Shown here: positions 1-35,523 of the stretch, one piece after another
How the letters are laid out: every line of letters starts with the position of its first letter
Position numbering within the stretch: the stretch's first letter is position 1
Origin: Brasilonema sp. CT11
GTDB lineage: Bacteria; Cyanobacteriota; Cyanobacteriia; Cyanobacteriales; Nostocaceae
DNA length: 35,523 nucleotides
Direction of reading: 5' to 3'
Assembly (NCBI RefSeq): GCF_017982655.1
Contig: NZ_JABXYX010000079.1
Coordinates: 1-35,523 of the forward strand
Position numbers and translations under genes: made by a program
Notes under the pieces: model-generated
The model's database searches: none
Told to the model about the DNA's origin: nothing
What the model saw: only the letters and a program-made list of their open reading frames with translations

Positions 1-56
1 CTCCCCTTTGCGGTAAATTGTCAAGTGCAACTACCTTTAACACAGAAGAAGAAGTC

Positions 57-1064
57 ATGAAAGCAGTTTTAATGACAGCAGCTGGCGATCCTGAAGTTCT
101 GCAACTACAGGATATACAAAACCCTGGCGTTCGTCTAGGAGAAACTGAACTTCTGGTACACTTACGAGCAGCAGGCATTAACCCCATTGACACCAAACTT
201 CGTAAACGTGGCACTTTCTATCCCGATAAAATGCCCGCTATTTTAGGATGTGATGGTGCTGGTGTTGTTGAGGCTGTGGGTGCTGGCGTTCAAAAGTTTC
301 GCGTAGGCGATGAAGTCTATTTTTGCAACGGTGGCTTGGGCGCACACCAAGGCAATTATGCTGAGTATACAACTGTTGATGAGCGATTTGTTGCCCGTAA
401 ACCCGCTTCTATATCCTTTGCACAAGCAGCAGCAGCACCGTTAGTCCTCATCACCGCCTGGGAAGCTTTATACGAACGGGGACGCTTGGAACCTGGAGAA
501 CGAGTATTAATTCATGCTGGTGCTGGCGGAGTCGGACACGTCGCAATTCAATTGGCAAAGCTCAAAGGTGCTAGTGTCTGCACGACTGTAAGTACTCAGG
601 AGAAAGCAAATTTTGTTCACAAGCTCGGTGCAGACCATGTTATTTTTTACAAACAGAGAGACTTTGTGCAAGCCGCACTCGATTGGACAAATGGGGAAGG
701 TGTAGACTTAGCTTTTGACACCGTAGGCTCAGAGACTTTGCACAAAACTTTTCCAGCAGTGCGAGTTTATGGTGACATCGTCACAATACTAGAACCAGAT
801 GCCAATACCGTTTGGAAATCTGCCAGACAACGTAATCTCCGCATTGGTTTAGAATTCATGCTAATACCAATGTTGCAAGGAATTGTAGAGGCGCAGCAAC
901 ATCAAGCAGAAATTTTAGAACAGTGCGCAAAATGGATTGATGCAGGCAAATTGCAAATCCAAGTTAGTCATACTTTTTCGCTAGAAGAAGCAGCAAAAGC
1001 TCACCATTTACTCGAAACGGGGTCTATAACAGGTAAAATTATCTTACTAGTAGAAGATAAATGA
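57..1064 (+). CDS. Zinc-free quinone oxidoreductase-type alcohol dehydrogenase (MDR superfamily)
   Basis: A 335-residue NAD(P)H-dependent oxidoreductase of the medium-chain dehydrogenase/reductase superfamily, closest in pattern to quinone oxidoreductases. The N-terminal GroES-like half contains LGCDGAGVVEAVG, and the Rossmann half has the nucleotide-binding motif AGAGGVGHVAIQLAK. The cysteine and histidine ligands of the catalytic zinc in true alcohol dehydrogenases are not evident, so a zinc-independent quinone or enone reductase is more likely; the natural substrate cannot be told. The frame is open back to a TTG at 18, but the ATG at 57 matches the usual family start (MKAVLM) and follows a purine-rich stretch (gaagaagaag). 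The gene stands alone and is followed after about 50 nt by a dispersed repeat. The family call is firm, the substrate is not. Confidence 0.88.
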   Translation: MKAVLMTAAGDPEVLQLQDIQNPGVRLGETELLVHLRAAGINPIDTKLRKRGTFYPDKMPAILGCDGAGVVEAVGAGVQKFRVGDEVYFCNGGLGAHQGNYAEYTTVDERFVARKPASISFAQAAAAPLVLITAWEALYERGRLEPGERVLIHAGAGGVGHVAIQLAKLKGASVCTTVSTQEKANFVHKLGADHVIFYKQRDFVQAALDWTNGEGVDLAFDTVGSETLHKTFPAVRVYGDIVTILEPDANTVWKSARQRNLRIGLEFMLIPMLQGIVEAQQHQAEILEQCAKWIDAGKLQIQVSHTFSLEEAAKAHHLLETGSITGKIILLVEDK

Positions 1065-1110
1065 TACGAAAATTGTTTTGGTGAGACAGTGGTGCAGGAG
1101 CGTTTTCCTT

Positions 1111-1234
1111 GTTCCCTGGTTCTACCAGGGAGTAAAAACTAGGAGGTTCTACCTCCATTTTTATCTCCATTTTTATATTATGACGAGGCGGAGCCTCTTT
1201 GAATGCATTACCAGGCTCCTGCCTGGTAACAAAG
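1111..1234. repeat. Dispersed palindromic repeat (TTCCCTGG.../...CCAGG family)
   Basis: A run of short stem-loops: CCCTGG-ttcta-CCAGGG, then GGAGGTtctACCTCC-like, then GAGGCggaGCCTC, then ACCAGGCtcctGCCTGGT. A second member of the same family, with the same module order reversed, lies at 28711-28766. Families of this kind are known as dispersed intergenic repeats in Nostocales. This copy overlaps the apparent 5' end of the next gene and supplies its first in-frame ATG. Confidence 0.75.
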
Positions 1235-3426
1235 TTCTCTGGGTAGATTGCCTGAAAACGGCTGGCTGGTTGATAAGTCTATGTGCGCTGCTGTTATTAT
1301 TACAACCTCTACCCGCATGGGGTGCACCTGCACAAATAGAACGTACTCCTTTAACTCCAGAATTGTTGCAAGAACGGCTGGATACACCTATTCTTCGTGA
1401 AGGTAGTGTTGTCGTAGATTTACGGCAAATGGTAATAAATTTACGACCAGAAAATACCACCTTCCGAGATAGTTTTTATCAAATTTTGCGAAAGGAATTG
1501 CAAAAAGCAGGCTCAAAACCTTTGGGTTTAGACTTAAGTCGTTCTCTGATTCAGGGAGATTTTATTGGTAGTAATTTGAGTTTGAGAACGCCTTTGTATA
1601 CTCAAGCGCTTGCCCCCATTTTGCTCTCAACCGAACAAGAACAATTAGAACGTCTACGCGAAATTTGTTTGCAGTCACTTGCCTTGGCTTTTCCTAGTTC
1701 TAAAGATTGTAAGTCGCTTTTAGCAACTCAGTTACCTTTATCAAGTGAAATCAGTGTTTTTCGTGGTTCCCTGACACTGCTGGAAACTCACTTCGACGGA
1801 ACTGTACAGTTTGCAAATACATTTTTCCTTCAGCCTGTGGATGCTCAAGGTGCTATTTTTAATCAGCAGGTAAATTGGACTGAAACAAGATTCAGCCGTA
1901 TAGCTAGCTTTGCCAGTGCAACTTTTAATAAAGAAAGCCAGTTTCAAGGTAGTATATTTTTTGAGAAAGCTAATTTTAAGCAAGCGCAATTTCAGCAAAG
2001 TGCGAATTTTCAAGACAGCACTTTTGAGGATATAGCCAATTTTACTCAGGTAGATTTTAAGCAATTGGCTAAATTTAGTCGTGTACAATGGCAAGGAAAT
2101 GCTGATTTTTCTAATGCACATTTTTGCGCTCAAGCACAGTTTACGAAAGCTATGTTCAGACAGTTTCTCTTTTTTGTAGAAGCAACATTTGAGCAAACTG
2201 TCACTTTTGTCAACACACAATTTAACAAATATGTCAATCTGCAAGGTGCTAATATTATCAACTCTGCAGATTTTAGTGATGCTGGATTTGCAAAGAGTGC
2301 TTATGTGAATGTCTCCAGTCTAATTTTTAACTCTAACCAAGCAAAGATTTTAGGCAATCCAGGTCAAATTGGTAAAAAGCTTGTGGTATCTGGATTAGAA
2401 GGGAATCAAAGCGTCTTGCGGAATTTAGGAGAAAATTTCCGTCAGTTACAGCAAATCAGTGATGCTAATGAGTTGGAGTATAAAAAGCAGCGTTTGCAAT
2501 TAGAGGATTTAAGCCGTCGTCTGATAGGTACGAATATAAACACTGCTTCCCAAGAACGTTTGATGAATGTGGGTTTTTCGGAAAGTCAAGCAACAGCGAT
2601 CGCCACCCAGCGTTTTCAACAACTATTTCATCACAAAAGTGAGTTACTCACTTTGGCTGATATGGATTATGACACATACACGCGAGTCAGTTCACTCTTA
2701 ATAGTTGATGAACCCCTTTCACCATTTAACTGGTTGCTGCAAGCACGGAATTGGTTAATGTTGAGTTTACTGCTGCTGCTTTCTGGGTATGGTACAGATT
2801 TTTGGTTGGTGATTGGTGTGGGGTTGATTGCGATCGCCTACTTTGGATTCCTATTTTGGCTTATTGATCGTTTCCGTCGCCTGCTTCCAGCACCAATTCT
2901 TCCCACAAGTTACGAAACTTTTTGGATGCTAAGTAGTTTCAGTCTTCTTTCACTCTTTGGTATCCTAGCTATCTTTTGGAGTGGAGAACAGCCTTGCCTT
3001 ACACTAGGGTGTCTTTTCGTTATTATTGTCCCCTTACCAATAACTTTATTATTCCGACTTTACCAACAAGGACGCTACCATAACTTAATGGACATTTCCT
3101 ACTTCAAAGAAGATGGAACTTTGCGCCAGTTACGATTACTGATTGGACGTTTGCCAGTCATACCTAGGTATGAAATGTTTCGTGAGCGATATTTGCCTTT
3201 GTTGTGCGATCGCCGCTGGAATTGGCTTAACTATTACGACTTTAGCCTTAACAACTTACTGAAATTAGGCTTTAATGATATTCGTTTGCGAGATGAACAC
3301 CTTCCAGGCATCATCACCACACTTGCCTGGTATCAGTGGATTTTGGGTATACTCTACATCACGCTACTTTTGTGGACTCTGTCTCGGACAATTCCAGGAT
3401 TAAATTTGTTGATTTATCTCAAATAA
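1180..3426 (+). CDS. Pentapeptide-repeat membrane protein with a helix-hairpin-helix motif
   Basis: About 748 residues if the ATG at 1180 is used. Order of parts: a hydrophobic segment ending in AWGA (residues about 28-50, probable signal peptide or anchor); a pentapeptide-repeat region (about 193-370) with F every fifth residue, e.g. ANFKQAQFQQSANFQDSTF; a ComEA-like helix-hairpin-helix around 451-509 (NINTASQERLMNVGFSESQA); then at least four hydrophobic spans from about 523 to the C-terminus. Pentapeptide repeats fold as a right-handed beta-helix; function is not predictable. The start is uncertain: both the GTG at 1078 and the ATG at 1180 lie in or before a dispersed repeat, and no other in-frame ATG precedes the signal peptide. 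The repeat may have replaced the original start, or a CTG near the signal peptide may be used. It stands alone upstream of the convergent ilvH. Confidence 0.8.
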   Translation: MTRRSLFECITRLLPGNKVLWVDCLKTAGWLISLCALLLLLQPLPAWGAPAQIERTPLTPELLQERLDTPILREGSVVVDLRQMVINLRPENTTFRDSFYQILRKELQKAGSKPLGLDLSRSLIQGDFIGSNLSLRTPLYTQALAPILLSTEQEQLERLREICLQSLALAFPSSKDCKSLLATQLPLSSEISVFRGSLTLLETHFDGTVQFANTFFLQPVDAQGAIFNQQVNWTETRFSRIASFASATFNKESQFQGSIFFEKANFKQAQFQQSANFQDSTFEDIANFTQVDFKQLAKFSRVQWQGNADFSNAHFCAQAQFTKAMFRQFLFFVEATFEQTVTFVNTQFNKYVNLQGANIINSADFSDAGFAKSAYVNVSSLIFNSNQAKILGNPGQIGKKLVVSGLEGNQSVLRNLGENFRQLQQISDANELEYKKQRLQLEDLSRRLIGTNINTASQERLMNVGFSESQATAIATQRFQQLFHHKSELLTLADMDYDTYTRVSSLLIVDEPLSPFNWLLQARNWLMLSLLLLLSGYGTDFWLVIGVGLIAIAYFGFLFWLIDRFRRLLPAPILPTSYETFWMLSSFSLLSLFGILAIFWSGEQPCLTLGCLFVIIVPLPITLLFRLYQQGRYHNLMDISYFKEDGTLRQLRLLIGRLPVIPRYEMFRERYLPLLCDRRWNWLNYYDFSLNNLLKLGFNDIRLRDEHLPGIITTLAWYQWILGILYITLLLWTLSRTIPGLNLLIYLK

Positions 3427-3449
3427 CGTTTTTCACCTATTACCAACTT

Positions 3450-3472
3450 GCCCCAAAGCTTTACTTTAGGGC
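3450..3472. terminator. Possible hairpin between convergent genes
   Basis: GCCC-c-AAAG and CTTT-a-GGGC can pair around a 5-nt loop just after the pentapeptide gene and before the 3' end of ilvH. There is no T-run after it, so a role as a terminator is only suggested by position. Confidence 0.3.
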
Positions 3473-3521
3473 AGCCTGTTGCGGGAAGAACAGGGCGACG
3501 CAAAACGGGCGATTCGCCTTC

Positions 3522-4043
3522 TCAGGAAACCTTTGCTTCCAAAGACTTCAGCAACTCAGTATTTACACCAGACTCACGAGTTAAAGCAATTTTGCCGGTG
3601 CGAGCGATTTCTTTTAAGCCAAATTTTTGCAGCACTTGTACAATCGCCACCATTTTACCTGGATCTCCCACAACTTCGAGCGTAACAGAATCTTCTGCCA
3701 CGTCTACGACTCTCGCCCGAAAAATTTGAGACAGTTCGACAATTTCTGAACGGGTGCTACTGGTTGCATTCACTTTAAGCAACATCAATTCTCGTTCCAC
3801 GCAAGGAACTTCCGTAACGTTCTGCACTTTCAAAACGTTGATCAGCTTATATAGTTGCTTGATGAGTTGTTCAATCACACGGTCATCACCAGGGACTACC
3901 ATTGTAATCCGAGAAATACCTGATTTCTCAGCAGGACCAACGGCAAGGCTTTCTATGTTAAAGCCGCGACGGGCAAATAAGCTAGAAATACGGGAAAGAA
4001 CTCCCGCTTCATCTTCGACAAGTACTGATAAGGTATGTTTCAT
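3522..4043 (-). CDS. ilvH: Acetolactate synthase small (regulatory) subunit
   Basis: A 173-residue regulatory subunit of acetohydroxyacid synthase, which catalyses the first common step of valine, leucine and isoleucine synthesis; the small subunit stimulates the catalytic subunit IlvB and confers valine feedback. The N-terminal ACT domain is clear ([19 protein letters not shown], then [12 protein letters not shown]), followed by the conserved C-terminal domain (RELMLLKV..., [26 protein letters not shown]). Length fits bacterial IlvH. The ATG at 4043 gives the standard family start; upstream GTG and TTG codons in frame (to 4055) add four residues and are less likely. No ilvB or ilvC is next to it. 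Upstream lies mobA on the same strand, 184 nt away, probably a separate unit. Confidence 0.96.
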
Positions 4044-4179
4044 CGTCGCCAACACAGGCTAGAGAAAGTAAGTTATAAATAACAGAGATATTAAGTCGCT
4101 CAACCTAATTAAACGTGAAATGTCATTACGTAATCGCAAAGACTCTATTTTACGTTTTTCAATGTTGACCTACCTAGGA

Positions 4180-4194
4180 TGTAGCTAAGCTACA
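4180..4194. repeat. Perfect 15-bp palindrome
   Basis: TGTAGCTAAGCTACA is a perfect palindrome with an odd central base, between the 3' end of mobA and the start of ilvH. It could be a weak terminator or an operator. No further sign of function. Confidence 0.4.
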
Positions 4195-4227
4195 CCTACT
4201 CCTGCACAGAATTGCAATTGTAATCCC

Positions 4228-4866
4228 TTATTGTACCTGAGATTGGAATCGAAATAAGTCCTGTTGTGTATTACAGTTAAAAAGCATTTCTGGATCTGGT
4301 AAAGGCAATGCTTGCACGGGATGACACTTCAGCCATTCCTGAAACGATCGCCCCCCTTGATTGATATACTCCACCAAACTTGGTAAACAGCGACGGCGAT
4401 AAAAACCGCACAGTGGTTCCCATCCTTTAGCTTGAGGAACTAGAGCAGCGATAGCTTCGCTGCTGCGCTCCGCGCAGATCGCCTTACCTTCGACACTATC
4501 TAATGTACTCGCCCATTCTTGCAACACCTCAACACGCAACTTGGGTAAATCGCAAGCCAGCAGCAGCACCCAATCTGTTTGTACATACTCCAGTGCTTGA
4601 GCAAATCCAATAATTGGTCCGTGCGGTAGTTTTTCACTGCCAGTTTCACCAAACAAAGGCACTTCTTTGATAAACTGAACTGTACATGGTAACAAATTTT
4701 GATAGCGTTCTTGCCAGGGTGTGACTACATACACTGTATCAGCAGAACTTTCAGCAATTCGACAAACCAATTGCAACAGGGGTACGCCTTGGACGGGAAT
4801 CAACGCTTTATCCCGTCCCATGCGAGAACTTTTTCCACCTGCTAAAACTATGCTTGAAAGGTGCAT
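4228..4866 (-). CDS. mobA: Molybdenum cofactor guanylyltransferase
   Basis: A 212-residue cytosolic nucleotidyltransferase that joins GMP to molybdopterin to form the guanine dinucleotide cofactor. The N-terminus shows the signature LAGGKSSRMGRDKA with the nucleotide-binding glycines, and LLLACDLPKL carries the metal-binding aspartate; GWEPLCGFYRR and MLFNCNTQQDL are typical of the cyanobacterial family. The ATG at 4866 gives the family start (MHLSSIVLAGGK); an in-frame ATG at 4926 would run through repeat sequence. A GC-rich palindromic stretch (4448-4483) lies in frame inside the gene and encodes AICAERSSEAIAA, see findings. Pathway partner moaA is at 29945, unlinked. Confidence 0.92.
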   Translation of the reverse strand: MHLSSIVLAGGKSSRMGRDKALIPVQGVPLLQLVCRIAESSADTVYVVTPWQERYQNLLPCTVQFIKEVPLFGETGSEKLPHGPIIGFAQALEYVQTDWVLLLACDLPKLRVEVLQEWASTLDSVEGKAICAERSSEAIAALVPQAKGWEPLCGFYRRRCLPSLVEYINQGGRSFQEWLKCHPVQALPLPDPEMLFNCNTQQDLFRFQSQVQ

Positions 4867-4939
4867 TCGTTTACCTGATAACTGATAACTGATATAGGAA
4901 TCCGGTTTGATTTGGTGAATTGACAAAGTAGAGGTAGGG

Positions 4940-5040
4940 AACGCTTAACAGGGAACGCCTAACAGTGAACAGTGAACAGGGAACAATTGATAACTGGTAA
5001 CTGGTAACTGGTAACTGGTAACTGATAACTGTTAACTGAA
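4940..5040. repeat. Heptanucleotide tandem repeats (STRR type)
   Basis: Two runs of 7-bp units: AACAGTG/AACAGGG, then ACTGGTA four times followed by the variants ACTGATA and ACTGTTA. Short tandemly repeated heptamers are typical of heterocystous cyanobacterial intergenic DNA. Confidence 0.85.
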
Positions 5041-5046
5041 AATGTT

Positions 5047-5790
5047 CTAAATTGTATCAGGGTCAATGTTTAATTCTCGCAATTTAGCGGCTAATCTTTC
5101 AGCTTTACTGAGTGCTAATTCTTTTTGTTGACGTTCAGACTTAGCTTGTTGTTCTGCTAATTCTTTTTGTTGACGTTCAGACTCAGCCTCTTCTTCTGGT
5201 GTTGGAACTAACTGTCCTTCGGCTGTGAAAAATCGCAATAAACCTTCATGAATTCCCAGATATAAATCTAGTTGCTGACTCCACAAATGCCCTTGATGAT
5301 TTGCTTCTAAGGATTCATACTTACCATCCACTAAATGGAATCCAGCAAACTCTAGTGTGTATGGATCAAACCAAAAATAATCGGGAGTACGGAAGGTATC
5401 TTGATAAAGTTTTTTCTTAAATTCTTTATCAGTATTAGCAGTTGATTCCGAAAGAATTTCTAAAATGACATTAGGATATTTACCATCTTCTTCCCAGACT
5501 GCCCAACTTTTGCGAGTTTTGCGTTCTGTGTCTAGCACGACGAAAAAATCTGGTCCTCGGAAGTCTTCTGATTTGCGTTTGTTGAGACTGTAATAAATAG
5601 TCAGATTGCCAGCAGCGTAAAAATCAGTCCTGTCTCGCCACAACCATTCTAAGCATTTAAAAAGTAGGATTATTTGCCGTAAATGCAGTTCAGTTTCCAA
5701 GGGAGGTTCGTTGCTATATAAATCACATGGAGGAAGGATAACATCTTCTGGAATGTCTTGAGGAAAGTCGAGTTCTTTGGCGAGGGACAT
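5047..5790 (-). CDS. Uma2 family endonuclease-like protein (DUF820) with charged C-terminal tail
   Basis: A 247-residue member of the Uma2/DUF820 family, greatly expanded in cyanobacteria and assigned to the PD-(D/E)xK nuclease fold. Visible core: GPDFFVVLDTERKTRKSWAVWEEDGKYPNVILEILSES-like run (PD then E-x-L near residues 80-115), followed by KKKLYQDTFRTPDYFWFDP and a beta-rich part. The last ~45 residues are a predicted coiled coil with a doubled unit (ERQQKELAEQQAK, SERQQKELALSKA), common in this family. Biological role is unknown; proposals range from defence to transposon-derived functions. The ATG at 5790 gives the usual start. The heptad repeats lie just downstream and a broken IS630 just upstream. 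Confidence 0.85.
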   Translation of the reverse strand: MSLAKELDFPQDIPEDVILPPCDLYSNEPPLETELHLRQIILLFKCLEWLWRDRTDFYAAGNLTIYYSLNKRKSEDFRGPDFFVVLDTERKTRKSWAVWEEDGKYPNVILEILSESTANTDKEFKKKLYQDTFRTPDYFWFDPYTLEFAGFHLVDGKYESLEANHQGHLWSQQLDLYLGIHEGLLRFFTAEGQLVPTPEEEAESERQQKELAEQQAKSERQQKELALSKAERLAAKLRELNIDPDTI

Positions 5791-5917
5791 GGCTTGTATG
5801 GCATCAGCTATTTATGGGTTTATTTTAACGCTGTCATAATAATGGGGCGTTACTTATTGCTATAACGATCAATGGCGAATCTGCTTTGTTTGGACAGATG
5901 ATACCAAATCCGCTTTT

Positions 5918-6003
5918 ATAACCCCCTTTTAATCCAGGCGATTAGAAATCGCGACTACACAAACTTAGTCCGCGTAGGCGGACTAAATAATAAAGGGGGT
6001 AGT
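5918..6003. repeat. MITE-like palindromic repeat abutting the broken transposase
   Basis: Imperfect terminal inverted repeats (AACCCCCTTTTAAT on the left, AATAATAAAGGGGGTAGT on the right) enclose a perfect hairpin TTAGTCCGC-gtag-GCGGACTAA at 5965-5986 and the palindrome-like GCGATTAGAAATCGC. The right edge coincides with the loss of transposase similarity, so this element probably interrupted or replaced the transposase 3' end. Confidence 0.6.
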
Positions 6004-6872
6004 AGAGCCGTTGTCGAGGATTAAATAAATATGGCGCACACACCCCGACGAATCGCTTCTGGAATCAATATTTCTAACACAAACGCTTGAAAATCAAAGA
6101 ATGTTTTTGTTGGACGACAACAACCATAAATCAGACCCTCAGAAACGCTCAATGCCGCAAAAAGGTGTGTTGCTCCTTTTCTGACGTATCTGGCTGCAGA
6201 GTGAACTGGTTGTTTAACACCTGCTGCCTTGTTAGGATGTACACCTTCTCGCGCTTGGATGGAAGTTTTCTCATCCACACACACCACCCAGAATCCAGCT
6301 TTAATTAAAAATTTTGCCTGAGCATACAGTTTGAGTACAGGAGTTGCTTTTGCAATAAAATTATCATCAGTCCGATGCATCCAAGCGTGAAACCGCCAAG
6401 GTTTTATCTGCTCAGATTTGAGCCATCGCCATACTGTTGAAGTTGCTATCGATACTACAATGCCTAGTGTGATTAACTGTGCAGCAATATCGCTGCAACT
6501 CCATCTCGCCAACGGCACATCAAAATCGATTGGTTTGCTACAAGCGTTAAGCGTAGCTCTGCCGTAGGCAATCGCCGTGACCTGTGCTCGTACAATTGCT
6601 TGAAACATCCTCGGACGACCCGGACGTGGCGCTTCTTCCAAACTACGAGTTTGACACCAACGTTTACGCCACTTACGAACAAGGGCTGGTGAACACCCTA
6701 TATTTCCTGCAATTTGAGCATCCGTCCAATCTGGATGTTCGGCACTCGTCAGGATAATTTTGGCGCGTTTGACTTTGCTTTGACCTGTTTTGCGAGCGAT
6801 CGCCTGTTGATGCAACAGCTTTTTCTCGTCTTCTGTCAATCGCACCCTGTAAGTTTTTTGCCGACCAATCAT
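6001..6872 (-). pseudogene. IS630-family transposase, frameshifted and truncated
   Basis: The open frame (6021-6872, 283 residues) begins with a helix-turn-helix region (TDAQIAGNIGCSPALVRKWRKR, residues 50-72) and reaches the first catalytic aspartate in VVCVDEKTSIQAREG (D200). It stops after RRGVCAIFI. Two nucleotides out of register, the next frame reads IYLILDNGST, the conserved stretch with the second catalytic aspartate, but that frame then runs into a palindromic repeat and ends. The third acidic residue and the rest of the C-terminus are absent. A 24-bp in-frame insert (6543-6566) adds YGRATLNA to the linker. The element is therefore dead unless served in trans. Clear terminal inverted repeats of the insertion sequence were not recognised. 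Confidence 0.85.
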
Positions 6873-6970
6873 ATGTTGAATGCTTGAGGGAAGTTCCTGT
6901 TGCTCACCCTACCGTCAAAAGTTTTCCTTTGTCAATTCGCTACGAATTAACGCAAAACTGTACTTAGCCC

Positions 6971-9028
6971 TCACCCTCTCACCTGACTCTGCTGCACTTG
7001 CTGCAACAACTTCTCCAAAGTCTCCGCCGGTGCTAAACACTTCAAACCTTGGCAAACCAACCCAATACTTCCCTCTGGTAATTTAGATCCTGCAACAAAC
7101 GCAGTACTTGGTAAATACATGGAGTTAATAGAGTGTATCTGCTCTGCGGTGGTGCGGATTAAGGTACAGTTACGATACCAATCTAACGCTGTAAACAAAC
7201 TGGGACACGCTTGGGGAGCTTGGCTCATCACGCTTCTAAATGCTTTTAAGCCTTGCTCGGCTAAATCTAAGTAATGAAGATTCTCGGTGACAAGAGCAAG
7301 ACGAACAAGGTTGGCGATCGCCACTCCATTTGCCGAAGGTGTCGCGTTATCCATATAACTGCGCTCTCGCACAATCAAGTCTTGACTTGCGTCGCTTGAT
7401 GTGTTGTGGTATCCGCCGAGTTCTACACTCCAGAGATATTCGTGGAATTCTTCTTGGATTGCGATCGCTTTTTCCAACCAGTTTTTTTGCTCAGGAGAAC
7501 TGCTGTGTAAATCCAGTAGTGCTTTGATAAAAAAGGCGTAATCTTCAGATTGAGCTAAGACAGTAACTTGTCCCTCATAATTCAATCGGTAAAAACGCCC
7601 ATCGACAAACTGATTATCCAAGATAAAGTTCGCCGCTTTCGCTGCAAGTTCCAGATACTCTGGTTGTTGGAAGACTGCATACGCCCTTGCTAAACCGGAA
7701 ATCATCAAGCTATTCCAGGCGACAATCATCTTTGTATCTGTGACTGCGGGAATGCGTCCTTTCCAGTTTTCTGTTTTCGCTTCTTGGTTATTGCGTGCGG
7801 GTGGGAAAGTTTCCACTAACTCAGGTGCAGCACCGTAGCGAACTGCAAACAGTTTTGCGAGTGTGCTTTCGAGGGTTTGACTCAGTTTTCCAGGATTACG
7901 CCTTTGCAACACATTCTGACTTTCAAAGTTACCGTCAGGCGTGACTGTAAACTGTTGTTGTAATTCTGTTAGTTCTTCCGGAGTGAGCAGTTGTTGCAAT
8001 TCGCTGTAACTCCAGACGTAAAATGCGCCTTCCTCTGGTTCTACTTCTGTGGGAGTGGTGAAACTATCTGCGTCTTGCGCTGCATAGAAGTATCCAGATG
8101 GCGCTGTCATTTCGCGTTTCAGCCATTGGACAGTTGTGGCGATCGCTCTTTCAAAAGCTGCTTCTTCTACACCTGCGCTCCACAAGTTAGCCAAATACTC
8201 TACAATTTGTCCGTTGTCGTAGAGCATCTTTTCAAAGTGCGGTACTGTCCAAGTGTGGTCAACCGTGTAGCGATGAAATCCACCACCCACATGATCATAA
8301 ATTCCACCCAATGCCAGGTCTAGTCCTCGCTGGGTACAAACTTTATTGCCATCATACTGCGATTCATAATCAAACCGACTTCCCCTCAATGCGAGTTCGG
8401 CGTAGGGAATCATCGGGAAGCTGTTACCATATTGATTGGGTGTAATAATGCCTGTTGAGGTTTCCCAACCTTTTTGCAACAATTCTTTATCTTGAGATTC
8501 TGTGATCCCATCTGAGTCTAACACAGCAGAGGTGAGGAGTGACTCAACAATAGCTGCTTTGCGTTCACTTAAATCTTGTTTTTCTGTGTCGTAATAATGA
8601 CGAATTGCTTGCAGGACTTGCAAAAACCCAGGACGACCGTAGCGTGGTTCAACTGGGAAGTAAGTACCAGCGTAGAATGGTATTAAATCATCTGGGGTGA
8701 GAAAAACGTTTAAAGGCCAACCCCCTTGACCACTCATCATCTGCAAAGCTTGCATATAGATGCTGTCAATATCTGGTCTTTCTTCTCTATCTACTTTTAT
8801 CGGAAGAAAGTTGGCGTTCATGTACTCGGCTATAGCTAGGTTAGAAAAAGCTTCACCTTCCATAACAGTACACCAGTGGCAACTGGAGTAACCAATCGAA
8901 AGAAATATCGGTTTATTCTGTGCCTTTGCCGTTGCGAGTGCTTCGTCGCACCAAGACCACCAATCAATAGGGTTTTCGGCGTGTTTGCGGAGGTAGAGGC
9001 TTTTAGCTTGAGCTAGACGATTAGTCAT
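6971..9028 (-). CDS. Thioredoxin-domain protein of the YyaL/DUF255 family
   Basis: A 685-residue protein with an N-terminal thioredoxin-like domain (residues about 1-160) and a C-terminal alpha/alpha-barrel that resembles six-hairpin glycosidases. The hallmark start is present: LYLRKHAENPIDWWSW, then FLSIGYSSCHWCTVM with the redox-type CxxC at C50 and C53, then DREERPDIDSIYM and GQGGWPLNVFLTPD. Later motifs GGIYDHVGGGFHRYTVD and PHFEKMLYDN are also family-typical. Members occur from bacteria to mammals (SPATA20); the biochemical role is not settled. No signal peptide is seen, so it is probably cytosolic. The ATG at 9028 fits the family start. Single gene, no operon partner. Confidence 0.92.
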   Translation of the reverse strand: MTNRLAQAKSLYLRKHAENPIDWWSWCDEALATAKAQNKPIFLSIGYSSCHWCTVMEGEAFSNLAIAEYMNANFLPIKVDREERPDIDSIYMQALQMMSGQGGWPLNVFLTPDDLIPFYAGTYFPVEPRYGRPGFLQVLQAIRHYYDTEKQDLSERKAAIVESLLTSAVLDSDGITESQDKELLQKGWETSTGIITPNQYGNSFPMIPYAELALRGSRFDYESQYDGNKVCTQRGLDLALGGIYDHVGGGFHRYTVDHTWTVPHFEKMLYDNGQIVEYLANLWSAGVEEAAFERAIATTVQWLKREMTAPSGYFYAAQDADSFTTPTEVEPEEGAFYVWSYSELQQLLTPEELTELQQQFTVTPDGNFESQNVLQRRNPGKLSQTLESTLAKLFAVRYGAAPELVETFPPARNNQEAKTENWKGRIPAVTDTKMIVAWNSLMISGLARAYAVFQQPEYLELAAKAANFILDNQFVDGRFYRLNYEGQVTVLAQSEDYAFFIKALLDLHSSSPEQKNWLEKAIAIQEEFHEYLWSVELGGYHNTSSDASQDLIVRERSYMDNATPSANGVAIANLVRLALVTENLHYLDLAEQGLKAFRSVMSQAPQACPSLFTALDWYRNCTLIRTTAEQIHSINSMYLPSTAFVAGSKLPEGSIGLVCQGLKCLAPAETLEKLLQQVQQSQVRG

Positions 9029-9181
9029 GATAGGATTCTTGATGACAGCCTTCTTTGCTCAGTCTAGCTTGTGTTTGAGAGACATTCACTTACCAGCCTT
9101 AAACCACTCCGCAGTAATATAGCTTTATAACCTTAGAAGCTAACAGTTTTCTCATCTTAGACGAAATAATAATTATTCATC

Positions 9182-9334
9182 TTATTCAAGGTTGTTGGAC
9201 AGAGTTCTGGCGATCGGTGCTGACAACGTACTTAAAGATGGTGTCGCTTGTGTTTTGATAGTTGTTGGGCTAAGACCTGCCAGTAGGTGGAGTAAAAAGG
9301 TAATGATGGCGGCTTGCACAAATTTTTCTAGCAT
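9182..9334 (-). CDS. Small protein, 50 residues, hydrophobic N-terminus
   Basis: An unrecognised 50-codon frame beginning MLEKFVQAAIITFLLHLLAG and ending TLSNNLE. An AGAGGAAG Shine-Dalgarno match sits five bases before the ATG (9334), which is better than most genes here have. The first 20 residues could be a membrane anchor or signal peptide; the rest is rich in serine, threonine and alanine and ends in an IARTL segment. It lies alone between the YyaL-family gene (same strand) and clpP (opposite strand). A 64-codon frame on the other strand covers the same DNA but has neither a ribosome-binding site nor protein-like composition. Function unknown. Confidence 0.5.
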   Translation of the reverse strand: MLEKFVQAAIITFLLHLLAGLSPTTIKTQATPSLSTLSAPIARTLSNNLE

Positions 9335-9598
9335 GGCGACTTCCTCTAACTTTTGGTGGGTGACATCTCAAATAGAATTTATGTAATAAGATGACTCCTG
9401 ATATTATCTATCTACCGCAAGAAGTAGTTAGATTCCGGAAAAGGCTGTAAAAATGGTGACAATGTTATGAAAAAGTCACAAACTGAAACCTTCTGTATAA
9501 AAACTTGGTTCGTTTTAAAAATTCGATTTGTGGTTCTTTGAAAACAATCAGCCGTTGCAATCGATAAAATGTATGTAAATTAGTGACAAGCAGTCTGC

Positions 9599-10204
9599 AT
9601 GATTCCTATCGTTATTGAACAATCAGGTCGTGGCGAACGCGCCTTTGATATTTACTCACGGCTGTTACGTGAGCGCATCCTTTTTTTGGGACAGCCGATT
9701 GATAGCAACGTCGCTAACTTGATTGTTGCTCAGCTGCTGTTCTTGGATGCAGAAGACTCGGAGAAAGACATTTATATGTACATAAACTCTCCTGGAGGTT
9801 CTGTAACGGCTGGCATGGGGATATTCGATACTATGAAGCACATCCGCCCGAATGTCTGTACAATTTGTACCGGATTGGCAGCGAGTATGGGCGCTTTCCT
9901 TCTCAGCGCTGGGACAAAGGGTAAGCGGATGAGTTTACCTCATTCTCGAATTATGATTCACCAACCTTTGGGTGGCGCTCAAGGACAAGCGACTGATATC
10001 GAAATTCAGGCACGCGAAATCCTCTACCATAAGCGCAAGCTAAATGAATATTTAGCCGAACACACAGGTCAGCCATATGACAAAATTGCTGAGGATACAG
10101 AAAGGGACTTCTTTATGTCGCCTGAGGAATCAAAGGATTATGGATTAATCGACCAAGTGATTGACCGTCACGCTGCTGGTAGCCGTCCAATGGCTATGGT
10201 GTAG
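9599..10204 (+). CDS. clpP: ATP-dependent Clp protease proteolytic subunit
   Basis: A 201-residue serine peptidase that forms the tetradecameric chamber of the Clp protease; unfolded substrates are fed in by an AAA+ partner such as ClpC, encoded at 18762. The catalytic triad is intact: S96 in AASMGA, H121 in MIHQP and D170 in ERDFFMS. The oxyanion-loop glycines (NSPGGSV) are present. Cyanobacteria carry several clpP/clpR copies; this one has the full triad, so it is a ClpP and not a ClpR. It appears monocistronic; heptad and palindromic repeats follow the stop codon immediately. Confidence 0.96.
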
Positions 10205-10205
10205 T

Positions 10206-10350
10206 CAGTTACCAGTTATCAGTTATCAGTTATCAGTTGTTTACTAATAACCCTATGGCTAACGCCACGCCTTACGGCTATCGGGTTCGCCAGTCGCCTA
10301 CGGAGGGATACCCTCCTGCAGCGCTGGCTCACTGATAACTGTTCACTGTT
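10206..10350. repeat. Composite repeat: heptads flanking a GC-rich palindromic core
   Basis: TTATCAG heptads (10206-10240) are followed by a GC-rich core (about 10247-10330), then by ACTGATAACTGTTCACTGTT-type heptads. The core contains a 35-bp segment (10251-10285) repeated exactly, in reverse orientation, at 35258-35292, and the module AGCGCTGCAGGAGGGT (reverse strand) also found at 32584 and 35123. Confidence 0.8.
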
Positions 10351-11157
10351 TCAAAATCCGGCTAATGGATCTGGAGGCGTGGGTTGGGATTCTAGATATC
10401 TGAGGAAATCGTGTAATTCTTCGTCAGTTAGTAAATGACGCGATCGCTTGCCGTAAGCTTTAATCAAATAATCTCGCCCCTGTTCTGTTGTCCAACCTAG
10501 GCGCTGCATTTCAACACCAATTTTAGCGATATCGTCGGACTGATCCACAGGTTCGCTCTTCTTCTTTTTCTTACCTGTGGTCGTCTGAGTTGGCACATCT
10601 TCTGTTGAGGTGCTGTAACTGCGTGATGGAAACGGTGTCACATTACTCGCAGAAGTCTCCGGCATCATATCATTTTCTGCTTGGTTACCAAACATCATCT
10701 CCAAATTTTGGAACGGGGTCTCCAATAACTGAGTTTCCTGGTTGTCAGTTGTAGGAAAACGTTCAATTATCTTTTCATTTTTAATATCGTTTTTACTGAC
10801 AACAGATGAGATGACTGGTGGTGTTGGGGTTGTTTGTGTTTGAGGAAACGTCTTGACAGCAGCGGGATACGCAGACTCATTTAATTTGGTTGTTGTCAAA
10901 GTTGGCTGAACCTGCTTTACTGGTTCTGGGGAAATGACAACCCAATCTGGCGAATGACTCATTCCCAAAACGACAAGCGCTCTATTCCTGGCTTGGTCTT
11001 CTGCTTCCTCGACTGTTTCTGCTGCAGCCATTCCAGTGGCGCGTGTCACCCCATCAATTTGTACGCTTGCCCGGACAATATACTTACCGTGATAAATTTG
11101 TACTAATTCAGAAATAAGACTGCCTTGGGGATATTTGCTCTGAAATTGAGCCAACAT
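10351..11157 (-). CDS. Conserved cyanobacterial hypothetical protein with two small folded ends
   Basis: A 268-residue protein with no sure family. The first ~65 residues look folded: SELVQIYHGKYIVRASVQID followed by AAAETVEEAEDQARNRALVVLGM, an arrangement of strands and a final helix that recalls single-strand annealing proteins (Rad52-like: gly/ala, then eAe-x-A-x-x-RAl) or a double-stranded RNA-binding domain. The middle (about 70-200) is low complexity, rich in T, P, Q and S, with a lysine run KKKKKS. The last ~55 residues form a helical domain (EMQRLGWTTEQGRDYLIKAY, then LLTDEELHDFLRYLES), a pattern seen at the ends of some recombination mediators. Nucleic-acid binding is thus possible but inferred only from pattern. 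Start ATG at 11157. Confidence 0.75.
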   Translation of the reverse strand: MLAQFQSKYPQGSLISELVQIYHGKYIVRASVQIDGVTRATGMAAAETVEEAEDQARNRALVVLGMSHSPDWVVISPEPVKQVQPTLTTTKLNESAYPAAVKTFPQTQTTPTPPVISSVVSKNDIKNEKIIERFPTTDNQETQLLETPFQNLEMMFGNQAENDMMPETSASNVTPFPSRSYSTSTEDVPTQTTTGKKKKKSEPVDQSDDIAKIGVEMQRLGWTTEQGRDYLIKAYGKRSRHLLTDEELHDFLRYLESQPTPPDPLAGF

Positions 11158-11945
11158 AATACTGCTACCAATCTAAAATCTTTGACATTTCTACGCCGAA
11201 AAGGCGACTGTAAAACAAACGTTTGCGCCCAACTTGTGACTCCAAGCTTTAGCTCTCGTTTTGTTATGGACTATACTCCAAGTTGATTTAGCCAAGTCTA
11301 ACGCTTAAGGAGTTCCATCCGCCTGCTTACAGATAACCAATGACCGACGACTGACTTCATCCGTGCCCTGATTGTAGCATGAGCTTTTGGAGTAAATTTT
11401 TCCCGACTGCTTGTTGAGGAAGAGCGATTCCATAGTTGTTGCTATACTAATTACCTAATTAGTGATGTGGAACTATTTCCTGTAAGTGCGCTATATATCT
11501 ACAATAATGAAGTAATGGTTCATCCTCACCTATTATGGACTGCTGAGCTAATTGTTTCCGATCCTACATATGGGTCAATTAGATATATCGGCAGTTTCTC
11601 CTAGTTAAAAATCAGAGTTACATGGCGTAGAAGTACCTTCACACAAGACAATCGAACACCTGTAGTTTCCCTAAAGAGAGCTTTTGGGCAGCGTGGAGAA
11701 TTGTGCAACGTACGTCACTCAAAAACCCGTTACGTTATTAGCAAGGGGGCAAAATCTCAAACGGGCGTACTTTGGAAGATAGTCTTGAACAAGGAGCTTG
11801 GACACATCAACACTCTGAAAATGTTCGTGCAGTGCCCTCTATGATTGGGCAATTCGTTTGCCAAAGGGTGTTTGTAGTCGTGAGGGTACACGAGCAAAAA
11901 ACCAGAAAAAAAAAATGATCTTTTGACCAAAGGCCGGTTCACTGC
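11158..11945. other. 788-nt gap without a recognisable gene
   Basis: No convincing coding frame or RNA gene was found on either strand. On the minus strand TGCTACAAT near 11375 resembles an extended -10 element and could serve the hypothetical gene ending at 10351; on the plus strand TTGTTGCTATACT near 11440 could serve the downstream ribonuclease-like gene. Both are weak. Frames up to 61 codons here lack protein-like composition. Confidence 0.5.
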
Positions 11946-14306
11946 ATGGAATTTTCAATCGCTACACTTCTCGCCAATTTCACTGATGATAAATTGGTGG
12001 CTCGTAAACTCTTAGAAAAGAAACTTGGTTGCGAAGATGAAGTTAGTTTACAAAAACTTCATATTGCTTTAGAGATACTGGAAAAAATCGGGGTTTTAGT
12101 CAAAGAACGTGGCAAATATCGTCGAGTCACAGAAGAAGGGCTGATTGAAGCAAAACTTCGTTGTTCCAGTAAAGGCTTTTGCTTTGCAATTCAAGACGTG
12201 GAAGGTTCCGAAGATATTTACATCCGCGAAAGTCATCTCAGTAACGCCTGGAATGGCGATCGCGTTTTGGTTAGAGTTCTCAAAGAAGGTAGTCGTCGTC
12301 GCTCCCCAGAAGGAGAGGTTAAATTAATCTTAGAACGCTCCAATCACACTTTACTAGCGCGGATTAAGCAAGTAGAAAGTGGATTTCGTGCTGTACCTTT
12401 GGATGATAGATTACTGTTTGAACTCAAACTGCAACTACACAGCGCTAACTTGGAACAAGCAATTGACCATCTAGCTCATGTGGAAGTTCTACGTTACCCA
12501 CTAGCACAATATCCTCCACTTGGTCGGGTTGTGCAAATTCTTGGCAGTGATGCTGAAGCAGCAGCGGATATCGATTTAGTCACCTGTAAGCATGATCTTT
12601 CTCGTACTTTTCCAGAATCCGTACAGGAAGCAGCCTCAAAATTACCCAAAAAGCTGCTAAAAGCTGATTTAAAGAATCGCCTCGATTTACGTCAGCAATT
12701 GACTTTGAGCATTATTGCCAACAGCAATGACTCAACAATGATCGAAAATGCCTTCAGCCTTGAAAAAACAAGCGAAGAACATTGGCAGTTGGGCTTTCAT
12801 ATTGCAGATCTTTCTCATTTTATCCAACCAGACGAAGCCCTGGATCGAGAAGCACTAAAGCGCGGTCGCTCAGTGTATCTGGGAGAACTGGTACTGTCAA
12901 TGTTGCCAGAAGCTGTTGCCGAACGCTGTGCTTTATTACCGAAGAGCGATCGCTTAGCGATTTCATTCTTAATAACAATTGATTCAAAATCAGGACAAGT
13001 GCTGGAGTGGGAAGTACAACCCAGCGTTGTCAAAGTAGACGCCTCACTGAGTGAAGAACAAGTAGAGGCAATTCTCACAAACGAGTCAACCAAAGTCTCA
13101 TCGTCCTTTGTAGAGATGGTGCAACAACTCGATAGTTTGCGCTACTTATTAAAAGAGGTACGCTCGAACCGTGGGTGCTTGCAGTTAAATTTGCCACCAA
13201 ACCAAAACCCATACTATGATGAAGGCGCTATGGGGTGTGTGATGGTGAATGATTTACCTGTGCACTCATTGTTAACGGAGTTTGTGCTACTCGTTAACCA
13301 ACTTATAGCAACCCACTTTAATGCTTTGGGTATCCCAGCTATTTGGCGAGTTCAAAGCGCACCTGATGCCGAAGATGTGCAAGAAATGCTGAAATTAGCA
13401 ATTAACTTGGGCGTCGAACTGTTATTAGATCCAGAAACAGATGTTCAACCCCTCGACTATCAACAGTTGACCAGAGTTTTTGCAGAATCAGCATCCGAGC
13501 AAGTTCTGACCTATTTGTTGCAAGACACACTAAAGCCAGCTACGTATAGTACAACCAAAGGACCTCACTTTGGATTGTCATTACCAGAGTACGTTCATTT
13601 CACTGCTCCCTTGCGACGTTACCCGGATTTGCTGATGCAAAGGGTATTTTATACATTACTTGAACACGGACGCGATCGCCGCACCACCCGTGTTAAAGAG
13701 CGTGTTAACCTGCGCCACTCAAACAGCCACGGTGAAATCAACTGGAACGTCCTACCGCCAGAATTGCAACAAGAACTCCAAAGCGATTTGACAAGGGTGA
13801 TTATTCAGCTCAACGATAGAGAAAAAGAAGTTCAAGAAGCAGAAGCCGATTTAGCAGGATTGCAAAGAGCCTCACTGATGAAACAGCGTATCAGCGAAGT
13901 TTTCACTGGTGTGATTACAGGTGTCCAGTCCTACGGGTTCTTTGTAGAAATTGAAGTTCCACCAACTGCGTCAAACTCAGTTAGTAATCCTCGCGTACCT
14001 CTACGGGTAGAAGGACTTGTCCACGTCAGTTCTCTCAAAGACGATTGGTATGAGTATCGCGCCAGACAGCAAGCGTTGTTTGGTCGCAAAAATCGTGCAT
14101 CCTATAGATTAGGCGATCGCGTAGCTGTACAGGTTAAGAGTGTTGATTATTATCGCCAGCAAATCGATTTAGTCACTGTTGGCAGCGATGGCATGCCAGT
14201 TTTTGGTAAAGATGTCAGCTTCTCAAATGGAGAAGATACAAACCTTTACTTATCACATGAAGCTATTGAGCCTGATGAGTTAGACCTGTATCCTGAGGAG
14301 GAATAA
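11946..14306 (+). CDS. RNase II/R-family (RNB domain) protein with eroded catalytic site, VacB/Zam-like
   Basis: A 786-residue protein with the full RNase R layout: N-terminal winged helix (about 1-65), cold-shock OB fold (KGFCFAIQDVEGSEDIYI, about 75-120), RNB domain (about 240-570) and C-terminal S1 domain (about 655-755, VFTGVITGVQSYGFFVEIEV). The RNB body is well kept (HIADLSHFIQPDEALDREA, SVYLGELVLSMLPEAVAE, HFTAPLRRYPDLLMQR). However, the aspartate cluster that binds the two metal ions in E. coli RNase R (DGEDARDFDDA) reads here ANSNDSTMIENA at residues 258-269, so most catalytic aspartates are missing. Either exonuclease activity is lost and an RNA-binding role remains, or it belongs to the divergent Zam branch known from Synechocystis. 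Start ATG at 11946; single gene. Confidence 0.88.
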   Translation: MEFSIATLLANFTDDKLVARKLLEKKLGCEDEVSLQKLHIALEILEKIGVLVKERGKYRRVTEEGLIEAKLRCSSKGFCFAIQDVEGSEDIYIRESHLSNAWNGDRVLVRVLKEGSRRRSPEGEVKLILERSNHTLLARIKQVESGFRAVPLDDRLLFELKLQLHSANLEQAIDHLAHVEVLRYPLAQYPPLGRVVQILGSDAEAAADIDLVTCKHDLSRTFPESVQEAASKLPKKLLKADLKNRLDLRQQLTLSIIANSNDSTMIENAFSLEKTSEEHWQLGFHIADLSHFIQPDEALDREALKRGRSVYLGELVLSMLPEAVAERCALLPKSDRLAISFLITIDSKSGQVLEWEVQPSVVKVDASLSEEQVEAILTNESTKVSSSFVEMVQQLDSLRYLLKEVRSNRGCLQLNLPPNQNPYYDEGAMGCVMVNDLPVHSLLTEFVLLVNQLIATHFNALGIPAIWRVQSAPDAEDVQEMLKLAINLGVELLLDPETDVQPLDYQQLTRVFAESASEQVLTYLLQDTLKPATYSTTKGPHFGLSLPEYVHFTAPLRRYPDLLMQRVFYTLLEHGRDRRTTRVKERVNLRHSNSHGEINWNVLPPELQQELQSDLTRVIIQLNDREKEVQEAEADLAGLQRASLMKQRISEVFTGVITGVQSYGFFVEIEVPPTASNSVSNPRVPLRVEGLVHVSSLKDDWYEYRARQQALFGRKNRASYRLGDRVAVQVKSVDYYRQQIDLVTVGSDGMPVFGKDVSFSNGEDTNLYLSHEAIEPDELDLYPEEE

Positions 14307-14746
14307 AGGGACGAGCACCGCTTTGCGGAATTCAAAATATGCCCTGAGCCGCTACGGGCACCCATTTTACGCTGATTCAAAAAATTTTGTGTTTGTGGTT
14401 TTTGATATTTTGTCAAAAACTAAGAGTATGGGGGGATAAGGGAACAGGGGAGCCACTGCCTTCGGGTTCCCCGCGTTGAGGCATGTGGCGTGAGCCAGTA
14501 CAGCAAGCGCGTAGCGTGGCACTTTGTGCCATAGTCCTTGTTTCCCTCTCCTGACGGACACGCTACGCGAACACGCTTGTTCTGGTGTAGCGCGTAGGGG
14601 AAAAAATTAGTGGGGATCTCAATTCCCACTAACACTCCTCGGGTTGCACTCCGCACTATTAAACTACTTAATAATCAACAACTAACAATTAAGAAATGAC
14701 AACATTCCTAATCCCCAATCTCCAGTAAGTCTTGCTATAAAAATAC
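14307..14746. repeat. 440-nt gap rich in GC palindromic repeat modules
   Basis: No gene. The middle (about 14430-14600) is packed with short palindromic modules such as CGCTACGCG and GGCACTTTGTGCC. The segment 14492-14534 recurs in reverse orientation at 35173-35214, the two differing only by AGC versus TG at one point. Frames of 64 and 78 codons on the minus strand are repeat-derived. Confidence 0.75.
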
Positions 14747-15370
14747 GTGTCAATTCATACAAAACCACTCATTTTAGGCGTATCAGGTGCATCTGGTCTG
14801 ATTTACGCTGTTCGTGCTCTTAAATTTCTGCTAGAAGCTGACTATGCAGTTGAATTAGTTGCTTCCAAGTCAACTTACATGGTTTGGCAATCTGAGCAGA
14901 ATATTCGTATGCCAGCAGAACCGACTCAACAAGAGCAATTTTGGCGACAGCAAGCTAGAGTCGAAGGGATCGGCAAACTATGTTGTCATTCTTGGAGTAA
15001 TGTTGGGGCAAACATTGCCAGTGGTTCGTTTCGCACTCTAGGAATGATTGTGATGCCATGCAGTATGGCTACTGTAGGCAAGCTGGCAGCTGGTTTAAGT
15101 TCCGACTTACTCGAACGAGCGGCGGATGTCCAACTCAAGGAGGGACGAAAATTGATTCTCGTTCCTCGTGAAACTCCCTTTAGCTTAATTCACCTTCGTA
15201 ATTTAACGACTTTAGCCGAAGCCGGAGCCAGAATTGTTCCTGCCATTCCTGCCTGGTATCACAATCCCAAAACTATTGAGGATTTAGTTGATTTTGTGGT
15301 TGCCCGTGCATTGGATCAACTAGATATCGATTGTATACCTATTCAAAGATGGCAAGGTCGTCAAGATTAG
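14747..15370 (+). CDS. ubiX: Flavin prenyltransferase UbiX
   Basis: A 207-residue enzyme that attaches dimethylallyl phosphate to reduced FMN, producing the prenylated flavin cofactor of UbiD-type decarboxylases (used in quinone synthesis). The flavin-binding start LILGVSGASGLIYAVRAL is typical, as are GSFRTLGMIVMPCSMATVGKLAAG, the RKLILVPRETPFS motif and PAIPAWYHNPKTIEDLVDFV. Length matches the family. The start is GTG at 14747; no better ATG precedes the flavin motif. Single gene following a repeat-rich gap; no ubiD is in the window. Confidence 0.94.
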   Translation: MSIHTKPLILGVSGASGLIYAVRALKFLLEADYAVELVASKSTYMVWQSEQNIRMPAEPTQQEQFWRQQARVEGIGKLCCHSWSNVGANIASGSFRTLGMIVMPCSMATVGKLAAGLSSDLLERAADVQLKEGRKLILVPRETPFSLIHLRNLTTLAEAGARIVPAIPAWYHNPKTIEDLVDFVVARALDQLDIDCIPIQRWQGRQD

Positions 15371-15410
15371 TCAAAATAGGGGAGATAGGGTAATAAAGAA
15401 AAAGTAAAAA

Positions 15411-15478
15411 GTGAGGCAGCGCGGTGAGTAAGCCCTCCCGCAGCACTGATCTCACTAATGACTAATGACTAATGACTA
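15411..15478. repeat. Small composite repeat: palindromic core plus TAATGAC heptads
   Basis: A GC-rich core (GTGAGGCAGCGCGGTGAGTA, then AGCCCTCCCGCAGCACTGAT) is followed by three TAATGAC heptads at 15456-15476. The layout is a shorter version of the elements at 10206 and 32552. It ends just before the start codon of the LapA-like gene. Confidence 0.65.
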
Positions 15479-15485
15479 AACAACT

Positions 15486-16193
15486 ATGGCTGTATTTCGT
15501 TTATTTTTGTTAATGACCGTGTTAGGAGGACTAACGCTTTTACTGGTGCAAAACTTGTCACCTGTCCTCCCACTGGTATTTTTGGGAATGAAATCTAAAG
15601 CATTACCACTGGCGATTTGGATTTTATTCAGTACTGCAGCGGGTGCTTTTACCACTGTATTCGTCACAAGCTTATTTAACTTCTCTAACTTTTTCCCGGG
15701 ACAACAACGTCAAACTCCAGTCAGAACAGCCACAACTTCCACAGCAAGGAGTCAAACTCCTAAGGAAGAACCAACACCTCGTCCTTCTCCTTCATCATCA
15801 AGTCGTAAAAGTGAGTCAACACGAAGTAGTTATCCACTTAATGATTGGGAAATAGATAACAGCACAGATGATTGGGACTTTGAAGAAAAAAAAGAACAAG
15901 CACCTACACCCAATTCTCAAAACACACAGGTTAGGGACTCTAAGACTTATGAACGTCAACAACAACCATCAAGCACTAATAAGTCAGATTCAGTTTACTC
16001 CTACAGCTACCGCGAACCGAAAAATTCTGGAGTCGGGAAAACTGAATCCGTTTACGATGCTGATTATCGAGTTATTATCCCCCCTTATCAACCACCAACG
16101 ACCAATCAACCTCAAACGAATCAAGCTCAGGATGATGATTGGGGATTTCTCGATGAGGATATTGAAGATCAAGACAAGCGTCCCCGTCGTTGA
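15486..16193 (+). CDS. LapA-domain (DUF1049-like) membrane protein with disordered tail
   Basis: A 235-residue protein. Two transmembrane helices at residues about 4-24 and 36-60 (VLGGLTLLLVQNLSPVLPLV and LAIWILFSTAAGAFTTVFVT) form a LapA-like hairpin: the VQN element between them is typical of this family. The rest (about 70-235) is hydrophilic and low complexity, with S, T, P and Q runs and two DDWDF/DDDWGF acidic-tryptophan motifs, probably a cytoplasmic disordered tail. LapA-type proteins are linked to envelope assembly in proteobacteria; the cyanobacterial role is unknown. Start ATG at 15486. Frames of 70 and 109 codons in the other phase are by-products of the biased composition. Confidence 0.82.
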   Translation: MAVFRLFLLMTVLGGLTLLLVQNLSPVLPLVFLGMKSKALPLAIWILFSTAAGAFTTVFVTSLFNFSNFFPGQQRQTPVRTATTSTARSQTPKEEPTPRPSPSSSSRKSESTRSSYPLNDWEIDNSTDDWDFEEKKEQAPTPNSQNTQVRDSKTYERQQQPSSTNKSDSVYSYSYREPKNSGVGKTESVYDADYRVIIPPYQPPTTNQPQTNQAQDDDWGFLDEDIEDQDKRPRR

Positions 16194-16213
16194 GTAGAAT
16201 AGGATACTACCTG

Positions 16214-16405
16214 TTAAATTCCACATCCTCCACGTGACTCCTGTTTAACTTTTCCGGTCATGGCAGCTTCCTGCAAGGTCATGAAAGCATTTAAATCTTC
16301 AAGATCATACCGGGTTGTCAGCAGCTGTCGCAATTCATTTTCTGCCTCAACAGTCAAATAGCCAGTTGCTAAAGCTTTTTGCACAACATCTCGAATCCGA
16401 ATCAT
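16214..16405 (-). CDS. Conserved cyanobacterial small protein, 63 residues
   Basis: Begins MIRIRDVVQKALATGYLTVE and continues with ENELRQLLTTRYDLEDLNAF, a mainly helical acidic/basic pattern that I recognise as a recurrent small protein of Nostocales without assigned function. It ends in a short glycine- and cysteine-containing tail. It is convergent with the LapA-like gene, only 20 nt from its stop codon. An unrelated plus-strand frame (16315-16503) overlaps it and is judged spurious. Start ATG at 16405. Confidence 0.75.
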   Translation of the reverse strand: MIRIRDVVQKALATGYLTVEAENELRQLLTTRYDLEDLNAFMTLQEAAMTGKVKQESRGGCGI

Positions 16406-16995
16406 GGTTGAAACCTCAAACGACCACAGTTATGGCACAGTTATTTAATCAGGTTGTTCTTGATAAAATATGCAATGGCTTTGTGCCTCAACGGTTTAGT
16501 TAAGAGATATTTTTTGTCTTTGTTATGAAATATTGTCATCTTTTACACCTTGATCGAAAACACTCGTCTGTTGACTACAAGTTACTGCAACTCATTCGTG
16601 TGACACCAATGTAGTGTCGCGAGAAATATGGTGTTATTTAGGACACAAAAGTGTGCTGTCCACTGGTAGTCACGCTCATATCTGTTGACCGACATAATCA
16701 CGATAAAGTTTCAATCAAGATTTATTGAATTTGTATATAAGCCCAAAAATACGTAAGTAACAATAGGCAAGTTACCTAACAAATGTTACTAAAGAATTCA
16801 TAAGCCTATTGCCTTGTAAAGCTAAATTAATATAAAAAATGATTATATTTTTTCTTCGGTAACTTGAAATAAATAACGATAGTGATGGTATGTGGTTTCA
16901 ATAAAGTAGACAAGGAATTTACAGAAGCTAAAAATAGATTTAAAGTAAAGTCAGAAGTAGTTCGTCTTAATGCTGAAGGGCAACTACAAACAATC
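16406..16995. other. 590-nt AT-rich gap without a recognised gene
   Basis: Contains the divergent upstream regions of the 63-residue protein and aroK. No RNA gene, repeat family or convincing small frame was found. An open frame upstream of aroK (from 16882) continues into it but its codons do not resemble shikimate kinase. Confidence 0.45.
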
Positions 16996-17553
16996 ATGAC
17001 TATTGACTTGTTAAAAGGGGTTAATCTGTACCTAATTGGCATTATGGGCGTTGGCAAGACGACTGTAGGACGCCTATTGGCACAGCATTTTGGCTATGGA
17101 TTTGTTGATATTGACACTTGTGTAGAGAAGGCTGCCGGTGGAAAATCGATAACTGAATTATTTACCGAACTTGGAGAACCAGCGTTTCGCCAATTAGAAA
17201 GTCAGGTACTGTCACAAGTTTGTGCTTTCACCAAGCTTGTGATCGCAACAGGTGGAGGTATTGTCGTACAACAACAAAACTGGAGTTACCTACACCACGG
17301 TTTAATTGTCTGGCTGGATGCATCAGTGGAAATAATTTGCGATCGATTAGTAGAAGATACAACAAGACCACTGCTGCAAAATGTTGACCGCAAAGCAAAG
17401 CTGCAATTTCTCCTGGAACAAAGACAACATCTTTACCGACAAGCAGATTTGCGAATTACCGTAAACGAAGGAGAAACCCCAGAAGAAATTACCACAAAAA
17501 TTATAGAGCAAATTCCTAGCGTTCTTAAACCTGAAGTATTGTCTACTGAATAA
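16996..17553 (+). CDS. aroK: Shikimate kinase
   Basis: A 185-residue cytosolic kinase that phosphorylates shikimate at the 3-hydroxyl on the way to chorismate and the aromatic amino acids. The P-loop GIMGVGKTT (residues 15-23) and the substrate-binding DID (38-40) are present, as are FRQLESQVL, the ATGGGIV motif and the lid region TRPLLQ. The ATG at 16996 places the P-loop at the usual distance from the N-terminus. An in-frame GTG at 16882 would add 38 residues without family resemblance, so it is rejected. argB follows 127 nt later on the same strand; co-transcription is possible but not indicated. Confidence 0.94.
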   Translation: MTIDLLKGVNLYLIGIMGVGKTTVGRLLAQHFGYGFVDIDTCVEKAAGGKSITELFTELGEPAFRQLESQVLSQVCAFTKLVIATGGGIVVQQQNWSYLHHGLIVWLDASVEIICDRLVEDTTRPLLQNVDRKAKLQFLLEQRQHLYRQADLRITVNEGETPEEITTKIIEQIPSVLKPEVLSTE

Positions 17554-17680
17554 TCATAAAAAGTTAACAATTTTTAGTAAATATGAAAATTTTGATTTTG
17601 TAGGTAGATAATACTTTAACTATAGTATTAGGATTTTCTTGAGCAAAACAAAAACCGCGATCTCTATACAATAGCTTCCC

Positions 17681-18580
17681 ATGATGGTCAGCGAAACTGA
17701 ATACATGATCAAGCAGGATGCCGCCAGCCGGGTAGAAGTGCTAAGCGAAGCACTACCCTACATTCAACAATTTAGTGGTCGAACCATTGTCGTCAAATAC
17801 GGTGGCGCGGCAATGAAAGATAGTAATCTTAAAGATAAAGTCATCCGTGACATCGTATTCCTATCTTGTGTTGGTTTACGACCAATTGTGGTGCATGGCG
17901 GTGGACCAGAAATTAATAGTTGGCTGGGTAAACTGGGAATCGAAGCCCAATTTAAAAATGGTTTGCGAGTGACTGATGCTCCTACAATGGATGTTGTGGA
18001 AATGGTGTTAGTTGGTCGCGTTAATAAAGAAATAGTTACCTTGATTAGCAAAGCCGGTGGTTCAGCAGTGGGAATGTGCGGCAAAGATGGTAACTTAATC
18101 AAGGCTAGACCTCAAGGTGAAGAAGGTATCGGTTTTGTAGGAGAAGTTTGCTCTGTCGATACCAAAATTTTGGAGACACTAGTTAATAATGGCTATATTC
18201 CTGTTGTGTCTAGCGTCGCAGCAGACGAGACAGGACAACCGTACAATATTAATGCAGATACTGTTGCAGGAGAGATAGCAGCAGCAATAGGGGCGGAAAA
18301 GTTGATTTTGCTGACCGATACCAGAGGAATTCTTAAGGATTATAAAGATCCTTCTACCCTGATTCAAAGAGTAGACATTCAAGAAGCCCGCGAGTTAATT
18401 ACAACAGGTGTTGTCAGTGGTGGGATGATTCCCAAAGTCAATTGTTGTGTGCGATCGCTTGCTCAAGGAGTTCGTGCAGCTCATATCATTGATGGTCGTA
18501 TTCCACACGCACTGCTACTGGAAATCTTTACTGATGTTGGTATCGGTACAATGCTTGTTGGCTCCCAGTTTACAATTTAG
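17681..18580 (+). CDS. argB: Acetylglutamate kinase
   Basis: A 299-residue kinase for the second step of arginine synthesis, phosphorylating N-acetyl-L-glutamate. Motifs seen: [11 protein letters not shown] (phosphate-binding lysine), [36 protein letters not shown] and GGMIPKV. In cyanobacteria this enzyme is feedback-inhibited by arginine and relieved by the PII signalling protein; the long N-terminal helix (residues about 1-25, [20 protein letters not shown]) typical of the arginine-sensitive hexameric type is present, consistent with that control. Tandem ATG codons at 17681 and 17684 leave a one-residue doubt. It converges on clpC. Confidence 0.97.
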
Positions 18581-18686
18581 AATAGTCATTTTTCAAAAAG
18601 AAAGACTCTTCAAAATACGACCTACCGCATCACTATCTTTCCATCCCTCAACTTTTAGTTAGGGCTAAAAAGTCACCTTGACAACG

Positions 18687-18717
18687 GTAGGGTGGACATT
18701 AGCCATGCCCACCCTAC
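18687..18717. terminator. Hairpin between convergent argB and clpC
   Basis: GTAGGGTGG pairs perfectly with CCACCCTAC around a 13-nt loop; partial extra pairing is possible (CAT/ATG). It sits midway between the two stop codons. The GTAGGGTGGRCA stem is also a common dispersed repeat in cyanobacteria, so it may be repeat-derived and act as a bidirectional terminator only by position. Confidence 0.5.
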
Positions 18718-18761
18718 TATTAAAAAGCGCTATCAATCAAAAAGCGACATTTTACCGAATC

Positions 18762-21215
18762 TTAGCCAAGATTTGCCAGTAACAACTCTCGCTTCTCGGA
18801 CTTGTTGACTTTGACTTGACCGTCATCATCCACATCCACAATAGCTGTGTCACCTTCTCCAATCTCACCTGAGAGCATCGCTTCAGCCAGAGAATCTTCC
18901 AGGAGGCGCATAATCGCCCGACGTAACGGTCTTGCGCCGTAGCTGGGGTTGTAGCCTTCTTGTAAGACACGGTCTTTGAAGCGATCGCTCACTTCCAGAG
19001 TTATTCCCTTCTCAGTCAAGCGGCTTGCGATTTCGCGCAACATGATATCAGCAATTTGCTTGATTTCATCTTTCTTAAGTTGAGTAAAGACAATAATCTC
19101 ATCAAGACGGTTGAGGAATTCTGGACGGAAGTATGATTTCAGTTCTTCGTTGACCAGCATTTTGATCCGGTTGTAAGTCGCTTCGGCTTCATCTTCGCCA
19201 AACTGGAAGCCCAAACCACCGCCACCTTTTTCAATCACCTTAGAACCGATGTTAGAGGTCATGATAATCAGTGTGTTCTTGAAGTCCACTGTCCGACCTT
19301 TCGCATCAGTAAGACGACCGTCATCCAATATTTGCAGCAGCATATTGAACACATCGGGATGCGCTTTTTCTATTTCGTCGAAAAGCACTACTGTATAGGG
19401 TTTGCGACGTACTGCTTCAGTCAGTTGTCCACCTTCGTCGTATCCAACGAAACCAGGAGGTGAGCCAATCAGCTTAGAAACGGTGTGGCGTTCCATGAAT
19501 TCGGACATATCCACGCGAATCATTGCATCTTCAGCACCAAAGAAGTAAGAAGCCAATGCTTTCGCTAGTTCTGTCTTACCAACTCCTGTGGGACCAGAGA
19601 AGATAAAGCTTGCAATCGGTCGGTTAGGATTTTTTAAACCAACTCTAGCGCGACGGATGGATTTAGAAACTGCGGTCACTGCTTGCTCTTGACCGATGAG
19701 ACGCTGGTGAAGGGTATCTTCTAAGTGCAACAGCATCTCAGATTCAGATTCAGTCAACTTGTTGACTGGGACACCAGTCCAAGAAGCGACAATCTGAGCA
19801 ATATCTTCCTCATCAACAATTGGGCTATTGACAGATTTGTCTTCTTGTGAATCACGCAATTTGGTTTCGAGTTCCAATTCTTGATCACGCAGTTTACCTG
19901 CTTTGTCAAAGTCCTGAGTTTTGACAGATTCCTGCTTTTGCTTAGTCACTAGCGCCAATTCGCGCTTGAGTTCGCGATCAGCAGACTTGAGAGAGTTCCG
20001 TAGGCGAACACGAGAACCTGCTTCATCAATCAAGTCAATAGCTTTATCAGGTAAGAAGCGATCGCTAATGTAACGATCTGACAAGTTAGCTGCAGCAACA
20101 ACTGCTGCATCAGAGATTTGGACTTTGTGATGCTGCTCGTAAGCAGAGCGCAAGCCGTATAATATCTGGATAGTTTCTTCAACCGATGGTTCACCGATCA
20201 TAATCGGTTGGAAACGACGCTCTAGGGCTGCATCGCGCTCAATGTGTTGACGGTACTCATCAAGAGTGGTTGCGCCAATACACTGGAGTTCACCTCGTGC
20301 CAATGCGGGTTTCAGGATGTTAGCTGCATCCATACCACCTTCTGTGCCGCCAGCACCAACCAAAGTGTGAACTTCATCTATGACCAGGATGATATTACCC
20401 GCTGTGCGGATTTCATCCATGATTTTCTTGAGGCGTTCTTCAAAATCGCCACGGAAGCGAGTACCAGCCACCACTGACCCCATGTCTAGGCTGATGACTT
20501 GCTTGTCTTGTAGAATGTCGGGAACATCTTGGTTAACAATGCGTTGAGCCAGACCTTCGGCGATGGCTGTTTTACCAACTCCTGGTTCCCCAATCAGCAC
20601 AGGATTGTTCTTAGTGCGGCGTCCCAAAATCTGGACTGCACGCTCAATTTCCTTTTCGCGACCGACAACAGGATCGAGATTGCCTTCTTGCGCTTGTTTG
20701 GTAAGATTTCTACCAAATTCCTCTAAAGTTAAATTTTGGGTACGTTTTGAACCGCCGCCACGGGAACCGGAAACAGATGTCGCCTCACCCAACTGACGAA
20801 TAACTGCAGTGCGGATTTGCGACAAATCAAGCCCCAAATTTTGTAGGACTTTAGCGGCGACACCTTCACCAGCTTCAGTCAATCCCAAGAGTAAGTGTTC
20901 AGTACCTATATAATTATTTCCCAGGCTGCGAGCTTCCTTAAAGCCTTGCTCAAACAAACTTTTCACCTTGGGAGTAAAAGGAATTTCCGGGGGTACAAAA
21001 CCAGAACCCCGACCTATAATTCTTTCGACTTCGCGACGTGCATCTTTGAGGGTAACGCCCAAGTCGGTCAGCACTTTGGCAGCAACCCCTGATCCTTCTC
21101 CAATCAGCCCTAGGAGAATTTGCTCCGTTCCTACGAAATTGTGTCCCAGGCGACGCGCCTCTTCCTGGGCTAGCATAATGACTTTAATGGCTTCGGATGT
21201 GAAGTGTTCAAACAT
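18762..21215 (-). CDS. clpC: ATP-dependent Clp protease ATP-binding subunit ClpC
   Basis: An 817-residue AAA+ unfoldase of the Hsp100 family that delivers substrates to ClpP and is essential in cyanobacteria studied. Order: two Clp N-terminal repeats (about 1-145), first AAA+ domain with Walker [10 protein letters not shown] at 209-217 and Walker B ILVIDEVH, a UVR-like middle coiled region ([18 protein letters not shown]), second AAA+ domain with GPTGVGKTE near residue 550 and [11 protein letters not shown], then the D2-small domain ([15 protein letters not shown]). The middle domain and length separate it from ClpB. ATG at 21215. The 400-nt region upstream holds no gene; partner clpP is at 9599. 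Confidence 0.97.
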
Positions 21216-21619
21216 ATTGGGTTTTTGCTCCCTTGCTGCTTGGGCTAATGGTGATTTCAGTAGTATAGAGAATGAAGCTTGACGGTAGTTCTGAGGAATG
21301 TGAATGGCGGGTGCTAGTTTGATAAATTTGATTTAGCACTCGGTTCTCGTCACTCAGCACACAATTCGCACTCATCACTATCTAAGATTCACCCTCACCT
21401 GAATTTTTGTGTACTTTCTTATAGATAATGTATCTTTATTTAAAGTCGAGTGACAGTAGTGAGAGCCGTAAGAGTTTAGACGTGTTACCCGTCAGGAGCG
21501 TGAATACAAGCGAAGAGACGGATAATAATTAGTAGTCAGGAGTTGATTGTGAGTAGTAGTTTATATTACAACAAAGAGCTATTCACTTACAACTCCCCGT
21601 AGAGAACTTAGAATCTGTG
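21216..21619. other. 404-nt divergent intergenic region (clpC / DUF3288)
   Basis: Carries the upstream sequences of clpC (minus) and of the DUF3288 gene (plus). A TATAGATAATGTATC stretch near 21421-21435 has -10-like character on either strand, but no -35 partner stands out. No small gene was found. Confidence 0.4.
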
Positions 21620-21910
21620 ATGAGTAAAGCTAATAAAGACCAACAGCACCCGTTGTACAATCGCGATCGCCCCATCATTGAGAATTTATTGGTTGGTGAG
21701 GCGACTGATTATAATTTAGCAGAATTAGCTAGACTGCGAATTCGCTATTCCAGTTTTCCTGGTGCGAGAGATATTCAAAGCGATTTGGATAAGATTCTGT
21801 CGCAGTGGGGTTTGAGCGAAGAAGAACTTTTGGAGAAAACACGCGGCTTACACAGCCGTGGGGGTATTTATAAAAGTCGCGGCAAAAAAGAAGAAGAAGA
21901 TTGGAATTAA
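21620..21910 (+). CDS. DUF3288 family protein
   Basis: A 96-residue member of the cyanobacterial DUF3288 family. The N-terminal signature KDQQHPLYNRDRPIIENLL and the central RLRIRYSSFPGARDIQSDL are distinctive, and the tail ends in a lysine/glutamate-rich stretch. No function is known; no signal peptide or membrane segment. Start at ATG 21620; a GTG directly before it (21617) is in frame. It is divergent from clpC and followed by about 200 nt without a gene. Confidence 0.88.
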   Translation: MSKANKDQQHPLYNRDRPIIENLLVGEATDYNLAELARLRIRYSSFPGARDIQSDLDKILSQWGLSEEELLEKTRGLHSRGGIYKSRGKKEEEDWN

Positions 21911-22108
21911 TCGTCGTTCAGCAGATGCTGAACCAAGATAAACCCAACATAGTTCTGGGAAAAGCCCTGGTTTATCAGCAATTAGAGATTGCCAATTCAC
22001 TATAAAGACTTGGCGAGATTCTCTTGGAGCGAGGTTAAACTCACGGTTGCCGATTTTATCTGGATTGCCGAACTTCGATTACTGAATCCTTTTGAACTGT
22101 GTCATACT

Positions 22109-23839
22109 CTACTTTCCCTGCTGACGATGTTCCCTCAGTTTCCTCAAAAGGTTTTCTTGAGCTAAGGATGGAGTCACCTGTTCACTAGTGGGCTGAGGCT
22201 GCTTACTCACACTCTTAGTATCAGCTGATTGTTGATCCGTGCTTGGAGTGGAATTCGTCACAGTAAGGGTAGTAGGTTGAAACGTTTTCTCAGCACTTTT
22301 AGTCGTACCAGGTGAGATGTTGAACATCATCTGCTGTTGACGAGTACTTGGGGTGGGATTCGTCACAGTAATGGTAGTAGGTTGAAACGTTTTCTCAGCA
22401 CTTTTGGTAGCACCAGCAGAGAGATCGAACATGATCTGCTGTGGACGATTACTTGGTGTGGGATTCGCCACAGTAATAGTGGTAGGTTGAAACGTTTTCT
22501 CAGCACTTTTGGTAGCTGTCAATGGCAGACTAAATGACGTCTGTTCTTGGTTTGTCTTGGGTACGGAAATTGCCACATTAGAATTGTTAACAACAGCTTT
22601 TACTGAGTCTAGAGTACTAGCAATTTGCGTGTGCTCTTGTATCTGCTGTGTGGAGGAGACCAAGCTACTTAAACCATTAACAAGTTGTCGTAAATTTTTC
22701 CGAAAAGCTGGATCTCCTGTCAACTCATCTAAATCAGATGTAATCTTTTGGGTGTTTTCAAATGTCACCCGTGCAGAATCTAAAGTTTGTTGCAGAACCA
22801 CCACGTTATTAGGGTTGTTGAGGCTGTTGGAGATTTGGCGCAAATTAGCAGAAGCTTGTGCAGCATTTGCAGACAAAGTTTCTAAATTTTTGATTAATTC
22901 TCCTTGAGTTACACGATTAACAGCAGGTGAAAGACTGCTAACTGTTTTACGTAATTGATTGCTAGTTTCGGTGATATTGTTTAAGGCTGCAACAAGTGAA
23001 GAGCGGTTGCTAGTAACTAGATTATCAAGATTATTAATCAGCTTACTAACTTGAGTATTTGTTAAACGAAGTTCTTTAGCGGTGGAACTAAATTGGTCTG
23101 CAGTATTACCGAATTGACTCAGAGTTTTGGTACTGGATGCACTCAGTTGAGTTGTTGCTTTTTGAACTGTATTAGTCGTCGCCGAAAAGGAGTTTAGTTG
23201 TTGTTGAAGGTTTTTGCTTAAAACAGTGAAGTTACGACTTAACTCAGCAATATTTGCAGCAGCAAGAGCAGTATTTTCTACAGCTCTATTCACATTTCCG
23301 TAGAATTTCTGGTCACTGTATACAGTTGCTAACTGAGTGCTTGAACGAATAAGTTCATCTGTACTGATTCCAATCTGACCTTTTAACCGAGAATTATTAC
23401 AGACAATAATTTGAGGGTTACAATTTTTTTCTAAGGGTTTGCCTACTACAGCTCCAGGAGGTAGCTCCGTTTTTGGCGTGATGTCAAGAACGCTTTCGCC
23501 AATCAATCCAGACTGATTAGCATCAACTGCGACATTGCTAGGAATAATCAGCTTGGGTTTGGTAATTTCAATTTCCACCTCAACGTTATTTACTCCTGGT
23601 CGAATGGCAGAAATGGTGCCTACTTTTACACCTCTATATCGAACAGGTGCTCCTTTTTGCATACCGCCTGCATTCGCAAATTCCACAATAGCTTTGTATG
23701 AATTCCGACCAAAACTGAATTTAGTTAGCCATAATATGATTAACCCAAACACTCCCAGTCCCAACAAAAGCAACAATCCAACAGAACCTTCTCGAAAAGT
23801 TCGCGCAGAGGCGAAGCGGCTTGTTAATAAACCTCGCAT
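22109..23839 (-). CDS. MCE/MlaD-family lipid-transport protein with tandem-repeat tail
   Basis: A 576-residue membrane-anchored substrate-binding protein of an MCE-type lipid ABC transporter. A single N-terminal helix (GLLLLLGLGVFGLIILWLTK, about 20-39) anchors it; the MCE domain follows (about 46-125: VEFANAGGMQKGAPVRYRGV, VGTISAIRP, then GLIGESVLDI). Residues about 150-420 are helical, rich in N, S, T and Q with heptad spacing (LSRNFTVLSKNLQQQLN), as in other MCE proteins whose helices form a barrel across the periplasm. The tail holds three 35-residue repeats (SAEKTFQPTTITV...). It lies 86 nt downstream of an MlaF-type ATPase on the same strand, so the two probably form one operon; the permease (MlaE) is not in the window. 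Start ATG at 23839. Confidence 0.92.
   Translation of the reverse strand: MRGLLTSRFASARTFREGSVGLLLLLGLGVFGLIILWLTKFSFGRNSYKAIVEFANAGGMQKGAPVRYRGVKVGTISAIRPGVNNVEVEIEITKPKLIIPSNVAVDANQSGLIGESVLDITPKTELPPGAVVGKPLEKNCNPQIIVCNNSRLKGQIGISTDELIRSSTQLATVYSDQKFYGNVNRAVENTALAAANIAELSRNFTVLSKNLQQQLNSFSATTNTVQKATTQLSASSTKTLSQFGNTADQFSSTAKELRLTNTQVSKLINNLDNLVTSNRSSLVAALNNITETSNQLRKTVSSLSPAVNRVTQGELIKNLETLSANAAQASANLRQISNSLNNPNNVVVLQQTLDSARVTFENTQKITSDLDELTGDPAFRKNLRQLVNGLSSLVSSTQQIQEHTQIASTLDSVKAVVNNSNVAISVPKTNQEQTSFSLPLTATKSAEKTFQPTTITVANPTPSNRPQQIMFDLSAGATKSAEKTFQPTTITVTNPTPSTRQQQMMFNISPGTTKSAEKTFQPTTLTVTNSTPSTDQQSADTKSVSKQPQPTSEQVTPSLAQENLLRKLREHRQQGK
22261..22575. repeat. Three 105-bp tandem repeats inside the MCE gene
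   Basis: The motif CAGTAAkrGTrGTAGGTTGA recurs at 22261, 22366 and 22471, exactly 105 bp apart, each followed by the same AACGTTTTCTCAGCACTTTT. Each unit encodes 35 residues (AEKTFQPTT(I/L)TV(A/T)N...). High nucleotide identity suggests recent duplication. Confidence 0.9.
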
Positions 23840-23925
23840 TTTCTTTTTCCTCAGCTATGGATTTTAGATTTTAGATTTGAGGTTGTAGGTTTTTTTCTAT
23901 CTAAAATCCCAAATCCAAAATTACT

Positions 23926-24708
23926 CTAACCAGCAACGTGAATTGGTCCAGAAACATTTCCAGTAATAAATTGTCGAATCAAAGGATCGTCTGTAGTATC
24001 CATTTCACTGACACTACCTTCCCATTGCACTTTACCTTGGTAGAGAAACACTAATTTGTCAGCTGTGCGACGAATCGTACTTTGTTGATGAGTAACAATA
24101 GCGTAGGTATTACAGCTTCCCTGTATACATTGCAACTGCCGAATCAAATCTTCTATCACAGTAGAAGCAATGGGATCAAGTCCGGCTGTTGGTTCATCGT
24201 ACAGTAAAACTTCTGGAGCCGATTTGGGATTATCGGGGTTAGACATAATAGCACGAGCAAAGCTGACTCGTTTTCGCATACCTCCAGAGAGTTCTGCAGG
24301 ATAGCGATCGCCTACTTCTGATAACCCCACCATCTCCAATTTCTCATGAACGAGTTCTTTAATCCGAGAACGCCGCAGTTTTGAGTATTGATAAAGTGAA
24401 AAACCCACATTCTCCTCCACCGTTAAAGAATCAAACAACGCCGCTTGCTGAAACACCATACCAATACCAACTGGATCTGTCCCATCTTCAATCAATCCTT
24501 CTCGGTGCACACCTTTAATAAAAACGTCCCCAGAATCAAGAGCTGTTAACCCAGCAATTACCCGTAAAATTGTTGATTTACCAGTACCACTAGGACCGAT
24601 AATTCCTAGTGCTTCGCCTCGGTAAATCGTCAAATCTACGTTATCTAAAACCTTATTGCTACCAAAGGATTTAGTAACGCCTTTTAGTTCAATCAAAGGT
24701 TCAGTCAC
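23926..24708 (-). CDS. MlaF-type ABC transporter ATP-binding protein
   Basis: A 260-residue ATPase of the MCE/Mla lipid-transport family. Walker A GPSGTGKST is at 38-46, the signature LSGGMRKRVSFARAI has the MRKR form typical of MlaF, and Walker B is LLYDEPTAGLDP. The H-loop histidine is in IVTHQQS. It would power phospholipid movement between membranes together with a permease and the MCE protein encoded downstream. The start is a GTG at 24708 (MTEPLIEL), as no in-frame ATG precedes it closely. A strong hairpin lies 44 nt upstream. Confidence 0.93.
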   Translation of the reverse strand: MTEPLIELKGVTKSFGSNKVLDNVDLTIYRGEALGIIGPSGTGKSTILRVIAGLTALDSGDVFIKGVHREGLIEDGTDPVGIGMVFQQAALFDSLTVEENVGFSLYQYSKLRRSRIKELVHEKLEMVGLSEVGDRYPAELSGGMRKRVSFARAIMSNPDNPKSAPEVLLYDEPTAGLDPIASTVIEDLIRQLQCIQGSCNTYAIVTHQQSTIRRTADKLVFLYQGKVQWEGSVSEMDTTDDPLIRQFITGNVSGPIHVAG

Positions 24709-24751
24709 TCGCTTCGCTCAAATTCAAAATTCAAAATTCAAAGTTCGTCTT

Positions 24752-24792
24752 GAAAAGTTTTGCGCCGGGAAACCCGGACGCGCAAACTTTTC
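24752..24792. repeat. Strong hairpin in the divergent gap mlaF / CrtISO-like gene
   Basis: GAAAAGTTT pairs with AAACTTTTC, then GCGC with GCGC, then CGGG with CCCG around AAA. On the mlaF transcript it would lie in the 5' leader. To its left are AATTCAAA direct repeats (24719-24741). The rest of this 306-nt gap (to 25014) holds no gene; a 67-codon minus-strand frame here spans the hairpin and is doubtful. Confidence 0.65.
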
Positions 24793-25014
24793 GCAAAATT
24801 AAAAACCCCACCATAAATAAATTTAGGGGTTTGAAACAAGGACGCCGTTTAAGATGCGCTGTGCGTCTCGGAAAACATTTTTTACATTCTCCATAACGAA
24901 GTTGGGGGCTTATATCCTTTTCATTTTCGGTCATTAGTCATTAGTTAAAATAAGTTACTCTAAATTTTGAACTCTTGACCCTGGACTTTACAAAGCAGCG
25001 GACAAATAACAAAA

Positions 25015-26493
25015 ATGCAGGATAGTGATGTCATTGTTATCGGTAGTGGTATTGGCGGGTTAACAGCGGCTGCATTACTTGCTCGTTACGGTAAGCGAGT
25101 AATTGTCTGTGAAAGCCATACAATACCTGGGGGTGCTGCTCATACCTTCAGACGACGGGGATTTGAATTTGATTCTGGTCCCTCATTTTATTGTGGTCTG
25201 ACAAGTGCTGGAAGTTTGAATCCCGTCAAACAAGTTCTTGACGTTTTAGGCGAATCTTTAAAATCTGTACCTTACGACCCCCTTGGACTGTACCATTTTC
25301 CTGAAGCGAGTTTACCTGTTTATAGCAATCAGTCGCGTTACCGTGAAGAATTAACGAAAATTACGCCCCAAGGAGCGAAGGAATTCAAGCGTTTTGAGGA
25401 ACGCTTGTTACCATTGTACGACGCGATGAAAGGTATTCCTACCCTAGCTTTACGAGCAGATTGGCAAGTGATTCCTGTATTAATCGGACGTTACTTACCT
25501 TCTTTGTTAAAGATGCTACCTCATTTGCCTCTTGTTCAAGCATCTGTCGGCTCTGTGATGGATGCAACAGTACAAGAGCCGTGGGTACGGCGGCTTATCG
25601 ACTTAGAATGCTTTTTACTATCTGGTTTAAAAGCACATGGCACGATTGCTCCAGAGGTAGCTTTTATGTTAGGTGAGCGTTCCCGTGCTGGGGTTGAGTA
25701 TCCTGTGGGTGGGAGTGCGGCTATTGTCAAGGCTTTGGTGCGGGGATTAGAACGTTGGGGTGGTCAGTTGGTTTTGGGACATCATGTAGAGCAAATTTTA
25801 GTTGAGAATCGCAAAATTATTGGTGTGCAGTTGACAAAAGGTGAAATCCTCAAAGCACCCATTGTTATTTCCAATGCCAGTATCTGGGACACTTACACCA
25901 AACTATTACGTCCCGAGGATTTGCCCTCATCTTACCGCAAGGTTGCATTGAATACACCAGCCGTTGATAGTTTTATGCATTTGCATTTAGGTATGCGTGC
26001 AGATGGTTTGGAAAATCTCACAGGACATCATGTCGTCGTTCACGACAGTGACAAGGATATCACAGTACCAGGAAATACTTGCATGATATCAATTCCGAGT
26101 GTGTGGGATCTAACACTTGCCCCAGAGGGACATTATGTGGTTCACGCTTACACGCTAGAACCATATATGGGATGGGAACGGAACGACGAATATGAACACA
26201 AAAAGCAACAGAAAGCGCAAACTTTATATCGTGCCTTAGAGAAAATTATTCCAGATATCAGAGAGCGTGTTGTGTTGGAACTTATTGGCACACCTTTAAC
26301 CCATGCTTATTATCTACGAAGATATCAGGGAACTTATGGTCCGGCTATTCAAGCGGGACAGGGCATGTTTCCAGGACCACACACACCAATACAGGGATTG
26401 TATCGCGTTGGTGATAGCACTACGCCAGGAATTGGTGTACCTGCAGTAGCTGCATCTGGGATTTTGTGTGCGAATATGCTGGTGAAGAAGTAG
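25015..26493 (+). CDS. FAD-dependent oxidoreductase, carotenoid isomerase (CrtISO)-like
   Basis: A 492-residue flavoprotein of the phytoene desaturase/CrtISO/retinol saturase group. The dinucleotide-binding start VIVIGSGIGGLTAAALLARYGKR (GSGIGG at 10-15) is followed by ESHTIPGGAAHTFRRRGFEFDSGPSFYCG and, at the C-terminus, the second FAD motif GLYRVGDSTTPGIGVPAVAASG. The YPVGGSAAIVKAL motif and PGPHTPIQGL are typical of this group. True CrtISO converts poly-cis-lycopene to all-trans-lycopene; several paralogues of unknown substrate exist in cyanobacteria, and this one cannot be placed with certainty. Start ATG at 25015. No carotenoid gene is nearby. Confidence 0.87.
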   Translation: MQDSDVIVIGSGIGGLTAAALLARYGKRVIVCESHTIPGGAAHTFRRRGFEFDSGPSFYCGLTSAGSLNPVKQVLDVLGESLKSVPYDPLGLYHFPEASLPVYSNQSRYREELTKITPQGAKEFKRFEERLLPLYDAMKGIPTLALRADWQVIPVLIGRYLPSLLKMLPHLPLVQASVGSVMDATVQEPWVRRLIDLECFLLSGLKAHGTIAPEVAFMLGERSRAGVEYPVGGSAAIVKALVRGLERWGGQLVLGHHVEQILVENRKIIGVQLTKGEILKAPIVISNASIWDTYTKLLRPEDLPSSYRKVALNTPAVDSFMHLHLGMRADGLENLTGHHVVVHDSDKDITVPGNTCMISIPSVWDLTLAPEGHYVVHAYTLEPYMGWERNDEYEHKKQQKAQTLYRALEKIIPDIRERVVLELIGTPLTHAYYLRRYQGTYGPAIQAGQGMFPGPHTPIQGLYRVGDSTTPGIGVPAVAASGILCANMLVKK

Positions 26494-26570
26494 GGAGTGA
26501 GGGAGTAGGGAGTAGGGAGTAGGGAGCACAGGGAGCTCCGACTTCCGCCTTCCGCCTTCTTCTTCAAAAA

Positions 26571-28421
26571 TCAGTTTTTAGGATTCCTATATTCTTCCAA
26601 CAGTTGTGGGATGTAATCATACCCATCTACACCAATAACCGCAATGATTTTAGAACGATTTTTCTGCAATAAATTTCGGAATGATTCTTCCCCTATTTGT
26701 CCTCGTAAAATTGTCAGCCAACTCGCAGATTTTTGCCATTCATTTGAAGCAATTTGGTTTAATAAATACATTCCCAAACAACCTGCATAAATTGCTTTTT
26801 CTTGGTCGGGGAAATAATAATAAGCTTCGCCTAAATTAGATAAGTTCAAACCTTGAAGATATAAATCACCAGAAATTTGTGCTGCTTGAAAGCCGTCTTC
26901 TAAATATTTAATTGCTGTTTGAGGTTGCTCGATGATGACATAGGCTACACCCAAACTACTAAAACACAGAGCCTTACTTTGAACATCGCCCAGCCGTTCT
27001 GAGAGTGTTAAACCTTGTTGCAAGTAGTTAATTGCTGTCTCATAAACTTCTGGTTCTAGTTGTTCCAGTTGCTGGGCTTGCATAACTTCGCTGTATCCCA
27101 GGTTTACCAGGGCATTTGCTTCGCCTGTGCGATCGCCTGTTTGCCGACTCAGTATTAAAGCGCGTTGGCTAAAGTCAATTGCTTCAGCATACATTTTTTG
27201 GGCAACGTGAGTACGGCTGAGGTGGTTGAGATTGGCAATTTCACAAACGCGATCGCCTGCACTGCGTGCTATCTCCAAAGCTTGTTGATGAAATTGCACA
27301 GAACGCTTATATTGCCCAAATGCTCGTTGAGAAGAGCCTAAAAGTGTCAAAATCCGTGCTTTTTCTTGAGTCCCTTCCACTTGACGCAACGGTTCATCCA
27401 AATAATTCAGCGCATCTCGTAAGTACTTCCCAGAAAAAGAGGCGAAAATTCCCCCGTACAAAGGAAAGTATGAACGCTGTGCAAAGGTTCGCAGAATTTG
27501 CACCATGACTTGAGAACAACCAGCGCTGTATATTGATGCAGCACTACCAAAGCCACTTGCCAGTTGACTCCAAATCACTGCAAACGTCAAGAAAGTCGAA
27601 ATCGACAACTTAGAGCCTGCTTTAACATTGTAAGGCTGTTGGTCAAACCAGTTAATTAAGCCCCGTTGCAAGTACTGCAAAATAACTGCCATCTCCACCC
27701 AATTACTCAGGCTAACACTGGTATGCTGTTGTGCAAATTCAATTGCAGACTTCTCCAAAGCTAAGTAGCGAAACAGTGCTTGAGGAAACTCGCTATTCAC
27801 TTGCTTTGCCCAAGTTGCCCAAGGACCACGATCTCCGGGTATACCACCAAATCCCAACGATTCTCGGCTTTGCTCGTACATCCAGCTGAGTAAGTGGTCT
27901 TGCAGTCGCTGCCAACCAATAATACCACAGTTTATACCATCTGATATTTCCTGGAAATCCGAATCAGCTTGGGCAAATTGTTGTAAAGATTTTGATACTT
28001 GCTGAATTTGTTGCAAATTCAGTGCATTCTTGCGGTTGAAGTCGAGAGTACGTAAGAATGCAGCCAGACGACTCCCGACTTCCGCTGTCGTCACTTCTCT
28101 AAATGCTGAGACAATGGCTTCTGTAGTTTTATTTTGCTGTTGAGCGCGTTGCCATTGACTTTGAATTGTTTTGATTGCCCTGAGACTGCGGGTTGCTTTG
28201 GCTTGCTTGAGTTCATCTTTTTCTGTGTCTACTTGTTGCTGGGTGGAATTGAGGCGATCGCTCAAAGCCAGTTCAAAAACTTCCCCCGTATCAGCAGTCA
28301 CACCTTTGAGCAACATTTGATAAACCTGCTCTTGAGAGCTAACCTTGCCCTTCAGCGTGTTTTGGACAATTTCGTCAATTAAGGCGAGATACTTTTCGCG
28401 CAACGGCAGAGAGTCAGACAC
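26571..28421 (-). CDS. TPR-repeat protein, cyanobacterial
   Basis: A 616-residue protein. The N-terminal ~330 residues are helical with a coiled-coil-like stretch (LNSTQQQVDTEKDELKQAK) and no recognised domain. From about 350 to 560 there are five or more tetratricopeptide repeats of the Rapsyn/LGN type (ILTLLGSSQRAFGQYKRSVQ, LNHLSRTHVAQKMYAEAIDF, ALVNLGYSEVMQAQ, CFSSLGVAYVIIEQPQTAIK, LSNLGEAYYYFPDQEKAI). The final ~55 residues (IIAVIGVDGYDYIPQLLEEY) form a separate tail. TPRs mediate protein contacts; the partner is unknown. No signal peptide, so probably cytosolic. It converges on the CrtISO-like gene 77 nt away, across short GGGAGTA repeats. Start ATG at 28421. Confidence 0.85.
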   Translation of the reverse strand: MSDSLPLREKYLALIDEIVQNTLKGKVSSQEQVYQMLLKGVTADTGEVFELALSDRLNSTQQQVDTEKDELKQAKATRSLRAIKTIQSQWQRAQQQNKTTEAIVSAFREVTTAEVGSRLAAFLRTLDFNRKNALNLQQIQQVSKSLQQFAQADSDFQEISDGINCGIIGWQRLQDHLLSWMYEQSRESLGFGGIPGDRGPWATWAKQVNSEFPQALFRYLALEKSAIEFAQQHTSVSLSNWVEMAVILQYLQRGLINWFDQQPYNVKAGSKLSISTFLTFAVIWSQLASGFGSAASIYSAGCSQVMVQILRTFAQRSYFPLYGGIFASFSGKYLRDALNYLDEPLRQVEGTQEKARILTLLGSSQRAFGQYKRSVQFHQQALEIARSAGDRVCEIANLNHLSRTHVAQKMYAEAIDFSQRALILSRQTGDRTGEANALVNLGYSEVMQAQQLEQLEPEVYETAINYLQQGLTLSERLGDVQSKALCFSSLGVAYVIIEQPQTAIKYLEDGFQAAQISGDLYLQGLNLSNLGEAYYYFPDQEKAIYAGCLGMYLLNQIASNEWQKSASWLTILRGQIGEESFRNLLQKNRSKIIAVIGVDGYDYIPQLLEEYRNPKN

Positions 28422-28554
28422 TTTAGCAACCAGAATAGGGATATGTCAATTTTAGTTGCTGTCTGGGTTAAGTTGCAGAAGAAGATCTTGCCAAGGTTTC
28501 AACTCAAACGGTTAGCAGTACTCCACGTTGATTTAACCTCACTCCCGTAAAGCT

Positions 28555-28637
28555 ACGCTATGGCTAACGCCACGCTCCGCTATCACATCCCCTCTCCTTA
28601 GTAAGGAGAGGGGCGGTTTTGGCGCAAGACAAAACCG
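28555..28637. repeat. Two perfect hairpins in a dispersed repeat
   Basis: CCCCTCTCCTT-agt-AAGGAGAGGGG (28589-28613) and CGGTTTTG-gcgcaaga-CAAAACCG (28614-28637) follow one another without a gap, preceded by the TATGGCTAACGCCACGC module shared with 10254 and 35274. The surrounding 527-nt gap (28422-28948) is the divergent upstream region of two TPR genes and holds no gene. Confidence 0.8.
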
Positions 28638-28710
28638 GGGTGAGGTAAAACGAGAATCGTGGGCAAATCCCATTTAATTTATTTAATCAAAAGAAAATCA
28701 ATCAATCTCT

Positions 28711-28766
28711 GGTTCCCATGCTCAGCATGGGAATGCACTTCTAGAGGCTCTGCCTCCCAATGATTC
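28711..28766. repeat. Dispersed palindromic repeat, same family as 1111-1234
   Basis: TTCCCATGC-tca-GCATGGGAA followed by a GAATGCA spacer and AGAGGC-tct-GCCTCC. The module order mirrors the copy near the pentapeptide-protein gene. Confidence 0.75.
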
Positions 28767-28948
28767 TTCTGAAGGTTTTTGGTAATTTTGTTACGAAAAT
28801 AGAAACGATATTGGCTTCCGTAAATTAGCGTCATACAATCAACATTACATTCTACGAATAATCTCTCAAGCAATTAAATAAACAACAGATATCAGGATTC
28901 GCGTCTGCCGCAATAGCACTGCCATTGATAAATTATTAAGGCATAAAC

Positions 28949-29500
28949 ATGAACAGGAGTGAAAAGCTTCGGTGTATTTTTTGCTGCTCGCTTTCCAATT
29001 TTTCTCGTTATAGTTTAACAGTGTTGATGGGTGTGGTTTTGTTATCTGACTCAGTGGGGGCAACACATAAGATAACAGGTGTGCAGATAGCACGACAACC
29101 AGAACCTGCTTTTCAAAAAGCTATTCACGTGATGGAGAAACCAGTCTTTCAAGAGAAACAAAGACTTTATCTACAAGGAACGGCAGAATCTCAGCGACAG
29201 GTATTTGAAAAATGGCAAGAGGTGCTAACGCGACAACAGCAAATAAAAGAGCGCGAGTTCTTAGATAAAGCTTTGGCGATTCACAAGGCAAATAAGGATT
29301 TACAAGAACAAGCAGATAGACTGACACAAACCGCATTAGACTACCAAAATTTGGGCGAAACAGAGAATGCCCTTAAGTATCACCTACAAGCACTAGAAAT
29401 CTATCGCCAAACAAAAGATTTATTTAAACAAGCAAAGACACTCAGTAGCATAGGCTTGGTTTATAGTTCAAGGGGCGATCGCCCTTCTTTTGAGAGTTAA
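28949..29500 (+). CDS. Exported TPR protein, apparently truncated
   Basis: A 183-residue frame. A signal-peptide-like segment lies at about residues 22-39 (SLTVLMGVVLLSDSVGA). A charged helical stretch follows (QVFEKWQEVLTRQQQIKERE), then two TPR units (ALDYQNLGETENALKYHLQA and TLSSIGLVYSSRGDR). The frame ends seven codons after a HIP1 site (GGCGATCGCC), exactly where the next TPR repeat should begin. In related proteins this N-terminus precedes many TPRs and often a C-terminal CHAT protease-like domain. It is therefore probably the stump of a longer gene, although a short secreted TPR protein cannot be excluded. Start ATG at 28949. Confidence 0.65.
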   Translation: MNRSEKLRCIFCCSLSNFSRYSLTVLMGVVLLSDSVGATHKITGVQIARQPEPAFQKAIHVMEKPVFQEKQRLYLQGTAESQRQVFEKWQEVLTRQQQIKEREFLDKALAIHKANKDLQEQADRLTQTALDYQNLGETENALKYHLQALEIYRQTKDLFKQAKTLSSIGLVYSSRGDRPSFES

Positions 29501-29603
29501 TGCAGTGGTGCGATGGTGCAAAGCGTCTACCGGAGATCGCAAAAAATCAATTGCATGATGTTTAGCCACCATTATCAGCTGGCTTAATCGGTTGCATGAG
29601 AGC

Positions 29604-29774
29604 TTAGCCAGCACCGAAACTGTTGTAGGGAGTTGGCAAGTCATAAGTTTTGAATGGTTCTAAAGGTGAAATATCTTCATCACTGTCAAGTTCTTCCGCT
29701 AAAATGCGGATCAACTTGAGTTTATCGCGTGCACAAAGCTGTCGAATGGCAGGAAGTAACTCTGTAAGTGTCAT
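29604..29774 (-). CDS. Small protein, 56 residues, antitoxin-like pattern
   Basis: The frame starts MTLTELLPAIRQLCARDKLK, continues with LIRILAEELDSDEDISPLEP and ends in a YDLPTPYNSFGAG tail. The helix-acidic-tail layout is common among small cyanobacterial proteins, some encoded beside toxin genes. GAGGATGAGG precedes the ATG by about eight bases, a good ribosome-binding site. No toxin-like gene follows: downstream on the same strand, only an 11-codon frame is seen before the truncated TPR gene. It may be an orphan antitoxin or a solitary gene of other function. Confidence 0.65.
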   Translation of the reverse strand: MTLTELLPAIRQLCARDKLKLIRILAEELDSDEDISPLEPFKTYDLPTPYNSFGAG

Positions 29775-29944
29775 GTTTTTAGCCTCATCCTCTATCCAAT
29801 TAATGATTTAGGATTGGTATTTCGCAAATATATTTAGTACACGTTAACTTAAAAGAATATAAATAAAATTCGTAAAGCAAGCTTATATAGCTTGACAAAA
29901 AAACAATGTCATGTAAATTAACGATAAAATAATTCTATAAAACC

Positions 29945-30934
29945 ATGAACCAGGTAGATTACCTCCGCATAAGTTTAATAGACCGCTGTAACTTCCGCTG
30001 TCAATACTGTATGCCAGAGGGAGCGGAACTTGATTACATCCTCAAGCAGCAGTTGTTGACTGATAAGGAACTGCTGACCCTTATTCAAGAAGTGTTTATC
30101 CCCGTTGGATTTACTAGGTTTCGTTTGACTGGGGGAGAACCTTTACTGCGTCCCCGTGTGGTGGAATTGGTGAGAGCAATAGCATCTCTCCCCCAAACTC
30201 AAGACCTCTCAATGACAACAAACGGCTTTTTACTAGCTCCAATGGCGCAAAACCTGTATGATGCTGGTTTGCGAAGAGTCAATATTAGCTTAGATTCCCT
30301 TGATCCCGACACCTTTGATCAAATTATAAATAATCGCGGTCGTCCACGGTGGGAACAAGTTTGGCAGGGGATTCATGCAGCTTATCGCGTAGGATTTGAC
30401 CCATTGAAGCTAAATGTGGTCATCATTCCTGGTGTCAACGACCACGAAGTTCTGGATCTTGCGGCGTTGACGATTGATAAACAATGGCACGTGCGATTTA
30501 TTGAGTTTATGCCAATTGGTAATTCGCAGTTGTTTGGCGATCGCAGTTGGATATCTTCAGAAGAGTTACGCCAACGCATCCGCCAACGTTGGGGATTGAC
30601 AGAATCTCAAGTTCGTGGTAACGGTCCTGCTGATGTATTTCAAATTCCGGGAGCTAAAGGGACACTGGGATTTATCAGTCAGATGTCGGAGTGTTTTTGC
30701 GATCGCTGCAACCGGATGCGTCTTTCCGCCGATGGCTGGCTGCGTCCCTGTTTATTAAATGAAACTGATCAAATTGACTTAAAAACTGCTCTGCGTGAAG
30801 GTATCAGCACTGCCAGATTGCGGGAGCAAGTTAGGGACTTGTTGGCAATTAAGCCAGATATTAACTTTAAGCAACGTTATTCAGGTACAGCGACTGGTGT
30901 TTATACTCGCACCATGTCACAAATTGGTGGATAA
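29945..30934 (+). CDS. moaA: GTP 3',8-cyclase (molybdenum cofactor biosynthesis protein A)
   Basis: A 329-residue radical SAM enzyme that converts GTP to 3',8-cyclo-dihydro-GTP, the first step of molybdenum cofactor synthesis. The N-terminal SAM cluster cysteines are C15, C19 and C22 (CNFRCQYC), with the TGGEPLLRP motif after them. The C-terminal cluster that binds GTP has C252, C255 and C269 (C-x2-C-x13-C). The C-terminal double glycine (QIGG), which is functionally important in MoaA, is present. Start ATG at 29945. moaC is not next to it; mobA is at 4228. It ends at a strong terminator shared with rpsD. Confidence 0.97.
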
Positions 30935-30944
30935 CCTTCCGCAA

Positions 30945-31007
30945 GGCAAAAGTAAAAAGAAAGAAATCTTTTCTTTTTCTTTCGCCTTTTGCCTTTTGCC
31001 TTTTTTT
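30945..31007 (+). terminator. Rho-independent terminator between moaA and rpsD
   Basis: GGCAAAAG pairs with CTTTTGCC at the base and AAAAAGAAAGAA with TTCTTTTTCTTT-type sequence inside, followed by seven T residues on the plus strand. The purine/pyrimidine symmetry suits it to both directions, and it touches the rpsD stop codon at 31006-31008. Confidence 0.8.
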
Positions 31008-31614
31008 ACGCTTGACGTGAGTAGTATTCCACCACAAGCAGTTCGTTAATTTGTAGCGCCACCCACTCGCGCTCAATAACGCTGTTGACTTTGCCAACCA
31101 ACTTGTTTTTGTCAAACTCCAGATGGTTAGGTAAGTTTGCCAAACCAGGGTATTGTAAGTTAGCTTCGACCAACTTCCGTGAACCCTCCCGGTTTCTGAC
31201 GGCAATTTCCTCTCCGGCACGGCATTGGTAACTGGCAATATTGACAGCGCGACCATTAACTGTAACATGACCGTGATTCACCAGTTGGCGAGCCGCCGGA
31301 ATAGTGGGAGCCATACCCATGCGGAAAACAGTATTATCCAAGCGCATTTCTAGCAATTGCAGCAGCACTTGTCCAGTAGAACCGGTAACGCGTCTCGCTT
31401 TGCGTATATAACGCAGCAATTGCTTTTCCGTCACACCGTAGTTAAAACGGAGTTTTTGCTTTTCTTCCAACCGGATAGCGTATTCAGAACGTTTTTTGCG
31501 GTTCTGACCATGTTGACCTGGCGGATAGGCGCGTCTAGCGCTTTTACGAGTTAATCCTGGTAAGTCGCCTAAGCGACGTACAACCCTAAGGCGTGGTCCT
31601 CTGTATCGGGACAT
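31006..31614 (-). CDS. rpsD: 30S ribosomal protein S4 (uS4)
   Basis: A 202-residue primary rRNA-binding protein of the small ribosomal subunit. The start [20 protein letters not shown] is typical of cyanobacterial and plastid S4, as are [22 protein letters not shown] and the S4 domain [10 protein letters not shown]...[14 protein letters not shown]. The ATG at 31614 is chosen; an in-frame extension to 31659 adds 15 residues outside the family. It is a stand-alone gene, as in other cyanobacteria, and not in the alpha operon. Confidence 0.98.
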
Positions 31615-31852
31615 GAGCTTCCTAAATTTAATCTTGCTTAACTTTACCCAGACATACAATTATATAGCAGTCCTAAATAAGATTGTGAAATCAAGGCATT
31701 GAATGATGAGGACCCAAAGAGGAAAGGTCAGAAATTGTGTTTCACTTTGTCACTGCCTCACTGCCTCATCTTCGCTGCTCTGTATTGCAAGCATCAAAGT
31801 GGGCTTTTATCATGAGGTAGCATACCTTTGGGTGTTTGGAGAACGAAAAATA

Positions 31853-32551
31853 ATGTTAGGCAAGAGAAAAAGCAAAGATACTCACACGCTTGGGCACAGA
31901 TCTGGACATACTGCACAGCATCTTGAAACAAGCGCAGACGCCTTAAAAGCAGTTATTTTTAGAGTCACTGCAGGGCTAGCCACACCAATGTTTGCTGTGG
32001 CTGGATGGTTTGCTATGACTTCATCAGGGTTGGCTGTCACAGCTACATACGGAAATGATTTTCGTTTATGTGCTGGACGACTTTTGAGTGTGGGTGTTGC
32101 AGCACAAACAGCGTCACAAGCTTGTGCTGAAGCGGTACGTCCTGGGGACTTGTCTGCTTGTGTGACCGGAATTGGACGACAAACACAAATTGCAGCATCT
32201 GAAGCCCTAGCAACTTGTCGGCAAGCACGGCGTCCTGAAGAGCTAGGGAGTTGTGTTGTGGGTATTAGCCGCTACACTCGTGAAGCGGTTGGTCCGGAAG
32301 TTTTAAATTATTGTGGTCGTAGCTTGTTACCTGTACGTTTTGCTCAATGTGTAGTCGGTTTGCGTTCTGAAGTAGATTTTACCCCGACTCAAGCAATGGA
32401 GACTTGTATCGACGCCAGCGACAAAGTTAGCGGCTTTTTGCCTTCTTTTATCCCGTCAAATCGGCAATCTACGGATTTTAGACCAACTTTTGAGTCTAAT
32501 CCAATCCCATCTCAACCATCTCAAATCCCGGCAAATCCCAGTAACAGATAA
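31853..32551 (+). CDS. Exported or membrane protein with periodic cysteine repeat
   Basis: A 232-residue protein of no recognised family when started at ATG 31853; an upstream frame from 31703 looks non-coding. A hydrophobic segment (about 31-65, VIFRVTAGLATPMFAVAGWF) is a probable anchor or signal. Residues 73-185 contain eight cysteines (73, 91, 103, 122, 134, 154, 166, 185) spaced C-x11-C-x18-C-x11-C-x19-C-x11-C-x18-C after C91. Each x11 pair is followed by V(T/V)G(I/L). This is three copies of a 31-32-residue unit, likely held by disulphides outside the cytoplasm. The tail (about 195-232) is rich in P, S and N. It converges on hetR, separated by a composite repeat; similar conserved hypotheticals may exist in Nostocales. 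Confidence 0.78.
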   Translation: MLGKRKSKDTHTLGHRSGHTAQHLETSADALKAVIFRVTAGLATPMFAVAGWFAMTSSGLAVTATYGNDFRLCAGRLLSVGVAAQTASQACAEAVRPGDLSACVTGIGRQTQIAASEALATCRQARRPEELGSCVVGISRYTREAVGPEVLNYCGRSLLPVRFAQCVVGLRSEVDFTPTQAMETCIDASDKVSGFLPSFIPSNRQSTDFRPTFESNPIPSQPSQIPANPSNR

Positions 32552-32704
32552 GCTCTACTAACAGTTATCAGTTATCAGTGAGACAGCGCTGCAGGAGGGT
32601 CTCCCGACCTAGGTGACTGCGGAGCGCGCAGCGAGACCGAAGGTCTTCCCCGAAGGGCTATCAATCAACTTTAATACTGCTAACTGTTAACTGTTAACAG
32701 GCTT
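32552..32704. repeat. Composite repeat between the Cys-repeat gene and hetR
   Basis: CAGTTAT heptads (32558-32577) lead into a GC-rich core holding AGCGCTGCAGGAGGGT and CAGCGAGACCG-A-AGGTCTTCCCCG, then CTGTTAA heptads (32681-32699). Core modules recur at 10251-10330 and 35116-35292. Confidence 0.8.
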
Positions 32705-33628
<924 letters not shown>

Positions 33629-34071
33629 TTACAAAATTGTCAGTCAATGGAAAGTAAGTAGTATACACCCACATTAGGGTAATGTGTTTCCCTTAGATCA
33701 TCTATTATGCGTTAAGTATGAGTGTTGATGGTAGTCATGGTTGGTAATTAATCCGTGTTTTCAAGCAAAAAATCCGAGCTTGCACTCTATATGTAGAATT
33801 CCCTTAGGAAAAAACCGAAAATTTCTGTCACTTAATCGCAGGTATCATATAGAGCATATACGCAGGATAAACTGCCAACCATTTCGTAAGCGCACCTTTC
33901 CTCTAGAGGCTTGAACCGACACAACAGAAAATTGGTTCCGACAAAGAAGGCATGGTTTCAAGGAGAATACCTGCTTTGAAGAGATTGTTTCAGTTCAACA
34001 ACTAGCTAGTACGTACGGCTAATGGATGATGTATCTTTTAAACAAAGGTAACTTTCGTGGGGTTTACCCTG

Positions 34072-34096
34072 ACTTGTACTGAGCGAAGCCGAAGGG
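34072..34096. repeat. Dispersed repeat CTTGTACTGAGCGAAGCCGA
   Basis: The sequence ACTTGTACTGAGCGAAGCCG continues with AAGGG. Nearly the same string (with GTCGAAG) is a well-known scattered repeat in cyanobacterial genomes. Here it lies about 470 bp upstream of hetR. Confidence 0.5.
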
Positions 34097-34717
34097 TTCT
34101 TGCGAATTTAGGTAGTACTAGGTAGAGCAAGATAATTGTAAGCGAGTTACTCCCTTCCCGCATTTATTCGATATCTTCCCTACAGTTTTAGCCTGCCTCA
34201 ATATAGATCCCGATAGAATGCAGGTTTCAGTGTTTCACCTGCCTTAGTAATAAAGTTGACACAATAATAGGTGGTGCGGCTCTTTGTAAATTGCTGTACT
34301 GCTCAAAACTGATAGTTATGTTTTGGGTGTAAAAGCAACTTCTTTTCGGGAAAATCGCTGACCTTACGTTGAAAAGATAATCCAAGGTTCAAACTACCTT
34401 CCTGTTTCGACAATTTTTGTTAATTTTATCAATCTGGCTGATATAGGAATGTTAGAGAAGATACAAAATCTTCAAGTATTTTTGTTATACAAGGAAAAAT
34501 GACAATCAATTTATGATATTAAATATAATAAAATATTTTTGATTAAATAAAAAGTCTAATATATGGTATAAATATCACTTAAAATCTAAAAAAAATATCA
34601 ACAAAAGGTGCTAATTAACATTTTTTTATCTAATTAATGCTTGACTTATCAGTACTTGTAGACCTTTTTAGAAGTAAACAACATAAATCTATATCTTAAT
34701 AAGTGGAATAAAAGGGT

Positions 34718-34734
34718 GTGGGGTTTAACCCCTC
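34718..34734. promoter_or_regulatory. HetR-type inverted repeat
   Basis: GTGGGGTTTAACCCCTC matches the HetR recognition sequence of the Anabaena hetP promoter (GAGGGGTCTAACCCCTC) at 15 of 17 positions, with the GGGG and CCCC arms intact. It lies 1114 bp before the hetR start. Binding is inferred from similarity only. Confidence 0.65.
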
Positions 34735-34909
34735 AGTCTTAATAAGACAAAATTATGAATAAAACTCTCCTTGTAATAAGTATTAAATTGCTAACAGTAC
34801 ATAAATGAAATGTGTAAAAGACAAACTTTTTTGTAAATTTTCCGGATTTAGTAGTAAAGTTCTGAATTTAGAGCTAACTGTTTATTAACTAAATGCTTAG
34901 TGGGTTTCC

Positions 34910-34937
34910 GGTATAAGATTTCCTTTTTTTCTCCGGA
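34910..34937 (-). promoter_or_regulatory. DIF1-like promoter pointing toward hetR
   Basis: On the minus strand TCCGGA (34937-34932) is followed after 16 bp by TATACC (34915-34910). TCCGGA in the -35 position is the DIF1 motif of promoters switched on in developing heterocysts of Anabaena. A second TCCGGA at 34841-34846 has no obvious -10 partner. Confidence 0.45.
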
Positions 34938-35039
34938 GTTGAAGAACTGCTCGGTTAAGCTTTCCCTACTGCGATAATGGGTAATACTGATTTCAAAAAA
35001 TAATGCGACAGATGGTTAGGTTATGTAGGACACTTAGCT

Positions 35040-35400
35040 CAGAAGAATAGAGGCGTCAGTCGCCACGAGGAGCCAGCACTGCGCACGAGAATTTCCTGAC
35101 CTACTAGGTGTCTAGTGAGACCAGCGCTGCAGGAGGGTTTCCAACGCCAGATACCTCTGTCGGGAAATCCTCCTATGGCACAAAGTGCCACGCTACGCGC
35201 TTCAGTACTGGCTCCTCCGTAGGCACTGGCGTTAGCGCAGCGAGACCGGAGGTCTTCCCCGATAGCCGTAAGGCGTGGCGTTAGCCATAGGGCATTCAGA
35301 ACGAACGAACTGTGGGAGTGCTGAGACAGCGCTATGCTCCAGGTGACGACAACCTCCTGCATAGCGCTAAACTCAGCGTAAGGCGTGGTCGTTTCCACTA
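35040..35400. repeat. Cluster of GC-rich palindromic repeat modules
   Basis: A 360-bp mosaic of modules: AGCGCTGCAGGAGGGT (35123), a 42-bp unit (35173-35214) matching 14492-14534 in reverse, CAGCGAGACCGGAGGTCTTC (35239), a 35-bp unit (35258-35292) identical in reverse to 10251-10285, and two AGCGCTATG arms near 35330 and 35360. A 119-codon minus-strand frame here is repeat-derived. Confidence 0.85.
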
Positions 35401-35476
35401 GTAGTCCATCAAGTCAACTTTGCAGGGTGAAGCAGATTTTTGGTAAGCTAATCGAATTCAGGGTTAGGGTAACATT

Positions 35477-35523
35477 ATGTTAAAAAAATATACCATAAAT
35501 CTCAGTTCAGAAGAAGCCGAAAA
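35477..35523 (+). CDS. Start of an IS630-type transposase, cut by the window edge
   Basis: Fifteen complete codons are visible, MLKKYTINLSSEEAE, followed by the first bases of a lysine codon. This matches the usual beginning of IS630-family transposases in cyanobacteria (M-[LF]-KKY-x-[IV]-x-L-[ST]-x-E-E), a different subgroup from the broken copy at 6001. The identification rests on a very short stretch. Confidence 0.5.
   Translation, partial: MLKKYTINLSSEEAE

Follow-up and report, generated by a model that had tools for sequence, protein, structure and literature searches.

HetR is the master switch for nitrogen-fixing cells in filamentous cyanobacteria. Whether it activates hetR directly or solely by way of HetZ is important for models of heterocyst patterning, and the closest described systems are those of Anabaena sp. 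PCC 7120. The hetP site of this strain is given as GAGGGGTCTAACCCCTC in the excerpted text of PMC4192349, and for the crystal of Anabaena HetR with hetP DNA the available part of PMC4649674 lists contacts to g3, g5, g6, c15 and c16, with Arg62, Lys73 and Glu71 among the contacting residues. At hetR itself, the available sections of PMC7377430 describe two elements upstream of a heterocyst-specific transcription start at -271/-272, one a DIF1 motif and the other a potential HetR site, the latter within -695 to -250; the promoter fragment starts at -695. Substitution of DIF1 abolished the up-regulation of hetR, substitution of the HetR site did not, and the up-regulation was HetZ-dependent (PMC7377430, same sections). 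By ChIP-seq, a HetR peak region called broad lies between alr2338 and hetR (PMC4192349, as excerpted); alr2338 is presumably, judged from position only, the counterpart of the EamA-type gene that precedes hetR in most of the loci considered below. Among the titles and abstract openings listed in searches of an open-access library, none concerned a HetR site in the hetR leader of Brasilonema or Scytonema.

The window analysed here, a 35,523-nucleotide stretch of DNA from Brasilonema sp. CT11, carries hetR on the reverse strand and, upstream of it, the features collected in Table 1. The original prediction had described a near-perfect HetR recognition repeat 1.1 kb above hetR, and this description held: the 17-bp inverted repeat GTGGGGTTTAACCCCTC lies exactly at 34718-34734 of the forward strand, has 15/17 bases in common with the Anabaena hetP site on that strand (14/17 on the hetR strand) and keeps both the G4 and the C4 arm, with its near edge 1,114 bp from the hetR start codon. 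As a conserved element, the dyad extends slightly beyond the 17 bp first described (TGTGGGGTTTAACCCCTCA at 34717-34735) and adjoins a conserved GGG at 34714-34716.

Table 1. Features of the hetR region, with positions counted along the forward strand of the window.
Feature	Position	Strand	Remarks
hetR, 299 aa	32705..33604	-	NCBIfam HetR equivalog, 618.9 bits (cut-off 489)
Remainder of hetR leader	33605..34713	-	conservation in the clade high from about -870 down, lower from the repeat to -870
Candidate -10 box TAAGAT (weak, putative)	34693..34698	-	starts 28 bases from the centre of the repeat (34726), towards hetR
Conserved CCC after the dyad, hetR side	34714..34716	-	CACCC invariant in 12/12
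Full dyad TGAGGGGTTAAACCCCACA (hetR strand)	34717..34735	-	GGGTNNNRCCCNNCA matches both strands at this site
17-bp HetR-type inverted repeat	34718..34734	-	hetR strand GAGGGGTTAAACCCCAC, core GGGTNNNACCC
TCCGGA, DIF1-like palindromic hexamer	34841..34846	.	about 110 bp above the repeat

Within the window, the repeat with up to three mismatches found no match in 100 shuffles, while the looser pattern GTGGGN6CCCCTC with up to two mismatches was not unusual, occurring six times against a shuffle mean of 3.4, with 10 of the 100 shuffles reaching six. Across the 8.79-Mb genome, GTGGGGN5CCCCTC without mismatch occurs in a single copy, 0.30 being expected from base composition, and allowing up to two mismatches gives fewer matches than the control (262 vs 330 for the reversed pattern). 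The sequence by itself is only mildly unusual genome-wide and, because the repeat alone is not rare across the genome, the case for it rests on its place and its conservation. GGGN5CCC occurs a second time in the hetR leader of the window, at 34056-34072 (-468; TCAGGGTAAACCCCACG when read along the hetR strand), and only three of the 12 clade leaders have this copy (the window, L090 and L009). GC-rich, repeat-like stretches were also seen by eye on either side of hetR (window 35050-35300 and 32580-32660), and part of the distal one is common to L008 and absent from L009 and L010 in the alignment.

Conservation was read in the best 80 of 347 hetR loci from named genomes and in 30 loci from other genomes of the family, a second set in which hetR was found in 214 of 217 genomes. 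The original prediction had been staked on conservation of the repeat in close relatives, and this was borne out: in the clade, here the Brasilonema/Scytonema group with HetR at least 95% identical to that of the window, all 12 long-enough leaders (the window, L008, L009, L010, L012, L013, L014, L015, L090, L093, L099 and L100) carry the repeat, at -1089 to -1215. The thirteenth member, L011, whose contig ends at -1246 and which has an insertion, was therefore left out and is the sole clade leader dropped. A maximum-likelihood tree built from 85 hetR genes places the 13 clade rows in one branch (support 100/93) that includes all 12 carriers. Closest to them is a set of six rows, attached with a support of 93/94, below the star level of the tool; the element is absent from the five long-enough neighbours, the sixth, L053, being too short. 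A weight matrix built from the sites gave at least 30.6 inside the clade, and the best score among the 70 long-enough leaders outside it was 15.9, the outside set comprising 72 leaders of which L026 and L053 end before -1.1 kb. Six outside leaders exceeded the largest score of 72 shuffled leaders (13.5), and none of their best hits contained an intact GGGN5CCC; a counterpart of the repeat in other genera was rejected on the difference between the inside and outside scores. GGGN5CCC was found in the last 1,400 bp of 12/12 clade leaders, with 0.57 expected, and in 6/72 of the other leaders (up to 2 kb), with 6.4 expected. The loci read thus do not generally have a HetR site ahead of hetR, since leaders outside the clade lack a comparable site and contain GGGN5CCC at about the expected frequency. 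From the tree, we infer a single gain: the HetR-binding site would have arisen in the Brasilonema/Scytonema ancestor and then been retained.

The pattern of conservation at single bases corresponds closely to the contacts known for HetR. In the alignment of the 12 leaders, 14 of the 21 repeat columns (-1130 to -1110) are invariant vs 27 of 200 in the flanks, a comparison in which columns are treated as independent and relatedness is uncorrected. In the 21-bp register of the HetR-hetP crystal, positions 3, 6-9, 13-16, 19 and 20 (11/21) are both invariant and equal to hetP, with the invariance of fixed letters partly imposed by the motif, written after the alignments had been viewed, with which sites were extracted for scoring, for the column counts, for the TAnnnT spacing and for the footprint; the motif-free alignment shows the same invariance, and a separate scan by GGGN5CCC alone also found the sites. 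The contacted bases g3, g6, c15 and c16, joined by c19 through the dyad symmetry, are invariant in 12/12 (contacts as given in the available part of PMC4649674), the exception being the one-sided contact g5, which is G in 10/12 leaders with its dyad partner at position 17 being C in 9/12. The centre of the repeat varies among the clade leaders. All 12 contain the GGGN5CCC core of the hetP/hetZ-type HetR site, and the CCCNNCA extension of the hetZ consensus is present towards hetR in 12/12 and away from it in 9/12. On the protein side, residues 1-98 of HetR differ from Anabaena HetR only at positions 5, 87 and 94, and Arg62, His69, Glu71, Lys73, Arg74 and Lys76 are identical, such that the residues contacting DNA are unchanged and this HetR is predicted to be able to read the site. 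These sequence comparisons give good support to the repeat as a HetR recognition site, and it is very probably a true site bound by HetR, with a HetR dimer expected to bind the two GGG/CCC half-sites together with the outer G/C pair.

HetR-type sites also recur elsewhere in these genomes. The pattern GGGTNNNRCCCNNCA gave 21 matches (19 distinct places) in the genome of the window vs seven for the reversed pattern, several of them inside reading frames, where they are probably due to chance. It marks hetZ in 13/13 clade genomes, each time with TAnnnT at 33 bases from the centre, and the hetZ site pattern had no match in the two genomes G072 and G073 from outside the clade; in the genome of the window the hetZ site is GGGTCAAGCCCAGCA, centred at -469. 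One further match precedes a HetP-family gene by about 1.6 kb, its CCCNNCA side facing away from hetP. The pattern GAGGGGTNNNACCC is not enriched in this genome (four vs three for the control) and is enriched over 15 genomes taken together (94 vs 32), a count to which G023 contributes 19 of the 94.

Arrays of HetR-type sites were observed before a structured unit. Upstream of murE in the genome of the window, three HetR-type sites about 35 bp apart (G000:C150:9034-9117; L145:2035-2118) precede two copies of a 174-nt unit (G000:C150:9491-10126; L145:2492-3127). This unit has a very stable predicted fold (z -6.57) and a terminator-like 3' hairpin, has no Rfam match (L145 included), and has a DNA match in 164 of 208 genomes of the family. 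Within the clade it is present in 12/13 genomes, with no match in G021 (89% complete), and all 12 carry between three and eight HetR-type sites in the stretch read, while the same strict pattern found none in 11/11 unit loci outside the four genera of the clade. In L196 (G193:C1:9071000-9080500), nine tandem unit matches, one of them partial, alternate at about 571 bp with eight identical sites AGGGGTATTGCCCTGCA, each with TATATT at 32 bases from its centre; the arrays of clade genomes other than G192/G193 show no constant TAnnnT spacing.

At hetR, the upstream neighbour is an EamA-type gene on the same strand in 72/80 loci (Pfam PF00892 in L008), the contig of the window ending before it, and because that gene is on the same strand the site falls between two tandem genes, of which hetR is the one downstream. 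A divergent gene above the site was rejected, since L008-L010 and L012-L015 have the same-strand EamA gene. Between the site and hetR, TAnnnT occurs at 27-29 bases from the centre in 10/12 rows, with none there in L012 and L015, and offset 28 was the most consistent of 145 tested, with TAnnnT in 4.67 of 6 lineage groups and no more than 3.0 at any offset on the other strand. The geometry of hetZ, with TAnnnT at 33, does not occur at hetR, the spacing here being four to five bases below that of hetZ (33) and of the G192/G193 arrays (32), or about half a helical turn. No sigma-70-like pair was present at the site, and the region contained three vs 5.2 expected. Few columns of the leader are invariant directly below the repeat (9/100 and 14/140).

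HetR bound at the repeat would most likely act on transcription of hetR itself. In the simplest form, a distal hetR promoter would be activated whose -10 element is the candidate box TAAGAT, some 28 bases from the centre in the direction of hetR; transcription would begin near -1080 and include roughly 1.1 kb of leader, resulting in direct positive feedback. We infer binding, the direction of its effect, the promoter and the start from these comparisons, and direct distal autoregulation of hetR through the repeat is the best reading, held at roughly an even chance. In its favour are the island of invariant bases, the unchanged HetR contacts, CCCNNCA pointing towards hetR in 12/12, the same-strand EamA gene and TAnnnT at 28; against it are the variation of g5, the spacing of 28 instead of 33 or 32, the rows L012 and L015 without the box, the lack of a sigma-70-like pair, the lack of enrichment of GAGGGGTNNNACCC in this genome, the low conservation directly below the repeat, and the dispensability of the HetR site in 7120 (available sections of PMC7377430). 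Of the two functions originally proposed, autoregulation from the distal site is therefore plausible and still conditional, the spacing and the result in 7120 counting against it, while control of another transcript starting nearby is the less likely, given the same-strand EamA gene in 72/80 loci and the lack of any RGxGR peptide or Rfam family. The distance from the start codon, which had been called unusual for simple activation, is less odd than claimed, the promoter fragment of hetR in 7120 already starting at -695 (PMC7377430, as available).

The main rival to autoregulation from a distal promoter is action at a distance or on read-through from the EamA gene, in which a real HetR site would loop to promoters within the leader (-870 to -1) or block transcription arriving from upstream, with hetR output being buffered. 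Rather unlikely as it is, this has in its favour a well-conserved leader that starts about 250 bp below the site, a -10 spacing that differs from that of hetZ, an EamA gene in tandem with hetR in 72/80 loci and a one-mismatch GGGN5CCC (GGGAGTAACTC, -515 to -635) that recurs in 8/12 rows. A simple loop, however, wants a second strong site, and the exact copy at -468 is confined to 3/12 leaders; a second exact HetR site for looping was rejected, as none is conserved across the clade. It is also conceivable, and distinctly improbable, that the target of the site is a transcript other than hetR mRNA, short or antisense: either a non-coding RNA within the leader or one that starts at the TCCGGA block above the repeat and extends in the direction of the EamA gene. 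The clade does place HetR-type arrays before a conserved structured unit with no known coding gene, and a TCCGGA block stands above the repeat in 10/12 leaders, yet the window, L008, L012 and L015 contain no Rfam family, 33500-35523 contains no terminator-like site, conservation directly below the site is low, and no RGxGR peptide is encoded in the window, for which alone small reading frames were listed. A known RNA family was rejected on the same Rfam comparison with L145 included, and PatX/PatS at the site was rejected with no RGxGR in any of the six frames of the window.

That the repeat is not a HetR site at all, and is instead an intrinsic terminator of the EamA gene, the site of another dyad-binding regulator or a chance occurrence, is very unlikely. 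A short GC-rich dyad below a gene does resemble a terminator, base composition predicts 0.30 exact repeats in each genome, and the reversed control has at least as many near-matches. Against this, terminator-like sites number zero vs 1.8 expected, and the outer pairs that an RNA stem would need are not kept, positions 5/17 forming a G-T wobble in three rows and A-C in two and positions 4/18 forming A-A in nine, with no compensatory change. The invariant positions are largely those touched by HetR, and the repeat is kept in all 12 clade leaders. An intrinsic terminator was rejected, a GC stem followed immediately by a T run occurring on neither strand of 33500-35523.

The DIF1 element of 7120 was followed through the same leaders. 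Exact TCCGGA at -345 to -275 of hetR (about -310) is present in 5/80 loci, all close to one another in the tree, and TAnnnT at 19 bases from TCCGGA was seen in five hetR leaders of the Anabaena group. DIF1 at this Anabaena position was rejected for the clade, where no leader has the exact hexamer there, and the few one-mismatch forms tried gave no match at that position in L008-L015. TCCGGA is found above the repeat in 10/12 clade leaders, none with TAnnnT at 19 bases as in Anabaena hetR, and L013-L015 also have it at -716 to -720, without TAnnnT at 19. The block above the repeat, AATCCGGAARATTNACAAAAA or close to it, was noted at 34841-34846 and 34932-34937 in the window, at -1306 in L012, at -1533 in L013 and at -1538 in L014 and L015; its orientation towards the EamA gene was viewed by eye only. 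Control of hetR through HetZ and DIF1 may be a feature of the Anabaena group and not of heterocyst formers generally, degenerate motifs and other positions being possible.

A more far-reaching interpretation, doubtful and offered tentatively, is that the clade has rewired the switch, with direct distal feedback from HetR to hetR replacing the HetR-HetZ-DIF1 loop and with HetR having gained control of a structured, multi-copy non-coding RNA by way of arrays of three to eight sites. The comparison suggests that heterocyst-forming lineages differ in how the switch is wired, such that results from Anabaena may not transfer, and a near-ideal site in every readable clade leader makes a direct-feedback circuit testable.

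Compared with the hetP site of 7120, the repeat shares 15/17 bases, the GGGT-N3-ACCC core, the outer G and C and the CA that follows, and differs in preceding hetR, at 1.1 kb from the start codon. The hetZ site (GGGTCTAgCCCagCA in 7120) has the same core with CCCNNCA towards the gene; however, TAnnnT lies at 33 bases in 13/13 clade genomes at hetZ and at 28, less strictly kept, at hetR. The hetR promoter of 7120 likewise has GGGN5CCC upstream of hetR, and an EamA-type gene lies upstream in most of the loci examined, whereas the clade site is at -1.1 kb without exact TCCGGA near -310 and the promoter in 7120 is driven by DIF1 and HetZ (PMC7377430, available sections). By sequence, the repeat resembles a HetR site of the hetP/hetZ type and, as a promoter element of hetR, looks like a new variant.
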